Assembly: GCA_009380005.1 (NCBI GenBank)
Contig: WHSQ01000001.1
Span: 62,001-126,000 of the forward strand
Reading direction: 5' to 3'
DNA: 64,000 nt
From: Actinomycetota bacterium
Lineage (GTDB): Bacteria; Actinomycetota; CADDZG01; WHSQ01
Each line of letters opens with the position of its first letter. The first letter of the stretch is position 1. The translations under genes and the position numbers were made by a program. This document shows positions 1 to 64,000 of the stretch, in pieces. Below the pieces are notes generated by a model. That model was given only the letters and a program-made list of their open reading frames with translations, did no database searches and was not told the origin of the DNA.

Positions 1-371
1 AGTTCCTGGACGTACCGATGATCACGTTCGTGAAGGAGCTCGAGAACGCCGAGGGGAATCTGAAGGTCGATCGCCAGACGGCGGACGGGTATCACGTCGT
101 CGAGGCTCCTCTCCCCGCGCTGATCACCGTCACCGCGGGAGTGAACGAGCCTCGTTACGCGTCCTTCAAGGGGATCATGGCGGCGAAGAAGAAGCCGGTC
201 GATGAGCTGTCCCTCGCCGATCTCGGGCTTTCGGGTGACGATGTCGCGAGCAAGCAGACCGTCAAGGAGCTCAGTCCCGCGGAGGAACGTAAGGCGGGCG
301 AGGTGGTCGAGGACGATGGAACCGCCGCGGAGAAGATCGCGGACTTCCTCGCGGAAGCGAAGGTGATCTAG
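1..371 (+). CDS. etfB: Electron transfer flavoprotein beta subunit, 3' end only
   Basis: The 5' end lies outside the window; the frame is open from base 3 and runs to TAG at 369-371. EtfB pairs with EtfA to carry electrons from acyl-CoA dehydrogenases to the membrane quinone pool. The visible C-terminal part starts with a VPMITFVKELE segment and continues with a basic linker (AAKKKPVDEL), typical of the EtfB C-terminal half that contacts EtfA and AMP. The etfA gene starts immediately after the stop codon with no gap, as in most etfBA operons. The acyl-CoA dehydrogenase operon at 10.6 kb encodes likely electron donors (inference). Truncated by the window edge, not by mutation. Confidence 0.93.
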   Translation, partial: FLDVPMITFVKELENAEGNLKVDRQTADGYHVVEAPLPALITVTAGVNEPRYASFKGIMAAKKKPVDELSLADLGLSGDDVASKQTVKELSPAEERKAGEVVEDDGTAAEKIADFLAEAKVI

Positions 372-1331
372 ATGGCCAAGATATGGGTCTTCGCCGAGGT
401 GACGCCGGAAGGGAAGGCCGACACCACCGCGCTCGAGATCCTCACGAAGGCACGATCGCTAGGGGGTGAGCTCGAAGCGGTTGCGCTCGGCCCCGGCGCG
501 ACGCAAGCGGCCAAGGAGCTCGGCGAGTATGGAGCTACGACGGTCCACGCGAGCGACGATGATGTCTACTCGGATTACGTCGCTCAGCCGGCGGCGCAGG
601 CTCTCTACCAACTCTGCCGGGAACACAGCCCGGAGCTGATCCTGTTCGCGCAGCAGTACGACTCCCGCGATATCGCCGGTCGCCTGTCGGCCAAGACGGG
701 CTCGACGCTCATGACGAACGTGATGGACATCCCCGACACGAACACGGCCAAGACGGCGATCTTCGGTGGGACCACCATCGTCGACGTTGCGCTCGAGGGC
801 GAACCCAAGCTCGTGATGATCCGTCCGAAGTCCTTCGCCCCCGAGGCATCCGGCGGCGAGGCGAGCGTCGTCCCGGTGGAGGTATCGATCAGCGACGAGC
901 TCAAGAAAGCGAAACGCGTCGAGCGACACGAGGAGGCTGCGTCGGGTCCGAAGCTGGACGAAGCACCCGTGGTCGTGTCCGGTGGGCGCGGTCTACAGGA
1001 GCCGGGTAACTTCGAGCTCCTCGAGCAGCTCGCCGGTGCCATCGGGAACGCGGCGGTGGGCGCGACCCGAGCCGTGGTCGACTCCGGCTGGGTCCCCTAC
1101 GCGTTGCAGATCGGACAAACGGGTATCACGGTGAAGCCCAGCGTCTACATCGCCTTCGGTATCAGCGGTGCTACCCAGCATCTCGTCGGCATGAAGGGCG
1201 CCAAGAAGATCGTCGCTATCAATAAGGACGAGGATGCGCCAATCTTTCAGATAGCGGACCTCGGGGTCGTCGGGGACGCCCTCAAGGTGCTGCCGGCTCT
1301 GATCGAGGAAGTCAAGAAGCGCAAGGGGTAG
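372..1331 (+). CDS. etfA: Electron transfer flavoprotein alpha subunit
   Basis: 319 aa, the usual EtfA length. The N-terminal domain starts [10 protein letters not shown]. The C-terminal FAD domain (about residues 195-315) carries the family hallmarks: [15 protein letters not shown], then a [11 protein letters not shown] stretch, then [15 protein letters not shown] and a final [12 protein letters not shown], all of which surround the flavin. ATG directly follows the etfB stop, so the pair is translated together. Role known from the family: it accepts electrons from flavoprotein dehydrogenases and delivers them to ETF:quinone oxidoreductase. No regulatory site is visible because the promoter lies upstream of the window. 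Confidence 0.95.
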
Positions 1332-1335
1332 GCCC

Positions 1336-1713
1336 GTGTCCTTCGCGGACAGGTTCAAGCGGTTCTTCGGGAGCGGGGGTGGCAAGAGCCCCGGCCTCCG
1401 GCGACTCGAACCTTTCGCGCTCGAACACAAGGGCGTCGAGGGTTTCGTCGAACCCCAGACGGCGACCCACCCGATAACGCTCCTGCTCGTCGATCGGGAT
1501 GGCGACTCGATCCGAGCGCCGGTGGATCATCCTCGCGACGCCGCTCGGTTCTGCGAGGAGTACGGGATCCCGATCTACGACGCCGGGGTCGTCGGCTACC
1601 CCAAGCGGATGAGGTATTTCGACGCGCACCGCCGCTCGGACAACCTGGAGCTCGATGCCCGCATAGCGGAGCTCGAGCGCTCGCTCGACGAAGAGCCCCC
1701 GCCTGAACCCTGA
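1336..1713 (+). CDS. Conserved-looking hypothetical protein, 125 aa
   Basis: GTG start four bases after the etfA stop, so probably the last gene of the etf operon. The protein begins with a basic amphipathic segment (MSFADRFKRFFGSGGGK), has a central mixed alpha/beta part (residues about 45-100), and ends in an acidic, proline-rich tail (ELERSLDEEPPPEP). There is no Cys, no membrane segment and no motif that I recognise. The only functional hint is its position behind etfBA. It is followed by a copy of the 49-bp intergenic repeat. Confidence 0.7.
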   Translation: MSFADRFKRFFGSGGGKSPGLRRLEPFALEHKGVEGFVEPQTATHPITLLLVDRDGDSIRAPVDHPRDAARFCEEYGIPIYDAGVVGYPKRMRYFDAHRRSDNLELDARIAELERSLDEEPPPEP

Positions 1714-1718
1714 CGGCC

Positions 1719-1767
1719 GCCGACTACAACACGGGTAGCGCGGGGCGCTGCGTTTGTTGCACTCGGC
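1719..1767 (+). repeat. 49-bp REP-like imperfect palindrome, copy 1
   Basis: Begins GCCGACTACAACA and ends TGTTGCACTCGGC. The end is the reverse complement of the start except at two positions. The centre contains GCGCGGGGCGC. It lies between the 125-aa gene and the cysteine desulfurase gene. See the repeat-family finding for the other five copies. Confidence 0.85.
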
Positions 1768-1798
1768 CGTTGGGTCTGCCGCCTCGTATCCTGGGGGC

Positions 1799-2944
1799 AT
1801 GCACTACCTCGACCACGCCGCCACCACGCCTATGCTTCCCGAGGTCCGGGAGGCCATGGAGCCGTACCTGAGCGACGACTTCGGCAACGCCTCGTCGGTG
1901 CACGCCTACGGCCGCCGGGCCAAGCAGGCCGTGGAGGACGCTCGGGACCGGGTGGCAGCGGGGATCGGCTCCAGCCCCTCGGAGGTCCTCTTCACCGGCG
2001 GAGGTACGGAGGCCGACAACCTGGCCCTGATCGGGACGGTTACCAAGCTTCGGGGAAACGGGAACCACGTCGTGACGACCGCCTTCGAGCACCATGCCGT
2101 CCTGCACAGCGTCGAGTGGCTCGGACGGCTCGGGTTCGAGACGACGGTGTTACCCGTGCCGGAGAGCGGCGTGATCGAGCCCGCAAGGGTGGCCGCCGCG
2201 GTACGACCGGACACGATCGCGGTCTCGGTGATGGCGGTGAACAACGAGATCGGGACGATCCAGCCGGTGAGGGAGATCGTAGGGGCCGTCCGGGATGCGA
2301 ACCCTCGCACGCTGATCCATACGGACGCGGTTCAGGCGCTCCCCAACCTCCCGGTGAACGTGACCGAATGGGGCGTCGATCTCGCGGCGTTCTCGGCGCA
2401 CAAGCTGGGAGGACCGAAAGGCGTAGGAGCGCTGTTCCTGCGAGCCGGAGTGCCCCTGGCACCCACGATGCACGGGGGGGGGCAGGAGAAGGGGCTGCGG
2501 TCCGGGACGCTCAACGTGCCCGGCATCGCCGGGTTCGGCGTGGCAGTCCAGATCGCGGCCAAGGAGGTGCACGAGAGGATCGAGCGCCTGCGCCCGCTTC
2601 GAGATGGGTTGCTGGCGGGGATCGTCGGAATCGTCCCCGACGCCATGCTCAACGGGGATGGCGAGCGCCGGATAGCGGCGAACCTGAGCGTCGCGATCCC
2701 GGGGGCGGAAGGTGAGGTTCTGATCCTGCTGCTCGATCAGGCCGGCATCGCGTGCTCCACCGGGTCGGCGTGCCAGTCGGGTGCGGTCGATCCGTCCCAC
2801 GTCCTCCTGGCGATCGGGCGTACGAAGGAGCTCGCCAACGGCAGCCTTCGATTCTCCTTGGGACGGAGCTCGACTCAGCCCGACGTCGACGCCGTGCTCG
2901 AAGCGTTGCCGAAGGTCGTCGAGCAGGCGCGGAGGGCAGCATGA
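1799..2944 (+). CDS. Cysteine desulfurase, NifS/IscS family
   Basis: 381 aa, PLP-dependent class V aminotransferase fold. It takes sulfur from cysteine as a protein persulfide; with mnmA next door it most likely feeds tRNA thiolation, as well as Fe-S assembly. Visible hallmarks: YLDHAATTP at the N-terminus, the Schiff-base lysine in SAHKLGGPKG (K202), and the sulfur-accepting loop CSTGSACQSG with catalytic C325. The ATG at 1799 was chosen over the upstream TTG at 1754 because MHYLDHAATT is the standard family N-terminus and the extra 15 codons run into the 49-bp repeat. The stop overlaps the mnmA start by 4 bp (ATGA). iscS or another paralogue name cannot be fixed from sequence alone. Confidence 0.93.
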   Translation: MHYLDHAATTPMLPEVREAMEPYLSDDFGNASSVHAYGRRAKQAVEDARDRVAAGIGSSPSEVLFTGGGTEADNLALIGTVTKLRGNGNHVVTTAFEHHAVLHSVEWLGRLGFETTVLPVPESGVIEPARVAAAVRPDTIAVSVMAVNNEIGTIQPVREIVGAVRDANPRTLIHTDAVQALPNLPVNVTEWGVDLAAFSAHKLGGPKGVGALFLRAGVPLAPTMHGGGQEKGLRSGTLNVPGIAGFGVAVQIAAKEVHERIERLRPLRDGLLAGIVGIVPDAMLNGDGERRIAANLSVAIPGAEGEVLILLLDQAGIACSTGSACQSGAVDPSHVLLAIGRTKELANGSLRFSLGRSSTQPDVDAVLEALPKVVEQARRAA

Positions 2945-4029
2945 GGCCCAAGGCCGTGGTTGCGATGTCCGGCGGCGTCGACTCGTCCGTGACGGCGGCG
3001 CTCTTGAAGGACGAGGGTTACGACGTCACCGGCGTCATGCTCAAGCTGTGGAAGGGCGAGGACATCAACAACAACTCCGGTTGTTGCTCGCTGGGAGCTG
3101 CGGAGGATGCTCGCCGGGTCGCGGACGTGCTCGACATCCCCTTCTACGTCTTCAACTTCGCCGACCGTTTCGAGCAGTCCGTGATCAGGGATTTCCATGC
3201 TCAGTACGCCGCCGGTCGCACGCCGAACCCGTGCGTTCGATGCAACCAGTGGATCAAGTTCGACATCTTGCTGGAAAGAGCGATGGCGTTGGACGCCGAC
3301 GTCCTCGCGACCGGCCATTACGCCCGGATCCGAGAAGTTGGCGGTCGCTACCGCCTGTTGCGAGGGGTCGATCCCAACAAGGATCAGTCGTACGTGCTGT
3401 GGATGCTCGGTCAGTCCGAGCTCGCGCGGGTGCGTCTGCCGATCGGAGAGATGAACAAGCCGGATACGCGCCGGATCGCGGCCGAGCTTGGGCTTCGAAC
3501 CGCCGCGAAGCCCGACTCACAGGAGATCTGCTTCGTCCGGGGTGGTGACGTCGGCACTTACATGCGCGACCACCTCGATATGGAGCCGGGCGCGATCGTC
3601 GACGGCGGCGGTCAGGTTCTCGGCGAGCATCCCGGAGCGGCTCGGTTCACCGTCGGCCAACGCAAGGGACTGGGCATCTCGCTGGGCGTGCCCGTGTTCG
3701 TCACCGGCGTGGATACCGCGACGAACACGGTGGTGGTCGGCGCTCGGGAGGAACTGGTCGTCGAGACGGTTCGGGTCGAGGAGGCGTCGTTCGTGTTGGA
3801 GCCGCCCGTCGAAGGTGAGGAAGTGCTCGTGCAGCACCGTGCTCACGGGGAGCCGAACGCGGCGAGCGTTACCCGGGCCGCCGGCGACGGCTTCGAAGTC
3901 ACCTACGACCGACGCGTTGAAGCGATGGCGCCGGGTCAGTCCGCGGTCCTCTACCGCTCCGATCGCCCCGAGGAGCTGATCGGCGGCGGATACATCGCCT
4001 CGACGGTTCGGGCGGCTGCGGTTGCCTGA
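2941..4029 (+). CDS. mnmA: tRNA-specific 2-thiouridylase MnmA
   Basis: 362 aa, the normal length. It adds sulfur to U34 of Lys, Glu and Gln tRNAs using ATP and persulfide sulfur. The PP-loop SGGVDSS is at residues 10-16, the first catalytic Cys is in NPCVRCN (C101, with C98 nearby), and the second is in SQEICFV (C197); THE ATGHYAR segment and the FTVGQRKGLG segment are also family hallmarks. The start at 2941 overlaps the desulfurase stop, giving the common actinobacterial desulfurase-mnmA pair. The downstream methyltransferase overlaps it by 8 bp. Confidence 0.95.
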   Translation: MRPKAVVAMSGGVDSSVTAALLKDEGYDVTGVMLKLWKGEDINNNSGCCSLGAAEDARRVADVLDIPFYVFNFADRFEQSVIRDFHAQYAAGRTPNPCVRCNQWIKFDILLERAMALDADVLATGHYARIREVGGRYRLLRGVDPNKDQSYVLWMLGQSELARVRLPIGEMNKPDTRRIAAELGLRTAAKPDSQEICFVRGGDVGTYMRDHLDMEPGAIVDGGGQVLGEHPGAARFTVGQRKGLGISLGVPVFVTGVDTATNTVVVGAREELVVETVRVEEASFVLEPPVEGEEVLVQHRAHGEPNAASVTRAAGDGFEVTYDRRVEAMAPGQSAVLYRSDRPEELIGGGYIASTVRAAAVA

Positions 4030-4777
4030 CGCCCGCAACCGAGCCGTCCAGGAAGAGTTCGAACGCGTCGCGGAGCTCTTCTCCCGGCGTTCCGCAGGAC
4101 GATTCGACGAATTGGGCGCGGTCGAGTTCGCCCGGACGAACCCTGGAGAGCGGGTGATCGAGCTCGGCGGGGGTACCGGCAACTTCATCTCGGCGTTCGC
4201 CGAGGTGACCGACGACCTGACGATCGTCGATCTGACCGAAGGGATGCTGCGGGTCGCCCGTAGGCACCACCCGGGCATGAAGCTCGTCGTCGGAGACGCG
4301 GCCCGGCTCCCGTTGCGTTCGGGCTCGATCGACCTGGCGACGTCGGCTCAAGCCTTCCATCACATCTTCGAGCCGGTCCCGGTCGTCATGGAGATGCGCC
4401 GCGTCGTAGGCAAGGATGGGCGGGTGCTGATCGTGGATCAGGTCACCTCGGAGAAGTACGAGGAGATCGAGGCCCTCATGGAGCTGGAGTTGCTGCGCGA
4501 TCCGAGCCACGCCGCGTCCCGGCCCCCGTCAGCGCTGCGGCTGATCGTGCGGGCCGGGGGCCTGGAGATCGTCGACGAGAAGATCCAGGTCGACGAACAG
4601 AGATTCTCGAGCTGGATGTGGCCGGTCGAGTTCCCGCAGCAGCGGATCGACGCCGTGCGGTCCTGGATCGAGCGCTGGGGCCACAAGACCGGCATGGACT
4701 TTCGCCGCGAGGGCGACGACTGGGCCTTCACCCGCCGCCGCATGATGATCCTGGCGGAGCGTCCGGCTAGCGGGTGA
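4022..4777 (+). CDS. Class I SAM-dependent methyltransferase
   Basis: 251 aa. The TTG start overlaps the mnmA stop by 8 bp, so it is probably co-transcribed. The Rossmann core shows motif I as VIELGGGTGNF (about residues 41-51), followed by an acidic position in TIVDLTEGML, a D-A-ARLPLRSGSIDLATS stretch and a FHHIFEP segment; this is the UbiE/Methyltransf_11 pattern. Substrate cannot be deduced. A link to tRNA modification is suggested only by the neighbour. It ends by overlapping the convergent lipoprotein gene by 11 bp. Confidence 0.85.
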   Translation: MPDARNRAVQEEFERVAELFSRRSAGRFDELGAVEFARTNPGERVIELGGGTGNFISAFAEVTDDLTIVDLTEGMLRVARRHHPGMKLVVGDAARLPLRSGSIDLATSAQAFHHIFEPVPVVMEMRRVVGKDGRVLIVDQVTSEKYEEIEALMELELLRDPSHAASRPPSALRLIVRAGGLEIVDEKIQVDEQRFSSWMWPVEFPQQRIDAVRSWIERWGHKTGMDFRREGDDWAFTRRRMMILAERPASG

Positions 4778-6191
4778 AGGCTCGGGCGGTGGCCACGTCG
4801 GGGGCCAGGCCCACGCGGATCTCGGTGCCGTCGCAGGTGATCACCGCGGCCCGATCCAACGCCGCCAACACGAAGGCCTCCGTGCCTTTGGTCGCTCGCT
4901 CCTCGCCGAAGACCAACGCCTTCGCCCACCGTCCGAGCGCGTCGCACAGAGCGGAGCCCGGTCTCCGCGTCTCCAGGCCGATCGCGATGGCAGAAACATC
5001 TCGCGGGTCGCGGAACAGGGCCAGCCGGCCGCCGTTCCAGTCTTCGACGACCGCCCCGATCTTCTTCAACGGGGCGATCCGATCCTTCTTCCTGGCCCCC
5101 GGGGCTTCGAAGAGGCCGATGAGGTCGAGGGCTCCGAAACTCGCCTCTTCCCGCACCTCCCAGCCCTCGACGGATGTGAGGAACCCGCGAGGCTCCGCGG
5201 GGTCGACGCCTTTCAGGTAGCGCCGAGGCCACAGGATCTCTGCCGTCGTCGTCGGCGGGTCCCGGTAGAGACGGTCGACGCCCTTCCAGCCGTTGCGCAC
5301 GAACATCTGGCACGCGAACGAGTAGCCGTCGATGTATGGGAATGAGACCTGTCGCACGAGGTAGGGACGGTCACGCTTGCGGAACTTGAGCCGTTCGTAG
5401 ATGAACGGAGCCCGGTCCAATGCGGCAGCGCGGAACAGGTTCTGCACGAACATGGCGTCGCCTTCTTGCACGGCCGCCGAGGCGAGCGCGGCATCTACAT
5501 CCGTGAATCCCTCCTTCTTCGGTTTCGGGTCGGGGAGCCGCTGGTCGGCGAGAGCATGGACGAGCTCGTGTGCCAAGACCTCACGCTGCCGGTCGGTCAG
5601 CTCCAGTCCGGGGCCTTGGTAGGGCGTGAACACGCGCTTCGCTCGAGGGTCGTAGAAGCCGCGGATGTCGCGGCCCTGCCAGTAGACGTTCGCCGATCGT
5701 AGGTCGTCGTTCGGTCCGACGGCGCCGATCATGCGGAGGATGTCCTCACGAGCGAGGAACCTGGCTTCCGAGTAACGGCTGTCGACGGATCGGTCGAAGC
5801 GTGCCGAAAGCTCTTTCGAGGTCATGAACGCGATCGCGGGAAGCTGCTTGAACCTCAGTCCCCGCAGACGTTCGATCGCTCCCGCGATCCACCCGATGTC
5901 GTAGGTGTGTCCTCCTATCGGATGGTCGCCCTGGAGCTCGAGGAGCCGCGAGTTGGGCGCCGGCGTCACGCCCTTCAGGGCGCGCTTGAGGCATCTCTTG
6001 TTGGTCTTGCGGGGGAGGGCCGCCCGGTAGGAGCCCTTCACTTCCTCCAGGAGGCCGAACGTCGGTTCCTCGGCCTGGGCTTTAGCCTCGCTCGGAGTCC
6101 GGCCCGGCGGCGCGTCCCGGGACGAAGGCGTGCAGCCAGCGGTCGCAGTCACGGCGATCAGGCACCCGATCAGGACCCCGGCGAACCGCAT
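4767..6191 (-). CDS. Putative lipoprotein with a zincin (HExxH) motif
   Basis: 474 aa. The N-terminus is a lipoprotein signal: MRFAGVLIGC then a hydrophobic run and TATAGC, with C20 as the lipidation site. Residues 208-212 are HELVH within VLAHELVHALADQ, the zinc-binding signature of gluzincin/minigluzincin metalloproteases; a downstream E in AAVQEGDAMF could be the third ligand (as in families where a distal Glu completes the site). An exported, membrane-anchored peptidase is therefore likely, substrate unknown. No close family name is recognised. It is convergent with the methyltransferase, and 35 bp separate it from the upstream LVIVD gene on the same strand, so the two may form an operon. 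Confidence 0.75.
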   Translation of the reverse strand: MRFAGVLIGCLIAVTATAGCTPSSRDAPPGRTPSEAKAQAEEPTFGLLEEVKGSYRAALPRKTNKRCLKRALKGVTPAPNSRLLELQGDHPIGGHTYDIGWIAGAIERLRGLRFKQLPAIAFMTSKELSARFDRSVDSRYSEARFLAREDILRMIGAVGPNDDLRSANVYWQGRDIRGFYDPRAKRVFTPYQGPGLELTDRQREVLAHELVHALADQRLPDPKPKKEGFTDVDAALASAAVQEGDAMFVQNLFRAAALDRAPFIYERLKFRKRDRPYLVRQVSFPYIDGYSFACQMFVRNGWKGVDRLYRDPPTTTAEILWPRRYLKGVDPAEPRGFLTSVEGWEVREEASFGALDLIGLFEAPGARKKDRIAPLKKIGAVVEDWNGGRLALFRDPRDVSAIAIGLETRRPGSALCDALGRWAKALVFGEERATKGTEAFVLAALDRAAVITCDGTEIRVGLAPDVATARAFTR

Positions 6192-6226
6192 GCAGCCCCC
6201 TCAGTCCGCCCCATCGTAACGGGTGT

Positions 6227-7996
6227 TCAGTCGAGGTAGGCGTCCACCCTGGTGCGCGGAGCGCCCGAAGGCATGACCACGTACGAGAATCCGGCGCCCG
6301 CCGGGATGATCTTGATCTCCCTGGCCCCGGTGTCGGTTCGATCATCCTCGATCCAGGCACAGTCGGGCCCGTAGAACCAGATGTCCAGCTCGGTGTCCGC
6401 GGCTCCGCTGGGCGCGATCGCCTCCAGTTTGTGCGATCCGTCGGCGAAGGCATCCGGGATGGCGATGCGGAGCCCATCGACGGTCGGCACGTCACCGGCC
6501 TCACAGGTGCTCTCGTTGACCCCGCCGGCGACGAGCGTGGCGGGATTGGGGTTCACCAGGCCCGTCGCGTCGGCCGGAGGCGTGAACTTGAACACGTCGA
6601 GGCCTCGCGCTCCGAAGTCACCCGTGTACACGTAGTCGCCGTGAGCGAGGGCCCCCCACGAGTTCTGGCCCGGGAACGCGAAGCGTCCGGCCTCCTTAGG
6701 AGCCGCCGGGTCGCGGAGGTCGATCACCTGCAGCCCCGCGTTGTACGAGCCGTCGTAGAGGTAGCCGTCCTTGCTGCTCATCACGTGCATCGAGCAGACC
6801 GGTGCTAGATGCGGGTCACCATCGCTCGCGTTGAACCACTGCGACTTCGGCTCCAACGGCTTCGACAGGTCTGCCTGCGCCTGAAGCACGACCATGCCGC
6901 CGGCGCCACAACCGTTGTGAAGGTCCTCGTCGGTCACCACGATCACGTTGTCGAGGCCTTTTACGAACTGCACCTCGTGGTAGTAGCGGATGGCGCTCAG
7001 CCCGGTGACGGCAGGGTTGTTCTTCCACCAGTTGAGAACGACCGGCTGGGTGGGATCGGTGATGTCCACGATGTACATGCTGCCGGTGTCGCCGTTGTCG
7101 TCCAGGTAGTTGCCGCCCTCGACCATCAACAAGATGTCGCGCTCCTCGCGCGTGGGGTCCGCGATCCCGTCTTCGTCCTGGTCGACCCACTGATCTTCGG
7201 GTAGCAGGATCTGGTAGTCCAGGTAGGCCTCGACGTCGTGGGTGTGGCTGTAGTTGTCGTCGGGGGGACCCGTTCGGTGCGGGGAGTTGTTCCATAGCAC
7301 GTTCGGGTTGGTACGCATGATGTTGATCGGAGCGGCCGGTGGGTCCTGGAGCAGGGGCCGGAGGTCGAAGATGCGCAGCCCGCCGTTGGGGCTGCCGCCC
7401 GACGGGATCCACAGGCCCCGGGCGTCGAGCACGTCGGAGTTGTGCGATTCGCCGTCGCTCGAACCGGTGAAGGTCCACAGCAGCTTCAGGTTGGAGGGGT
7501 CGGTGGCGTCCACGAACTCCGTTCGGATCGTTGAGCTGTGACGCGACGTCCCGCCGAACGCGACGATGTGCCTGCGGGTCCCATCGACGTCCACCGCCCA
7601 GACATCGGGCACCGCGTCGGCGCGCGCACCGGGATCAGCCGCATCCTTGGGACCCGGCATCCACTGACCGATCTTCACCGGTGCCGCCGGGTTGCTGTTG
7701 TCGTAGATCGTGAAGCCGGTGCCGTAGTTGCCCATGTAGAGGCGGTCGTCCTGCGTGACGACGTGCCCCCCGGTGTTGCCGGGGATGTTAGCGACGTGCT
7801 CCACGTTCTTCGCCGTTGGATCGCCCGCCGCCATCGACGCCGGCAGGAGGGTCTGCCACGCCACGGGGTTCAGGTGGGTGAGGTGTCCACCCGCCGAGTC
7901 GTAGGTGCCGTGCTTGCCATCGTGGGCGAGCGCAGGCGGCGCCAGGCCCCAGATCACGCCTGCGGCGAGGACGGTTGACAACAACGCACGCTTCAT
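6227..7996 (-). CDS. Secreted LVIVD-repeat beta-propeller-like protein
   Basis: 589 aa. A cleavable signal peptide is clear (MKRALLSTVLAAGVIWGL...PPALA, cut before HDGKHG). The mature part contains repeated units of the type G-Y-VYTGD-GLDVFK, LRIFDLRPL, LQVIDLRDP and MYIVDITDP, which match LVIVD-type repeats expected to fold as a propeller. Several Asp-rich stretches (DQDEDGIADP, DDNGDTGS) look like calcium-binding loops. The C-terminal approximately 90 residues form a separate beta-rich domain. Likely extracellular; no enzymatic residue assignment is possible. It is transcribed divergently from ligA across 147 bp, which must contain both promoters. Confidence 0.8.
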   Translation of the reverse strand: MKRALLSTVLAAGVIWGLAPPALAHDGKHGTYDSAGGHLTHLNPVAWQTLLPASMAAGDPTAKNVEHVANIPGNTGGHVVTQDDRLYMGNYGTGFTIYDNSNPAAPVKIGQWMPGPKDAADPGARADAVPDVWAVDVDGTRRHIVAFGGTSRHSSTIRTEFVDATDPSNLKLLWTFTGSSDGESHNSDVLDARGLWIPSGGSPNGGLRIFDLRPLLQDPPAAPINIMRTNPNVLWNNSPHRTGPPDDNYSHTHDVEAYLDYQILLPEDQWVDQDEDGIADPTREERDILLMVEGGNYLDDNGDTGSMYIVDITDPTQPVVLNWWKNNPAVTGLSAIRYYHEVQFVKGLDNVIVVTDEDLHNGCGAGGMVVLQAQADLSKPLEPKSQWFNASDGDPHLAPVCSMHVMSSKDGYLYDGSYNAGLQVIDLRDPAAPKEAGRFAFPGQNSWGALAHGDYVYTGDFGARGLDVFKFTPPADATGLVNPNPATLVAGGVNESTCEAGDVPTVDGLRIAIPDAFADGSHKLEAIAPSGAADTELDIWFYGPDCAWIEDDRTDTGAREIKIIPAGAGFSYVVMPSGAPRTRVDAYLD

Positions 7997-8020
7997 CCTT
8001 TGACCCTCCTAGGGGGGTGA

Positions 8021-10159
<2,139 letters not shown>

Positions 10160-10182
10160 CCCGGGCAGCCCCTTCCAAAAGA

Positions 10183-10220
10183 ACCGGCCCCCGTCGCCGG
10201 GGGCCGGTCTGGTTCTCTCT
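10183..10220 (+). terminator. Rho-independent-type terminator after ligA
   Basis: ACCGGCCCCC (10183-10192) pairs perfectly with GGGGGCCGGT (10199-10208) around a 6-base loop. The pyrimidine-rich tail CTGGTTCTCTCTC follows. It begins 24 bp after the ligA stop. Confidence 0.8.
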
Positions 10221-10588
10221 CTTCACGCCCCCCTCTTCACCACGCAGTGCCCGGTGGACCATTCCGGGTGAGGAACGTGTCGGTGATCCGGTTTGGACTC
10301 TGCCGTGGCCTTCTGCTCGGAGGTGGCAGATCCCAAACAACGAGGCTAGGCCACTAGCAGCCGGTCACCTCACGAGGTCCATATCGACTGTCACTCAAGT
10401 TTCGGACCACCTCCTCTCTCGTGTAACCCCATGAAAGCACACGCGCGGGCGGATGGGACGTCGCTCGGCGCCGTTTTTCACCGGACTTTCACGCCCACCG
10501 CCGGCCGAGTGCAACACCCGTAGCGCCCGGCGCTAGAGAAGTGGTAGTCGGCATCGGAGGGGGTGGCCGCGGGGGCGCTCGCGGAGGC
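10221..10588. other. Intergenic stretch between ligA and the acyl-CoA dehydrogenase operon
   Basis: About 370 bp with no supportable gene. It contains a short CCCGG/CCGGG inverted repeat near 10249-10267 and one reverse-oriented copy of the 49-bp repeat (10504-10552). Reading frames here have no plausible ribosome binding site or protein-like composition. Confidence 0.6.
10504..10552 (-). repeat. 49-bp REP-like imperfect palindrome, copy 2 (inverted)
   Basis: Reads GCCGAGTGCAACA on the plus strand and ends GTAGTCGGC, so it is inverted relative to copy 1. The centre TAGCGCCCGGCGCTA is a perfect self-complementary stem with a 3-base loop. It lies about 50 bp upstream of the operon promoter candidate. 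Confidence 0.85.
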
Positions 10589-10623
10589 TAATATCAGCTT
10601 GCAAAAGTTGACCAGGCAGTCAA
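10589..10623 (+). promoter_or_regulatory. Candidate promoter -10 and TetR-type operator for the acyl-CoA operon
   Basis: TAATAT at 10589-10594 resembles a -10 box. TTGAC-N6-GTCAA at 10608-10623 is an inverted repeat placed just past the expected transcription start. Palindromes of this size are typical of TetR-family repressors of acyl-CoA catabolism. No regulator gene is adjacent. Inference from sequence only. Confidence 0.45.
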
Positions 10624-10638
10624 TTTGGCGGAGTTGCC

Positions 10639-11736
10639 ATGGCTTTCGATCTCCAACCGACCGACGAACAGCGGGTCCTCAAGGACACGCTGCGGGACTT
10701 CTCGCACGAGGTCGTCCGGCCCGCCGCCCGCGCCGCCGAGGAGGCCGGTTCCGTGCCGGACGACCTGCGGGGACAGATCCACGAGCTCGGGGTCACGGCC
10801 CCGGTGAACGAGGAGGGGCTCTCGGCCGGGCCCCCGCTGGATGCCGTCACGTACGTCATCGCCGCAGAGGAGCTGGCGTGGGGCGACCCCGGCATCGCGT
10901 ACGCGACCTTTGGGGCGGGCCTCGGTGCGGTGGCGGTCGGGATCGCCGGCTCCGACGACCAGCGGGCCAAGTACCTGCCGGCATTCCTCGAGGCGATCCC
11001 CCCGTCGGCCTTCGTCGCCGTGGGCGAGCGCGTGGCCGCCGGCGACCTGGAGGCTCTGGAGACGTCGGTCGACGGGGCCAAAGCGGTGGGCCACAAATAC
11101 GGGGTCGTGGCCGCCGACGCGGCGAGCTTCGGAGTCGCCGTAGGTCGCGACCAGCGGGGGCTGGCGGCCGTGCTATTCGAAGGCTCCGACGACTACGAGA
11201 TCGTCAAACGCGAACAGAAGCTCGGCCTCGAGGCGGCTCCGACCTACGTCGTCCGCTTCGACGGCGCCGGCGAGCCGATGGCCTCCGGGCCCGAGCTCCA
11301 ACGAGCCATCCTCTGGGCCAAGCTGCTCGTCGGAGCGATAGCGGTTGGCTCGGCTCGGGCGAGCTTCGAGTACGCCTCACGATACGCGATCGAGCGGGAG
11401 GCCTTCGGGAAACCCATCGGGGCGTTCCAGGGCGTGAGCTTCAAGATCGCCGACATGGCGATCGCCGTCGATGCGGCTCGCCTCTCGGTGTGGCGAGCGG
11501 CGTGGAAGATCGATCGCGGCGACGCCACTCTCGCCGATGTAGCGGAGGCCAACGGCCACGCTCTGTCGGCCGCCGTGCTCTGTGGAGATGATGGAGTGCA
11601 GATCCTCGGGGGCCACGGTTACATCCGTGACCATCCCGTCGAGAAATGGTTCCGCGATGCAGTGACGCTGTCGGTGTTCGACTCTCCGGAGCTCACGGGC
11701 GACGTGATGACCGGTCGAAGCGTGTTCGCGGGGTAG
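10639..11736 (+). CDS. Acyl-CoA dehydrogenase family protein, probably the non-catalytic partner subunit
   Basis: 365 aa, ACAD fold: N-terminal helical domain (FDLQPTDEQRVLKDTLRDF), a degenerate middle beta domain, and a C-terminal helical domain with REAFGKPIGAFQGVSFKIADMA and QILGGHGYIRDHPVEKWFRDA. The middle domain lacks the usual T-E-P-x-A-G-S-D flavin/substrate motif, and where active homologues have E-G-T near the C-terminus this protein reads SVFDSPELTGD. The next gene, seven bases downstream, has both motifs. By analogy with mycobacterial FadE/ChsE heterotetramers I infer an alpha2beta2 enzyme in which this chain completes the FAD site. First gene of the operon; GGCGGAG lies 5 bases before ATG. 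Confidence 0.85.
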   Translation: MAFDLQPTDEQRVLKDTLRDFSHEVVRPAARAAEEAGSVPDDLRGQIHELGVTAPVNEEGLSAGPPLDAVTYVIAAEELAWGDPGIAYATFGAGLGAVAVGIAGSDDQRAKYLPAFLEAIPPSAFVAVGERVAAGDLEALETSVDGAKAVGHKYGVVAADAASFGVAVGRDQRGLAAVLFEGSDDYEIVKREQKLGLEAAPTYVVRFDGAGEPMASGPELQRAILWAKLLVGAIAVGSARASFEYASRYAIEREAFGKPIGAFQGVSFKIADMAIAVDAARLSVWRAAWKIDRGDATLADVAEANGHALSAAVLCGDDGVQILGGHGYIRDHPVEKWFRDAVTLSVFDSPELTGDVMTGRSVFAG

Positions 11737-11743
11737 GGGAAAG

Positions 11744-12946
11744 ATGCCGATCGATCTGGAGCTCGACGACACCGTCAAGGTAGTCCGCGATTTCGTGCAC
11801 AGCTTCGCGCAGGAGAAACTGCGACCCTTGGCTCGCGAAGCCGACACGAAGGAAGAGCTGCCGGTGGAGACGATCAGACAACTCGGCGAGCTCGCCGGTA
11901 ACCGTGCGTCGGTTACGCCGGAGGAGCGGGTCGAGTCGTCGGGCGACGGGCGCAAGAAAATCGCCGCGATGATCGCAGTCGTCGGCTCGGAAGAGCTGGC
12001 GTGGGGCGATGCCGCGGTTCTCCTCAACATCCCCGGGCCGGGGCTCGCCGCACCGTCCATCATTGCGTCGGGCACCGAGGGTCAGAAGAAGAAGTTCCTC
12101 CGCGACATCTTCAACGTGGATTCCGATGAGCCACGCTTCGGCGCCCTGGCCGTCACGGAGGCTCAAGCGGGTTCGGACGTGTCGAACGTGCAGATGACGG
12201 CGGTGAAGGATGGCGATGAGTGGGTGCTCAACGGCACGAAGGTGTTCTGCACCAACGGTGCACGCGCCGAGATCGTGATCGTGAACGCCACCCTCGACAA
12301 GGGCTCGGGGCGGGAGGGCCAGAAGTTCTTCGTCGTGCCGAAGGGGACGGAGGGATTCACCGTCGGCAAGCTCGAGAAGAAGCTCGGTATCAGGGCGTCG
12401 GAGACGGCCGAGTTGATCTTCGACGACTGCCGGATCCCGTTCGACAACATCCTCGGGGGGACCGAAGCCTTGGAGCCCAAGGGTTCCGGCTTCAAGGGGA
12501 CGATGAAGGCGTTCGACTCGTCACGCCCGTCGGTGGCGGCGATGGCCCTCGGTATCGGCCGGGCTGCGTACGAGTACGTCCGCGACTGGGTGGCCGCCGA
12601 ACTCCCGATGACGACCAGCTTCCCTCGCAAGGCGGCGATCGAGCAGAAGCTGGCGCAGATGAAGCGAGAACTCGGTGCCGCGCGAGGCCTCGTGTGGCAG
12701 GCGGCATGGATGGCCGACAACGAGATCCCCAACTCGAGCCAGGCGTCGATGTCGAAGGCTTACGCCCCCCTTGCGGCGATGCGGACGTGCATCGGGGCCA
12801 TACAGATCATGGGGCCGGAGGGGTACTCGAAGGAGCACCTCGTCGAGAAGTGGTTCAGGGACATCAAGGTGTACGACATCTTCGAAGGGACCGGTCAGAT
12901 CCAGCGCGTCGTGATCAGCCGCAAGGTGCTCGGACGGCTAGATTAG
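11744..12946 (+). CDS. Acyl-CoA dehydrogenase, catalytic subunit
   Basis: 400 aa. It introduces an alpha-beta double bond in an acyl-CoA, passing electrons to ETF. The N-terminal domain starts IDLELDDTVKVVRDFVHSFA. The middle domain has LAVTEAQAGSDVSNV, the standard substrate/FAD motif; the C-terminal domain ends with DIFEGTGQIQRVVISRKVLG, where the Glu of EGT is the catalytic base position of medium-chain enzymes. The IQIMGPEGYSKEHLVEKWFRDIK segment is also typical. It sits 7 bp after the companion subunit with an AGGGGAAAG ribosome site between them. Substrate class is unknown; bulky or steroid-like acyl chains are suggested only by the heteromeric arrangement. Confidence 0.92.
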   Translation: MPIDLELDDTVKVVRDFVHSFAQEKLRPLAREADTKEELPVETIRQLGELAGNRASVTPEERVESSGDGRKKIAAMIAVVGSEELAWGDAAVLLNIPGPGLAAPSIIASGTEGQKKKFLRDIFNVDSDEPRFGALAVTEAQAGSDVSNVQMTAVKDGDEWVLNGTKVFCTNGARAEIVIVNATLDKGSGREGQKFFVVPKGTEGFTVGKLEKKLGIRASETAELIFDDCRIPFDNILGGTEALEPKGSGFKGTMKAFDSSRPSVAAMALGIGRAAYEYVRDWVAAELPMTTSFPRKAAIEQKLAQMKRELGAARGLVWQAAWMADNEIPNSSQASMSKAYAPLAAMRTCIGAIQIMGPEGYSKEHLVEKWFRDIKVYDIFEGTGQIQRVVISRKVLGRLD

Positions 12947-12989
12947 GTCCCCCTTCGAGGCCGACAGCAGTATCCACAGGAGGTAGGGC

Positions 12990-13916
12990 ATGGCATCACT
13001 AGACGGCAGGGTGGCGATCGTCACCGGAGCCGGCCGCGGGATCGGTCGCGAACACGCTCTGGCGCTGGCTAAGGCCGGCGCGAAGGTCGTCGTCAACGAC
13101 CTGGGAGGGTCGGCCGCCGGGGAGGGCGAGGACAAGACCCCGGCGCAGGGCGTCGCCGATGAGATCAAGGACCTCGGCGGTGAAGCCACGGCGAACTACG
13201 ACAACGTGGCCGATTTCCAGGGGGCCGAGAATCTCGTGAAGCGGGCCGTCGCGGACTTCGGTCGCCTGGACATCCTGATCAACAACGCGGGCATCCTGCG
13301 CGACAGGATGCTGGTCAGCATGACCGAGCCGGAGTGGGACGCCGTGATCGGGGTCCACCTCAAGGGTCATTTCGCCCCCACTCACCACGCCGCCAGCTAC
13401 TGGCGGGCCCAGTCCAAGGCGGGGGACACGGTCACCGGGCGCGTCGTCAACACGTCCAGTCCATCGGGTGTGTTCGGTAACGTTGGGCAGTCGAACTACG
13501 GCGCGGCAAAGGCCGGCATCGCCGCATTCACGATCATCAGTGCCCAGGAGCTGGGTCGCTACGGCGTCACGGTGAACTGCTTGGCTCCCAATGCCCGCAC
13601 GCGCATGACGAACGACATCTTCGAGGGTATGCCCGCTCCGGCGCAGGGCGAGTGGGATCCGCTCGATCCCTCCAACATCTCGCCCGTCGTGGTCGCGCTG
13701 TGCACCGATGAGGCTGCCGGCATCACCGGCCAATGTTTCTTCGTCTGGGGTTCCACGATCAACGTGCTGAAGCCATGGGACCTGGGTGTGGAGATCGCTC
13801 AGGAGGGTCCGTGGGACCCGGACGAGCTCGCGGCCAAGATGAAGGAGGCTTTCCCCGAGGGCAAGGCGCCGGAGCCGATGATGAACAAGCTGATGAAGGC
13901 GGCGGGGATGGCCTGA
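12990..13916 (+). CDS. SDR-family 3-hydroxyacyl-CoA dehydrogenase-like protein
   Basis: 308 aa. The N-terminal cofactor site is TGAGRGIG (residues 12-19), NNAG is at 98-101, and the catalytic triad is S157, Y170 and K174 in NTSSPSG...QSNYGAAKAG. The NDLGG stretch after the second strand and the long insertion around residues 40-55 resemble the dehydrogenase domain of peroxisomal multifunctional enzyme 2 rather than FabG. With the following hydratases it would do the last two steps of beta-oxidation (hydration, then oxidation of a 3-hydroxyacyl-CoA). An AGGAGG site lies before the start. The stop overlaps the next ATG by one base. Confidence 0.9.
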   Translation: MASLDGRVAIVTGAGRGIGREHALALAKAGAKVVVNDLGGSAAGEGEDKTPAQGVADEIKDLGGEATANYDNVADFQGAENLVKRAVADFGRLDILINNAGILRDRMLVSMTEPEWDAVIGVHLKGHFAPTHHAASYWRAQSKAGDTVTGRVVNTSSPSGVFGNVGQSNYGAAKAGIAAFTIISAQELGRYGVTVNCLAPNARTRMTNDIFEGMPAPAQGEWDPLDPSNISPVVVALCTDEAAGITGQCFFVWGSTINVLKPWDLGVEIAQEGPWDPDELAAKMKEAFPEGKAPEPMMNKLMKAAGMA

Positions 13917-14368
13917 TGGTTGAGCGAGAGCTCACGTTCGACTTACCGGTCGCCGAGGACAAGGTGAAAGAGTTCGCGGTTGCGGTCGGCGCCGACTCTC
14001 TGGCCGTGCATCACGACTCCCAAGCCGCGCGGGAGCTCGGTCTTCCCAACCTCATCGCGCCTCCGACCTTTACCGTGACGCAGATCTTCCCGGTGCCGCG
14101 TGAGCGGCGGGCCAAGGAGCTTGGAGCCGAGCTCGATTACGGACGCGTACTGCATGGCGAACAGGAGTTCATCTACACGCGGATGCCCGTGGCGGGGGAG
14201 ACCCTCAAGGGCCGGATGCGGATCGCAAAGGACGTCACCAAGGAAGGGAAGCGCGGCGGACAGATGCGTTTCGTGACCTATCAGACCGTTTTCACAGACG
14301 ATGCGGGCGCCGAAGTGCTCACCGCCAACTACACGCTTCTGGAGACGTCCAGGGACCCGGGGAGCTGA
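13916..14368 (+). CDS. FAS1-like dehydratase / MaoC N-terminal hotdog protein
   Basis: 150 aa. ATG at 13916 overlaps the preceding TGA (TGATG), which fixes the start. The pattern MVERELTFDLPVAEDKVKEFAVAVG with IAPPTFTVTQIF is that of the non-catalytic N-terminal hotdog domain of actinobacterial 3-hydroxyacyl-ACP/CoA dehydratases (HadA/FAS1-like). It lacks the Y-x-x-x-S-G-D-x-N-P-x-H hydratase motif, which the next gene has. The two probably form a heterodimeric (R)-enoyl-CoA hydratase (inference from the HadAB and ChsH1-ChsH2 precedents). Confidence 0.82.
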   Translation: MVERELTFDLPVAEDKVKEFAVAVGADSLAVHHDSQAARELGLPNLIAPPTFTVTQIFPVPRERRAKELGAELDYGRVLHGEQEFIYTRMPVAGETLKGRMRIAKDVTKEGKRGGQMRFVTYQTVFTDDAGAEVLTANYTLLETSRDPGS

Positions 14369-14853
14369 TGATGAGCCAGGACCGGATCGACGAGGGCCGC
14401 GTGTTTCCCACGAGACTCAGCATGGATGGCGCCACGCCGGGCACGGACTTCGAGGAGAAGGTATTCGGGCCGATCGGTCGCGACGACATCGTGCGCTACG
14501 CGCAAGCGTCTGGAGACGATAATCCCATCCATCAGGACGAGGAGTACGCCCGGGCACAGGGTGCCCCCACGATCTTCGCCATGGGCATGCTCCCCGCCGG
14601 TTACCTGGCGACGGCGGTATCCGATTGGGTCGGTGGACCCCAACACCTGCGCCGCTACAAGGTCCGCTTCACGACGCGGGTATGGCCCGGCGACGAGATC
14701 GTCTGCAGGGCTCGGATCGAGTCGGTCGACGGCAACGTCGCCCACCTCGTGCTCGAGGCGAGCCGGCGAGGCAAGGGGCCGGAAGGTCTCGGACTCGAAG
14801 AGGAAGAGGTCGCGCTCGAGGGCGAGGCCGACGTGGAGCTGGTACAAGACTAA
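14368..14853 (+). CDS. MaoC-like (R)-specific enoyl-CoA hydratase
   Basis: 161 aa, catalytic hotdog domain. The hydratase motif YAQASGDDNPIHQDEEYA is present at about residues 51-68, with the Asp and His that activate water. The extended 60-residue C-terminal half contains FTTRVWPGDEI, typical of the strand following the active site. ATG overlaps the stop of the partner gene by one base (a second ATG follows at once). Works on 2-enoyl-CoA made by the dehydrogenase pair upstream (inference from the operon). Confidence 0.9.
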   Translation: MMSQDRIDEGRVFPTRLSMDGATPGTDFEEKVFGPIGRDDIVRYAQASGDDNPIHQDEEYARAQGAPTIFAMGMLPAGYLATAVSDWVGGPQHLRRYKVRFTTRVWPGDEIVCRARIESVDGNVAHLVLEASRRGKGPEGLGLEEEEVALEGEADVELVQD

Positions 14854-14863
14854 GGAGGTCCTG

Positions 14864-15703
14864 GTGGGGCTGAACGCGGAACTCGTTGGCAAGGACTACG
14901 GGAAGAAGACCTACGAGGTGACCGAGGAGGCGATCGAACGCTACGCACGCGCGACGAACGATGAGAACGAGCGCTACCTGGGCGGTGGAGACACCGTCGC
15001 ACCCCCGATCTTCCCGGTGGTACCTGCCTTCGAGTCGTTCATGGCGGCCAGCATGGACCCGGAGTTGCAGGCCGACGTTCTGCGTCTGGTACACGGCGCC
15101 GAGGAGCACGTCCTGCATTCGCCGATCAAGCCCGGCGACACATTGAACGTCGAGAGCGTCCTCGAGTCCGTCGAACAGAAGGACACGGGCGAGACTTTCA
15201 CCGTGAAGGCCACCGAGACCAACCAGAACGGCGACGTCGTGGCCGAGGTGCGCGGGACGATGTTCATCCGTGGCTCCGGCGGGGGCGGTCGCGCAGACAC
15301 CGCGCAGACCGACGAGCCCGAGCGTTTGATCGTCCACGAAGACACCACGAAGGTGGACGACGATCAGACCCAGCGTTACGCGGAGGCGTCCGGGGATCAC
15401 AACCCGATCCACCTCGACGAGAAGGTCGCGCGGATGGCGGGACTCCCTCGCACGATCAACCACGGCATGTGCACGATGGCCATCGCGGTGAAAGGAGCCG
15501 TTAACGGGCTCGCCGGCGGCGACCCCACCCGAGTACGGCGAGCCGGCGTGCGTTTCTCCAAGCCGGTCTTCCCCGGCCAAGAGCTGACGACGCGGTTCTG
15601 GAAGGAATCGGAGGGCGGTGGAACGACGGTCTACGGTTTCGAGACCTACAACCCCGATGGGGCCGCGGTCATCAAGAACGGGATCGTCGAGATCGCCGAC
15701 TGA
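14864..15703 (+). CDS. Fused FAS1-like/MaoC double-hotdog dehydratase
   Basis: 279 aa from a GTG at 14864; AAGGAGGT sits 4 bases upstream and decides this start. Residues 1-125 are a FAS1-like hotdog (GLNAELVGKDYGKKTYEVTE), then a Gly/Asp-rich linker and a catalytic MaoC domain with RYAEASGDHNPIHLDEKVA and FSKPVFPGQEL. It therefore repeats, as one chain, the arrangement made of two chains by the preceding two genes. It could act on a different chain length or in the same complex. Last gene of the operon; a long hairpin follows its stop. Confidence 0.88.
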   Translation: MGLNAELVGKDYGKKTYEVTEEAIERYARATNDENERYLGGGDTVAPPIFPVVPAFESFMAASMDPELQADVLRLVHGAEEHVLHSPIKPGDTLNVESVLESVEQKDTGETFTVKATETNQNGDVVAEVRGTMFIRGSGGGGRADTAQTDEPERLIVHEDTTKVDDDQTQRYAEASGDHNPIHLDEKVARMAGLPRTINHGMCTMAIAVKGAVNGLAGGDPTRVRRAGVRFSKPVFPGQELTTRFWKESEGGGTTVYGFETYNPDGAAVIKNGIVEIAD

Positions 15704-15717
15704 CCCCCGGTGGCCGA

Positions 15718-15756
15718 GTGGTCTACAGATTGCGCATGGTGCAATCCGGCGACCAC
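15718..15756. terminator. Two-stage stem-loop between convergent genes
   Basis: GTGGTC (15718-15723) pairs with GACCAC (15751-15756). Inside, after 4-base internal loops, GATTGC (15728-15733) pairs with GCAATC (15741-15746) around a 7-base loop. It sits between the dehydratase and rhomboid genes, whose 3' ends face each other, so a bidirectional terminator is likely. There is no poly-T tail. Confidence 0.45.
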
Positions 15757-15767
15757 CCGGCGTGTGG

Positions 15768-16631
15768 TTAGCAGCCGAACGTGGTCGTTCTCCAGACGGT
15801 CAGCGCTATACCGACCGCCAGGACGCCGGCGAGGGCCAGGGCTTGGAGCCAGGGTGAGGGCGGATCGTTCTCGCGGTCGACCAGCAGCCCAACCGCGATC
15901 CCGGCAGCCAGCCCTCCGCCGTGCGCGTAGTTATCGATCCCTTGGAGCATGAGTCCGATGACGGCGTTGAGAACGATCAATCCGATCAACTGGTTCATGT
16001 AAGCCTTAACGAACTGGGATCGACGCCGCTTGTAGAGGTAGACGAGGAGCACGCCGATCGTTCCGGCGATGGCCCCAGAAGCACCGACGCCGAGGATGTT
16101 GCAGGCGCTGAACGCGTACGAGGTCGCCGACGCTACAAAGCCGGTGATGAGGTAGATGGTGAGGAATCGAACGGTGCCGAATGCCCGTTCTACCTGGGCA
16201 CCGAAAGCCATCAGGATGATCGAGTTCATGGCGATGTGCAGCAGGAAGCCGGGGGAGTGCAGGAACATCGGGGTGATGAGTCGCCACCACTCGCCCTGCG
16301 CTATCTCGAGCGGCGCCAACCCGAACCTCAACGTGATGCCGCCACCAGGACTGAGGATCTGCGCGACGAAGACGACGACGTTGAACAGCAGGATGAAGAA
16401 GACGGCGGGAGCCGAGCCCCGGAGGGCCGACCGGACCCGAGGCGCCGTGCGCCGGGCTTCGGCAACGCATTCGGGACAATGTTGGCCGACCGATGCCGGC
16501 GTGGCGCAGCGCCCGCAGATGGGACGCTCGCAACGGGAGCAGCGCAACCTGGTGGGCGTATCCGCATGTCGATAGCACGTCGTGACCTGTTCTTGGGGCT
16601 GCGCGTGCGCTTCTGGTTCCGTCGCCGACAT
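15768..16631 (-). CDS. Rhomboid-family intramembrane serine protease with N-terminal zinc-binding domain
   Basis: 287 aa. Residues 19-55 form a B-box-like cluster: C19, H22, C31, C34, C39, C42, C52 and C55. The following rhomboid domain has six or so membrane segments, the W-R-LITPMFLH loop, the nucleophile in GVGASGAIAG (S185) and the paired His in NYAHGGGLAAG (H237), so the catalytic dyad is intact. It cleaves membrane proteins within or near the bilayer; substrate unknown. This zinc-finger/rhomboid layout is common in actinobacteria. Convergent with the operon above and divergent from the EEP gene. Confidence 0.92.
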   Translation of the reverse strand: MSATEPEAHAQPQEQVTTCYRHADTPTRLRCSRCERPICGRCATPASVGQHCPECVAEARRTAPRVRSALRGSAPAVFFILLFNVVVFVAQILSPGGGITLRFGLAPLEIAQGEWWRLITPMFLHSPGFLLHIAMNSIILMAFGAQVERAFGTVRFLTIYLITGFVASATSYAFSACNILGVGASGAIAGTIGVLLVYLYKRRRSQFVKAYMNQLIGLIVLNAVIGLMLQGIDNYAHGGGLAAGIAVGLLVDRENDPPSPWLQALALAGVLAVGIALTVWRTTTFGC

Positions 16632-16711
16632 CGGGCCATCGTCCCATGTGCCCCGGCTTAACCGGCCATCGATGCCGGTGCATCTCGACCGTCTGCGCCT
16701 AGATTGGGCGC

Positions 16712-17356
16712 ATGCGGGTCGCCACGTTCAACGTGCATCACTGTGAGGGTCGCGATGGCCGCATCGACATCGAGCGGGTTGCGTCCGCGATCGACGGTTT
16801 CGAAGCGGACCTGGTGGCCTTGCAGGAGCTGGATCGCAACCGACCGCGCTCCGGCGACGTCGACCAGCCGGCTCGCCTCTCCGAGCTCCTCGGACGGGAG
16901 GTCCATTTCTTCCCAACCGTCGAGCGCGGCGGGGGATATGGTCTGGGACTCATCGCCGAGGGGGCCGAGCGCCTCCGGTTCGCGTCGTTGCCCGAGGTCG
17001 GCGAGGTCGAGCCCCGTGGGCTCGTCACCTGCGACTGGCGCGGGGTCACCGTCCTGGCGACGCATCTTGCCCGCGACGAGGCGTCCCGCCGGCTCCAGAC
17101 CACGCACCTGGCCGAGGTGGCGACGGATGCGGGCCCGCCGGTCCTTCTGCTCGGGGACCTGAACCAGACCAGACGCTCCCTTGGGCCCCTTATCGCCGCG
17201 GGCTTCCACGTGCCCCGGGCCCGGCGCCCGACCGTGCGGCTCAGTCAGATCGACCACATCCTCCCCGGGCCCGGTTTGGCCCTCCGGGCCCTGTGGACGG
17301 CGGCTCCGGGCGTATCGGACCACCTCGCCCTGGTTGGCGATTTAGAGGCGCTGTAA
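16712..17356 (+). CDS. Endonuclease/exonuclease/phosphatase (EEP) family protein
   Basis: 214 aa, compact EEP fold. The metal and catalytic motifs are all visible in order: ATFNVHH at the N-terminus, LQELD (metal-binding Glu), VLATHL, LLLGDLNQ (catalytic Asp and Asn), IDHIL and SDHLAL at the end (general-base His). Members hydrolyse phosphodiester or phosphomonoester bonds in DNA, RNA, lipids or sugars, and the substrate cannot be told from sequence. There is no signal peptide, so it is cytoplasmic. The stop codon lies inside an inverted repeat that may regulate the next operon. Confidence 0.88.
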   Translation: MRVATFNVHHCEGRDGRIDIERVASAIDGFEADLVALQELDRNRPRSGDVDQPARLSELLGREVHFFPTVERGGGYGLGLIAEGAERLRFASLPEVGEVEPRGLVTCDWRGVTVLATHLARDEASRRLQTTHLAEVATDAGPPVLLLGDLNQTRRSLGPLIAAGFHVPRARRPTVRLSQIDHILPGPGLALRALWTAAPGVSDHLALVGDLEAL

Positions 17357-17413
17357 CTACCGTTACAGGTGGTTCATCTGTTAAATTCTGTGGTTAGAGG
17401 TACGCCTGTTAAC
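17351..17413 (+). promoter_or_regulatory. Cluster of CTGTnAAC-type sites upstream of the kinase operon
   Basis: CTGTAAC-tacc-GTTACAG (17351-17368) is a perfect 7-bp inverted repeat. Related words follow: CTGTTAA (17378-17384) and CTGTTAAC (17406-17413). TTAAAT at 17381-17386 could be a -10 box. The regular reuse of one word before an operon suggests a regulator-binding region. Its first half overlaps the stop of the EEP gene. Confidence 0.4.
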
Positions 17414-17430
17414 TGCTGGGGAGTCACTGG

Positions 17431-17850
17431 ATGTCGTTTCGCATGCGCCTGGTGTCGGCCGCGCTCGCGCTTGCCGTCTTCGCCGCCTGCGGCGACGGGG
17501 GCGGCCCGCTGGCGAGCCCGGACGAAACCGCGCGGCGGGACGCCGCGGAAGCCCTGGAGTCCGTGGGCGATCTCCGGACCGAGCTCGAGGCGGAGCTGGA
17601 CGACCTCTCCCGTCGGATCGAGGCGGCGGGCTCGAAGGACGAGCGGTTCCGGTCACGGCTGTCGCGTCGCCTCGACCGTCTCGCCAGGAGGCTCGACCGC
17701 GCCCTCGAGCGGATGGCCCAACGGTTGGAGGTCGCCCAGGGAGCCGGCGCGACGGCCGACTCGGCGCTGGCGGAAGCACGTTCGGTGGCGCGCGAGCTGG
17801 CGGTTCTCGAAAAGCGACTCGACTACCACCTCAGGAACCACGGAGGGTGA
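17431..17850 (+). CDS. Small lipoprotein with coiled coil, upstream of the PASTA kinase
   Basis: 139 aa. Lipoprotein signal MSFRMRLVSA then a hydrophobic stretch ending FAAC, with C20 as the lipidated residue. The mature part after GDGGGPLASP is almost entirely Arg/Glu/Leu-rich heptads (residues about 35-135), predicted as one or two long helices that form a coiled coil. No known domain. Its stop lies 3 bp before the kinase ATG, so the two are translated together and may act together at the cell envelope (inference). Confidence 0.75.
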   Translation: MSFRMRLVSAALALAVFAACGDGGGPLASPDETARRDAAEALESVGDLRTELEAELDDLSRRIEAAGSKDERFRSRLSRRLDRLARRLDRALERMAQRLEVAQGAGATADSALAEARSVARELAVLEKRLDYHLRNHGG

Positions 17851-17853
17851 TCC

Positions 17854-19692
17854 ATGCGACTGATGCGTGATCTGATCGGCGAGACGCTCTCCAACCGTTA
17901 CATGCTGCGAGCCCGGATCGCCGGGGGCGGGATGGGGGAGGTCTACCGCGCGCACGACGTGCTTCTCGATCGGACCGTGGCGGTCAAGATCCTGCAGCCC
18001 TCCCTGGCGATCGATCCCGACCTGGTAGCGCGCTTCAAAGCCGAGGCCCGAGCCGCGGCGCGTCTCACGCACCCCAACGTGGTTTCGGTTCACGATTGGG
18101 GATCCGAGGACGAGTCCACCTACTACATGGTCATGGAATACGTCGCCGGGACGGATCTGCGCGATCTGCTATGTATGCATGGCTCGCTGCGTCCTGCTCA
18201 GGGTGCAGAGATGATCGCTCACGTCTGCCACGCCTTGGATGCTGCGCATCGCGGGGACCTTGTGCATCGCGACATCAAGCCCGAGAACATCTTGATCGCC
18301 AAGGACGGAACGGTGAAGGTCGCGGACTTCGGCATCGCTGTGGTGGCCGATGCGGATCGAACCTCTCCCGGTGGAGCGATCCCCGGAACCCTGCGCTACC
18401 TGTCGCCCGAGCAGGCGGCGGGTCGGGAAGCGACGCCGGCGTCGGACATCTGGGCAGCCGGAGCGGTGTTGTCGGAGGCCTTGACAGGACGTCCGCCCCT
18501 ATTGGGCTCCGGATCGGATCTATTGCGTCGCCGTGCGATCGAAACACCGATCCCACCGTCGATGTTTGCGGAAGATGTCCCGAAAGAACTCGATGCCGTA
18601 GTCATGCGTGCATGCGCGGTCGAGCCTCGCGATCGCTACATGTCCGCGATGGAGATGGCCGCCGACCTCCGGCGCGTGAGCGCTCGTTCGGTGACCGACG
18701 CTCCTTCGATCGGATCGCTGCTGATCGACCTCACCGGGGAGGTCGACATCCCCGGCGCTCAGCCGACGACGATGATGTCGCGCAAGCAGGCTCGCAGATC
18801 GCGGCGTCGTCGCCGGGTTGCCCGCGTCGGACTCATGCTGATCCTCATCCTCCTTCTGGCCTTCGGCGGTTACAGGGCGGGAGCGGCGCTGTTCGGCCCC
18901 CAAGAGGTCCGGGTCCCATCGTTGATAGGACTGCAGTCTGGTCAAGCGGAGTCGCGCGCCGAGGGCCTGGGCCTGATAGTAGAGATCTCCGACCGTACGA
19001 AACACACGCGGGCCCCTGCCGGGGAGGTCCTGGGGCAGGTGCCGTCCGGCGGCGTTGTCGAAGAGGGCGCCACGATCACGCTCTACCTATCGGCAGGACT
19101 TCCCTCCCACCGCGTTCCATCGGTCGTGGGCTTCGACTTCGTGAAGGCCGAGTCGCTGCTGGAGGCTTCCGGGTTGCGGTTGGGGAAGGTGACGCGCCGG
19201 TTCTCGGGCAAGCCCAAGGGCACCGTCGTCGCGCAACGGCCGGAGGGCGGACGTCTCGAGTGGGGCAGCGAGGTCCGTCTTGTCGTGGGCAAGGGGCCGA
19301 GGCCGGTGGAGATCACCAACGTCGTGGGTCTTCAACTCGATGAAGCTCGGAGGCAGCTGGAGGAACGTGGTTTCTTCGTAACCCTGAAGGAAGTCTTCGA
19401 CGAGAAGGTCGACGCCGGCAAGGTCATCATGACGAACCCCCAGCCGGGCCAGACGGCAGCCAAGGGCAGTGAGGTCCTCCTGACGGTGAGCAAGGGCCCG
19501 AAGCTCAAGACCATGCGGATGCCCGACGTTCGCGGAAAGACCGTGAAGGTCGCGACCGCGCAGCTGGAGAAGATCGGCCTGGTGGTGGAGGTTCAGGACG
19601 CTTGTGGTGGAGGCAAGATCGTGGCTGAAACCGATCCGCAGGCCGGTGTGAAGGTCACCGAACGCGACACCGTCGCGCTGTTCGTCTGCTAG
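17854..19692 (+). CDS. Ser/Thr protein kinase with four extracellular PASTA domains (PknB-like)
   Basis: 612 aa. Kinase domain about residues 16-275: glycine loop IAGGGMGEVY, ATP-binding K45 in VAVKIL, catalytic loop HRDIKPEN (D140), DFG at 158-160 and the activation segment ending YLSPEQ. A basic juxtamembrane stretch (RRSRRRRRVAR) precedes one membrane helix at about 325-346. The outside part has four PASTA repeats (each with a VPSLIGL-, VPSVVGF-, ITNVVGL- or MPDVRGK-type start), which in homologues bind muropeptides or lipid II. This is the layout of PknB, which controls cell-wall synthesis and division. GGAGGG precedes ATG. Convergent with the Nudix gene, overlapping by 4 bp. Confidence 0.94.
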   Translation: MRLMRDLIGETLSNRYMLRARIAGGGMGEVYRAHDVLLDRTVAVKILQPSLAIDPDLVARFKAEARAAARLTHPNVVSVHDWGSEDESTYYMVMEYVAGTDLRDLLCMHGSLRPAQGAEMIAHVCHALDAAHRGDLVHRDIKPENILIAKDGTVKVADFGIAVVADADRTSPGGAIPGTLRYLSPEQAAGREATPASDIWAAGAVLSEALTGRPPLLGSGSDLLRRRAIETPIPPSMFAEDVPKELDAVVMRACAVEPRDRYMSAMEMAADLRRVSARSVTDAPSIGSLLIDLTGEVDIPGAQPTTMMSRKQARRSRRRRRVARVGLMLILILLLAFGGYRAGAALFGPQEVRVPSLIGLQSGQAESRAEGLGLIVEISDRTKHTRAPAGEVLGQVPSGGVVEEGATITLYLSAGLPSHRVPSVVGFDFVKAESLLEASGLRLGKVTRRFSGKPKGTVVAQRPEGGRLEWGSEVRLVVGKGPRPVEITNVVGLQLDEARRQLEERGFFVTLKEVFDEKVDAGKVIMTNPQPGQTAAKGSEVLLTVSKGPKLKTMRMPDVRGKTVKVATAQLEKIGLVVEVQDACGGGKIVAETDPQAGVKVTERDTVALFVC

Positions 19693-20105
19693 CTGAGCTG
19701 GTCGGTCTCCGCGAGGACGCCCCATGCCGTCAAGGTCTCGACGAAGCGCGGCGTGCATTCGAGCGATGCCACCTCGCCGAGCGCCACCCAGCGGACCTCG
19801 GCAGCGTCATCCGCGGCCACCGGCTCGCGGCCGTCGGTGGGCCGCGCGCCGTAGTCGTGGATCACGAAATGCTCGTCCCCCAAGACCTCCAATATCCCGA
19901 TGAGATCGCCCACGTCGACGTTCAGTCCGGTCTCTTCTCGGACCTCGCGCTTGACCGCGTCGGCTAGATATTCGCCGGGTTGGACCCGGCCCCCGGGGAT
20001 CGACCACAATCCCGCGTGGGGTTCCCGCCCCCGCTTCACCATCAAGAGCGCGTCGTCGCGAACGACGATCGCGCCGACCGCCAGCGTCAGCCTCTCTGCC
20101 ACCAT
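19689..20105 (-). CDS. Nudix hydrolase
   Basis: 138 aa. The Nudix box is GRVQPGEYLADAVKREVREETGL (positions about 39-61; the REVREETG core is intact), with the catalytic Glu residues of REEXGE type visible. The N-terminus LAVGAIVVRDDALLMVKRGR is the usual MutT/ADP-ribose hydrolase strand. It hydrolyses a nucleoside diphosphate linked to another group; NUDIX substrate cannot be read from sequence. Divergent from the 50-aa membrane-protein gene, with only 17 bp between the two starts. Confidence 0.92.
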   Translation of the reverse strand: MVAERLTLAVGAIVVRDDALLMVKRGREPHAGLWSIPGGRVQPGEYLADAVKREVREETGLNVDVGDLIGILEVLGDEHFVIHDYGARPTDGREPVAADDAAEVRWVALGEVASLECTPRFVETLTAWGVLAETDQLS

Positions 20106-20122
20106 GCCCGTAGCCTAAGGGC

Positions 20123-20275
20123 GTGGATGTCGTTACGGACCCCGCGCGCACCCGCGCCGGCTGGCTTTCCTGGACGCTGCTCGGCGTTGGCATGCTCGTG
20201 GCCTCCAGCTCCGCGATCGGAGGGATGTTCATCGTCACGACGGTCCGACGCCCGCAGGAGATCCCGCCGGAATGA
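20123..20275 (+). CDS. Small single-span membrane protein coupled to folP2
   Basis: 50 aa from a GTG start. It has a short polar N-terminus, one hydrophobic segment at about residues 16-41 (WLSWTLLGVGMLVASSS then AIGGMFIV) and a short basic tail ending RRPQEIPPE. Its TGA overlaps the next ATG (ATGA), so translation is coupled to the dihydropteroate synthase paralogue. No function is known to me. The overlap and the clean membrane helix argue that it is real. Confidence 0.6.
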   Translation: MDVVTDPARTRAGWLSWTLLGVGMLVASSSAIGGMFIVTTVRRPQEIPPE

Positions 20276-21129
20276 GACTCGTTCACGCGCGCGGAGATCT
20301 GTCCCTGGACGTCTGCCGGGTGATGGGCATCGTCAACCGGACGCCGGATTCCTTCTTCGACGGCGGCCGGATGGGCCTCGCTGCCTCAATCGACCACGCC
20401 CAGCGCCTCGTCGACGAGGGTGCCGACCTCCTGGACATCGGCGCCGTGAAAGCGGGACCGGGCGAACCGGTCACGGAGACGGAAGAGCTGGAGCGCCTGA
20501 TGCCCGCGCTGGAGGCGATCGCCGGTCGCTGCGATGTGCCCATCTCCATCGAGACCTCACGTCCCCGGGTGGCCCGGGATGCCATCGAGGCGGGCGCGGC
20601 GATCGTCAACGACGTCGCCGGCCTCGTGGTTACGGAGCTGGCTTCGGTCTGCGCGGATACCGGAGCGGGTCTGATCCTGATGCACAACGGGGGGCAGATC
20701 AGGGGCCGTCCGCGGCATCCTCGCTACGACGACGTAGTGGCCGAGGTCATGCGGGAGCTCGAGGCCATGGCCGCCGTCGCGGAGACGGCCGGCGTGCCTC
20801 GGGAGGCCATCGTTCTGGACGCCGGCCTGGATTTCGGGAAGACGACGCACCACTCGCTCGAGCTGGTGCGGCGAACTGAGGAGCTCGTCGCCTCGGGACG
20901 GCCGCTGTTGGTCGCTCCTTCACGGAAGGACGTGGTGGGGGAGACGCTCGATCTTCCGCCGCCTGGGCGGCTCGCAGGCACCCTCGCGCTCGTCGCTCTA
21001 TCGGTGGAGAAGGGGGCCCATATCGTTCGGGTTCACGACGTCGCGCCTGCCGTGGAGGTGGTGCGGATGGTCGAAGCCACAGTCGGCCGTCGGGATCCCG
21101 AGAACCCCGTGCGCGGTCTATGGGATTGA
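20272..21129 (+). CDS. Dihydropteroate synthase paralogue, FolP2 type
   Basis: 285 aa TIM barrel of the DHPS superfamily. The first loop reads MGIVNRTPDSFFDGG, where true DHPS has NVTPDSFSDGG. The second loop reads DIGAVKAGPGEPV instead of DIGGESTRPGA. Both changes, and the later FGKTTHHSLELV and SRKDVVGETL segments, match mycobacterial FolP2, which is reported to lack DHPS activity. So it is probably not the folate enzyme, and its substrate is open. A canonical folP is not in this window. It is translationally coupled to the preceding 50-aa membrane protein. Confidence 0.85.
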   Translation: MRLVHARGDLSLDVCRVMGIVNRTPDSFFDGGRMGLAASIDHAQRLVDEGADLLDIGAVKAGPGEPVTETEELERLMPALEAIAGRCDVPISIETSRPRVARDAIEAGAAIVNDVAGLVVTELASVCADTGAGLILMHNGGQIRGRPRHPRYDDVVAEVMRELEAMAAVAETAGVPREAIVLDAGLDFGKTTHHSLELVRRTEELVASGRPLLVAPSRKDVVGETLDLPPPGRLAGTLALVALSVEKGAHIVRVHDVAPAVEVVRMVEATVGRRDPENPVRGLWD

Positions 21130-21175
21130 CCGGATCTGCGTGGAAACGTGGGTGTTATCGGATAACTTTGCCGCC

Positions 21176-21547
21176 ATGCCGAAGCGCATCCTGATCGTCG
21201 AGGACGAAGACGCGGTCCGCGAGCTCGAGAAGTTCATCCTCGAGTCTCACGGTTACGACGTCATGGAAGCGCGGGACGGTCTCGAGGGCCTCGCCAAGGC
21301 CGAGTTCCGCAAGCCCGACCTCATCCTGCTCGACCTGATGATGCCGGACGTCTCCGGGGGCCGCATGTACGACGAGATGAAGGATCATCGGATCACCTCG
21401 GGCATCCCGATCATCGTTGTCACCGGCAAGCCGGACGCGCACCAGATGTTCGACGAACAGATCGGTGCCGAGAACGTGATCATGAAGCCGTTCGACGCCG
21501 AGGCCCTGCTGGAACGCATCGAAGGCCACATCGGCAAACCCGAGTGA
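21176..21547 (+). CDS. Stand-alone CheY-like response regulator receiver
   Basis: 123 aa, only a receiver domain. The acidic pocket is VEDEDA near the N-terminus, the phospho-acceptor is D53 in LLDLMMPD, T83 is in VVTGKP and K104 in IMKPFD, so it should be phosphorylatable. MPKRILIVEDE is the family N-terminus and fixes the ATG at 21176. No kinase is adjacent; the histidine kinase at 43.9 kb is one candidate. The stop overlaps the GNAT start by three bases (GTGA), suggesting co-translation with it. Confidence 0.9.
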   Translation: MPKRILIVEDEDAVRELEKFILESHGYDVMEARDGLEGLAKAEFRKPDLILLDLMMPDVSGGRMYDEMKDHRITSGIPIIVVTGKPDAHQMFDEQIGAENVIMKPFDAEALLERIEGHIGKPE

Positions 21548-22074
21548 GGACGGCAGGCGCCGAGCCGGCATCAGCGATCCGGACGGCACGCCTCGAGCTG
21601 CGTCCGTGCACCTACGAGATGGCTCGCGCCGCGATGACTTCGTCGGAGAGTCTCGGCCGGATCCTGGGGACGAAGATCGCGCCGGGATGGCCCTCGGAGG
21701 ACCTGGAGGACGCGATCCCCGTTTATATGGCGCATCTCGAGCGGGACGCCGGCGAGTTGGGATGGGGCCTGTGGCTGCTGATCGAGCCGACCACGAGAGT
21801 GATGGTGGGTGATGCCGGCTTCAAGGGTCGGCCGGACGCACTCGGTCGGGTCGAGATCGGTTACGGGATCGCACCTGAAGAACGTGGCAGGGGCTTCGCG
21901 ACGGAAGCGGCCGCGGGGCTCGTCGCGTGGGCTGCCGGTCGTGGCGTGCAACTGGTCACGGCCGAGTGCCTCGATGACAACGCGCCTTCGATACGCGTGC
22001 TCGAGAAGACCGGGTTCCGGCGGATCGGACGGGTGGGACACCTGATCAAGTGGGAGAAGAAGGTGCATCGTTGA
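21544..22074 (+). CDS. GNAT-family N-acetyltransferase (RimJ/RimL-like)
   Basis: 176 aa from a GTG that overlaps the previous stop. The N-terminus IRTARLELRPCTYEMARA is the RimJ/RimL-type opening. The acetyl-CoA pyrophosphate loop is EERGRGFATEAAAGL (Q/R-x-x-G-x-G/A form), followed by NAPSIRVLEKTGFRRIGRVG, the usual end of these enzymes. It acetylates an amine, possibly a protein N-terminus or a small metabolite; not resolvable. The stop overlaps the prepilin peptidase TTG start. Confidence 0.88.
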   Translation: MRTAGAEPASAIRTARLELRPCTYEMARAAMTSSESLGRILGTKIAPGWPSEDLEDAIPVYMAHLERDAGELGWGLWLLIEPTTRVMVGDAGFKGRPDALGRVEIGYGIAPEERGRGFATEAAAGLVAWAAGRGVQLVTAECLDDNAPSIRVLEKTGFRRIGRVGHLIKWEKKVHR

Positions 22075-22868
22075 TCCCGGAGTGGTTCGAGGTCGGGTTC
22101 GCCGCGGTACTGGGCCTGATATTCGGCAGCTTCGCTACGGCCTTCGCTTATCGCGTCCCACGACGGGAATCATTGGGTGGGCGGAGCAAGTGCCCGAACT
22201 GCGACACAACCATCCGAGCGGCCGACAACGTCCCCGTCATCAGCTACCTGTTGTTGCGGGGCAAGTGTCGCAACTGTGGCCAGGTCATCTCCCCGCGGTA
22301 TCCACTGATCGAGCTCACCTCGGGCGCTCTGTTCGCCCTGGCCGCATGGAAGTTCGGGCCGACGCTCACCGGGATCACCTACGCGAGCTTCTTCTGGATC
22401 CTCCTGGTGCTCACCGTCATCGATCTCGAGTTCAAGCTCCTGCCCAACCGGATCGTCTTTCCCGCCCTCTACGCAGGATGGGCCCTCTTGGTCGCCGATG
22501 CTCTGTTGGATACGGGTTTCGCCATGGGCGATCCCGCCGCACTCCGAGAAGCCGCGCTGGGAGCCGTCGTCTTCGGTGGGTTCCTCTTCCTGGTCGCTTT
22601 CATCTATCCGGCGGGGATGGGAATGGGCGATGTGAAGCTGGCTCTCGTGCTGGGCAGTTTCCTCGGCTACCTCGGTGGCATCGGGTTGGCGGTGACGGGG
22701 ATGTTTCTGTCGTTCCTCTTCGGTGGGTTCCTCGGTGCGCTCATTGCGGTGGCCCGCGGGGGCGGGCGCAAGACGCAGATCCCATTCGGACCGTGGCTCG
22801 CGTTGGGGACGGTGACGGCAGTCCTCTTCGGCGAGGGGCTGCTCGACTGGTATCTGGAGCTGTTCTAG
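22071..22868 (+). CDS. Type 4 prepilin peptidase (leader peptidase/methyltransferase)
   Basis: 265 aa from a TTG at 22071; AGGTG five bases upstream and the TTGA overlap with the GNAT stop favour it over a GTG at 22050. The zinc-like tetrad is C41, C44 (CPNC), C66 and C69 (CRNC). The catalytic aspartates are D118 in VIDLEFKLLPN and D187 in GMGMGDVKLAL, in an eight-span membrane protein. It removes the leader from type IV or Flp prepilins and methylates the new N-terminus. The Flp-type pilin at 40.7 kb is a possible substrate. The other assembly genes are not in this window. Confidence 0.93.
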   Translation: MIPEWFEVGFAAVLGLIFGSFATAFAYRVPRRESLGGRSKCPNCDTTIRAADNVPVISYLLLRGKCRNCGQVISPRYPLIELTSGALFALAAWKFGPTLTGITYASFFWILLVLTVIDLEFKLLPNRIVFPALYAGWALLVADALLDTGFAMGDPAALREAALGAVVFGGFLFLVAFIYPAGMGMGDVKLALVLGSFLGYLGGIGLAVTGMFLSFLFGGFLGALIAVARGGGRKTQIPFGPWLALGTVTAVLFGEGLLDWYLELF

Positions 22869-22950
22869 CCCGGTAGCTTCGACGGCGAAGCGGAGCCAGA
22901 GAGGTCGATCTTCGATCCGTCGTCCACGACCGATACGCGCCGAGGTTCCG

Positions 22951-24126
22951 TCATCCGATCGGCTGTCTTTCGGACGCGGATCTCCCAAGTTGCGTGACCA
23001 GATCGTGCAGGTTGGCCTTCACGAACTCACTCAACCTCACGTCGGCCGACACATGCAATTTCCGGCGGATACGAGCCTTATGACTGCGAACGGTACCGGC
23101 GCTGATGCCGAGGCGACGAGCGATCTCCTGCTCGGTGCGTTTCTGGGAGAGATGGGCGAGCACGTCCCATTCGCGGTCGGTGAGCTCTTCGGACAAGGAG
23201 ATCGGGTTGAGTCCACGACGACGTGGATCGTCCGCACGCCAGGATTGGTTGCCACCCGACTCCTTGGCACGGAACAACGCGACCTCGGCTCGCGCTATGA
23301 GGTCCTCGGCAGTATGACCGGGGGAGTGATCGGAGACACCGACCGATGCAGTGATCGCTTGGCCCTGGATCTGAACCTTCGCGATCGCAGTACGGAGTCG
23401 CTCGCCGGCCAGGTAGGCGGTGGACACGTTGGTGTCCGGAAGGATGACCGCGAACTCGTCGCCGCCATGACGGAAGAGGATGTCGGAGTGGCGAAGCTTC
23501 TCAACGAGCTCACCTGCGATGTCCCGGAGCAGCTGATCCCCGCTGCCACGGCCGAACCTTTCGTTGACCTGATCGACCTGGTCGATATCGATCAGGATGA
23601 TGGAGAGAGCAGACCCGCTGCGTCGAGCTCGGGAGATCTCCTCGACCAACCGTGCTTCGAACGCTCCGCGCTCGGGTAGCCCGGTGAGGGCGTCGCCGCC
23701 GGCACTCCGAAGCGCTGCCTCATGCCGTGCTTTCGTGCGGGCGGCTGCGCCAACCCGTGCACGCAGCTCCGTCGGTTCGAAGGGCTTGGCGATGTAGTCG
23801 ACGGCTCCACCCTGGAGCCCGCGAACCTTGTCTTCGACCGCGGATAGCACGCTCAAGAAGATCACGGGGATGTCTGCGGTCCCGGCATGGGACGAGAGCG
23901 CGGTCAGCACTTCAGCACCGTCCATCCCCGGCATCATCATGTCGAGCAGGATGACGTCCGGAGCATGCGCCGCCGCGAGCTCGAGGCATGTCTGCCCGTC
24001 GGCGGCTTGGATCACGTCGAATCCATCGGTCAGTTGGATGTGTGCGAGCATCCGAACGTCGGGGTCGTCGTCGACGATCAGAACAAGCGGTCGCGTGCCA
24101 TCGGTTGCAGGGGTCCTGGTCTCCAC
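22951..24126 (-). CDS. Response regulator with REC, GGDEF and LuxR-type HTH domains
   Basis: 391 aa, GTG start. Receiver domain residues 14-125 with D62 in LLDMMMPGMDG and the lysine in YIAKPF. Diguanylate cyclase domain about 143-300 with intact GGDEF at 221-225 in RHGGDEFAVILPD. DNA-binding domain about 320-380 of LuxR/FixJ type (ELTDREWDVLAHLSQ then ISAGTVRSHKARIRRKL). A single chain would therefore sense phosphorylation, make c-di-GMP and bind DNA; this three-part layout is uncommon. No RxxD inhibitory site is evident five residues before GGDEF. Convergent with the prepilin peptidase gene. Confidence 0.9.
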   Translation of the reverse strand: METRTPATDGTRPLVLIVDDDPDVRMLAHIQLTDGFDVIQAADGQTCLELAAAHAPDVILLDMMMPGMDGAEVLTALSSHAGTADIPVIFLSVLSAVEDKVRGLQGGAVDYIAKPFEPTELRARVGAAARTKARHEAALRSAGGDALTGLPERGAFEARLVEEISRARRSGSALSIILIDIDQVDQVNERFGRGSGDQLLRDIAGELVEKLRHSDILFRHGGDEFAVILPDTNVSTAYLAGERLRTAIAKVQIQGQAITASVGVSDHSPGHTAEDLIARAEVALFRAKESGGNQSWRADDPRRRGLNPISLSEELTDREWDVLAHLSQKRTEQEIARRLGISAGTVRSHKARIRRKLHVSADVRLSEFVKANLHDLVTQLGRSASERQPIG

Positions 24127-24197
24127 GGATCTCCCGGATCGGAATCTCGTATAACCAGAACGATGGCACGAACCGTTCCTGTGGTGAATGAACCGGA

Positions 24198-24218
24198 TGG
24201 GCTATTTCGTGTAGCCCA
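24198..24218. promoter_or_regulatory. Perfect 7-bp inverted repeat upstream of the DUF5319 operon
   Basis: TGGGCTA (24198-24204), a 7-base spacer, then TAGCCCA (24212-24218). It lies about 50 bp before the ATG at 24269 and about 70 bp before the divergent GGDEF regulator, so it could be an operator or a leader hairpin. Not assigned further. Confidence 0.35.
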
Positions 24219-24268
24219 CCCCGGTGGCGGACGGGACTAGTCCGCGAACGAAGCCTTACCATGGGTCG

Positions 24269-24727
24269 ATGGACGACAGCCCCGAGGACCAGCCACTCGA
24301 CGAGGACGACCGCGCCCAGCTTCAACAGGACCTGGACGATGTCGTCGCGCTCCGGGCCATGCTCTCTCCGCGTGGGATCAAGGGAGTCGTCCACTTCTGT
24401 GCCGATTGTGAGACCGACCACTACCTGACCTGGGACCTCCTCGAGTCGAACCTCTCGGCCGTTCTTCGCGAAGGAAGCTTCCCGGTTCACGAACCTGCCT
24501 TCGCGCCCGATCCCGACGAGTACGTGACCCTGGACTACGGCCGCGGCTACCTGGATGGATACGAGACCGTCAAGGAGGAAGAGTTCAACGAGCTCGCCAT
24601 GCGGATGGTCCTCCAGTTGCGTAACCGCGGTTGGCGAACCGACGAGATCAAATCCATGATGGCGGGGATGCAGTTGGACGTGCCGGGGATCGACGACAAG
24701 ACCTGGGGCGCGGACGGTAACTCCTGA
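24269..24727 (+). CDS. DUF5319-family protein
   Basis: 152 aa. The core QPLDEDDRAQLQQDLDDV, then GIKGVVHFCADCETDHYLTWDLLESNL and HEPAFAPDPDEYVTLDYGRGY, matches the actinobacterial family that includes the uncharacterised mycobacterial Rv3412. HFCADC gives a CxxC pair that may bind zinc. Acidic overall, cytoplasmic, function unknown. The C-terminal extension (about 40 residues after LDGYE, with RNRGWRTDEIKSMMAGM) is longer than I recall for the mycobacterial protein. ATG at 24269 was chosen because the upstream part of the frame is not protein-like. The stop overlaps the parA-like start by one base. Confidence 0.85.
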   Translation: MDDSPEDQPLDEDDRAQLQQDLDDVVALRAMLSPRGIKGVVHFCADCETDHYLTWDLLESNLSAVLREGSFPVHEPAFAPDPDEYVTLDYGRGYLDGYETVKEEEFNELAMRMVLQLRNRGWRTDEIKSMMAGMQLDVPGIDDKTWGADGNS

Positions 24728-25485
24728 TGGCAAGGGTCCTCGCGTTCGCCAATCAGAAGGGCGGCGTGGCGAAGACGACGAGTACGTTGTCGATCGCCGT
24801 CGCCCTGGCCGAACGGGGTCGTCGCGTCCTCGCCGTCGACCTCGATCCTCAGGGAGCGCTCACGTACTCGATCGGGATCGACCCGGACTCGGTTGCCGAG
24901 ACCGTCAACGATGTTCTGATCCGTCGGCTCCCGATCGAGAAGGTCGTCATCCAGCGCGAGGTGGACGTCGTCCCCAGCAACATCGATCTGGCGGGTGCCG
25001 AGGCAGTATTGCTGGCGAAGACCGGCCGTGAGTACGCGCTGCAGCGGGCGTTGCGCGATGTTCAGGACGACTACGACTACGTCGTCATCGACTGTCCTCC
25101 GTCCCTCGGGATCCTGACGATAAACGGACTGACTGCGGCGCGGCAGGTCGTCATCCCGTTGCAGTGCGAGGCGTTGTCGCATCGAGGCGTCGGACAACTG
25201 CTGGAAACGCTCAACGACATACGTCATTTCACGAATCCCGATCTGAAGGTGATCGGGGTTCTCCCGACGCTGTTCGACGGACGGTCGAAACACGCTCGGG
25301 ACGTGCTGGGGGACGTGGGGCAACGGTACGACGTCGAGGTGCTGGAGCCGCCCATCCGGAAGACGATCAAGTTCGCGGAAGCAACCCAGGCCGGCAAGTC
25401 CATCCTTTCCTATGCTGCCTCCCACCCTGCCGCGGAGGCCTACAGGGAGCACGCTCGACGCATCGATGAGGCGGAGGGCGTATGA
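24727..25485 (+). CDS. ParA/Soj-family ATPase (orphan)
   Basis: 252 aa. Deviant Walker A KGGVAKTT at residues 11-18 (Ala where most have Gly), Walker A' VLAVDLDPQGAL, and Walker B VVIDCPPSLGIL; these are all typical of chromosome- or cargo-positioning ParA proteins. No parB or parS-like gene sits next to it. Upstream is DUF5319 and downstream a zinc-ribbon protein (overlap ATGA), then an H1-like protein. It may position another cargo; calling it the chromosomal parA is not justified by context. Confidence 0.88.
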   Translation: MARVLAFANQKGGVAKTTSTLSIAVALAERGRRVLAVDLDPQGALTYSIGIDPDSVAETVNDVLIRRLPIEKVVIQREVDVVPSNIDLAGAEAVLLAKTGREYALQRALRDVQDDYDYVVIDCPPSLGILTINGLTAARQVVIPLQCEALSHRGVGQLLETLNDIRHFTNPDLKVIGVLPTLFDGRSKHARDVLGDVGQRYDVEVLEPPIRKTIKFAEATQAGKSILSYAASHPAAEAYREHARRIDEAEGV

Positions 25486-25730
25486 CGGCGCGTCGCGGAT
25501 CCTCACCACCTGGGAAGTACGCGCTCTACAGCGCCACGGAGAAGCGAAGTTTCACCTGCACGATCGAGTGCTCAACCTGCCGCGAGGAGACACGGGTCAA
25601 CTATCTCGAACTGGCGGCCCTGATGTTCCCGGTCCATCTCCACGTGCCCTTCCTCAAGTATCACCACTCCTGGTTCCGGTGCCCGGCCTGTGGGAACCGG
25701 ACGTGGGTGAGGGTCCATCTCGATCGGTGA
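25482..25730 (+). CDS. Small zinc-ribbon-like protein downstream of parA-like gene
   Basis: 82 aa. Two Cys pairs are well spaced for one zinc: CTIECSTC (the last two Cys as CSTC) at about 27-33 and CPAC at about 67-70, with a hydrophobic central helix (LELAALMFPVHLHVPFL) between them. Basic N-terminus. ATG overlaps the ParA stop (ATGA), so the two are coupled. No family name recognised. It could be a ParA partner or a nucleic-acid-binding protein (inference). Confidence 0.7.
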   Translation: MTARRGSSPPGKYALYSATEKRSFTCTIECSTCREETRVNYLELAALMFPVHLHVPFLKYHHSWFRCPACGNRTWVRVHLDR

Positions 25731-25731
25731 C

Positions 25732-25754
25732 GCTCGGTTAGTCTCTCGCCGAGC
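25732..25754 (+). terminator. Short hairpin between the zinc-ribbon and H1-like genes
   Basis: GCTCGG (25732-25737) pairs with CCGAGC (25749-25754) around an 11-base loop, directly after the zinc-ribbon stop. It may be a weak terminator or attenuator; there is no T tract. Confidence 0.3.
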
Positions 25755-25770
25755 CGACCTAGGAGGGACG

Positions 25771-26259
25771 ATGGCCAAGACCACAAGAACGACGAAGAGA
25801 GCTCGCAAGGACATCTCGAAGGCGGCCAAGAACGTCGCCGACGTCGGCAAGAAGGCTGTCGGCACCGCCCGCAAGACGGCCAAGCAGGTAGCCAAGACGC
25901 GTGACGCGAAGCAGGCACGCGCACAGGCGAAGACCGCGGGCAAGGCCGTCAAGGCGGCGGGTACGGCAGCCGTCACATTGGTCAAGACCGCCGCAAGCGC
26001 CGGTCAGAAGAGCGCCAAGAAGGTCTCCAAGTCGAGAGAAGCTAAGAAGGCGCGGGTGGCGGTGAGCCGTGCAGCCGGCAGTGCTCGCAAGGCGGCCGGC
26101 GTCAGTGCGAAAGCCGCGCGTAAACGAACCGGCGTTGCGGTCAAGCAGGCTCGTAAGACATCGTCCAGCGGGGCCAAGCGCGTGCAGAAGAAGTCCTCGG
26201 CCACCGCCAGGAAGGCCACGAAGAAGGCCTCGGAGGTGCGCCAGCGCGCCGGCAGCTAG
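25771..26259 (+). CDS. Histone H1-like Lys/Ala-rich nucleoid protein
   Basis: 162 aa, made almost only of Lys, Ala, Arg, Val, Thr and Ser in repeated A-K-K-A or A-R-K-A units (for example VGKKAVGTARKTAKQ and SARKAAGVSAKAARK). No globular core is visible. This resembles the C-terminal tails of histone H1 and of actinobacterial HupB and chlamydial Hc1, so DNA binding and compaction is the likely role. It has its own AGGAGG site ahead of ATG. The strongly biased composition explains the lack of other motifs. Confidence 0.8.
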   Translation: MAKTTRTTKRARKDISKAAKNVADVGKKAVGTARKTAKQVAKTRDAKQARAQAKTAGKAVKAAGTAAVTLVKTAASAGQKSAKKVSKSREAKKARVAVSRAAGSARKAAGVSAKAARKRTGVAVKQARKTSSSGAKRVQKKSSATARKATKKASEVRQRAGS

Positions 26260-26275
26260 ATCCTGGGTCGGTGAT

Positions 26276-26289
26276 GCTCATATATGAGC
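26276..26289. promoter_or_regulatory. 14-bp perfect palindrome GCTCATATATGAGC
   Basis: A perfect AT-cored palindrome in a GC-rich stretch, 24 bp upstream of the patatin-like gene. Size and symmetry fit a dimeric-repressor operator. No regulator is adjacent. Confidence 0.4.
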
Positions 26290-26312
26290 GCCACATGGCC
26301 GATGATTAGGTC

Positions 26313-27239
26313 ATGAGGAGACAACCTTCGCGGGCTCAGTGGTTGCGTCGCCTGGCATCGCGCCGCAAGGATCCCGTAGCCTTCGTCTTCTCCGGCGGCG
26401 GCCCCCTCGGCGCCTTGCAGGTGGGGGCCGTCAAAGCGCTGTTCGAGGCCGGCGTCGAACCAGACCTTGTCGTCGGTACCTCGGTGGGCGCGATGAACGG
26501 GACGTTTGTGGCGTTCGAACCGACGCTCGAAGGGGCGCATCAACTCGAGGACCTTTGGCGCGGCCTCCAGGAAGGTGAGTTGTTCCCCGGCGGCAGGTTC
26601 AAGGCTTCGTGGGCCAAGATGCTCGTTCGCGGCGACCGGGTGTTCGAGAACTCGGGGATCCACCGGTTGATCGACACGCGCCTGGGCAACGCTCACTTCG
26701 AGGATGCCGAGGTGCCGCTGGCCGTGGTCGCCACCGCGCTGGAGTCCGGCGAGCAAGAGATCTTCACGTCCGGCGAGATATTGCGACCTCTCCTGGCCTC
26801 GGCCGCCATGCCCGGGATATTCCCTCCGGTCGAGATAGACGGGAAACTCTTCACGGACGGTGGGGTGGCGAACAACGTGCCGGTCCAGCCGGCGATCGAC
26901 ATGGGGGCGAGGACGATCTACGTGATGGACGCCACCGCGACGAGCCTCCAGCGCCGGCCGTTGAACCGACCGATGGATTACCTCCTCCACGCCTTCGCAC
27001 TCGCTCGATCCCAGAGGTTCATGTTCGAGCGGAACTACTATTCCACTCAGGGCGTGAAGCTGATCATGGTTCCGACGGAGCCCCTCGACTTCTTCGTTCC
27101 GTTCGCGTCGGTCGCCCACTCGGGCATGCTCATCGACAGTGCGTACGCAACGACGACCCGGTTCCTCCAAGGAACCCTCGAGTCCGAGGTGACTACCGAC
27201 CGATCCGGGGAGATCACCGAGATCCGGCCGGCCAGGTAG
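26313..27239 (+). CDS. Patatin-like phospholipase / acyl hydrolase
   Basis: 308 aa. The oxyanion loop is FSGGGPLGALQ, the nucleophile elbow is GTSVG (S57), and the catalytic Asp is D182 in FTDGGVANN, so the Ser-Asp dyad is complete. The N-terminus (RRQPSRAQWLRRLASRRK) is basic and could contact membranes; there is no signal peptide. It hydrolyses lipid acyl esters; the exact lipid is unknown. It lies between the H1-like gene and gdh, separated from each by short gaps, and probably has its own promoter near the AT-rich palindrome. Confidence 0.9.
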   Translation: MRRQPSRAQWLRRLASRRKDPVAFVFSGGGPLGALQVGAVKALFEAGVEPDLVVGTSVGAMNGTFVAFEPTLEGAHQLEDLWRGLQEGELFPGGRFKASWAKMLVRGDRVFENSGIHRLIDTRLGNAHFEDAEVPLAVVATALESGEQEIFTSGEILRPLLASAAMPGIFPPVEIDGKLFTDGGVANNVPVQPAIDMGARTIYVMDATATSLQRRPLNRPMDYLLHAFALARSQRFMFERNYYSTQGVKLIMVPTEPLDFFVPFASVAHSGMLIDSAYATTTRFLQGTLESEVTTDRSGEITEIRPAR

Positions 27240-27273
27240 CGCGCCCGCCGACGAGAGGCGTAAGCTGCCGGCG

Positions 27274-28587
27274 GTGGGTGGAGAGGAGCCCCAGACGAAG
27301 GACGACCCGCAGAACCCCCTAGGGACCGTTCGCCGCGTCGAGGCAAGCGACGAGATGACTCCTTTCGAGGCTGCCACGTACTTCTTCCACCGCTCGGCCG
27401 ATCGCCTGAACGTGCGCGATGAGGTTAGGGCCGTTCTCTCGACCTCATACCGCGAGCTCGCGGTACAGATACCCGTCAAGTACGAGGACGGGTCCATCCA
27501 TGTCCACCGTGGCTATCGGGTTCAGCACAACGGAGCGAGAGGCCCCTACAAGGGCGGCATCCGCTACGCCGATACTGTGGACATGGACGAGGTTCGTGCG
27601 CTCGCGGCCTTGATGACGTGGAAGAACGCGCTGATCGACGTCCCGTACGGTGGAGCGAAGGGCGGTGTCCATTGCGATCCAACCGCGATGTCGCACCCCG
27701 AGAAGGAACGGCTCACGCGGCGGTTCACCGCGATGATCTCTTACATCATCGGCGTCAACCGCGATATCCCCGCTCCCGACATGGGCACGGACGCTCAGAC
27801 GATGGCCTGGATGATGGACGAGTACGGCCGCAAGATGGGTTACACGCCCGGCATCGTCACCGGTAAACCCGTCGAGCTCGGAGGGTCGCCGGGACGAGAG
27901 GAGGCGACGGGACGTGGCGTCGTTCTCTGCACGCAAGAGGCAGCTAAGCGTGCAGGCATGTCGTTCCGTGGCGCAGCGATCGCGATCCAAGGATTCGGCA
28001 ACGTCGGCTATTGGACGGCTGCTCTCGCACAAGAGGCTGGAGCGAAGGTGGTTGCGGTCTCGGATGTGCGTGGAGGGATCTATAACGCGAACGGGCTGGA
28101 CATCGACACGGTCCTCAAGCATTCGGGCGACGCGGGAAGCGTCCAGGGCTACCATGACGCCGAGGATGTCTCCAACCAGGAGCTGCTGGAGGTCCGGTGC
28201 GACATCCTGATCCCTGCAGCGATCCACGGTGTGATCCACAGCGAGAACGCGGGCCACATCAAGGCGAAGTTGATGGTGGAGGCTGCGAACGGCCCAACGA
28301 CCCCGGCTGCGGACGAGATCCTGACCGATAGGGGGGTCACCGTCGTTCCCGACATCCTCGCAAACACCGGCGGCGTCACGGTGTCCTACTTCGAGTGGGT
28401 TCAGAACATCCAGCAGTTCCGGTGGGAGCTCGACCAGGTGAATCGCGAGCTCGAGAAGCGTATGAGCCGAGCCACGACCCAGGTTTTCGAGCGCGCGACC
28501 GCCAATAACACGACCCTGAGGGATGCCGCATTCGACATCGGAGTGGATCGGGTCCGGTCGGCAGCCGAAGTACGCGGCTACGTCTAG
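27274..28587 (+). CDS. gdhA: Glutamate dehydrogenase (Glu/Leu/Phe/Val family)
   Basis: 437 aa, homohexameric class. Catalytic residues: K117 in MTWKNAL and K129 in VPYGGAKGG, with the D in PAPDMGTD. The Rossmann site is IQGFGNVG. The C-terminal ANTGGVTVSYFEWVQN is typical of NAD-linked GDH of bacilli and archaea. It interconverts glutamate and 2-oxoglutarate. The GTG start (27274) gives a 28-residue lead before a downstream ATG (27355) at MTPFEAATYF; either may be used. Its placement 1.7 kb before the hut genes suggests it disposes of glutamate made from histidine (inference). Confidence 0.9.
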   Translation: MGGEEPQTKDDPQNPLGTVRRVEASDEMTPFEAATYFFHRSADRLNVRDEVRAVLSTSYRELAVQIPVKYEDGSIHVHRGYRVQHNGARGPYKGGIRYADTVDMDEVRALAALMTWKNALIDVPYGGAKGGVHCDPTAMSHPEKERLTRRFTAMISYIIGVNRDIPAPDMGTDAQTMAWMMDEYGRKMGYTPGIVTGKPVELGGSPGREEATGRGVVLCTQEAAKRAGMSFRGAAIAIQGFGNVGYWTAALAQEAGAKVVAVSDVRGGIYNANGLDIDTVLKHSGDAGSVQGYHDAEDVSNQELLEVRCDILIPAAIHGVIHSENAGHIKAKLMVEAANGPTTPAADEILTDRGVTVVPDILANTGGVTVSYFEWVQNIQQFRWELDQVNRELEKRMSRATTQVFERATANNTTLRDAAFDIGVDRVRSAAEVRGYV

Positions 28588-28590
28588 ACC

Positions 28591-28614
28591 GTTGCGGCCG
28601 TCGCAACTCTTCTC
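28591..28614 (+). terminator. Hairpin terminator after glutamate dehydrogenase
   Basis: GTTGCG (28591-28596) pairs with CGCAAC (28602-28607) around GCCGT, followed by TCTTCTC. It begins 3 bp after the gdh stop codon. Confidence 0.5.
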
Positions 28615-29012
28615 GCAACGACGAAAGATCTTTGGAAGTCCCAAGGATTTATCGGACATACATACGCGTTTGTGCTGCTGAGCAAGCACATTTCTTGCGA
28701 GAAGGGGAAGGACTCAGAGCCGGGCCACAGAACTCATCAAGTGGCGGATGCGACAGGACCCCAACCGGCAGCTCGGGAGAACTGAGATGAGTCAGCAGAC
28801 AACTTGCGGATGGATGTCGGGCCCGAAGGATTCAGCGATCCAGGTTCCGGCCGCCAAATGGTGGTTGGCCATCTCGCGAGGGCTCCTCGCCAGCGGGATC
28901 AGGCATCAACAAGCTCTCTATCGAACCCCCGCTGCCTGCAACGAGCTGCCCAGCTTCGCGTCTCCATTGCGGAAACAACGAGCTCCCTGACTCCTGCGAC
29001 GGTTCTAGGATG
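28615..29012. other. Intergenic stretch between gdh and dodecin
   Basis: About 400 bp without a well-supported gene. A 67-codon frame at 28787-28990 (listed separately with low confidence) is the only open frame with a passable ribosome site. The composition is less GC-rich than the flanks. No repeat or convincing RNA structure was recognised. Confidence 0.5.
28787..28990 (+). CDS. Doubtful 67-aa open frame
   Basis: ATG with GGGAGA 8 bases upstream. The product (MSQQTTCGWMSGPKDSAIQV and so on, ending PLRKQRAP) has no recognisable domain, one short hydrophobic piece and codon use unlike neighbouring genes. It may be noise; listed because nothing else occupies this gap. Confidence 0.2.
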   Translation: MSQQTTCGWMSGPKDSAIQVPAAKWWLAISRGLLASGIRHQQALYRTPAACNELPSFASPLRKQRAP

Positions 29013-29041
29013 ACCCCCTTGTCGATCAAGGGGGTTTTCCT
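29013..29041 (+). promoter_or_regulatory. Hairpin that encloses the dodecin Shine-Dalgarno
   Basis: ACCCCCTTG (29013-29021) pairs perfectly with CAAGGGGGT (29027-29035) around a 5-base loop, and TTTTCC follows. It looks like an intrinsic terminator, yet AAGGGGG in its right arm is the only good ribosome site for the TTG at 29042. Folding would thus block translation of dodecin. Could be a read-through/attenuation device or just a terminator that shares sequence. Confidence 0.55.
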
Positions 29042-29251
29042 TTGGCGGTAGAGAAATCGATCGACCTAACGGCGACGGGCTCGAGCATCGAGGAAGCCGT
29101 TGCCGAGGCCGTGCACCGAGCCAGTCTTACTCTCGAGGGCCTCACGTCCTTCGAGATCGAGCGCATCGAGGGGACCATCGAGAACGGAGAAGCCGTGTAT
29201 CTGGTGCTCGTTCGGATCTCCTTCGTGATCAAGGAGCAGATCCACGAGTAG
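29042..29251 (+). CDS. Dodecin family protein
   Basis: 69 aa from a TTG start; the in-frame TAG at 29006 excludes any start further upstream. The sequence VEKSIDLTATGSSIEEAVAE, then HRASLTLEGLTSFEIERIEG and a final LVRISFVIKEQ, has the beta-alpha-beta-beta order of dodecins. Dodecins form hollow dodecamers that store flavin or CoA. The conserved Trp of archaeal dodecins, which stacks on flavin, is replaced (F in SFEIERI), as in bacterial forms. The ribosome site sits inside the hairpin described just upstream. Confidence 0.85.
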   Translation: MAVEKSIDLTATGSSIEEAVAEAVHRASLTLEGLTSFEIERIEGTIENGEAVYLVLVRISFVIKEQIHE

Positions 29252-29339
29252 CTCCGGACCCATCGAGCACCGCAGGCGCGAACCCGCCGGCGGCGTCTTC
29301 CGTCTCGTCCTCCGGCTTCCGTGGCCGGGGCTCGACCGG

Positions 29340-30275
29340 GTGAACGCTTACGCGTTGACCGACGAGGACGGCGGAGCGACCCTCGTCGATTGCGGCATCT
29401 ACGATCCCAACCCCGCGACCGATCATGGCTGGCCCGACCTCGTCGCGGCGCTCGCCACGGCCGGGCTCGTACCCGAGCAGATCTCTCGTCTCATCGTCAC
29501 CCATCACCACATCGACCATTACGGGATGGCCGGCCGTGTCCTCGCCGAAACCGGTAGTGCGTTGTGGATGCACGAATCGACGTCGGAGGAGATCGACTAC
29601 TACCGGGATCCAGATGGTGCGCGCGAAAGCCTCCGTCATCTCCTGTCCGACCATGGCGTCGAAGCGGCAGACCTCGAGGAGCTGACCGCGTTCGAGGACT
29701 GGCGAGGTTTCGTTGCCGACCTCGCGGACCCGACTCGGCCCCTCAAGGGAGGAGAGACGTTCACCGTCGGAGGACGTGAATGGGAAGTCGTCTACACGCC
29801 GGGCCACGCGCGCACCCATATCTGTCTCTGGGCACGCGCGGAACGCCTGTTGATCTCGGGCGACCACCTACTTCCAACGGTGACGCCTCATATCGATTTC
29901 CATCGCGGCCCGGAGCGCGATCCGCTCGGAGCGTTCCTGGCCTCGCTCAAGAAGATCGAAGGACTGGATCCCGCCCTGGTCCTGCCGGGTCACGGTCACC
30001 CGTTCGAAGAGGGGGCCGAGCGGGCCCGCGTCATCGAGCGACATCACGACCGTCGCCTGGGTTCGATCCTCCAGGTGATCCGGCGGGAGCCACACACCGC
30101 CGACGAGATCACCGAGGACATCTTCTCCGGCTCCCTCCTCCACTTCCAGAAGAGGCTCGCGCTGGGAGAGGTCCTCGCCCACATCGCCTATCTCGTGAAC
30201 CGGGGCGAGATCGAGCGGATCGAGCGCGACGACGGATCACGGGCCTACGTAAAGACGCCGCGCCGGACCGAGTGA
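29340..30275 (+). CDS. MBL-fold metallo-hydrolase with C-terminal helical domain
   Basis: At least 311 aa. The metal site THHHIDHYG is followed by TPGHARTH, GDHLLP and PGHGHP, so the binuclear metallo-beta-lactamase core is intact. The C-terminal 70 residues (IERHHDRRLGSILQVI and HIAYLVNRGEIERIE) form a winged-helix-like tail of the LACTB2/hydroxyacylglutathione hydrolase-like group. Family homology (FRLVLRLPWPGLDRVNAYAL) continues upstream of the GTG at 29340, to about 29290, yet the open frame back to 29229 has no ATG, GTG, TTG or CTG; only ATC at 29262 is a possible rare start. The coordinate given is the first usual start. The stop overlaps hutI by one base. Confidence 0.8.
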   Translation: MNAYALTDEDGGATLVDCGIYDPNPATDHGWPDLVAALATAGLVPEQISRLIVTHHHIDHYGMAGRVLAETGSALWMHESTSEEIDYYRDPDGARESLRHLLSDHGVEAADLEELTAFEDWRGFVADLADPTRPLKGGETFTVGGREWEVVYTPGHARTHICLWARAERLLISGDHLLPTVTPHIDFHRGPERDPLGAFLASLKKIEGLDPALVLPGHGHPFEEGAERARVIERHHDRRLGSILQVIRREPHTADEITEDIFSGSLLHFQKRLALGEVLAHIAYLVNRGEIERIERDDGSRAYVKTPRRTE

Positions 30276-31522
30276 TGCCCAGCCTGAGTCTGCAGAACGC
30301 CGCGTCGCTGGTGACGTTCCCCGGCTCGGGACCCATCAGGGGGACCGCGCTGACACAGCCCGACGTGCTCGCCGGGGCGACGGTGGTGGCCGAGGGAGGC
30401 AGGATCGCCTCGGTCGGTGACGGGGGCCCGGCCGAGGCGACGTTCGACGCGACCGGATGCACCATCGTCGCGGGCTTCGTCGATCCCCACACTCACCTTC
30501 CCTTCTACGGATGGCGCGCCGACGAAGACTCGGCGCGCTTATCCGGTCTCCGTTACGAACAGCTGCACGCGGGTGAAGGAGGCATCTATCGCTCGGCCCG
30601 GCTCCTGGCGGGAGCATCCGACGAGCAGGTGCTGGACTTCTCGGGCGGGATGGCGCGGACCATGCTGGAGCACGGCACGACGACGTTCGAGACGAAGTCG
30701 GGCTACGGGTTGTCGATCGAGGCCGAGCTGCGCCAGCTCCGTCTAGCGAAGAAACTGGCGGAGGCGGTGCCGCAGACGGTGAGGACGACATGTCTTGCGG
30801 CGCACGCGGTTCCCAAGGACCACATGGCGGGGGAGTGGATAGGTCGCGTCGCCACCGATCTGTTGCCGGTGGTCCGAGAAGAGGGCCTGGCGACGGCTTG
30901 CGACATCTACATCGAGTCGATCGCCTTCGCCCTGGAACATGCCGCGCGTCTGTCCGAGACGAGCTCGAGCCTCGGACTGCAGATGCGGGTTCACGCGGAC
31001 CAGCTCGAGGACGGCCAGGCAGGATCGTTTGCCGCCCGTTGGGGATTCCGCTCGGCCGACCATCTCAATCACACCTCGCCGGATGCCGTCGACGACATCG
31101 CAGGCGGCGACACCGCGGCCGTACTGCTCCCGGGGGCGACCTTCACGCTTCGTCAGAACAAGAAGCCGCCCGCGCGGAGCCTCGTCGATGCCGGCGCGAT
31201 CGTCGCGCTCGGCACCGACCTGAACCCGGGGACCTCGCCGATCTCCTCGATGCCGTTCACGATCGCGCTGGCGTGTCGGACGTACGGCTTACGTCCGGCC
31301 GAGGCCCTGGCGGCCGCGACCGTCAACGCGGCATACGTCTTGGGTCTGGAGGGAGAGATCGGGCGGATCGCGGAGGGTTATCGAGCCGATCTCGTGGTGC
31401 TGGACGTCCCCGACATCGACCATCTCCCTTACCGACCGGACCGTAACCCCGTCATCGCGACGGTGTGTGGAGGAGAGCTGGTGCACGTGGCGTCGTCGGC
31501 GCGCGGTCGCCTGATCAGGTGA
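30275..31522 (+). CDS. hutI: Imidazolonepropionase (HutI)
   Basis: 415 aa. It opens 4-imidazolone-5-propionate to N-formimidoyl-glutamate, step three of histidine breakdown. Amidohydrolase metal motif DPHTHLPF, the HutI hallmarks TFETKSGYGL, CLAAHAVP, HADQLEDGQAG and the late ALGTDLNPGTSP segment are all present. ATG overlaps the MBL stop, so the two genes are coupled. It is convergent with hutH and overlaps its 3' end by 8 bp. Confidence 0.94.
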   Translation: MPSLSLQNAASLVTFPGSGPIRGTALTQPDVLAGATVVAEGGRIASVGDGGPAEATFDATGCTIVAGFVDPHTHLPFYGWRADEDSARLSGLRYEQLHAGEGGIYRSARLLAGASDEQVLDFSGGMARTMLEHGTTTFETKSGYGLSIEAELRQLRLAKKLAEAVPQTVRTTCLAAHAVPKDHMAGEWIGRVATDLLPVVREEGLATACDIYIESIAFALEHAARLSETSSSLGLQMRVHADQLEDGQAGSFAARWGFRSADHLNHTSPDAVDDIAGGDTAAVLLPGATFTLRQNKKPPARSLVDAGAIVALGTDLNPGTSPISSMPFTIALACRTYGLRPAEALAAATVNAAYVLGLEGEIGRIAEGYRADLVVLDVPDIDHLPYRPDRNPVIATVCGGELVHVASSARGRLIR

Positions 31523-33047
31523 GCTCGCCGACCGCCGTCTCAACGGCGCGGACGAGCCGTTCCTGTTCGACGAGATCGACCGCGACCGTGCCGATGTCGG
31601 CCGAGAGCGGTCTGTCTTCCTTGAGCGAGGCGGATACGCTCCGGATGGTCTCTACGGCGGCTCGCGTCGCTCGGGAGGGCTCGAGGGGCGCACGGAGCTC
31701 GAGGGCCTGAGCCGAGGCAAGGGCTTCGATCGCGATCACGTGCTCGGAGTTCTGCAGCACCTGCCGAGCCTTGCGCGCGGCCGACGCGCCCATGCTGACG
31801 TGATCCTCCTGGCCCGCGGATGTCGGGATCGAGTCGGACGACGCGGGGAAGCACAGGGTCCGGTTCTCGGCGACGAGCGCGGCCGCCGTGTACTGCGCCA
31901 ACATGAACCCGGAACGCCGTCCCGGGTCTTCGGTGAGGAACGCGGGCAGGCCGTTGTTGAGGTCGGGGTCGACCAGCCGAGCGATGCGTCGTTCGGCGAT
32001 GGTCCCGTAGCCGGTAAGGCAGAGAGCGAGGTGGTCCATCGCGATCGCCAGGGATTCCCCGTGGAAGTTCCCGCCCGACATGACCTCTCCGTCCTCGGCC
32101 AGCACGCTGGGGTTATCGATGGCGGAGGCCAGCTCGGCTTCGAGCGTCGTTCGGATGTATCGGAGCCCGTCTCGGTACGCGCCGTGGACCTGGGGGATGC
32201 AGCGCAACGAGTACGCATCCTGCACCAGGTGCTCTGAGAGGCGGTGAGAGGCGACGATCCCGCTGCCGCCCAGTACTTTCCGCAGGTTCGCCGCCACCGT
32301 CAGCGCGCCCTCGTGCTTGCGCAGCGAGACGATGCGCTCGTCGAACGCACGGTCGGTGCCGAGGCACGCCTCCAACGTCATGGCGCCGGTCACGTCGGCA
32401 GCTCGGGCGAGGTGCTCGGCGCGGTAGTGGGTGAGGATGCCGATCGCCAGCATCATCTCGGTGCCGTTGACGAGCGACAGGCCTTCCTTGAACGAGAGCC
32501 GTAACGGTTCGATGCCTTTCGCCGCCATCGCATCTGCGCCGTCCATCACGGTGCCGTCCACCTCGGCCGAGCCTTCCCCGAGGATCGGGAGCGCGAGGTG
32601 GGCGAGCTGGGCTAGATCCCCCGACGCGCCGAGCGAACCTTGCGAGGGGACCAGCGGATGCAGTCCTTCGTTGAGCATCTGCACCAATCGCTCGACGATC
32701 TCGTAGCGCACACCGGAGATGCCGAACGAGAACGTGCGAGCCCGAAGCAGCAGCATGGCGCGGACCAACTCGGTCTCGAGTCTGGCACCGACCCCGGTGG
32801 CATGCGAGCGCACGATGTCCTCTTGGAGCCGCTCGGCTTCGGCCACATCGATCTTCACGTTCGCGAGATCGCCGATCCCGGTCGTGATCCCGTAGACCTT
32901 CTCGCCGCGGGCCGCGAGCTCTTCCACCAGGCGACGCGCCGGCGCCATGGCCTCTCGGACCTGGGGAGCGACCTCGACATGCTCGCCGTCCACGGCGACC
33001 GCCACGACGTCCTCGAACGTGAGCGGCTCTCCTAGTCGTATCGTCAC
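31515..33047 (-). CDS. hutH: Histidine ammonia-lyase (HutH)
   Basis: 510 aa from a GTG at 33047, giving the standard N-terminus (M)TIRLGEPLTFEDV. It removes ammonia from histidine to give urocanate. The self-forming MIO prosthetic group comes from A141-S142-G143 in QGSLGASGDLA. VRSHATGVG keeps the His that favours histidine or tyrosine over phenylalanine. The usual NTGFG near the N-terminus is TTGIG here, a divergence that leaves some doubt about substrate, although the surrounding hut genes argue for histidine. Only 30 bp separate its start from the divergent hutF-like gene. Confidence 0.9.
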   Translation of the reverse strand: MTIRLGEPLTFEDVVAVAVDGEHVEVAPQVREAMAPARRLVEELAARGEKVYGITTGIGDLANVKIDVAEAERLQEDIVRSHATGVGARLETELVRAMLLLRARTFSFGISGVRYEIVERLVQMLNEGLHPLVPSQGSLGASGDLAQLAHLALPILGEGSAEVDGTVMDGADAMAAKGIEPLRLSFKEGLSLVNGTEMMLAIGILTHYRAEHLARAADVTGAMTLEACLGTDRAFDERIVSLRKHEGALTVAANLRKVLGGSGIVASHRLSEHLVQDAYSLRCIPQVHGAYRDGLRYIRTTLEAELASAIDNPSVLAEDGEVMSGGNFHGESLAIAMDHLALCLTGYGTIAERRIARLVDPDLNNGLPAFLTEDPGRRSGFMLAQYTAAALVAENRTLCFPASSDSIPTSAGQEDHVSMGASAARKARQVLQNSEHVIAIEALASAQALELRAPLEPSRATRAAVETIRSVSASLKEDRPLSADIGTVAVDLVEQERLVRAVETAVGELT

Positions 33048-33077
33048 GCGGGTCAATCTAGTGCTTCCGGGGGCTGC

Positions 33078-34394
33078 ATGAAGGCGGTTGTCGCAGAACG
33101 GATCTGGAGGGATGGGAGCTTCGAGCCCGGCCTCGCCGTCGTCGTGGACGGGACGACGATCGCCGATATCGTTCCGCAGGGGTCGTTCGGCACGGACGTC
33201 GAGGTGGAGGATTGGGGTCGCGTGGCGATCGTGCCGGGCACGGTCAACGCGCACGGACACGCGTTCCAGAGCCTGCTGCGAGGGTTCGCGGCCGATCGCC
33301 CGTTCCCGTCGTGGCGGGATGAGGTTCTCTATCCCTTCTCGGAGAGGCTGGATGGGGACGCCGTCTATACGGGGGCTCTCTTCGCGTTCGCGGAGTCGCT
33401 GCTCGCCGGCGCGACGACGACCGTCGACTTCTTCTACCTGAACGACGGCGACAACGAGAATGCCGGACGCGTCGTCCGGGCAGCGCAGGAAATCGGCATC
33501 GGGCTGGTGCTGGCGCGTACGTTCTACGACGAGGACGCACCCACTTCCGCTCCGAAGCGGTACCGCGAAGACCCGGTCGATGCTGCGGCGCGCTGCCGCG
33601 ATCTGCACGCCCGGCACGCGGCCGATCCGTTGATCGACGTGCACCCGGCCCCCCATTCGCTGCACGCGGCCTCGCCGGAGACGATCCGGATGGCGCTGGA
33701 TCTGGCACGCGACCTCGACGTCCCCTGTCACCTCCATCTGGCCGAAGCGTCGTACGAGCGCGATCAGGTCGTCGAGCGGTACCTCACGACGCCGGTTCGG
33801 TTGCTGGAGCGCGAGGGCCTGTTGGATGAGCGGCTGGTCGCGATCCACGCCGTTTGGCTCGACGAAGGCGAGATGGATCTACTTGCGGGGCACGACGTTG
33901 GTGTCGTGCACTGCCCGGGAGCGAACGCCTTCCTCGGCGACGGGATCGCGCCGGTGCCCGAGTTGCTGCGGCGCGGCGTGCGGGTTGCGCTCGGGCCGGA
34001 TGGAGGTTGCGCGAACGACCGTCAGAGCGTGTTCGACGAGATGCGGATGGCATCGCTCGCCGCCAAGGCGCGCCTAGTGGATGGGGGAGCACTGGACGCA
34101 CCCACGGCGTTCGACATGGGCACCAGGGCGGGAGCCGACCTGCTCCGCCAGCCGGTAGGAGTCCTGGAAGCGGGCCGGCGCGCCGATCTCGTAGCGCTCG
34201 ACCTCGACGACCTCTCTCTGCACCCGCTCCCGATGTTGGAGCGCAACGTCGTGCACTCGATGCAGGCAACCGCGGTGAAGCGAGTCATGGTCGCCGGCGA
34301 GGTCGTCGTCGAGGACGGCTGTCTGACCCGGATCGCCATGGACGAGATCCGCCGCCGCGTCACCGAGACAACCTCGGGCTGGAAGCGCCCGTGA
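33078..34394 (+). CDS. Amidohydrolase, probable formimidoylglutamate deiminase (HutF-like)
   Basis: 438 aa, AtzF/TrzN-type amidohydrolase. Metal ligands: NAHGHAFQS (HxH), HLHLAEAS, AIHAVWLD and the Asp in LGPDGGCANDRQS. Between hutI, hutH and hutU the best assignment is the deiminase that converts N-formimidoyl-glutamate to N-formyl-glutamate and ammonia. A formylglutamate deformylase (HutG2), which would finish that route, is not seen in the window. Another amidohydrolase function is possible, because cytosine/guanine deaminase relatives share the same motifs. Divergent from hutH; convergent with hutU. Confidence 0.82.
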   Translation: MKAVVAERIWRDGSFEPGLAVVVDGTTIADIVPQGSFGTDVEVEDWGRVAIVPGTVNAHGHAFQSLLRGFAADRPFPSWRDEVLYPFSERLDGDAVYTGALFAFAESLLAGATTTVDFFYLNDGDNENAGRVVRAAQEIGIGLVLARTFYDEDAPTSAPKRYREDPVDAAARCRDLHARHAADPLIDVHPAPHSLHAASPETIRMALDLARDLDVPCHLHLAEASYERDQVVERYLTTPVRLLEREGLLDERLVAIHAVWLDEGEMDLLAGHDVGVVHCPGANAFLGDGIAPVPELLRRGVRVALGPDGGCANDRQSVFDEMRMASLAAKARLVDGGALDAPTAFDMGTRAGADLLRQPVGVLEAGRRADLVALDLDDLSLHPLPMLERNVVHSMQATAVKRVMVAGEVVVEDGCLTRIAMDEIRRRVTETTSGWKRP

Positions 34395-34423
34395 GCCTGC
34401 ACCGAGCGCAGGCGTGGCGCGTC

Positions 34424-34442
34424 CGTTCCGGATAGCGGAACG
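34424..34442. terminator. Hairpin between convergent hutF-like and hutU genes
   Basis: CGTTCCG (34424-34430) pairs with CGGAACG (34436-34442) around GATAG. Located between two converging stop codons, so probably a bidirectional terminator. No T tract. Confidence 0.45.
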
Positions 34443-34481
34443 CGGGCGCCGAAGCTGCCGTCGGCCGCGTTCATGGCGAGG

Positions 34482-36137
34482 CTAATCGCGGGCGCGGGGC
34501 GCGATCGGCAGCCTCAGGTCGTGTTTGCGTGCAACCCTTATCGCCTTCGAGTAGCCGGCGTCGGCGTGACGCATGACGCCGGAGCCCGGGTCGGTCTCGA
34601 GCACCCGTTCGAGCCGGTCGCGCGCGTCGGCGGAGCCGTCGGCGACCACGACCATGCCGGCGTGGATCGAATAGCCGATGCCGACCCCGCCCCCATGGTG
34701 CACCGACACCCAGTGCGCGCCGGCCGACGCGTTGAGCAGGGCGTTGAGGATCGGCCAGTCGGCGATCGCGTCGGAGCCGTCGATCATGCCCTCGGTCTCC
34801 CGGTTGGGCGACGCCACCGAGCCCGAGTCGAGATGGTCGCGGCCGATGACGATGGGGGCCTTCACCTTCCCGGCGGCGACGAGCTCGTTGAATGCCAGGC
34901 CCGCCTTCGCCCGCGCCCCGTAGCCGAGCCAGCAGATGCGCGCCGGAAGCCCCTGGAACGCGACGCGTTCCTGCGCCATGGGGATCCAGCGGTGGAGGCG
35001 CTCGTCGTGGGGGAACAGGTCGAGGATGGCTCGATCGGTCTCGGCGATGTCGGCGGGGTCGCCGGACAGGGCCGCCCACCGGAAGGGACCCTTGCCCTCG
35101 CAGAAGAGGGGGCGCACGTACTGAGGGACGAAACCGGGGATGTCGAACGCGTCCGTCACGCCGGCCTTCTCCGCCTGAGCCCGGATGTTGTTGCCGTAGT
35201 CCACGCACACGGCTCCCTTGCGCCCGAAGTCGAGCCACGCGTCCACGTGTTGCGCGATCGACTCGAGCGATCGCTTCACGTACGTCTCTCCGTCGGAGCG
35301 GCGGAGCTCGAGTGCATCCTCGAGGGTCATGCCGCCGGGCACGTAGCCGTCGAGCAGGTCGTGGGCCGAGGTCTGGTCGGTCATGGCGTCGGGCCGGAAG
35401 CCGCGTTCCAACAGCGCCGGGTGCACCTCGGCGGCGTTTCCCACCAGGCCGATCGACTCGGCCCGGCCCCCGTCGCGCGCGGCCTCCGCCCACGCCACGG
35501 CCTCGTCGACGTCATCGGTCGAGCGATCGAGGTAGCGGGTGTCGAGCCGGCGCTGGATGCGAGCCGGATCCACCTCGACGCACAGCGCCACGCCGTCGTT
35601 CATGGTGATCGCGAGCGGCTGCGCGCCGCCCATGCCCCCGAGGCCGGCGGTCAACACGATCCTGCCCTTCAGGGTGCCGCCGAAGCTCCGGGCCGCCATC
35701 TCGGCGAACGTCTCGAACGTGCCCTGCAGGATCCCCTGGGTCCCGATGTAGATCCACGACCCGGCCGTCATCTGGCCGTACATCGTGAGGCCCTCGGCTT
35801 CGAGGTGATGGAACTCATCCCAGTTCGCCCACGCCGGAACCAGCATGGAGTTCGAGATGAGCACGCGGGGAGCGCGCTCGTGCGTGCGGAAGACGCCCAC
35901 CGGCTTGCCCGACTGCACCAGGAGAGTCTCGTCGCCGGCCAGGTCCTTCAGCGCCGCGACGATCGCGTGGAAGGCCTCCCAGCTCCGAGCGGCCCGGCCC
36001 GAGCCTCCGTAGACGACCAGGTCCTCGGGGCGCTCGGCGACCTCGGGATCGAGGTTGTTCATCAGCATCCGCAGGGCCGCTTCCTGCGGCCAGCCCTTGC
36101 AGCTGAGGTCGCTCCCTCGAGGCGCCCTTATCTCCAT
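34482..36137 (-). CDS. hutU: Urocanate hydratase (HutU)
   Basis: 551 aa from ATG at 36137 ([20 protein letters not shown]), the typical HutU opening and length. It hydrates urocanate to imidazolone-propionate with tightly bound NAD+. The nucleotide site is [12 protein letters not shown], the [11 protein letters not shown] segment is family-conserved, and [13 protein letters not shown] holds the active-site Cys. An upstream in-frame ATG (36185) exists but the added residues are not family-like. Very GC-rich coding produces a 778-codon open frame on the opposite strand that is a shadow. Confidence 0.95.
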
Positions 36138-36162
36138 GCCGCCCATCCTAGGATGGCGCCCC

Positions 36163-36582
36163 ATGAGCCCCGCCCCCGAGCCCACGGACTACTCGCACGT
36201 CCCGCTGTGGAAGAAGCTCGGGGTGAAGGACGGCTCCCGGGTCGCGGTCGTCAACGAGCCGGACGGTTGGGCGCTCGAGGTGCCGGCGGGCGTTCGGCTG
36301 CTCCAGCGGGCGTCCGAGCGGCTCGACGTGATCCTGTTCTTCAGCCGCACCGAGAGGCACCTCCGGCGGCGCTTCGGCGTGCTGGCCGGTTACCTCGAGC
36401 CGGCGGGAGGGCTCTGGGTGGCCTACCCGAAGAAGTCGTCCGACCTCGAGACCGACCTAACCTTCGAGACGGTTCAAGCGGTCGGCCTCGACGGGGGCCT
36501 GGTCGACAACAAGAGCGTCGCGATCGACGACGACTGGTCCGGGGTCCGCTTCGTGTCCCGCCTGAAGGACCGCTCCCGCTGA
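36163..36582 (+). CDS. DUF3052-family protein
   Basis: 139 aa. The pattern [20 protein letters not shown], then [10 protein letters not shown] and [18 protein letters not shown], then [21 protein letters not shown] is that of DUF3052, a family found in many actinobacteria and proteobacteria with no proven function. Here the near-identical [10 protein letters not shown] stretch is clear. ATG at 36163 was chosen because it starts the conserved region; the 26 bp to the hutU start contain both initiation regions. Two 49-bp repeats follow it. Confidence 0.85.
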
Positions 36583-36586
36583 GCGT

Positions 36587-36634
36587 GCCGACTACAACAG
36601 ACCCTGCGCCGGGCGCTCGCCCTGTTGCACTCGG
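36587..36634 (+). repeat. 49-bp REP-like imperfect palindrome, copy 3
   Basis: Starts GCCGACTACAACA and ends CTGTTGCACTCGG, with TGCGCCGGGCGCT in the middle. It begins 4 bp after the DUF3052 stop codon. Confidence 0.85.
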
Positions 36635-36666
36635 GCCGGCCCGCGGCGGCCCGCGGCGGCGAGCGT

Positions 36667-36715
36667 GCCGACTACAACAAATCCTTCGCGGGGCGCTCGT
36701 CCTGTTGCACTCGGC
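36667..36715 (+). repeat. 49-bp REP-like imperfect palindrome, copy 4
   Basis: Starts GCCGACTACAACA, centre TCGCGGGGCGCT, ends TGTTGCACTCGGC. It is 80 bp downstream of copy 3, in the same orientation, and the preceding GAGCGT is shared by both, so the pair arose by tandem duplication or insertion. Confidence 0.85.
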
Positions 36716-36805
36716 GGGGGGGTGGGGGGTTTCGCGCTCTAATCCAACCGGCCCTTCCAGCGAAGGACTAGCATCGCGCGACCCCGTTGGATCAGGAGGA
36801 TGTGC

Positions 36806-37591
36806 GTGAGGGAAACCACCCCGGAGATCGAGTTGATCGCTCGCCCCTCGATCGATCTGGACGCGCTCGAACGCTACCTGAAGACGGTCGGAGGCGAGTC
36901 GTGGCTACAGATGCGGCGCGAGCAGGAAGACGGACTCAACCCCGGGCAGCTCCTCGTGGAGGCGGCCGGCCGAGCCTGTTATCGCTCCTGGACGGAGGGG
37001 CTCAATCCGAACGTGACGAAGATCCGAAGGGACCAACAGCAGTACTTCCTGAACATCCTGCGTTCGGGGCACGGGTCCGTGCTCGAGCACGCCAACTACA
37101 CGTTCATCCTGTACGACGTCAGCCGGATATTCACGCACGAGCTGGTTCGCCATCGGGCAGGTTCGGCGTTCAGCCAGGAGAGCCTGAGGTTCGTCCGTCT
37201 CAACGAGATCCCCTTCCGGATCCCTGAGTCCCTGGAGCCCTTGCGGCCACAGGTGCTTTCGATACTCGAAACGCTGGAGGAGTTCCAGATCGCAGCTGCG
37301 GAGGGGTTCGGGCTCGACGAGGAAGGCGTCTCGTTCCACGACAAGAAGGAGCTCACGTCTGCCCTGCGGCGTCTGGCTCCCGAAGGGCTCTCGACGATGA
37401 TCTTCTGGACGGCCAACGTTCGCACGCTACGGCACACGATCTCCGCCCGGACCCATCCCGGAGCGGAAGAGGAGATCCGCTTCGTCTTCAACAAGATCGG
37501 TGAGATCATGCGCGCCGAGGCCCCCTACCTGTTCGGGGACTTCCAGGTGACGCCCGATGGAGCCTGGGTGACGGAATACCCGAAGGTCTGA
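36806..37591 (+). CDS. thyX: Flavin-dependent thymidylate synthase ThyX
   Basis: 261 aa from GTG at 36806. An ATG at 36800 directly abuts the AGGAGG ribosome site (36794-36799), whereas GTG six bases further on has proper spacing, so the ribosome site decides the start. The ThyX signature is RHRAGSAFSQESLR (residues about 115-128), and the C-terminal LRHTISARTHPGAEEEIR contains the nucleotide-binding Arg. It makes dTMP from dUMP using methylene-tetrahydrofolate and FAD. The N-terminal part is longer than in the shortest ThyX proteins. No thyA occurs in this window. Confidence 0.94.
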   Translation: MRETTPEIELIARPSIDLDALERYLKTVGGESWLQMRREQEDGLNPGQLLVEAAGRACYRSWTEGLNPNVTKIRRDQQQYFLNILRSGHGSVLEHANYTFILYDVSRIFTHELVRHRAGSAFSQESLRFVRLNEIPFRIPESLEPLRPQVLSILETLEEFQIAAAEGFGLDEEGVSFHDKKELTSALRRLAPEGLSTMIFWTANVRTLRHTISARTHPGAEEEIRFVFNKIGEIMRAEAPYLFGDFQVTPDGAWVTEYPKV

Positions 37592-37613
37592 CTCTGGGTT
37601 TAGTTTCCCCGGC

Positions 37614-38642
37614 ATGCTGACCCTCGCCGAAGCCTTCAGCTTCAACCCGCTCGGGTGGGAGATCGTGTCCCGCATCCCGATCGGGCCCGGCATCTCGCCG
37701 CACGGGATCGGCATAGCCGTGGGTTACCTGGTAGGCGCCCAGCTGATGGTCCGCCGTGCCCGCGGGCGCGACGGTTCCCCCGACGAGGCCGACATCTGGA
37801 ACACGCTTTTCTGGGCGTTGCTGGGCGCGATCGTCGGCGCACGCGTTGGCTACGTGCTCGGCCACGTTCCCGAGGTCACCGACAACGGCAGCGACTGGCT
37901 GGGGCTGTTCCGGGTGTGGGAGGGGGGCATCTCGTTGATCGGCGGGATCACCGGGGCGGTGCTCTTCGGCCTCCCCTACATGGTCCGGCACCGGATGGGC
38001 GTGTGGCGCACGCTCGATCTGGCGGTGCCGGGCCTGGCGCTGGGGATCGTCATCGGACGGATCGGCGACCTCGTCATCGGCGATCACCTCGGTAAGCCGA
38101 CCGACTTCCTGCTGGGGTGGAAGTGCCTCGGGGACGTCACGGGGAACCGGTCCCCCACGAGCGAGGCCTTCTACCGCGAGGCGCTCGAGCGCGGGGACCC
38201 TCCCAGCCTCGGCTGCTTCGACCTGACGCTGCACCAGACCGCCCTGTACGACCTGTTCTCGACCTTGCTGCTGCTGGGCGTGCTCCTGTGGTTGGGGCGC
38301 AAGGCCCGCAACCTCGGCTTCCTGACGCTGGTCTTCGTGATCTGGTACGGGGCGATGCGGGTCATCACCGACTTCCTGCGGGTCGATAGGCGCTATCTGG
38401 GCCTGACCGGCAGCCAGCTGATGACCCTTGCGGTGGGCCTGCTCGCCCTCTACCTGCTGGCTCGGTACCGGGGAGCGCCCCCCAGGGCCCGAAGGGGACC
38501 GCCCAAGGAGGCCGAGAGGCCGCCGGCGCCGCCTCGTCGCGATGGGTCGACCGAGGACGGAACCGACGGGCCGGACGGGGGCACGCCCGGGGCCGAGGAC
38601 GTGGGACCGGGCCCGGTCCGGCTCCCGGACCCTCCCCAGTAA
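37614..38642 (+). CDS. lgt: Prolipoprotein diacylglyceryl transferase (Lgt)
   Basis: 342 aa, seven-span inner-membrane enzyme that attaches diacylglycerol to the lipobox Cys of lipoproteins; at least three predicted lipoproteins in this window would need it. Visible motifs: ISPHGIGIAVGYLVG, ALLGAIVGARVGYVLGH (catalytic Arg region), VWEGGISLIGGITG, and the Lgt signature GRIGDLVIGDHLGKPT. The C-terminal 60 residues are a Pro/Gly/Asp/Glu-rich disordered tail (ARRGPPKEAERPPAPP...), an extension often seen in actinobacteria. Separate from thyX by 22 bp. Confidence 0.94.
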   Translation: MLTLAEAFSFNPLGWEIVSRIPIGPGISPHGIGIAVGYLVGAQLMVRRARGRDGSPDEADIWNTLFWALLGAIVGARVGYVLGHVPEVTDNGSDWLGLFRVWEGGISLIGGITGAVLFGLPYMVRHRMGVWRTLDLAVPGLALGIVIGRIGDLVIGDHLGKPTDFLLGWKCLGDVTGNRSPTSEAFYREALERGDPPSLGCFDLTLHQTALYDLFSTLLLLGVLLWLGRKARNLGFLTLVFVIWYGAMRVITDFLRVDRRYLGLTGSQLMTLAVGLLALYLLARYRGAPPRARRGPPKEAERPPAPPRRDGSTEDGTDGPDGGTPGAEDVGPGPVRLPDPPQ

Positions 38643-38748
38643 CCATCCAGGAACTTCCAGGCGGGCGGCGTAAACACGGCGCCCTAGGCGTAGGCGTGGC
38701 AGGATATGCGCTAGCCCGTGAGCCATCGGTCGGAAGGAGTGTTCCAGC

Positions 38749-38904
38749 ATGGCAGACACGTACAACGGCTACTGCGTGAAGTGCCGCGAGAAGCGGGACT
38801 TCGAGGGCGAGGTCGTCACCCTGCCGAACGGCAGCCGGGCGGCACAGGGCCTCTGCCCCGTGTGCGGAACGAAGATGACCCGCATGCTTCCCAAGAACGC
38901 GTAG
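38749..38904 (+). CDS. Small zinc-ribbon protein, DUF5679-like
   Basis: 51 aa. Two CxxC pairs, YCVKCREK at about 8-15 and LCPVCGTK at about 35-42, surround a short hydrophilic core (RDFEGEVVTLPNGSRAAQG). This is the size and layout of DUF5679 proteins. AAGGAG is placed 14 bases before the ATG, with a long spacer; the next better candidate is the same start. A strong terminator follows. Probably nucleic-acid- or protein-binding; role unknown. Confidence 0.8.
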   Translation: MADTYNGYCVKCREKRDFEGEVVTLPNGSRAAQGLCPVCGTKMTRMLPKNA

Positions 38905-38925
38905 AGCTCGGTTCCCTGGAGGTCC

Positions 38926-38957
38926 AGGCCGCCCCACGGTGGGGCGGCCTTTTCGTT
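38926..38957 (+). terminator. Intrinsic terminator after the zinc-ribbon gene
   Basis: AGGCCGCCCCA (38926-38936) pairs perfectly with TGGGGCGGCCT (38940-38950) around a 3-base loop, followed by TTTCGTT. Strong canonical form. Confidence 0.88.
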
Positions 38958-38972
38958 CGCTAGGAGGGCTCG

Positions 38973-39749
38973 ATGACAGAGCCAGGCGTCTTGATCGAGC
39001 GCGACGGCGACGTCGCCACCGTGACGATCGATCGCCCCGACAGGGCGAATGCGCTCGACTCGCAGGCGGCCTCCGGCATCGCCGGGGCGATCGAGGCGGC
39101 CTCCGGCGCACGGGCGATCATCCTCACGGGATCGGGCCGGGCGTTCTGTGCCGGCGGAGACCTCGACGAGATCGAGCGCTGGAGCGTGATGAAGCCGGAG
39201 GACGTGGGGGCCGAGCTGTACGGCTCGTTCCAATCGATGATCCGTGCGGTACGAGCGAGCGAAGCGGTCGTCGTGGCCGCCATCAACGGCGCGGCGGTCG
39301 GCGCCGGCATGGACCTCGCGCTCGCGTGCGATCTTCGGGTCGCCGCGCGTTCCGCCAAGCTGGGCCAGGTCTGGGTGGGGCTCGGCCTGATCCCGGGGAC
39401 CGGCGGCGCCTACCTGACGCTAGCGCTGGCGGGTCCGACCCGCGCCGCCGAGTTGCTGCTCACCGGGGAGATCCTCTCGGCCGACGACGCGCTCGAGTGC
39501 GGGCTCGTGAACGAGATCGTGCCCGACGAGGAGCTCATGGATCGGGCCCGCGCTCTCGTCGCCCGGGTGCTCCGACACCCACGCGACGGCGTGATCGCCA
39601 ACAAGCGGGCGATCGTGGCGGCGTCGCGGGACGCCGTGGAGGCGGCACTCGCCCACGCCGCAGCGATCCAGCCCCTTCGGTTCACGTCGGATGAGTTCCG
39701 CCGGGCGGTTGCGGCGGCCAAACGACGACGCTCGGCTCGACCTAGTTAG
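38973..39749 (+). CDS. Enoyl-CoA hydratase/isomerase family protein with altered active site
   Basis: 258 aa crotonase fold. The oxyanion-hole segments FCAGGDLDEIERW and GAAVGAGMDLALACD are in place. However, the two catalytic Glu of true hydratases are changed: the first position (GGGCE in rat ECH) is Asp in GAGMD, and the second (PE before LG) is Trp in GQVWVGLGLIPGTGG. So simple hydration is doubtful; isomerase, hydrolase or another crotonase reaction is possible. AGGAGG precedes the ATG. Convergent with, and overlapping by 4 bp, the RecB-like nuclease gene. Confidence 0.85.
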   Translation: MTEPGVLIERDGDVATVTIDRPDRANALDSQAASGIAGAIEAASGARAIILTGSGRAFCAGGDLDEIERWSVMKPEDVGAELYGSFQSMIRAVRASEAVVVAAINGAAVGAGMDLALACDLRVAARSAKLGQVWVGLGLIPGTGGAYLTLALAGPTRAAELLLTGEILSADDALECGLVNEIVPDEELMDRARALVARVLRHPRDGVIANKRAIVAASRDAVEAALAHAAAIQPLRFTSDEFRRAVAAAKRRRSARPS

Positions 39750-40558
39750 TCGGCCGCCTCGCCCCGGGCCTCGGGATCGGGCGTCTGTGCCGTCGTGTGC
39801 GCCCAGGCGGGGCAGATCGTCTGGTGGGGGCAGGTCATGCAGAAGGGCGATGGCCGGGTGCGCCAGTCATCGTTGTCCACCGCTCGTTTGATCGCACGAG
39901 CGAGTGCCTGCATCTGCAGTTCGAATGCGACGAGCATCTGCTTGGTCGGGTTGAAGGTCAGGATCGCGGGGTCCGACAGGTACATCAGCCTGATCTCGGC
40001 GGGCACGACCTGGAACGCACGCCAGCACACGAGGGCGTAGAAGCGCAGGCCGAACGAGGCCGCGTATTCGCGTGACTCACCCGGGACCCGGCCGGTCTTG
40101 TAGTCGGTGAGGACCCAGGAGCCATCGGGCTGGACCTCGATGCGATCGATGCGACCGCGCAGGTGCATGTCCGTGAGCTCGTACTCGACCCACCACTCGA
40201 GGCGGCTCGCCTCCAGCGATCGAGGATCCTCCAGGCGGAAGTAGTTGCGCAGCAGGGTGCGGTTGTCTCCCAGCCATTCTTCCTCGCTCCTCAGGCCCAA
40301 GCCGTCGGGCCGGAACTCGGGGTTCTGCCTGACCCCTTCCCACAGGGCCACCAGAAGCTCGTCGGCATGCTCCGGGCTGCGGTGCTCCGGGGCCTCGGAG
40401 AAGAGCCTCTCCAGGACGGCATGCACGAGCGAGCCACGTGCGGCGGCCGCGGAGGTCGGCTCTTCCAGCCGGTCGATCGAACGGAACTTGAACAGCTGGG
40501 GACAGCTCTTGAAGTCCGTAGCGCTGCTGGGAGAGAGCTTGAGGAGAGGCTTCTCCAT
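39746..40558 (-). CDS. PD-(D/E)XK nuclease of RecB/Cas4-like type with Fe-S cysteines
   Basis: 270 aa, one nuclease domain alone. The RecB-type motifs are RGSLVHAVLE (His), LRGRIDRIEV (Asp) and LTDYKTG (Asp/Lys). The iron-sulfur staple cysteines are one at C19 in SCPQLFKFR and three in CMTCPHQTIC at the C-terminus, as in AddB and Cas4. No helicase domain is attached and no cas genes are nearby. Likely a 5'-3' or flap-type DNA exonuclease in repair (inference). It lies 12 kb from the adnAB genes. Confidence 0.9.
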   Translation of the reverse strand: MEKPLLKLSPSSATDFKSCPQLFKFRSIDRLEEPTSAAAARGSLVHAVLERLFSEAPEHRSPEHADELLVALWEGVRQNPEFRPDGLGLRSEEEWLGDNRTLLRNYFRLEDPRSLEASRLEWWVEYELTDMHLRGRIDRIEVQPDGSWVLTDYKTGRVPGESREYAASFGLRFYALVCWRAFQVVPAEIRLMYLSDPAILTFNPTKQMLVAFELQMQALARAIKRAVDNDDWRTRPSPFCMTCPHQTICPAWAHTTAQTPDPEARGEAAD

Positions 40559-40683
40559 GGCTTGACCCTAGGTGGGTAGGCGGTTGCACGGGCGGATTTC
40601 GCGCCAGTTCCTGGGGGGCCGCACCGCTCGCTCGGCGCGCCGGCTCGTCCCGACGAGATCCCGGTTGGCGCCCGCCCGGCGGC

Positions 40684-40866
40684 CTATCCCCCGATCGTGC
40701 GGGCGATGGCATCGATGATGTCGGACAGGTCCACGCCGAGGACGCCGAGGGCCACCGTGATGACCACGGCTATCAATATCACCAGGAGCCCGTATTCGAC
40801 CGCGCTGGTGCCCCGCTCGTCGAGGGAGCGCGGTGGCAGAGGTGTGCGCCTGGGGGGCCTGGTCAT
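40684..40866 (-). CDS. Flp/Fap-type pilin
   Basis: 60 aa. The type IVb prepilin cleavage site is RG-TSAVEYGLLVIL, with Gly at -1 and Glu at +5, followed by one long hydrophobic helix (AVVITVALGVLGVDL). GGAAGGA lies before ATG. It would be processed by a prepilin peptidase such as the one at 22.1 kb and assembled into tad/Flp pili. None of the tad assembly genes is adjacent, so this is an isolated pilin gene in this window. Divergent from the GGDEF-EAL gene. Confidence 0.9.
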   Translation of the reverse strand: MTRPPRRTPLPPRSLDERGTSAVEYGLLVILIAVVITVALGVLGVDLSDIIDAIARTIGG

Positions 40867-40879
40867 CTCGAGTCCTTCC

Positions 40880-40899
40880 GGCGACGACGCTGCGTCGCC
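40880..40899. promoter_or_regulatory. Hairpin upstream of the Flp pilin
   Basis: GGCGACG (40880-40886) pairs with CGTCGCC (40893-40899) around ACGCTG, 14 bp upstream of the pilin start. It could be an operator or a leader RNA stem. No further evidence. Confidence 0.3.
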
Positions 40900-41088
40900 C
40901 CGCTAGATGAATCGGCTACGCAGAGAAGTCGCTGAACGGCTGGAGGATGGGGAGTTCTACGTATCGGAGCGCGCCTACGCAGAACTCTTTAGCGGGGCGC
41001 GCCTGTAGGGGGGAACGTACGGTGCCGATGCATAAGAGGGGCGCGCATCGCCTCTCGATCACCCATGGCGGAGGCTTGGATCTCGTAG

Positions 41089-43086
41089 ATGATCTTCAGA
41101 CCGGTTCGGAAGTTGGGTCTCCTGACGAAGTTCGCCATCCTCGGAGCCATCCCGACGCTCATCCTGAGCGTGATGCTCGGGAAGACGTTGCAAGCCAGCA
41201 TCTCTCACCGGGCGAGGGAGCATGCCCGTGACGAAGCGGTTCTCTTCTCCCACCTGGCCGTCGAGCCACTCATCTCCGAGGCCGGAGTCGCCTCGACCCT
41301 GAGCGCTACGGAAGCCTCGAAGGTGCGCTCCGTGATGGCTCGAGACGGCGGGCGATCCGGCGTCACCGGCGTGCGGATCTGGCGCCGCGACGGCGAGCTC
41401 GCCTTCACGTCCGGCCGGGTCCGCCACGAGAGGCCGGTGCACGACTCCGCGGCTCTGGGAAGCGCCTTCGCCGGACGCTCCGGTTGGTCGCTCGTGGGAT
41501 CCGGTGCGGCCGATCTCCATGTCTTCGTACCGCTCCGGCTGGGTCAAGCCGATCAGGTCGATGCGGTGCTCGAGGTCTCCATGCCTTACGCGCCTATCGC
41601 GGAGAGGATCAACGAGGAGAGCACCGAGCTTCTCCTCATCCTCCTCGCCGGGCTCACGCTTCTGTACGCGGCTCTCTTCCGCATCGTGGCAGGTGCTTCG
41701 AACAAGCTGCGTCAACAGGTTGCCGAGAACGAGCACCAGGCGTTGCACGATGCGCTCACGGGCCTGCCCAACCGCACCTTGTTCCGAGACCGCGTCGAGC
41801 AGGCGATCCTTGCCGCACGACGCGGAGAAGCACATCTCGCCGTGATGCTCATGGATCTCGACAGGTTCAAAGAGATCAATGACACGCTGGGCCACCACAA
41901 CGGTGACTTCCTGTTGCAGCAGATAGGTCCGCGCCTGCGTCACTGTCTCCGCGAGAGCGACACGATCGCGCGTCTCGGGGGTGACGAATTCGCCCTGCTC
42001 CTCCCGAACCTGCAGGATCCGGCGAGCGCGACGCGGGTCGCCGAGAAGATCCGGAGTGCTCTTTCTCGCCCCTTCGTCCTCGAGGGTCTCACCTTGAGCG
42101 TGGAAGGAAGCATAGGCATCGCCTTCCATCCCGATCATGGAACCGACGTGGACGCTCTCCTGCAACGGGCCGACGTCGCGATGTACGTGGCCAAGGAGAC
42201 GCACAACGGTCACGAGGTCTACGCCACGGAGGATGATCAGTACAGCCCGAGCCGTCTCTCCTTGGTCGGGGACCTTCGCCGTGCCGTCGGTTCCGGGGAA
42301 CTGCTCGTTTACTACCAGCCGAAGGTCGACCTCGCTTCCGGTGAGATAGACGGCGTCGAAGCATTGGTCAGATGGAAGCATCCAGAACGCGGTCTCCTGG
42401 CACCGGACGAGTTCATCCCGTTGGCAGAACACACCGAGCTCATCAAGCCGTTGACCTACGAGATCATCGGCACCGCCTTCAAGCAGTGTCGATCGTGGCA
42501 CGACCGCGGTCACGATCTCTCGATCGCCGTGAACCTCTCGGTCCGTAGTCTCTTGGATCTACAGTTCCCGGACGATGTCGCGCGTCTGCTTGAAGAGCAC
42601 AACGTGCGACCCGGATGGATCACGTTCGAGATCACCGAATCGACCCTCATGGCAGACACATGGCGGGCGATGGCGGTTCTCAAGCGCCTGAGCGCGATGG
42701 GTATCGGTCTCTCGATCGACGACTACGGTTCGGGTTACTCCTCGCTCTCCTACGTGAAGCGTCTGCCAATCTCCGAGATCAAGATAGACAAATCCTTCGT
42801 CATGAACATGGACCGCGACGAGAACGACGCCGTCATCGTGCGTTCGACCATCGATCTCGGGCGGAACCTGGGACTCAACGTGGTCGCCGAGGGTGTGGAG
42901 ACCGAGGAGGTCTGGAAGAAGCTCGCGGCGCTCGGTTGCAACATGGCGCAGGGTCACTACCTCAGCGAGCCGGTGCCGGCCGACGAGATCACCCAGCGCG
43001 GTGGCGCGCGCTTGCTTCCCGATCGCAGCCCGTCGGATCTACCTGGGGCATCCGTGGGGCATCGTGATGCGCTAGCCGGTCTATAG
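41089..43086 (+). CDS. Membrane GGDEF-EAL protein for c-di-GMP turnover
   Basis: 665 aa. Two membrane helices at about 12-31 and 180-201 enclose an extracytoplasmic sensor of about 150 residues. Then a diguanylate cyclase domain with intact GGDEF (297-301) and a phosphodiesterase domain with EALVRW (EAL at 424-426), DDYGSGYSSLSYVKRLP, KIDKSFV and AEGVET, all catalytic motifs present. It can in principle both make and degrade c-di-GMP. Divergent from the Flp pilin, which fits the usual link between c-di-GMP and surface attachment (inference). GGCGGAGG lies upstream. Confidence 0.94.
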   Translation: MIFRPVRKLGLLTKFAILGAIPTLILSVMLGKTLQASISHRAREHARDEAVLFSHLAVEPLISEAGVASTLSATEASKVRSVMARDGGRSGVTGVRIWRRDGELAFTSGRVRHERPVHDSAALGSAFAGRSGWSLVGSGAADLHVFVPLRLGQADQVDAVLEVSMPYAPIAERINEESTELLLILLAGLTLLYAALFRIVAGASNKLRQQVAENEHQALHDALTGLPNRTLFRDRVEQAILAARRGEAHLAVMLMDLDRFKEINDTLGHHNGDFLLQQIGPRLRHCLRESDTIARLGGDEFALLLPNLQDPASATRVAEKIRSALSRPFVLEGLTLSVEGSIGIAFHPDHGTDVDALLQRADVAMYVAKETHNGHEVYATEDDQYSPSRLSLVGDLRRAVGSGELLVYYQPKVDLASGEIDGVEALVRWKHPERGLLAPDEFIPLAEHTELIKPLTYEIIGTAFKQCRSWHDRGHDLSIAVNLSVRSLLDLQFPDDVARLLEEHNVRPGWITFEITESTLMADTWRAMAVLKRLSAMGIGLSIDDYGSGYSSLSYVKRLPISEIKIDKSFVMNMDRDENDAVIVRSTIDLGRNLGLNVVAEGVETEEVWKKLAALGCNMAQGHYLSEPVPADEITQRGGARLLPDRSPSDLPGASVGHRDALAGL

Positions 43087-43094
43087 TTCCCGCC

Positions 43095-43892
43095 GTGGCA
43101 ACGGCGAAGGTCAACGGCATCAAGCTCTACTACGAGGACACCGGTTCGGGCGACAAGACGATCCTTCTGGTACATGGGTTCCCCCTCGGCCGGAGGTTGT
43201 GGGAGGGACAGATCGAAGCGCTCCGGAACGGCTACCGGATCGTCGCACCCGACCTGCGTGGCTACGGTGACTCGGACGTCCCGGACGACATCGACTCGTA
43301 TTCGCTCGAGGTCTACGCAGACGATCTGGCTGCCCTCCTGGACGAGCTCGGCATCGAGAAGGTGGTCTACGTCGGACTGTCGATGGGCGGTTACCTCGCG
43401 TTCCCCTTCCTGCGCAAGTACGGCGACAGGGTCGAGGCGCTGGTGCTGGCCGACGCTCGGGCCGAGGCCGACCCGCCGGAGGGCGTCGAGAAGCGCAGCG
43501 CCCAGCAGGAACAGATCCGCACGGAGGGGACCGGCGGCCTGGTTGAAGCCCTCCCCAGAGCACTACTGTCGAAGACGACATGGGATCAGAAGCCGGACGT
43601 CGTCGAGCGCGCCAAGGCCCTGATGAAGCACCCGGACAACGGTTGGCTTGGCTCGCTGCAAGCCATGAAGACGCGCCCCGACTCGAGCGACCAGCTCACG
43701 TCGATCAACGTCCCGACGCTCATCATCGTGGGGGAGGAAGACGGCATCACGCCACCGGACGCGGCTCGCAAGATGCACGAGCACATCGGCGGCTCGCGCC
43801 TGGTCGTGATCCCGGATGCGGGCCACCTGTCGAACCTCGAATCCCCCGACGCCTTCAACGGCGCCCTGGCCGACTTCCTGGGCAGCCTCTAG
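43095..43892 (+). CDS. Alpha/beta-fold hydrolase
   Basis: 265 aa. Oxyanion HGFPLG, nucleophile S96 in VGLSMGG, acid Asp in VGEEDGITPP, and base His in AGHLSNLE: a complete catalytic triad. The DLRGYGDSD segment is typical of esterases and haloperoxidase-like hydrolases. Substrate unknown. A GTG start lies 8 bp after the GGDEF-EAL stop, so it is probably co-transcribed. A short hairpin follows. Confidence 0.9.
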   Translation: MATAKVNGIKLYYEDTGSGDKTILLVHGFPLGRRLWEGQIEALRNGYRIVAPDLRGYGDSDVPDDIDSYSLEVYADDLAALLDELGIEKVVYVGLSMGGYLAFPFLRKYGDRVEALVLADARAEADPPEGVEKRSAQQEQIRTEGTGGLVEALPRALLSKTTWDQKPDVVERAKALMKHPDNGWLGSLQAMKTRPDSSDQLTSINVPTLIIVGEEDGITPPDAARKMHEHIGGSRLVVIPDAGHLSNLESPDAFNGALADFLGSL

Positions 43893-43911
43893 GCCCTTCC
43901 ACTCTAGCCGG

Positions 43912-43926
43912 GTCCCGGATCGGGAC
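43912..43926. terminator. Short hairpin between convergent hydrolase and kinase genes
   Basis: GTCCCG (43912-43917) pairs with CGGGAC (43921-43926) around GAT. Located between two converging stops; weak terminator candidate. Confidence 0.35.
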
Positions 43927-43943
43927 TCTCCTCGAAAAGAAGC

Positions 43944-45224
43944 CTAGGACTCGGACCGGACCAGGCCCAGGTGGCGCTCGCCCGCCGCCTTCACGGCGCA
44001 CGGGACCGAGATGCTGAAGGTGGTTCCCCGCGACGAGGAAGCGAGGTCGATCCGGCCGTTCATCGCCGAGATCAACTGGCTCACGACATAGAGCCCCAGG
44101 CCGACGCCCTCTCGCCCGGCAGCGGTTTCCTCGATGCGGCTGAATGCCTCGAAGAGCTGATCCCGTTTCTCCATCGGGATACCGGGCCCGTTGTCCTCGA
44201 TCTTGATGACGATGCCGTTGTCGACCGACCGCGCGGTGACGGCCACCTTCGAACGAATCGGCGTGTACTTGTAGGCGTTCTCGACGAGGTTGCGAACGAT
44301 CTGGCCGATACGCGACGCGTCGACCTCGGCCGTTATGGGCTCCACGAAGACGTGCAGCTGGTGCTCCTCGCGCTTGGCTGCGGCGGCCTCCAACGCTTGG
44401 TGAAGGCACGGTTCCAGATCGGTCCACTCCGGCGCCAGGTGCAACTGGCCGGACTGGAGTTGCGAGGTGAGGGTCAGGTCGTCGACCAGCCGGGCCAACG
44501 TATGGGCCTGGGTGTTCACCATCTCAAGGAGGCGGTCGCGCTGTTCGGTCGAAAGACGGTCCATCCGGCGCTGAACGGTGGTGACCCCGGTGATGACCGC
44601 GGTGAGGGGCCCTCGTATCTCATGCGACGTCACGGCCAGGAAACGGTCCTTCAGCCGATCGACCTCGGCCAGCTTGAGGCTCTGACCTTGGAATGCCTGG
44701 CGTTGTGAGTACCAGCTCTCCGCCATGGAACCGGAGATCGCTGCGAAGAGCGCCGCGATACCCACGACGAAGATGTAGCTGGGGATGTCGAAAGACGCAT
44801 CGCTCAGGTGGGCAACCCGAGCCGCCTGCGGGATATAGAAAGCGGCCACGAGCGCCGTGCCGGCCATCGCCCCGCGCATCCGGAAGCGAAGCGCTCCCTC
44901 GAGGGGGACGAGGAAGAGGGTGGCCCACACCATGTAGGGCACCTGGGCCGCGGCGTTCCAGACGGAGGCGGCGATGATGCAGAAATCGAAGACGAACGCC
45001 GCTACCGAAAGGGTGCGGTAACCCGCCTCGTCCAGGGTGCGACGCAGGATCAGGGCGATCGCCCCGTTGCCGAGCGCGAGTAGACCTACGAGGGCCCAGG
45101 AGAGCGCGTCGCTCGTCCCCCCGGCCGGCTCGATGGCGAGTTCGATAAGTCCGAGCGCTACGCCGAGCCAGCGGATGTAGATCATCCATTGCTCGAGGCG
45201 GCGCAAGCTCCCGAGTCCGGTCAT
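43944..45224 (-). CDS. Membrane sensor histidine kinase
   Basis: 426 aa. Five or six membrane helices in residues 15-165 form the sensor, then a short coiled segment (AFQGQSLKLAEVDRLKDRF). The phospho-acceptor is H201 in AVTSHEIRGPL. The ATPase has the N box NLVENAYKYTP, D-N-GPGIP, F box and VGLGLYVV. No response regulator gene is next to it; the orphan receivers at 21.2 kb and 22.9 kb are possible partners. The sensor type (MASE-like membrane domain with no large outside loop) suggests detection of a membrane signal. Confidence 0.92.
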   Translation of the reverse strand: MTGLGSLRRLEQWMIYIRWLGVALGLIELAIEPAGGTSDALSWALVGLLALGNGAIALILRRTLDEAGYRTLSVAAFVFDFCIIAASVWNAAAQVPYMVWATLFLVPLEGALRFRMRGAMAGTALVAAFYIPQAARVAHLSDASFDIPSYIFVVGIAALFAAISGSMAESWYSQRQAFQGQSLKLAEVDRLKDRFLAVTSHEIRGPLTAVITGVTTVQRRMDRLSTEQRDRLLEMVNTQAHTLARLVDDLTLTSQLQSGQLHLAPEWTDLEPCLHQALEAAAAKREEHQLHVFVEPITAEVDASRIGQIVRNLVENAYKYTPIRSKVAVTARSVDNGIVIKIEDNGPGIPMEKRDQLFEAFSRIEETAAGREGVGLGLYVVSQLISAMNGRIDLASSSRGTTFSISVPCAVKAAGERHLGLVRSES

Positions 45225-45283
45225 CCTTTCTCTATCGGCACCCCGCCATGGTAACTAAGGCCCCCTTGGGCCCATCCCCGCAT

Positions 45284-45319
45284 GCCAAAGGAAAAGGGCC
45301 CCGCTCCGCGGGACCCTTT
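45284..45319 (-). terminator. Intrinsic terminator for the minus-strand 102-aa gene
   Basis: On the minus strand AAAGGGTCCCGC pairs with GCGGGGCCCTTT with one mismatch around GGA (45293-45319), then TTCCTTTGG. It follows the stop of the 45344-45652 gene. Confidence 0.75.
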
Positions 45320-45343
45320 GTCCGGTTCGCTTGGTCTGGGCGC

Positions 45344-45652
45344 TTACGCGGCCCGGCTAAGCGAGGTCTCCTTGCGGTGGCCGATGACCTCCGCGACGTG
45401 CTCGAACACCTGCGGCACGGCATAACCGGCGCCGGCGAGCATGATGCCGGTTCCGACGTAACCGAGCTGCTCCGAGCGGACGTCGACGCCCCACTGCGCG
45501 AAGAGCGAGAAGTCCAGCACCCAGGCGACGGCTACACCGAGGGCGATCGTCAGAAGCGTGTGGATCTTCGAAAGGTCCACGTACTCGCTGAGCATGTCGA
45601 TCACCTTGAACGAACCGACTCCGAGCAGTACCACGATTGCGAACTCGTACAC
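45344..45652 (-). CDS. Small membrane protein, 102 aa
   Basis: GTG start with GGGAGG nearby. Three hydrophobic segments are visible: about residues 4-20 (EFAIVVLLGVGSFKVI), 32-50 (TLLTIALGVAVAWVLDF) and 65-80 (VGTGIMLAGAGYAVPQV), with a polar C-terminus. No known domain. It has its own terminator and a 300-bp structured upstream region, so it is probably a single-gene unit. Confidence 0.7.
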   Translation of the reverse strand: MYEFAIVVLLGVGSFKVIDMLSEYVDLSKIHTLLTIALGVAVAWVLDFSLFAQWGVDVRSEQLGYVGTGIMLAGAGYAVPQVFEHVAEVIGHRKETSLSRAA

Positions 45653-45953
45653 CTCAACCTCCCAAGAGGCTTGTGGACGGCCATTCCGTCCTTTCCGTGA
45701 CCTTTGGACGCTGGGGGAGCCCCCCGAGTTACCGGCTGGGGCGACAGGAAATGTCTGGGGGAAACCGAGGACCGGGGCGCGTGCGGGGGGACGGCGGGAC
45801 TTACGTAGGAGAGATTTAGCTCCGAATGACTATTCATCCGGACTGGGTCATTGACGAAAGTTGCGGTAGGGCGGGGGTCCTAGTCGCATTCGCCGCCGCA
45901 GCCGTCCGACGCCCTGCCCGAGCGTCGGAGACTCCCGCCCTTTTCTTTCGCCG
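45653..45953. other. Structured intergenic region
   Basis: About 300 bp without a gene. It contains GGACGG-ccatt-CCGTCC (45675-45691), a GGGGG-AG-CCCCC stem near 45717-45728 and several other G/C-rich runs, including GGGGGAAACC near 45772. It is the 5' side of the minus-strand 102-aa gene. A cis-acting RNA leader is possible; I could not match it to a known riboswitch. Confidence 0.45.
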
Positions 45954-46355
45954 CTACTCGGCTTCCGTTGCGAGACCATCCTCGACGACCGGGAAACGAA
46001 CGCGTGCGACCTCTCGCTCGTCCAGGCTGAAGATGCATTCGTAATCGTCGGCGCCGTATTCGATCTCCAGATCGTTCACCTCGTCCTCGAGTTTCTCTAT
46101 GTGATTCTTGGTGGCCATATGGATCTCGCGCGGCGCGCTCTCGTAGACCACGCGGCCCCCAGGAGTGACGAGCTTCCATCGTTCGGTGAAGGTGCCGTGA
46201 TCGTTCGACCACGCACGCAGGATCAGGAAGGCCGCGGCGCGACCCGGTTCGCTCGGGATCTCGACGACGTTCTCGAGACCCGGATGAACGCGACCGCCTC
46301 GGATCATGTAGAGCTTGCGGTCGATCACCTTGGCGTACCGAAGTCGTGCGCCCAT
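45954..46355 (-). CDS. Hypothetical protein, 133 aa
   Basis: Cytoplasmic, mixed beta/alpha. It starts MGARLRYAKVIDRKLYMIRG and ends in a clearly acidic tail (DDYECIFSLDEREVARVRF then VVEDGLATEAE). The central HIEKLEDEVNDLEIEYG looks helical. No family recognised. Its ATG overlaps the stop of the upstream dehydrogenase-like gene by one base, so they share an operon. Confidence 0.7.
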   Translation of the reverse strand: MGARLRYAKVIDRKLYMIRGGRVHPGLENVVEIPSEPGRAAAFLILRAWSNDHGTFTERWKLVTPGGRVVYESAPREIHMATKNHIEKLEDEVNDLEIEYGADDYECIFSLDEREVARVRFPVVEDGLATEAE

Positions 46356-47443
46356 CAGTCTCCTTCCCTCGGCCCGTACGTCTTGATCGTCACGCCACGA
46401 TCGATCAAGACCTTCTGGGCATCATCCGATCCCAGCGCTTGTACCGGCGCGATGACACCTCTCTCGTCGAAGCCGGCTTCGAGGAAACGTTTCGCTCCTG
46501 CGGTCAACGTGTGCGCGGTGAGTCCGTACACATCGGCGCCCTGCAGCGAGACGTTACGCCACCACCGACCCGAACGCGCCTCCGCGAGGATGGTGAAACG
46601 GGCCCTTTCACGCTGGCTCTCTGCCGGTCCGTCGCCCCGCCGGTCCACGAGGGAGCGGAGAGCGCCGCGCAGCTCGTCGTTCCTCGATACGGCGCGGAGA
46701 AGGGGAGCCGACGCGCGTAGAGCGGTGCGCATGCCACGGGCGACGGTCACATACGTCCCGAAGTTCTTGGGGGACAGATGGAGGGGCGCGAGCTGGGTTT
46801 CTCCGAGCGCCATGGAGATCCCCATACGAGGCCCAAGCGGCGCCGGCATCGGAGCCCAACGCGCCAGCTCCCCCGGCTCGACGCGCCGAGGCGCGCCGTC
46901 GGAGATGAATCTGGCCGGCGCGGCGATGATCGCCAGCGAGGACTCGACCGTGCCCGCGGAACCGTAGCGTGGGAGCGCGTAGGTGAGAACGAGATCGGGT
47001 TCTTCCATCCCGTCCGTAGCGAGGGTCCCCGCGGTGTCGGCGACGACTTCATCGAAGCCCAACGCGGGCGCCATCGCTATGCCAGCCTCGCGCGCTCGCG
47101 CATCGTAGTTATCGATCAGCCTCCGGATGAAGATCGACTCTCCCGAGGAATCTATGTAGTGCACGCGGGCTCGGACCGCGGCTTCGGCGGCGGCGTCACC
47201 GAGCTCGACGAACGGCCCCACACAGGTGATCAAGACCTTCACGTCGGTCAGGGCCTGGGTCAGCGCTTCGATATCGTCCGCCGAAACGATCCGGACGTCG
47301 GGGCCCCCGATCGTCGCGGCCAGGACGTCCAGCTTGGTGCGGTTGCGCCCGGCGATCGCGAAGTCGACGCCCAGTTCGGCCAGGACCTCAGCGGTGAGCC
47401 TCCCCGTATACCCCGTTGCGCCGAACAACAGGACGTCTGGCAT
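46355..47443 (-). CDS. Saccharopine dehydrogenase-like NAD(P)-binding oxidoreductase
   Basis: 362 aa. The Rossmann site is LLFGATGYTGRLTAEVL at the N-terminus, with AGRNRTKL after the second strand and TCVGPFVELGDAAAEAA, the pattern of saccharopine dehydrogenase-like / trans-acting enoyl reductase proteins. In mycobacteria such proteins (Rv2953 type) act in lipid synthesis, but the substrate here is open. Divergent from the histidine phosphatase gene (76 bp). First gene of a two-gene operon with the 133-aa protein. Confidence 0.85.
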   Translation of the reverse strand: MPDVLLFGATGYTGRLTAEVLAELGVDFAIAGRNRTKLDVLAATIGGPDVRIVSADDIEALTQALTDVKVLITCVGPFVELGDAAAEAAVRARVHYIDSSGESIFIRRLIDNYDARAREAGIAMAPALGFDEVVADTAGTLATDGMEEPDLVLTYALPRYGSAGTVESSLAIIAAPARFISDGAPRRVEPGELARWAPMPAPLGPRMGISMALGETQLAPLHLSPKNFGTYVTVARGMRTALRASAPLLRAVSRNDELRGALRSLVDRRGDGPAESQRERARFTILAEARSGRWWRNVSLQGADVYGLTAHTLTAGAKRFLEAGFDERGVIAPVQALGSDDAQKVLIDRGVTIKTYGPREGD

Positions 47444-47519
47444 CCGGCAACCTTAACGGGGTCGGACCGCAACCCGCAGCGGTCCGCGCCGTGCCGGCGG
47501 AGCATTAGGTTCTGGCGCC

Positions 47520-48158
47520 ATGAACCAGAGGGTCGGAGCAACCAGGATCCACCTGGTGCGTCACGGGAAGGTGGAGAACCCGATGGGCATCATCTACGGC
47601 CGCCTGCCCGGTTATCACCTGTCCGAGCTCGGCAAGCAGCAGGCGAGGGCGGCCGCCGACCACCTGGAGACAGAGCCGATCGGAGCGTTGTGGTCGAGCC
47701 CCATGGAAAGAGCTCAAGAGACCGCGGAGATCATCAACGCGCCCCACGGGCTCGAGATCGTCACCGACGAGCGTCTGACCGAGAGCCACAATAGTTTCGA
47801 GGGTGTTCGACGGACGTGGAGAGGCATCCTCTTCGGTCATCCGTTGAAGTGGTGGCATCTTCGTAACCCCATGCGTCCGTCGTGGGGCGAGACGTTCACC
47901 CAGGTGAAGGAACGCATGCTCGAGGCGATCTGGGAGGGAGCAGAGGCCGCCGGAGACAAGGGGTTGGTGGTGGTCAGCCATCAGACTCCGGTCCTGATCG
48001 CACGGCTCGCGCTGTCGAAACGGCGCGTGCCTCCATGGCTGGCGTTCACGCCCTGCCATACGGGATCGGTCACGACGCTGGAGATGGATGCGGACCGTCG
48101 CCTGCTGCGAGCGAGTTACTTCAGACCGCCGGACGAGCTCCAGCCTGAGGCGGACTAG
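47520..48158 (+). CDS. Histidine phosphatase family protein (phosphoglycerate mutase-like)
   Basis: 212 aa. The phospho-accepting His is in IHLVRHGKVENP (RHG motif), the proton-donor Glu region is ERLTESHNSFEG, and the second His is in VVVSHQTPV. The SSPMERAQETAE segment supports a small-molecule phosphatase rather than a glycolytic mutase. Substrate unknown. The 3' end overlaps the convergent zinc-ribbon gene by 38 bp. Confidence 0.9.
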   Translation: MNQRVGATRIHLVRHGKVENPMGIIYGRLPGYHLSELGKQQARAAADHLETEPIGALWSSPMERAQETAEIINAPHGLEIVTDERLTESHNSFEGVRRTWRGILFGHPLKWWHLRNPMRPSWGETFTQVKERMLEAIWEGAEAAGDKGLVVVSHQTPVLIARLALSKRRVPPWLAFTPCHTGSVTTLEMDADRRLLRASYFRPPDELQPEAD

Positions 48159-48309
48159 GCGGCTGGGGATCCTCGGCCTCGAGCGGCTCTCCGTTCGGAC
48201 CGTCGGTCGTGTCCAGGAGGGGCGTGGAGCAGACGGGACAGACCGGGGTGTCGCCCTCGCTTATGTAGACGGTGCGCCGGCACGAGGGGCAGAAAGCGGT
48301 GATGGCCAT
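48121..48309 (-). CDS. Small zinc-ribbon protein, 62 aa
   Basis: Residues 7-10 (CPSC) and 24-27 (CPVC) form a zinc ribbon with a short strand between them (RRTVYISEGDTPV). The C-terminal half is a Pro/Glu/Asp-rich tail. Real size and clean motif make it credible despite the 38-bp overlap with the phosphatase gene. It is divergent from the FAD oxidoreductase gene 61 bp away. Function unknown. Confidence 0.65.
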   Translation of the reverse strand: MAITAFCPSCRRTVYISEGDTPVCPVCSTPLLDTTDGPNGEPLEAEDPQPPSPPQAGARPAV

Positions 48310-48370
48310 GGTGGCACGTTAGCCTCCTTTGCTGTTTCTCGCACCCTGTTGAGAGGAGATTTTCCGCTCC

Positions 48371-49912
48371 GTGACCGACACCTACGACGCGGTCGTGATC
48401 GGGGCGGGCCACAACGGCCTGGTCTGTGCGGCCTATCTGGCCCGATCCGGGCTGCGGACACTCGTCCTCGACGCCGGCGACCGGATCGGGGGGGCCTGCG
48501 TGACGGAGTCGCCGTGGCCGGGTTACCGCATCTCCACGGCGTGCCATACCGTCGCCAACTTCGGGCCTCAGATCGTCCGGGACCTGCGGCTGGATCTCCC
48601 TCTGGTGCGCCGGGATCCTCACCACTTCTCGCCGGCGCCGGGCGGTGGCGGGATCACGTGGTGGCAGGACGTCGAGAGATCGAAGGAGGAGATCGCTCAC
48701 TTCTCCCGAGATGATGCCGACGGCTACTACCGCATGATGGAACTCTTCGACACCGCGGCGAAACATATGCGTACTCTGCTCGGCTACCCGGCGACGAAGC
48801 GACAGGTCATGAGAGCGTTGCGACTGTCCGGCATCGAGAAGCTCTACCGCAAGGTGATCGGTCGTTCGGTGGCCGACGCGTGTCGCGAGTTCCTCGAGTC
48901 CGACATCGTGCAAGGCGCGGTGGCCTCGAGCGGCGTCGTCGGTTCGAGCGCGGGGCCCGAGACGGCCGGTACCTCTTACATGCTGCTCCAGAGCCGGCTC
49001 GGAACGACGGGTTCAGCCGGTGTGCGCGGAGGTCTCGGCACGCTAACCGAGTTGCTCGCCGACGCGGTTCGATCCGCGGGTGGCGAGATCCGGACGGGGG
49101 CCGAGGTCGGATCCGTGAAGCTGGCCGGGAGGCGCGCTGCAGGTGTCGTACTGACGAACGGAGATGAGTTCGACGCGGATGTCGTTTGCTCCTCTGCGGA
49201 CCCGAAACGCACCGTCTCTTTCGTTCCACCAGAGGCGTTCATCAAGGAGTTCATCGAGGATGTGTCATTGCTGCCGACAGACGGAGCCGTCGCCAAGGTG
49301 AACTGCGCGCTGGGCGTGCTCCCGCGCTTCGCCGGCGTGGAGGGCGACGACGTTCACCGATCGAGCATCACGGTTGCTCCATCCATCGGCTATCTGGAGG
49401 CATCGTGCCGCGCCGCGGCCGGGGGACGGGTACCCGAGGAGCTCCTGTGTAAGGTCGTGTTCGAATCGGTCGGAGACCCGACGATGGCACCCGACGGTAA
49501 GCACACGATGTCTGTGGTGGCTCAGTACGTTCCCTCCGACGGCGACGATAGGGACGCGGTCGGTGACGCCGTGCTGGCAACGCTCGAACGCTACGCCCGC
49601 GGCCTATCGCGGACGGTCGAGCACCGACAGGTCCTCCTCCCCCGGGATCTGGAGGAACGCTTCGGGATGACGGGCGGGCACATCTATCACGGCGAGATGC
49701 TGCCGGACTGGCTGTTCGACAACCGTCCGGCCAACGGCTGGAACCGATACCGCACACCCTTGCCCGGCTTGTACTTCTGCGGAGCCGGCAGCCATCCCGG
49801 AGGCGGCGTCTCGGGGATGCCCGGTCGCAACGCCGCCCGGGCCGTTCTCGCGGACCGCGTCGCGGCAGGTACACATGTGCCCGGCTCGGCTCCGGGTCGC
49901 GCGGCCGTTTGA
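48371..49912 (+). CDS. FAD-dependent oxidoreductase, phytoene desaturase/PYROXD2-like
   Basis: 513 aa from GTG. The dinucleotide site is VIGAGHNGLVCAAYLARSG at the N-terminus, followed by GDRIGGACVTE. The C-terminal CGAGSHPGGGVSGMPGRNAA is the second FAD contact typical of the CrtI/PYROXD2 family. No crtB, crtE or other carotenoid gene is near, so a role in carotenoid synthesis is not supported; the PYROXD2-like group has unclear substrates. No signal peptide. Confidence 0.88.
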   Translation: MTDTYDAVVIGAGHNGLVCAAYLARSGLRTLVLDAGDRIGGACVTESPWPGYRISTACHTVANFGPQIVRDLRLDLPLVRRDPHHFSPAPGGGGITWWQDVERSKEEIAHFSRDDADGYYRMMELFDTAAKHMRTLLGYPATKRQVMRALRLSGIEKLYRKVIGRSVADACREFLESDIVQGAVASSGVVGSSAGPETAGTSYMLLQSRLGTTGSAGVRGGLGTLTELLADAVRSAGGEIRTGAEVGSVKLAGRRAAGVVLTNGDEFDADVVCSSADPKRTVSFVPPEAFIKEFIEDVSLLPTDGAVAKVNCALGVLPRFAGVEGDDVHRSSITVAPSIGYLEASCRAAAGGRVPEELLCKVVFESVGDPTMAPDGKHTMSVVAQYVPSDGDDRDAVGDAVLATLERYARGLSRTVEHRQVLLPRDLEERFGMTGGHIYHGEMLPDWLFDNRPANGWNRYRTPLPGLYFCGAGSHPGGGVSGMPGRNAARAVLADRVAAGTHVPGSAPGRAAV

Positions 49913-49992
49913 AGGTCTTGCACCCGGGTAGGTACTTCGGTTAGCAGAGTAAGCACGCTTGAGGGCATGCTGGATTGGAGGTGAGATCCACC

Positions 49993-50214
49993 ATGGGTCT
50001 AGGAGCGAGTCTCTTCCTCATCGCGATCGGCGCCATCTTGGCGTTCGCCGTTGATGTGACCACCGAGGGCTTCAACCTGAGCACGATCGGGATCATCCTC
50101 ATGATCGTTGGAGCGCTCGGACTAGTGCTCTCCATGATCTTCTGGAGCAGCTGGGGTGGTCCGGGCAACCGCGGCAACACGACGGTCGTCGAGCGCGAAC
50201 GCGACATCGTCTAG
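49993..50214 (+). CDS. DUF6458-like small membrane protein
   Basis: 73 aa from ATG at 49993 with GGAGGTGA upstream. The MGLGASLFLIAIGAILAFAV segment, then LSTIGIILMIVGALGLVLSMIFW, gives two membrane helices with a short loop, and a charged tail ends VVERERDIV. This matches the small actinobacterial DUF6458 group. An upstream frame start (49975) is not needed. A long bidirectional terminator follows. Confidence 0.8.
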   Translation: MGLGASLFLIAIGAILAFAVDVTTEGFNLSTIGIILMIVGALGLVLSMIFWSSWGGPGNRGNTTVVERERDIV

Positions 50215-50233
50215 ACGATCCCCACCGCATGAT

Positions 50234-50263
50234 GAGAAGGACCGCCTGAGGGCGGTCCTTCTC
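50234..50263. terminator. 13-bp perfect bidirectional terminator hairpin
   Basis: GAGAAGGACCGCC (50234-50246) pairs perfectly with GGCGGTCCTTCTC (50251-50263) around TGAG. It separates two converging genes, so it can serve both. Confidence 0.75.
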
Positions 50264-50276
50264 GCGCGCGACTGGT

Positions 50277-51494
50277 TCAGGCGTTGTTCGCCATCAGGCG
50301 AAGGATCTTGTTCTCGATCTCGACGGCCCGGGACTTGCTGAGGCCGCTCGACATGATGGAGAACTCGGCCCACGTCTGCCGGCCTTTCAGATACACGTAA
50401 CCCGACAAGGTGGAGATGCCTTGCAACGTCCCGGTCTTGACCCGCACGCGGATGCCCTTGAGTGGACGGTTCTGCATCGTGCCTTGTCCGCCGGCCGCGA
50501 GACCGCGCCGGAATGCCGCGCCCCACGGCCGCTTCTCGGCGACACGAAGCAGTCGAGCCATGCCGGCGGTGGATATCCGGTTGCCGTAGGACAACCCGGA
50601 GGAGTCATAGGCGGTTACGTCGACTCCGTGCTTTCGGGCCCAGGCGGTGATCGCTCTCGCGCCTTTGTCTATCGTACCCAGAGGCCCAAAGCGCGCCGCT
50701 CCCAACCGTTTCCCCAGCATCTCGGCGAAGAAGTTGTGCGAACGGCGGTTCGTGTAGGAAACGATCTGTTGCAGGGGAGCGGACGACAGCTGTCCGACGG
50801 GGGCCAGGTCCTCCGGTGCGAGACCGGCGCCGGGCTTGCCGGTCACTTCGATACCCTTGTACTTGAGACGTTTCGTGAACGCCGCCGCGGCGCGCCTCTC
50901 CGGCCTGTACACGGGATTGCCGTTGGACTTCAGATTGCCGTTGACGGCGAGAGCGGTGGGCATCGCGACGTGATCGCGCGGGAAACTGGACTTCCATCCG
51001 TACGCCCACCAGTCGTGATCGAAGTACTCGATGCTGCCCATCACGCGCCCTTCGATCTTACGGATGCCCATCCGGCGGACGGCCGCGGCCAGATCGCGAA
51101 GGTGAGTGGGAGCGAACGGCATCGTGGTTCCGTACGTTTTGTTCCCAGCGAGGGTCGGGTCGCCACGGCCGATCAACCACAGGTTGCCCTTGTAGGTCTC
51201 GGTCGGCAACGCCACCGGCCGGATCGAGGCTTTGGTAGTGATCGTGTGTTCGAGTCCCAACCGCTCGAACAGGGCCATGCTCATGAGCGCTTTCTGGTTG
51301 GAGGCGGGGATCCTCATCCGGTGCTGCCGGTGGCGATACACGGTCCGCCCATCGTTGGCGAGCGAGACGCCCATCCGCTTGTGCCCCACCAGGCGGTCGA
51401 TCCGTACCTTCCACGCGGCTCGGGCGTGCGCGGCCGGGGCCGCCGCCACGAGCAGCAGCACCGCCACGACAGCCACGATCCCGATCTTCCTCAT
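50277..51494 (-). CDS. D-alanyl-D-alanine carboxypeptidase/endopeptidase, S13 (DacB) family
   Basis: 405 aa. Signal peptide MRKIGIVAVVAVLLLVAAAPAAHA. Penicillin-binding motifs: S65-N-Q-K68 in IPASNQKAL, the SHN in NRRSHNFFAEML, and KTG in VKTGTLQG. It trims peptidoglycan stem peptides outside the membrane. The insertion typical of class C PBPs (between SxxK and SxN, about 160 residues) is present. It is convergent with the DUF6458-like gene. Together with the PASTA kinase it is the second cell-wall gene of this window. Confidence 0.92.
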   Translation of the reverse strand: MRKIGIVAVVAVLLLVAAAPAAHARAAWKVRIDRLVGHKRMGVSLANDGRTVYRHRQHRMRIPASNQKALMSMALFERLGLEHTITTKASIRPVALPTETYKGNLWLIGRGDPTLAGNKTYGTTMPFAPTHLRDLAAAVRRMGIRKIEGRVMGSIEYFDHDWWAYGWKSSFPRDHVAMPTALAVNGNLKSNGNPVYRPERRAAAAFTKRLKYKGIEVTGKPGAGLAPEDLAPVGQLSSAPLQQIVSYTNRRSHNFFAEMLGKRLGAARFGPLGTIDKGARAITAWARKHGVDVTAYDSSGLSYGNRISTAGMARLLRVAEKRPWGAAFRRGLAAGGQGTMQNRPLKGIRVRVKTGTLQGISTLSGYVYLKGRQTWAEFSIMSSGLSKSRAVEIENKILRLMANNA

Positions 51495-51551
51495 GGCGGC
51501 AGTCTGCGGGGACGAACGGCGCGAATCAACTACGTCGTCGGCCTGAGCTGC

Positions 51552-51791
51552 TCAGGGAGCATCGTCGAAGAGGGTCGGGTCGGTCGGGAAGAGCGTGAGC
51601 TGGTTGGGGGAGACCTTGGACGCGGCGGGCCTGTCGATCTCGACGGCGAGGCGGTGATAGCCCTGTTCGCGGGCGAGCTGGACAGCCCGCTTCTTGGCCG
51701 CGATGCGTTCGTTCTGGCGTCTGCGCTCGGCCGCCTCGATCATGTCGTCGATCATCTGGGCCTCCCAGTCCGGAAGCCTTTCCTGCTCCAT
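51552..51791 (-). CDS. Small hypothetical protein, 79 aa
   Basis: ATG at 51791 with GGGAGGA just upstream; a longer frame begins at 51959 but has no good ribosome site and is not protein-like. The product is a charged helix (EAQMIDDMIEAAERRRQNERIAAKKRAVQLAREQ) followed by a C-terminal NQLTLFPTDPTLFDDAP tail. No family recognised. It lies between the carboxypeptidase and a divergent acidic ORF. Confidence 0.65.
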   Translation of the reverse strand: MEQERLPDWEAQMIDDMIEAAERRRQNERIAAKKRAVQLAREQGYHRLAVEIDRPAASKVSPNQLTLFPTDPTLFDDAP

Positions 51792-51927
51792 CTGGTCCTC
51801 CCGTGCCCTCGATCTGTCCGGAGCGTCCGCGCGCCGGGGGGTGAGTATCGGCGCGCGGCCCGAACCTTTTGTGGATTTCATCCTTGTAACTCGCACCGCG
51901 TGGGTCGAGCCGCCGTAGGCTCGGGTC

Positions 51928-52149
51928 GTGCACCAGGATCCGGGAGACGTCGCCGACACCCCGACGCCGGACGGACCGGAGAAGGATCCCCAGTCCGCCG
52001 AGCCGACCGACCGCGAGGAGGGGAAGCAGAACGCCCTCGTTCACGAGGGCGCGGTTGCAGATTCGCGACCGGACACCAACGAAGGCGCCGACGCTCGTGT
52101 TCGGATCGAACAGCCGGACGGCGAGCCCGCGCCCCACGCCGAGGAGTAA
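51928..52149 (+). CDS. Acidic low-complexity small ORF, 73 aa
   Basis: GTG start, weak ribosome site. The product is rich in Asp, Glu, Pro, Ala and Gly (MHQDPGDVADTPTPDGPEKD and so on) and is expected to be disordered. Possibly real, since actinobacteria encode many such proteins, but the composition is also what random GC-rich sequence gives. Followed by two copies of the 49-bp repeat. Confidence 0.35.
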   Translation: MHQDPGDVADTPTPDGPEKDPQSAEPTDREEGKQNALVHEGAVADSRPDTNEGADARVRIEQPDGEPAPHAEE

Positions 52150-52183
52150 GGCCCCACCCGGCGGCCGGGCGGGCGGCTCCTCG

Positions 52184-52232
52184 GCCGACTACGACATTTC
52201 TTGCGCCCGGCGCTACGGGTGTTGCACTCGGC
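52184..52232 (+). repeat. 49-bp REP-like imperfect palindrome, copy 5
   Basis: Starts GCCGACTACGACA, contains TTGCGCCCGGCGCTACGG, ends TGTTGCACTCGGC. First unit of a 70-bp tandem repeat with copy 6; the about 20 bp before each copy (GGCGGGCGGCTCC then CCGG or TCGG) are nearly the same. Confidence 0.88.
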
Positions 52233-52253
52233 GGCCCGGCGGGCGGCTCCCCG

Positions 52254-52302
52254 GCCGACTACGACATTTCTTGCGCCCGGCGCTACCGGTGTTGCACTCG
52301 GC
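52254..52302 (+). repeat. 49-bp REP-like imperfect palindrome, copy 6
   Basis: Nearly identical to copy 5 (one base differs in the centre, CTACCGG versus CTACGGG). Exactly 70 bp downstream of copy 5, same orientation. The pair lies between the acidic ORF and adnA. Confidence 0.88.
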
Positions 52303-52425
52303 GGGCGGGGCGGGACAGGTCGCGAGGATTTCTCGGGCTCGGGAGCCGGAAAGCTCGATTCTTGTCGCACCCTCTATCTACTGTGGGGTCACCAACGACA
52401 CCTGAGATGACGGGACTGTGAGCGA

Positions 52426-55400
52426 GTGACGACGAGCACCACCAAGCGGATCGAGCTTGACGCCGAGCAGCGGGGGATCGTGGAGCACGGGGCCGGGCCG
52501 TTGCTGGCCTACGGGGGCCCGGGCACCGGCAAGACCACCGTGCTCGAGGAGCGCTTCGTCCGCCTTGCGCTGTCCGAGGGCTGTTCGCCCGACCGGATCC
52601 TGTTCCTCGTCCCGAACCGGGCCCAGAAGATCGCCCTGCAGGACCGCCTGACCCGTCGCCTTCTCTTCGACGAGGGTCTCGACGCGGTCATCGAGGTCCC
52701 CGTCTACACCTGGCACGGCTTCGCCAACCACCTCGTGTCCCGGCACTACGAAGATCTCGGCTACGGCGAGCCCCCGGTGCTGCTCACCAGTCCCGAGCAG
52801 TGGGGCGACGTGCGCGACGCGCTCGCCAACGAGAACGCCGCCAACTGGCCGCACCATCGGACGCTGCTGCACAACAGAGGGTTCGTCGACGAGGTCGTGG
52901 ACTTCTGCATCCGGGCCGAGCAACGCGCGCTCGACGAGGCCCAGCTCGAGGCCCTGGCCGTCAGCCGTCCCAAGTGGGCCGAGCTGGTCCGCTTCTTCAA
53001 GGCCCACCGCAACCGCCTCAAGGCGCGCTCGCGCATCGACTACCCGATGCTGATGCGCGAGGCGGTCGAGCTGATCGCCGACTTCGGCCACGTGCGCGAC
53101 GCCCTGCACAAGCGGTTCACCCACGTCCTCGTGGACGACGGCCAGGAGCTGGCCCTGGTGCAGCAGAGGCTGCTGTACTTCCTCAGTCCCGCCTCCGGCG
53201 AGCCGTCCACGGACCGGTCCCTGGTGGTGGCCGGCGACGCAGACTCGGCGATCGAGACCTTCCGCGGCGGCGATCCCGAGTGGACCGAGGACTTCGCCAA
53301 GGAGTTCGGCCCGCACGAGACCGTGACGTTGCAGACCTCATACCGGCTGAGCCCGGAGCTCGGGGGCCAGACCGCCACGCTGATCGAGCGCAACGGACAG
53401 CGCGACCACCGGCCGCACGACTTCGCCGGCGAGGGCCTGGTGGAGGTCCATCGGTTCGGGAGCCTGGCGGTCGAGGTCGAGTCGATCGCCCGGGCGATCC
53501 GCCTCGCGCATCTGACCGACGGAGTGGCTTACGAGGACATGGCCATCCTGCTGACGTCGCCGCGCTCGATGCTTCCGCCGCTGGAGCGGGCGCTCGACGC
53601 GCTCGAGGTGCCGTTCTCGATCAGCGCGCCGGACCGGCCGCTGGCGCGCGAACCGATCGTGCGTGCGTTCACCGACCTGGCGTCGTTCGCGTTCGCCGAC
53701 GAGCCGGATCCCGAGCAGATCGTGATGCTGCTGCGCTCGCCGCTGATCGACCTCGACGACTCGTGCGTGCGCGAGCTCGAGCGCACGGCGCGGATGTCGG
53801 GCCGCGCGTTGGCCGAAGTTCTGGACGACGTGGAGGCGGTCGCCGCGGTCCCCGGGGCCAAGGCCAAGGTCGACGAGCTCATCGAGCTGCGCGATCTACT
53901 GCGGGCCAAGAGGAACGCGCCCGCGGACGAGTCATTCTGGGTCGTGTGGGAGAAGGCCCGGCTCTGCAAGGAACTGAAGGAACAGGCCAAGTCGAGCCTT
54001 GATCACCCCGCCAACCGGGACCTCGACGCGCTGGTTGCCTTCAGCCGCTCGCTCGGACGGTTCGTCGAGAGACATGGCTTCAAGAAGGCGACCTTCGGGG
54101 ATTACCTCGAAACGATCGGGCGCGCCGACTTCGGTTCCGACCCGTGGCTCCCGCCGGAGCGGGCCGGCGGCGGCGTCAACGTGGTCAGCTTCCACGGCGC
54201 CAAGGGCAAGGAGTGGTCGGTGGTCGCGGTCGCCGGCGTCGTGCAGGGCGCGATCCCGAAGGGCCGCCGTGCCAGCGGTCTGTTCGACCCCTACTTCCTC
54301 GACGAGACCAACCCCGTCGAGCGCGTCCGCAAGAACGAGATGGAGGACCGTCGCGTCTTCTACGTCGCCGTGACCCGTGCGACCAAACGCTGCATCGTGA
54401 CCACCTCGCCCGGCCCCAGCCGCCGGGGCGAGCCGAGCCGCTTCATCGGGGAGCTGACCGGGGCCGTTCCGGAGGCCGAGAGCCAGGCCGACATGCCTCC
54501 GCTGACCTTCGCCGAGGCCGCGGCGCGCTACCGCCGCGTGCTGGCCGATCCCGAGGGGCCCCGGGCGGAACGTCTGGCCGCGCTCGCCGGCATCGCGAGG
54601 ATCAACGAGCTCGATCCCTCGTGCGATCCGGCCAAGCCGTCCGAGTGGTGGTGGCGCTGGGACTGGACCGAGGGCGCGGTCTCGATCCGCGACCAGCAGA
54701 GCCAGCACGGCGACGCCGACGACCTGCCCCCGGACAAGCTCCGCACCTCCTACTCGCGCATCTCGACCTACGACAACTGTGGCTTGCAGTACCTGTTGGG
54801 GGTCGTGCTCGGCCTCGACCCGGAATCGAGCCACAACATGGCGTTCGGATCCTGGGTCCACAAGATCTTCGAGGAGTGCGAGACCGGCGCCATCACCAAC
54901 CAGGACGCGGCGCTGGCTCGTTACAACGAGCTGTTCGACGAAACCGTGTTCCCCAACCGAGCCGTCGCGCGCCAGTTCCGGCGCGAGGGCGAGATCATGA
55001 TCGACCGTTACGTGCGCTACCTGAAACCGGGCCAGGCGGCGATGGCCGAGACCGGCTTCAAGGTGCACCTCGACGGCCACCGCATCACCGGGCGCATCGA
55101 CCGCGTCGACAAGATCGGCAAGAACCTGGTGATCTCCGACTACAAGACTTCCAAGTCGGCGGTGTCGTGGGAGGAGGCGCAGGAATCGCTGCAGCTCGCG
55201 ATCTATTACCTGGCGGCGACGACCGACGAGGAGCTGTCGAAGCTCGGCGAGCCCGCGTCGATGCAGCTGATCTACCCGAACGCGCCGCTGTCGCGCGGCG
55301 ACGTGCAGAAGCGCTCGCAGAAGCCGGAGGAGGCGCGCGAGGCGTTGAAGCGCCTGCCGGTGCTCGCCGAGGGCGTGCTGGCCGAGGACTTCCGGCCCAA

Positions 55401-55479
55401 CCCCGAGGCCGACTGTCGCTGGTGCAAGTTCAAGCCGCTGTGTCCGCTGTGGTCCGAGGGCAAGGAGCTGCCGGCATGA
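52426..55479 (+). CDS. adnA: AdnA-like subunit: UvrD-type motor plus RecB-type nuclease
   Basis: 1017 aa from GTG. N-terminal UvrD-type motor: Walker A GGPGTGKTT (30-38). Motif II reads LVDDGQEL, so the usual DEXQ is DDGQ with Glu replaced by Asp; motif VI RRVFYVAVTRATK is present. The C-terminal nuclease has AFGSWVHKIFE, ITGRIDRVDK and ISDYKTSKS. Iron-sulfur cysteines are in DNCGLQYLL and CRWCKFKPLC. The Asp change suggests a weak motor, consistent with the known division of labour in mycobacterial AdnAB. The stop overlaps adnB (ATGA), so the two are coupled. It resects double-strand breaks for recombination. Confidence 0.93.
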   Translation: MTTSTTKRIELDAEQRGIVEHGAGPLLAYGGPGTGKTTVLEERFVRLALSEGCSPDRILFLVPNRAQKIALQDRLTRRLLFDEGLDAVIEVPVYTWHGFANHLVSRHYEDLGYGEPPVLLTSPEQWGDVRDALANENAANWPHHRTLLHNRGFVDEVVDFCIRAEQRALDEAQLEALAVSRPKWAELVRFFKAHRNRLKARSRIDYPMLMREAVELIADFGHVRDALHKRFTHVLVDDGQELALVQQRLLYFLSPASGEPSTDRSLVVAGDADSAIETFRGGDPEWTEDFAKEFGPHETVTLQTSYRLSPELGGQTATLIERNGQRDHRPHDFAGEGLVEVHRFGSLAVEVESIARAIRLAHLTDGVAYEDMAILLTSPRSMLPPLERALDALEVPFSISAPDRPLAREPIVRAFTDLASFAFADEPDPEQIVMLLRSPLIDLDDSCVRELERTARMSGRALAEVLDDVEAVAAVPGAKAKVDELIELRDLLRAKRNAPADESFWVVWEKARLCKELKEQAKSSLDHPANRDLDALVAFSRSLGRFVERHGFKKATFGDYLETIGRADFGSDPWLPPERAGGGVNVVSFHGAKGKEWSVVAVAGVVQGAIPKGRRASGLFDPYFLDETNPVERVRKNEMEDRRVFYVAVTRATKRCIVTTSPGPSRRGEPSRFIGELTGAVPEAESQADMPPLTFAEAAARYRRVLADPEGPRAERLAALAGIARINELDPSCDPAKPSEWWWRWDWTEGAVSIRDQQSQHGDADDLPPDKLRTSYSRISTYDNCGLQYLLGVVLGLDPESSHNMAFGSWVHKIFEECETGAITNQDAALARYNELFDETVFPNRAVARQFRREGEIMIDRYVRYLKPGQAAMAETGFKVHLDGHRITGRIDRVDKIGKNLVISDYKTSKSAVSWEEAQESLQLAIYYLAATTDEELSKLGEPASMQLIYPNAPLSRGDVQKRSQKPEEAREALKRLPVLAEGVLAEDFRPNPEADCRWCKFKPLCPLWSEGKELPA

Positions 55480-58400
55480 GCGACAACCCGCGCCGCTCCG
55501 AAGCGATCCGCGCCGCGCTCAAGGGCTACGAGCCCACCGACGAGCAGTGGCGCGCCATCAGCCACGGCCTCGAGCCGCTGTACCTGATCGCCGGTGCGGG
55601 TTCGGGCAAGACCGCGGTGATGGCGGCACGCATCGCGTGGGCCCTGGAGACACAACCGTTCTCGCCCAGCCAGATCCTCGGCCTCACGTTCACCAACAAG
55701 GCCGCCGGCGAGCTGCAGGAGCGCGTCCGGCTCGCGCTCGCTGCGTTGCACGACGAGTCCGGCGAGGAAGTGACCGTCCAGACCTACAACGCGTTCGCGG
55801 CGGCGATCGTGCACGACCACGGATTGCTGGCCGGAGTGGAGCCGGAGTCCGGTCTGCTGTCCGAGGCCCAACAGTGGCAGCTCGTGCTGTCCAGCTTCGA
55901 CGACCTGCCGCCCTTCGACGTGCTGGAGGTTCGCTCGGCTTACGTCGTGGGCCAGACGCTGAACCTGGCGAGCTCGATCGCCGATCACATGGTGGGCGTC
56001 GCCGACATCGAAGCCGCCGCCGACCGCATCCTGTCGATGCAGAACGTCGACGAGAAGATCGTGCAGACCGCGCACAAGCGCAAGGAGCTGTGCCGGGCCG
56101 TCGCTGCCTACATGGAGGCGAAGCAGCGCACGTCGCGCATCGACTTCGGCGATCAGATCACCAAGGCGGTCGAGGTGCTGGAGGGAAACGACGACGTGCG
56201 CGACGGCTACCGGGAGCGGTTCCCGTTCGTGCTGCTCGACGAGTACCAGGACACCAACGTGGCCCAGCGCCGGATGCTGCAGGCCCTGATCGGCCCGGCC
56301 GGCGCGGTAACAGCGGTGGGCGATGCCCGCCAAGCGATCTTCGCCTGGCGCGGCGCCACGATGTTCAACCTGATCGGCTTCCCCGAGCACTTCCCGCGCG
56401 AGGACGGGGTCCGTTACGACGCGGTGTCGCTGTCGGAGAACTTCCGCTCCGGCCGCAACATCCTCGACGTCGCCAATAGGGTCGTGGAGTCGATCGACCC
56501 CTCGCGCCGTCCCGGCGACCCGCTGCGGGCACAGCCCACCAACTCGACCGGCTCGGTCGCCGTCGGGCTCTTCGCCGACGAGCAGTCCGAGGCCGCGTGG
56601 ATCGCCGAGCAGTGTGACCGCATGCACGACGAGCCGATGGCCGAAGGGCGGGACCCGGCGAAGTGGAAGGACATGGCGATCCTCGTTCGGCGCAAGGCGG
56701 CGATGGACATGCTGCTGCAGGAGCTCGAGGCGCGACAGATCCCGGTCGAGGTCGTGGGCCTCGGCGGGTTGTTGAAGACCCCCGAGGTGACCGAGATCGT
56801 GGCGTGGTTGCGGGCCCTGGAGTCCAAGCCGGGCGCGAACCGGTGGCTCGGCCGCATCCTGATGGGTCCCCGCTGGCGCATCCACTACCGGGACATGTCG
56901 CTGCTGGCCCACTGGGCCAGCAAGCAGACTCATGACTTTCGAGTGTTGCGAGCCGGCGGGGATAAAGAGGCAGCGTTGGAGATCCAGCCCGATGAGGTGG
57001 ATTACTCGCTGGCTGAGGCTCTGAACCACCTCGACGAGATCGAGCACCTGGGGGCCGAGGCCAAGACGCGCCTGGAGGCGTTCTCCGAACGGCTGGCGTC
57101 GATCCGCAAGCGCTCCGGCGGCCCGCTGCTGGAGCTGGTGCAGACTGTGATCCGCGAGGCCGGGATCATGAGCGCGCTGGAGTCGTCGTCGAACCGGGCC
57201 GCGCCCGCGGCCCGCCAGAACATCTCCAACTTCCTCGACCAGGTCGCCTACTTCGCTCCCCTGGAGGGCGAGGCGTCGCTGCGCAGCTTCATCGCCTATC
57301 TCGATGCGGCCGAGGTCGCGGAGGAGACGCTCGAGGCGACGCAGCCCGCCGACCAGGACTCGGTCAAGCTGATGACGGTGCACTCGGCCAAGGGCCTGGA
57401 GTTCGAGTGCGTGTTCGTGCCGTCGGTGGCGTCGGGTATCAGCGAGCGCAGCGGCGAGCCGATCTACTCGATCTTCCCGAACACCCGGGTGTCGAACCCG
57501 CTGACCAGCTACGCCGAGCTGCCCTACGAGGTGCGTGAGGTCGCCGGCGACCTGCCGAAGTTCGAGGGCAAGCTGCCGGCGTTCACGAAGGCCGTGAAAG
57601 AGCGCGTGATCGAGGACGAGCGCCGGCTGTTCTACGTCGCGCTGACCCGTGCGAAGCAGCGCCTCGCCGTCACCGCGGCCCACTGGTACGGACGCGACGA
57701 CACCGCGAAGGGACCGTCGCCGTTCTGGCTCGAGCTCGCGGGGATGGTCGACGACGGCCTGGTCGAGATCGTTCGTAACGACGAGGCTCCGGAGGTCAAC
57801 CCGATGTTCGGCGCGATGGAGGGTCGTCGCGCGTGGCCGCCCGTGGCGAGGGCCGGCATTGACGACGAGCTGTTCGTCGACGGGTGGGGGAGTGCCGCCG
57901 ACGCGGTCGTCGGCGGTGAGGCGACGATCGACTCGTTGCTGGCTGAGCTGACCGACGAGGAACGCGCCGATGCCCAGGCCGCGATCGCGCAGCACGACGA
58001 CGACCTCGGCGTGATCGCCGCGGCGATGGGCCACGAGGAGCCGACCCAGCCGAAGATCCCCGAGATCCTGAGCGCGACGAGCTACGTGCAGGTGCTCAAA
58101 GGCGAGATGTCAGCGTGGGACCTCTCACGTCCCCTGCCGCGCCGTCCGACGAGCGCGGCGAGGCTCGGTACCGAGGTGCATCGCATCATCGAGGAGCGCA
58201 GCCGCGGCATGTCGACATTCCCCGAGGAGACGGAGCTCGACGAGCCGAGCGAGGTCTCGGAGCCGAGCCGGAGCCGCATGGCTCAGATGCTCGCCAAGTG
58301 GAAAGAGGAGTACGGCGAGCGCACGATCGCAACGCTCCCGAGCGGCGAGCCGATGCTGGAGCTGCCCTTCACGCTGAAGAAGGACGGCAAGATCATCCGC

Positions 58401-58610
58401 GGCCGGATAGACGGCGTGTACGAGACCGAAGACGGGGGCCTAGAGATAGTCGACTTCAAAACCGGCAAACGCTTCACGCCCACCGAAGAAGCCGACCAAC
58501 TCACTCTTTACCGAGAGGCTCTGGACGCTATCGGCCTCGCTCCGACGTCCGCGACCTTGACGTACGCCTTCTTGAGTGCGGGACGTGATCCCGCCTCCGC
58601 CGCCGAGTAG
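55476..58610 (+). CDS. adnB: AdnB-like subunit: UvrD-type motor plus RecB-type nuclease
   Basis: 1044 aa. Motor: Walker A AGAGSGKT (39-46), motif Ia TFTNKAAGELQERV, motif II VLLDEYQDTN with intact DEYQ, motif III GDARQAIFAWRGA, motif IV/V SVKLMTVHSAKGLEFE, motif VI RRLFYVALTRAKQ; this should be the driving motor. The C-terminal nuclease has ARLGTEVHRIIEE, GRIDGVYE and EIVDFKTGK. The iron-sulfur cysteines seen in the partner are missing here (position corresponding to the first Cys reads SATSYVQVL, and no CxxC follows). An antisense frame of 920 codons across it is a shadow. Start fixed by the ATGA overlap with adnA. Confidence 0.94.
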   Translation: MSDNPRRSEAIRAALKGYEPTDEQWRAISHGLEPLYLIAGAGSGKTAVMAARIAWALETQPFSPSQILGLTFTNKAAGELQERVRLALAALHDESGEEVTVQTYNAFAAAIVHDHGLLAGVEPESGLLSEAQQWQLVLSSFDDLPPFDVLEVRSAYVVGQTLNLASSIADHMVGVADIEAAADRILSMQNVDEKIVQTAHKRKELCRAVAAYMEAKQRTSRIDFGDQITKAVEVLEGNDDVRDGYRERFPFVLLDEYQDTNVAQRRMLQALIGPAGAVTAVGDARQAIFAWRGATMFNLIGFPEHFPREDGVRYDAVSLSENFRSGRNILDVANRVVESIDPSRRPGDPLRAQPTNSTGSVAVGLFADEQSEAAWIAEQCDRMHDEPMAEGRDPAKWKDMAILVRRKAAMDMLLQELEARQIPVEVVGLGGLLKTPEVTEIVAWLRALESKPGANRWLGRILMGPRWRIHYRDMSLLAHWASKQTHDFRVLRAGGDKEAALEIQPDEVDYSLAEALNHLDEIEHLGAEAKTRLEAFSERLASIRKRSGGPLLELVQTVIREAGIMSALESSSNRAAPAARQNISNFLDQVAYFAPLEGEASLRSFIAYLDAAEVAEETLEATQPADQDSVKLMTVHSAKGLEFECVFVPSVASGISERSGEPIYSIFPNTRVSNPLTSYAELPYEVREVAGDLPKFEGKLPAFTKAVKERVIEDERRLFYVALTRAKQRLAVTAAHWYGRDDTAKGPSPFWLELAGMVDDGLVEIVRNDEAPEVNPMFGAMEGRRAWPPVARAGIDDELFVDGWGSAADAVVGGEATIDSLLAELTDEERADAQAAIAQHDDDLGVIAAAMGHEEPTQPKIPEILSATSYVQVLKGEMSAWDLSRPLPRRPTSAARLGTEVHRIIEERSRGMSTFPEETELDEPSEVSEPSRSRMAQMLAKWKEEYGERTIATLPSGEPMLELPFTLKKDGKIIRGRIDGVYETEDGGLEIVDFKTGKRFTPTEEADQLTLYREALDAIGLAPTSATLTYAFLSAGRDPASAAE

Positions 58611-58650
58611 CCGACGGATGCGCCTACTGGAGAGCGAGCCCGGCCCTGCC

Positions 58651-58687
58651 GTTGACAACTACCAACAGCCTGTTGGAGGATGTCAAC
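58651..58687 (+). promoter_or_regulatory. Nested perfect palindrome abutting the start of a TA-like module
   Basis: Outer arms GTTGACA (58651-58657) and TGTCAAC (58681-58687); inner arms CCAACA (58662-58667) and TGTTGG (58671-58676); 4-base spacers on each side and a 3-base centre. The Shine-Dalgarno GGAGGA (58675-58680) overlaps the inner right arm and the spacer, and ATG starts at 58688. The site could be a dimer operator or an RNA hairpin that hides the ribosome site. Confidence 0.75.
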
Positions 58688-58930
58688 ATGCCCCGTAGGA
58701 GGCATCCGAGGGGGGAGATCGAAGGAGCACTGGCATATGCCGAGGAGAAGGGTTGGAGCGTGAAGCCGACGAGCGCGGGCCATCGCTGGGGTGTCATGCG
58801 CTGTAGCGAGCACAGTCGAGAAGGGTGTCAGGTCTCGATCTGGTCTACGCCGCGCAACACAGGCAACCACGCTGCTGCCCTGCGCCGGGCCGTTGATCGG
58901 TGCCCTCATCAGGAGGCGTTTGATGAGTAG
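58688..58930 (+). CDS. HicA-like putative toxin of a two-gene module
   Basis: 80 aa. The opening RRRHPRGEIEGALAYAEEKGW, then AGHRWGVMRCSEHSREGCQVSIW and NTGNHAAALRRAVDRC, resembles the HicA dsRBD-like fold: helix, strand with a conserved His (AGHRWG), strand, helix. HicA toxins are mRNA interferases that use such a His. Homology is by pattern only; sequence identity to classical HicA is low. The stop overlaps the next ATG by 8 bp, as in hicA-hicB operons. It starts at the end of a nested palindrome. This small-protein pair appears in many actinobacterial genomes in my memory, without an assigned role. Confidence 0.65.
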   Translation: MPRRRHPRGEIEGALAYAEEKGWSVKPTSAGHRWGVMRCSEHSREGCQVSIWSTPRNTGNHAAALRRAVDRCPHQEAFDE

Positions 58931-59477
58931 CTACAACTTCACATTGATCGTCGAGGGAGCCGACCTCCAGGCCGAAGATGCTCAGGACGCCTTGTTCGGG
59001 GCGGGGTGTGATGACGCGACTTTCGGTGCCGTCGACGGGATCCAGTACGCGGAGTTCGATCGGGAAGCAGGCTCCTACGGCCAGGCGCTGACGAGCGCGA
59101 TCGCTGCGATCGAAAGTGCCATCAAGGGCGCCCGTGTACTTCATGTCGAGCCGGACGAGTTGGTCACCATCTCGGAGATCGCTGAGCGAGTAGACCGAAC
59201 TCGAGAGAGTGTCCGGCTCTTGATCTCAGGAGAAAGGGGACCCGGCGACTTCCCCGCACCCGCCTCACATGTTCGTACACGGAATCGTTTGTGGCGCTGG
59301 CCAGATGTACAACGCTGGTTCGTGACGCGCTACGAGGACGAGTTCGGCGCTCGGCTCGTAGAGCCCAATGAAGATCCTCGGATCACAGCGATCTTGAACG
59401 CCCTTCTCCAGCGTCGCCGATACGAAAGTGAGGTGGACCAAGCGGAACGAAGTCGGCTTGAGGAGGCTCTGGGCTGA
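58923..59477 (+). CDS. HicB-like putative antitoxin with HTH domain
   Basis: 184 aa from ATG at 58923 within the 3' end of the HicA-like gene. Residues 1-78 (SYNFTLIVEGADLQAEDAQD and DALFGAGCDDATFGAVDG) could form the HicB partial RNase-H fold that binds toxin. The middle has VTISEIAERVDRTRESVRLLIS and GERGPGDFPAPASH, a helix-turn-helix followed by a wing-like segment with the typical WRWPDVQRWF of excisionase/MerR-like DNA-binding modules. The C-terminal helix is charged. It fits an autoregulating antitoxin acting on the palindrome upstream (inference). Confidence 0.65.
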   Translation: MSSYNFTLIVEGADLQAEDAQDALFGAGCDDATFGAVDGIQYAEFDREAGSYGQALTSAIAAIESAIKGARVLHVEPDELVTISEIAERVDRTRESVRLLISGERGPGDFPAPASHVRTRNRLWRWPDVQRWFVTRYEDEFGARLVEPNEDPRITAILNALLQRRRYESEVDQAERSRLEEALG

Positions 59478-59632
59478 ACGCACTGCTCAACGCTCCGTGG
59501 GTCCTGATCCGCGGAGCGCAGCTGAAGTTCCTACCGCTTTCGCACCGGACTACGTATGAAGTGGCCGTTTTTCGGAACCGGACTTGGTCTCGCGACGTAG
59601 GATTGTCTGAAGTACTCGGGAGAGGTGGCGAC

Positions 59633-60196
59633 ATGGTTCGCGGCGGATGGCTGGTCCTGCTGGCCCTAGGACTCCTCATTTCCGCCGGTCCGAGTCAGGC
59701 GAAGACGGGTCTTGCATACGACTACGCGAAACTCACCGGCCCCGGTCTCACGGGGGCCTTGGTAGTTCAAGACACCCGGCCGCCGTATCTTCTGAACGCC
59801 GAGTTGGATGAGATGGCGACAGGGCGCTTGCACGATCCTTCCGTAAACAATGACGCGCTGGGGCCGAAATATCGGTTGGTCTACTACCTGGAGGACTCCA
59901 CCGTTGAGGTGGAGTTCTATCCATACGCTCAACCCCGGCCGGTGGCCTTCGTGCCCTCCCGACAGTCAGTGACCATCTCCAGCGACAACGGATCCGAGTC
60001 CGTACAGATCGAATCGGGTTGGTACGACTACCCGCCTCGGCTTGTCGACAGCTTGAAAGAGATCGGTTTACCGAACGAGGCTCCAAGCTCACCGCTTGGT
60101 CGGCTCCCAGTAGGGAGCGTGTTGGTCGGAGTGGTCTTGCTGCTCGCGTGGGGGGCGAAGCGCCCTCGAGCGCCGTCCCATCCGATGCCCGCCTAG
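59633..60196 (+). CDS. Secreted or membrane-anchored hypothetical protein, 187 aa
   Basis: ATG at 59633 with GGAGAGGTGG upstream. N-terminal signal MVRGGWLVLLALGLLISAG ending SQA, then a beta-rich domain of about 120 residues (TGALVVQDTRPPYLLNA and VEVEFYPYAQPRPVAFV) and a C-terminal hydrophobic helix (GSVLVGVVLLLAWG) followed by KRPR, a stop-transfer layout. No family recognised. Lies in an accessory stretch. Confidence 0.65.
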   Translation: MVRGGWLVLLALGLLISAGPSQAKTGLAYDYAKLTGPGLTGALVVQDTRPPYLLNAELDEMATGRLHDPSVNNDALGPKYRLVYYLEDSTVEVEFYPYAQPRPVAFVPSRQSVTISSDNGSESVQIESGWYDYPPRLVDSLKEIGLPNEAPSSPLGRLPVGSVLVGVVLLLAWGAKRPRAPSHPMPA

Positions 60197-60334
60197 TTTT
60201 GACTGCTGGCGCGAGCTACGCGTTCACAGCCGTGGAGTTCGTGTGAAGTGACCTACGGGAAGTCATACCTGTCACGGGTCCTCCCTAGGCCGGATCGCAG
60301 TCCAGCAGCTAGCGGAGAGGAGTATCTTGAGGGC

Positions 60335-60466
60335 ATGGCTCAGAAGCGCTCATCGAAGGCGAAGTCGACGCCCAAGCGCATCGTTAAGACCTCTGGAAAA
60401 CGAGGATCGATCAGCCGCGCTCGCATCCGCGAGGCGGTCGCAAAGGTCAGCCGCAAGTCCGCCTAG
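60335..60466 (+). CDS. Very basic small protein, 43 aa
   Basis: Starts MAQKRSSKAKSTPKRIVKTS, continues GKRGSISRARIREAVAKVSR, no other feature. GAGGGC immediately precedes ATG, with GGAGAGGAG further upstream. Could be a nucleic-acid-binding peptide or a chance frame; a GTG-started longer version at 60248 has no support. Confidence 0.45.
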   Translation: MAQKRSSKAKSTPKRIVKTSGKRGSISRARIREAVAKVSRKSA

Positions 60467-60541
60467 GGGGCTTGCCTATCTAGCCAGTGCTCCTAGTGTC
60501 CATTCCACCCTCATCCTCATCGATGGGACGAAGATGGAGCG

Positions 60542-61669
60542 GTGAGCAGCGACCTCGCCAGGATGTGGGTCCACAAAGTGGCCGTTTCCGCCACTATGCT
60601 CATCCTCGTCCTCGCGTCATGCAGTCAGGACGGTCGTGTCGCAAGTCAACAGGCGCAACCTCGAACCGCACCCTCACCCACAAACCTCGGAAGCACTGTG
60701 CGAACCCTGGACTTCGGATCCGAACCGGTCGAAACCAAGGTCGTCTATCGGATCCCCTATGGGGATCCCGCGGACGAGTTGGGGTTCGCCGCTCCCTGTG
60801 AATCGAACTGCGAGCCTCCTTGTCCGTGTAGCGCACAGGTTCAGCCGGCAGCCTTCGACATCGGTCCATCAGGAGCTCCGGGAGTTCTCGATGTCGCCAA
60901 AGGCCGCGTGGCCCTCTATTCGCAGACGGGACTGGACAGGGCGGTGGATCTTGGTTCCCTCGGGCCTCGCGCCTTCGACGTCCAGATCGGCGATCGCGGC
61001 GACGTCGTAGTACTGGCGCAGCGCGGAGATTATTCCACCGCCTTCATCCTCAAGCCGAGTGCAGGTGGCACGAGCACCGTTGGTGTCAGGCTGAACGGTA
61101 TGCGGGCGGAAACAGGCACCCACTTCAGCCTCGCGGGCGACCGCGTATTCCTCAGCGCGTTCTTACAGGAAGATTTCGTCGAAGAAGAGGTGCCGATCGG
61201 CGTGCCATTATCGCCCGCCGATCGAGGGAACGCGTCAGAGGTCCCCGGTCGGCCCTTCCTGAACGGCTGGTTCGTTTTCGAAGACTTCAGGGGTGACCAG
61301 GTGATACCTCTTGGAGTTCGGTCTGCAGAGTACGACTGGTTTCAGGAGGTCGAGTTCCGTCTCCAGGTTCCCGACCGCACGGACGGTGGTGAGAAGAAGG
61401 GTCAAGTCAGCTGGGAGCTCGAGATCGACCCCGACGGCACTCTTCATCTGTTGATCTTTGCCGGGACCTATGGACGCGGGGCCGTCGATGGCTATTGGTA
61501 CCTGACCGTCGAGGCCGATGGCCGGGTGGGACAGCCCCAGCGGTTGAGCGGTCCGTCGGAGCCTGACGATCAGCAGACTCGACATCTCTCGCTCGATCCC
61601 CAAGGCGACCCCGTCCTGATGTGGGCTCGCGGGGACGGAGTGGAATTCGAGACGCTGCCCCACGCTTGA
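60542..61669 (+). CDS. Putative lipoprotein, 375 aa
   Basis: GTG start. Signal peptide with lipobox: VHKVAVSATMLILVLASC, so the Cys at about residue 27 is lipidated. The next 50 residues are a Gln/Thr/Pro linker. A small Cys-rich cluster (CESNCEPPCPC) at about 85-95 is unusual. The rest is a repeated beta-rich pattern such as FDVQIGDRGDVVVLAQ, FSLAGDRVFLSAF and HLSLDPQGDPVLMW, resembling a propeller-like sensor. No family recognised. Convergent with the XRE gene. Confidence 0.7.
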   Translation: MSSDLARMWVHKVAVSATMLILVLASCSQDGRVASQQAQPRTAPSPTNLGSTVRTLDFGSEPVETKVVYRIPYGDPADELGFAAPCESNCEPPCPCSAQVQPAAFDIGPSGAPGVLDVAKGRVALYSQTGLDRAVDLGSLGPRAFDVQIGDRGDVVVLAQRGDYSTAFILKPSAGGTSTVGVRLNGMRAETGTHFSLAGDRVFLSAFLQEDFVEEEVPIGVPLSPADRGNASEVPGRPFLNGWFVFEDFRGDQVIPLGVRSAEYDWFQEVEFRLQVPDRTDGGEKKGQVSWELEIDPDGTLHLLIFAGTYGRGAVDGYWYLTVEADGRVGQPQRLSGPSEPDDQQTRHLSLDPQGDPVLMWARGDGVEFETLPHA

Positions 61670-61756
61670 ACGTCGCGTGTACCCATCGCCAGCAGGCTTG
61701 CCGGCGTCGGACTACCTATGAGGCGCTTGGATAGTCGCAGACGTGACCAAGACCAA

Positions 61757-62083
61757 TTAGGAGTTCGGTCCGACCTCTCCCACAATCTCGATACGCGCAC
61801 CCAGTGCGTTGGCAAGAGCGGCAACGGTCTTGAGCTCCGGATTGGCGGCAGCTGTAAAGAGACGACGGACGCTGGCCGGATCCTTCCCGATCAGGCGCGC
61901 AAGATCTGCCTTTGTGTAACCGGCTTCCTCGCGGAGATGGTCAAGAGTTCTGATGATTTGATCTACCTGCTGAATTTCAATCCGGGCCCGCTCATACTCC
62001 GCCCGAAAGGCGGGGTCTTCAAGTCGGCGTGCACGACGCTCCTTGTGGCGACTCCCCACCCGATGTGTACTCGTCTTAGGCAC
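61757..62083 (-). CDS. XRE-family HTH protein, HigA-like antitoxin
   Basis: 108 aa from GTG at 62083; AAGGAG about nine bases upstream supports it over the TTG at 62104. The N-terminus is basic (PKTSTHRVGSRHKERRARRL), then a coiled helix DPAFRAEYERARIEIQQ and an HTH: EEAGYTKADLARLIGKDPAS followed by VRRLFTAAANPELKTVAALANALG. It resembles HigA or phage-repressor-type antitoxins. Transcribed away from the RelE/HigB-like toxin at 62.2 kb with 159 bp between the starts. Confidence 0.75.
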   Translation of the reverse strand: MPKTSTHRVGSRHKERRARRLEDPAFRAEYERARIEIQQVDQIIRTLDHLREEAGYTKADLARLIGKDPASVRRLFTAAANPELKTVAALANALGARIEIVGEVGPNS

Positions 62084-62100
62084 CGGACTGACTCCTTGAC

Positions 62101-62167
62101 ACAACCAGTACGCTCGCGCGGCGTGCGCAGCACGCTCCCCCGAAGGGCGTGCGTGCGTACTGGTTGT
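62101..62167. promoter_or_regulatory. 13-bp inverted repeat in the divergent TA promoter region
   Basis: ACAACCAGTACGC (62101-62113) and GCGTACTGGTTGT (62155-62167) are perfect reverse complements 41 bp apart. The inner sequence continues the match imperfectly. The arrangement suits binding by a protein that loops DNA or a long RNA stem in the antitoxin leader. Confidence 0.6.
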
Positions 62168-62203
62168 CCTCAGCGCCCATTTCCCTAGCGTTCATGAGAG
62201 CCA

Positions 62204-62223
62204 GCGTAACATCTGTGTTACGC
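62204..62223. promoter_or_regulatory. 20-bp operator-like palindrome upstream of the RelE-like toxin
   Basis: GCGTAACA (62204-62211) and TGTTACGC (62216-62223) with TCTG between. It lies 19 bp before the GTG at 62243 and just ahead of the AAGGAG ribosome site. Likely binding site for the antitoxin or a repressor. Confidence 0.65.
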
Positions 62224-62242
62224 CCAAGTCAAGGAGCGCCAG

Positions 62243-62659
62243 GTGAATTGGGATATTGCCTACTTCGTGGATCAGCAGGGGAATGTGCCGGCTGAGAGCT
62301 TCCTTGAGAACTGCCCTATGTCCGTCGAGGCGCATCTGATAGCCGTCTTGGACGCCGTAGCTGAGGCGCCACCACCGCAGTTTTCAGGCGGAGGCAAGTG
62401 GGAGGCGATGCACGGCGACATGAAGGGCTATTACGAGGTCCGAGCGACGGGTCCCGGCCGTGAGCAATTCCGGCTGTTCTGTCTGCTCGAAAACGCTGAC
62501 GCTAAGGAGCTTCAACGTCGAGGCTTGGAAGGACCGGCGATTGTGGTGCTGACCGGGATGCGAAAGCCCCATCGTCAGATCTTTGATCAGCGTGACTATG
62601 CGGGCGTGCATCGACTCGGGGGTGAGCACAAACGCAACGTACCTCGCCGTGTTACGTAG
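62243..62659 (+). CDS. RelE/HigB-like toxin of the phage-derived Gp49 type
   Basis: 138 aa from GTG with AAGGAG six bases upstream. It shows NWDIAYFVDQQGNVPAESFL, the start of HigB/Gp49 proteins, then FSGGGKWEAMHGDMKGYYEV, REQFRLFCLLE and a C-terminal RKPHRQIFDQRD; conserved basic and aromatic residues at these places are used for ribosome-dependent mRNA cleavage. The orientation is opposite to the XRE gene, unlike the usual operonic higBA. The C-terminal 25 residues (AGVHRLGGEHKRNVPRRVT) are basic. Confidence 0.75.
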   Translation: MNWDIAYFVDQQGNVPAESFLENCPMSVEAHLIAVLDAVAEAPPPQFSGGGKWEAMHGDMKGYYEVRATGPGREQFRLFCLLENADAKELQRRGLEGPAIVVLTGMRKPHRQIFDQRDYAGVHRLGGEHKRNVPRRVT

Positions 62660-62693
62660 GCACTGGATTAACTATGAAGGGCTCACCTTCGGT

Positions 62694-62969
62694 TCAGCTT
62701 GCTCGGACGTAGCTCCGGAGCGCTTCACGGATGACCTCGGAGACGCTTACGCCGTCCCTTGAAGCCCGCAGGAGTAGTTTCTTCTTGAGCTCCGGGTCAA
62801 GCCGAACCGATTCGACCGATGCGGGCCCTGACCCCATAGCGGGCCGTCCGCTCCGCCGGCGCTTGATGTCATCGACGTCGTAGCCTCGCTCGGCTTCGTC
62901 TGCCAACTTCTCGACGATCTCGTCCGTGATGGCGCTCCCGTCGTTCAACTTGCCGTGATCTCTTGGCAT
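62694..62969 (-). CDS. Ribbon-helix-helix (CopG-like) antitoxin
   Basis: 91 aa. The C-terminal 40 residues, VRLDPELKKKLLLRASRDG then VSVSEVIREALRSYV, have the ribbon-helix-helix pattern. The N-terminal part (SAITDEIVEKLADEAERGYDVDDI) is a toxin-binding arm. ATG lies one base after the TGA of the upstream toxin gene, so the order is toxin then antitoxin in one operon. Confidence 0.82.
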   Translation of the reverse strand: MPRDHGKLNDGSAITDEIVEKLADEAERGYDVDDIKRRRSGRPAMGSGPASVESVRLDPELKKKLLLRASRDGVSVSEVIREALRSYVRAS

Positions 62970-62970
62970 C

Positions 62971-63213
62971 TCACTCGCTCCCCGGCATCAGACCTCGGTA
63001 TTTCGGTCGCATCTTCATCGGGTGGATCACGGCGGCCCCTTGTGGTCTGTCCAGGACCACCAACTCCAGGAGATTCCCGGCTCGGTCGGGTCCGAGCACG
63101 AGATACCGACTGGATCCTCCGCCACCTCTTCGATCACCCGCGCGTTCTCGATGCAGTGCTGGATGTCCTCTTCGGCGATGCCCTTGCCGACGGCTCGACG
63201 GGAGGATCTCCAC
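62971..63213 (-). pseudogene. Toxin gene of an RHH-type TA pair with two compensating frameshifts
   Basis: Read from the GTG at 63213, residues 1-11 (MEILPSSRRQG) and the last about 45 residues (SRYLVLGPDRAGN, then MKMRPKYRGLMPGSE) look like the toxin family that partners RHH antitoxins. Between them the frame gives only Arg/Gly/His-rich noise. The other frame there reads IAEEDIQHCIENARVIEEVA, which is exactly what the family needs. So one extra base near 63180 and one missing base near 63111-63116 put the middle (about 23 codons) out of frame. A repaired product would be about 80 aa and complete. Sequencing error is an alternative. Confidence 0.65.
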
Positions 63214-63336
63214 GGCGGAATCGTACTACGAAATTGTGAATCGGTCCAAGAGCTCGTGAATGGGTCGAAGACCAGGCGCTCGAACTGAGAACGATGGCGG
63301 CAGTGTTCCCCTTAAGGACGACACAGGCTAGGTCGC

Positions 63337-63897
63337 TCAGTTGCGTCCGTTGGTGAGGGGCACCACCTCACGTCCAAACGGAAGCAGCGCCGCTCCGGCC
63401 AGGCGCACGCTCGCTATCGCGAATGGAATCCCGATGATCGTGATAGCGAAAAGCAGAGCGGAGCCCAGATGGCTGAGCGCCAGCCACCAGCCGCCGAAGA
63501 TGAACCACAACACGTTGCCGAGGACCGAGCCGGCTCCCGCGCCTGGTTTCGTGACCATCATCCTTCCGAAGGGCCACAGGCTGAATCCGGCGAGTTTGAA
63601 AGCTTGGATGCTGAAGGGGATGCCGATGATCGTCACGAGCATGATCAAGCCCGCCGCCGCGTAACTGATCGCCATCCACAGCCCTCCCAAGAGCAACCAC
63701 AGGATGTTGCCGATAACTCTCAAGGCACTCCCCGGTGCGCCGGGAGGGGACGGCGCAGCGATGGCCCTCTCGTAGCCTTGGGTACCCGGAGGGGGAGCCG
63801 GTGAGATCTGGGTGCCCGCGGTCTGCGAGGGGGGCGGGGGATAGGCGAGAGCATCCTCGGCTCGTTCCCGTCCCGAAGGCGGTCCAGCTTGGGTCAT
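63337..63897 (-). CDS. YccF-domain membrane protein
   Basis: 186 aa from ATG at 63897; AAGGGG upstream favours it over a start at 63978. The N-terminal 65 residues are Pro/Gly/Ala-rich and disordered. Two YccF domains follow: SALRVIGNILWLLLGGLWMA with TIIGIPFSIQAFKLAGFSLWPFG, and SVLGNVLWFIFGGWWLAL with TIIGIPFAIASVRLAGAALLPFG. Four membrane helices in all. YccF proteins are inner-membrane proteins of unknown function. Located after the TA cluster at the end of the window. Confidence 0.88.
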   Translation of the reverse strand: MTQAGPPSGRERAEDALAYPPPPSQTAGTQISPAPPPGTQGYERAIAAPSPPGAPGSALRVIGNILWLLLGGLWMAISYAAAGLIMLVTIIGIPFSIQAFKLAGFSLWPFGRMMVTKPGAGAGSVLGNVLWFIFGGWWLALSHLGSALLFAITIIGIPFAIASVRLAGAALLPFGREVVPLTNGRN

Positions 63898-64000
63898 GAC
63901 GCATCCCCTTTCGTCAGCCTTACGTGACCCTAGCAACCGAGCCTTGGCGCGGGGCGTTCGATCGCCTGAGCACCGCACTGTCTATCCGATGCGCCAAGGT

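Follow-up and report, generated by a model that had tools for sequence, protein, structure and literature searches.

The short overlapping genes at positions 58651-59477 of the window (the whole stretch of DNA analysed here, 64,000 nucleotides) were described in an initial annotation as a possible new HicAB-like toxin-antitoxin module introduced by a nested perfect palindrome. The locus therefore raises the questions of whether the pair is a toxin-antitoxin module, whether it belongs to hicAB, and whether the palindrome acts as an operator in DNA or as a hairpin in mRNA.

Genes and palindrome

The features of the locus are given below with their coordinates in the window.

58651-58687 (+): promoter-operator (the 'nested palindrome'), two 16-bp sites with centres 21 bp apart, assigned from the sequence and its relatives
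58651-58666 (+): distal operator site GTTGACAACTACCAAC, with a -35-like TTGACA at 58652-58657; 2 of 14 mismatches to GTTGACA-N2-TGTCAAC
58672-58687 (+): proximal operator site GTTGGAGGATGTCAAC, directly adjoining the start codon; 1 mismatch to GTTGTA-N3-TGTCAAC
58676-58681 (+): position of the -10 box, which reads GAGGAT in the window; spacing of 18 bp to the -35 and of 6 nt to the ATG (leaderless geometry)
58688-58930 (+): gene A, encoding an 80-aa HicA-like protein that is a predicted toxin (profile matches, PDC-M06A and phrog_5923)
58923-59477 (+): gene B, 184-aa predicted antitoxin/repressor (profile matches, PDC-M06B and phrog_2620, and model), with a ferredoxin-like domain at about residues 1-77, an AlpA/MerR-like HTH at about 78-136, and then C-terminal helices (parts assigned from the model)
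58923-58930 (+): overlap of A and B, 8 bp

These coordinates confirm the original description of an 80-aa gene overlapping a 184-aa gene by 8 bp, and the start codons of both genes are consistent with the family alignments. The overlap likely leads to translational coupling. The 37-bp palindrome, GTTGACA-ACTA-CCAACA-GCC-TGTTGG-AGGA-TGTCAAC, has 7-bp outer and 6-bp inner arms around a common centre, and its 18-nt arms are 83% complementary. It abuts the ATG of gene A (end 58687, start 58688) and contains GGAGG at 58675-58679, which bears out the report of a two-level perfect palindrome ending at the start codon and covering the ribosome site.

Two adjacent UvrD-type helicases (52426-58610), AdnAB-like and each with a PD-(D/E)XK nuclease domain, end 40 bp before the palindrome. 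A nearby toxin-antitoxin-like set pairs an Xre-type HTH protein (61757-62104, -) with a 138-aa protein (62243-62659, +), HigB/Gp49-like by eye but lacking a Pfam match. Another such set close by comprises an RHH protein (62694-62969, -) beside an 80-aa ORF (62971-63213, -).

Family membership, distribution, and pairing

The adjacent proteins A and B were matched by PADLOC to PDC-M06A (E 8.5e-27) and PDC-M06B (E 2.4e-28), respectively, and the pair is thereby a member of PDC-M06; searches of Pfam and NCBIfam were uninformative for both. PDC-M06 is not named in the literature searched, and no described function, fold, operator, or mechanism was found there. The pair is present on SSU5-type enterobacterial phage-plasmids (including Cyrano of E. 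coli LF82), on cyanobacterial plasmids, and in genomes whose labels include actinobacteria, proteobacteria, planctomycetes, and Chloroflexi, among others. Within the phylum of the window its distribution is patchy, with gene A in 12 of 297 genomes.

A survey of the neighbours of homologues found pairs, not singles, in most loci: of the 80 genome and 57 viral loci recovered with B, most have A immediately upstream, and each of the 15 viral loci recovered with A contains B. In 60 of 101 distinct loci the two genes either overlap or are no more than 30 nt apart, and the pairwise distances of A and B are correlated (r 0.775; largest value in 1000 permutations, 0.155). The locus thus has the type II operon trait of short, co-directional genes that overlap or adjoin, co-occur, and co-evolve. 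The proposal of a two-gene toxin-antitoxin-like module with the gene order and overlap of hicAB was borne out by this pairing and correlated evolution of the homologues.

Among loci recovered by searches seeded mainly with B, and with some of the broken A genes coming from metagenome assemblies, A is split by a stop codon or frameshift beside an intact B in 7 loci (L037, L044, L048, L097, L102, L111, and L146) and is a remnant or undetected in about 10 more. The operator is retained in several of these decayed-A loci. The decay of A beside a kept B resembles the loss of a costly toxin with its antitoxin kept, and may be taken as supporting evidence for a toxin-antitoxin function.

Predicted folds of the two proteins

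Protein A is predicted to adopt an alpha-beta-beta-beta-alpha arrangement (pLDDT 82), which is the topology of HicA (PMC10865869). Its description as HicA-like holds for this predicted topology, but no sequence test links A to HicA. The HicA_toxin family (PF07927) did not match A of the window and was absent from the 25 families listed for 77 A relatives, hhalign of the A family against 14 HicA proteins returned a non-significant probability of 11%, and a PDB sequence search with A gave chance-level matches only. Foldseek with the A model found no match at E <= 0.001, HicA3 (4p78) being at rank 29 (E 1.5, TM 0.35/0.39). In the hhalign alignment with 11% probability, Gly22 and His32 of A stand opposite the conserved Gly and His of HicA, where the His belongs to a GxH motif around the second strand. 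His6, His32, and Thr54 are invariant in the A family (His32 in 77 aligned proteins), and Cys39, His61, and Cys72 are nearly so. Weak matches of 26 A proteins to the RuBisCO small chain were taken as chance.

Distant A-like proteins were seen in L032 (1501-1716) and L034 (reverse strand, 1465-1719); they keep an N-terminal HP motif and a Cys, without His32. In L032 the distant A-like protein is followed by a short HTH-less protein resembling the first domain of B by eye.

The model of B (pLDDT 95) consists of a beta-alpha-beta-beta-alpha-beta domain, an HTH, and C-terminal helices. The best Foldseek matches were to proteins with ferredoxin-like folds, among them S6, PII, and ACT (highest probability 0.99, E 0.014), with no match at E <= 0.001. 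The HTH assigned to the 184-aa protein was upheld by the model and by weak AlpA matches (PDB 8c3t, E 0.014; Phage_AlpA weakly in 6 of 101 members), and B accordingly carries the C-terminal HTH that, like an RHH, is a trait of HicB-type proteins. The N-terminal domain, which had been called HicB-like, is modelled as ferredoxin-like with a strand/helix order unlike that of HicB, and that part of the description was not confirmed. No HicB families were listed for B of the window or its relatives, and by predicted fold B is not HicB.

These results bear on the possibility that A and B are genuine but highly diverged members of the HicA and HicB families. Gene order, overlap, the topology of A, and the alignment of Gly22 and His32 with conserved HicA residues all favour it, but the predicted fold of B and the lack of HicA_toxin among the families listed for the 77 A proteins make it unlikely. 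The best reading is a toxin that is convergent with, or very remotely related to, HicA, together with an antitoxin unrelated to HicB.

Operator and promoter geometry

Upstream regions were scored for 101 distinct loci. With at most 3 of 14 mismatches allowed, GTTGACA-N2-TGTCAAC was found upstream of 90 of the 101 homologous pairs, against a shuffling expectation of 0.55; as the loci are homologous and hence non-independent, fewer separate events underlie such operator counts than the figures suggest. Recurrence of its sequence before homologues puts the palindrome far beyond chance. Symmetric changes in both arms, namely GTTTACA/TGTAAAC (L174), CTTGACA/TGTCAAG (L082), and GTGGACA/TGTCCAC (L101), are of the kind expected if a symmetric dimer binds here.

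In the single-operator form (71 loci), the TTGACA of the operator is in the -35 place, and a -10 box (at least 4 of 6 positions) lies 16-18 bp downstream of it in 63% of these loci, compared with 6% at shifted control positions. The promoter-embedded form, found in the window and about 20 relatives that are mostly actinobacterial and environmental, has a second site, GTTGTA-N3-TGTCAAC, located 0-9 nt before the start codon and over the -10. Just before the start codon this sequence is present in 14 exact copies among relatives, with about 0 expected. The TANNNT of the proximal site in relatives is the -10 box; 6 nt and a further small gap separate it from the start, and leaderless actinobacterial promoters have such a geometry. 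Where the distal site is present, the two sites are 19-21 bp apart, so that the -35/-10 distance stays at 16-18 bp.

The distal site of the window has the same position in relatives L037, L039, L046, and L049. The -10 place of the window overlaps the Shine-Dalgarno-like GGAGG; TANNNT is found there in 17 of 21 aligned sequences. The weak GAGGAT of the window retains two of its fixed bases, A in the second position and T at the end, and the Shine-Dalgarno-like motif has arisen in place of the full box. Because this -10 is degenerate, a simple sigma-70 scan of the window found no consensus promoter.

The suggestion that the palindrome is an operator of the HTH protein is supported by the conserved motif and its placement on the promoter in homologues, and on this sequence evidence the locus has the palindromic operator on its own promoter that is typical of type II toxin-antitoxin operons. 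The most fitting reading of the 'nested palindrome' is a pair of operator sites superimposed on a promoter. More broadly, it appears to be a promoter-operator conserved across bacterial phyla and phage-plasmids, most likely serving shut-off by B. Toxin-antitoxin operators normally diverge fast, and such conservation across phyla is unusual for these loci. In the promoter-embedded form the operator is merged with a leaderless-type promoter, and a single bound complex would block the -35, the -10, and the start codon together.

The alternative first offered, that the palindrome folds in mRNA and hides the ribosome site of A, was weakened by the same comparison. The RNA of the window does fold (-17.6 kcal/mol, z -4.4) with GGAGG within the stem, and transcription running on from the helicase genes upstream could yield such an mRNA. 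However, the operator sits on the promoter in most homologues and is therefore outside the transcript, as in the single-operator loci with their site at the -35. Five relatives (L044, L045, L050, L051, and L055) have lost the distal site, which breaks the outer stem, and keep the proximal DNA site exact or nearly so, and the Shine-Dalgarno-like motif is found at this place in the window only, among 21 aligned sequences. With the hairpin not conserved, it was set aside as the main function and is judged very unlikely in that role. The position of the operator over the -35 and -10 in relatives points to transcriptional autorepression rather than to hiding of the ribosome site; in this genome, a hairpin damping read-through from the helicase genes is possible.

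Function of the pair and proposed mechanism

The pair might not be a toxin-antitoxin pair: B could be a regulator from a phage or plasmid, akin to an excisionase or repressor, with A as a small partner protein such as an anti-repressor or RNA-binding cofactor. Annotation points this way, since PHROGs labels the B family 'excisionase and transcriptional regulator' and the SSU5 record annotates the B homologue as AlpA-like, and A has no significant link to any known toxin. We nevertheless find this improbable, because the operator sits on the promoter of the pair itself, A decays where B stays, and contigs from bacterial genomes of numerous phyla, taken irrespective of phage context, hold many copies. 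A genome-wide search also revealed no convincing second regulated site. The 3.8-Mb genome has a single exact copy of the outer arms at this spacing, and with 2 mismatches allowed there were 3 other matches, all unrelated, compared with 2 for a reversed control pattern.

A and B are instead probably an autoregulated type II toxin-antitoxin module, one that would work in a hicAB-like manner and is at most a putative hicAB member. In the mechanism proposed, A would be a small HicA-like toxin that probably binds RNA or acts on it as an enzyme, with the invariant His32 and His6 at its core. B would neutralise A via its ferredoxin-like domain and bind the operator via its AlpA/MerR-like HTH. Dimers of B, probably with A, would occupy the two 16-bp sites, which are two helical turns apart and fall on the -35 and -10 of the promoter driving A and B, the second touching the start codon, so that RNA polymerase would be shut out. 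If B were lost or titrated, by plasmid loss or phage infection, repression and neutralisation would end together. The pairing, its conservation, the operator and the way it fits promoter geometry, and the decay of A with B kept are read from the sequences themselves, and we infer the toxicity, the RNA target, the complex, the DNA binding, and the biological trigger.

A mainly anti-phage use of the pair by abortive infection, in which infection frees A and A stops the cell, is compatible with the toxin-antitoxin mechanism and would name its purpose. The pair carries a PADLOC candidate label, PDC systems being unpublished and mostly unvalidated candidates (PMC11811056, PMC12988326), and its patchy occurrence also agrees with such a use. 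Viral contigs L176 (3965-4414), L178 (4001-4297), and L180 (3992-4246) encode the ferredoxin-like domain of B but lack both the HTH and an adjacent A, the pattern that counter-defence antitoxins would show; these are possibly phage-borne solo antitoxins. On the other hand, many copies are on phage-plasmids or plasmids, for which element maintenance or superinfection exclusion fits equally, and no published test was found in the literature searched. We regard the anti-phage use as plausible, if short of probable.

A broader proposal is put forward tentatively. The family would be unrelated to HicAB and would combine a new small toxin (invariant His6, His32, and Thr54; nearly invariant His61, Cys39, and Cys72), a ferredoxin-like antitoxin, and one operator from actinobacteria to enterobacterial phage-plasmids, with phages countering by means of stand-alone HTH-less antitoxin domains. 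A catalogued candidate defence system would gain a concrete mechanism, with named toxin residues, a neutralising domain, and an exact operator, all of them predicted.

Comparison with known systems

Both proteins of the window match PDC-M06 strongly as an adjacent pair. The module is new in that its mechanism, operator, and folds are proposed here, but the pair itself was already catalogued under this name and its copy in Cyrano already annotated as HicA/HicB, by annotation only (PMC9928086). The Cyrano pair of E. coli LF82 and SSU5_055/SSU5_054 are homologues of the window pair and have the operator motif in common with it; they differ in that their only operator lies at the -35 and their genes are separated by 52-60 bp. 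The HicB label on the phage-plasmid copies (L020 and L021) is probably wrong, judging by fold. AlpA-type phage regulators resemble the HTH part of B, but B is extended by further domains at both its N and C terminus and has a partner gene. In the literature searched, HicA, antitoxin, AlpA, and ferredoxin came together only as a passing mention in a Pectobacterium pangenome paper.

The pair is comparable in layout to hicAB with an HTH-type HicB, which is class 3 of Gerdes 2024 (PMC10865869). The two share toxin-first order, overlapping or close genes, a C-terminal DNA-binding domain in the second protein, a palindromic operator, and an alpha-beta-beta-beta-alpha first protein. They differ in the N-terminal domain of the second protein, which is predicted to be ferredoxin-like in B whereas it is a partial RNase H fold in HicB, in the AlpA/MerR-like character of the HTH of B, and in the lack of detectable sequence homology between A and HicA.
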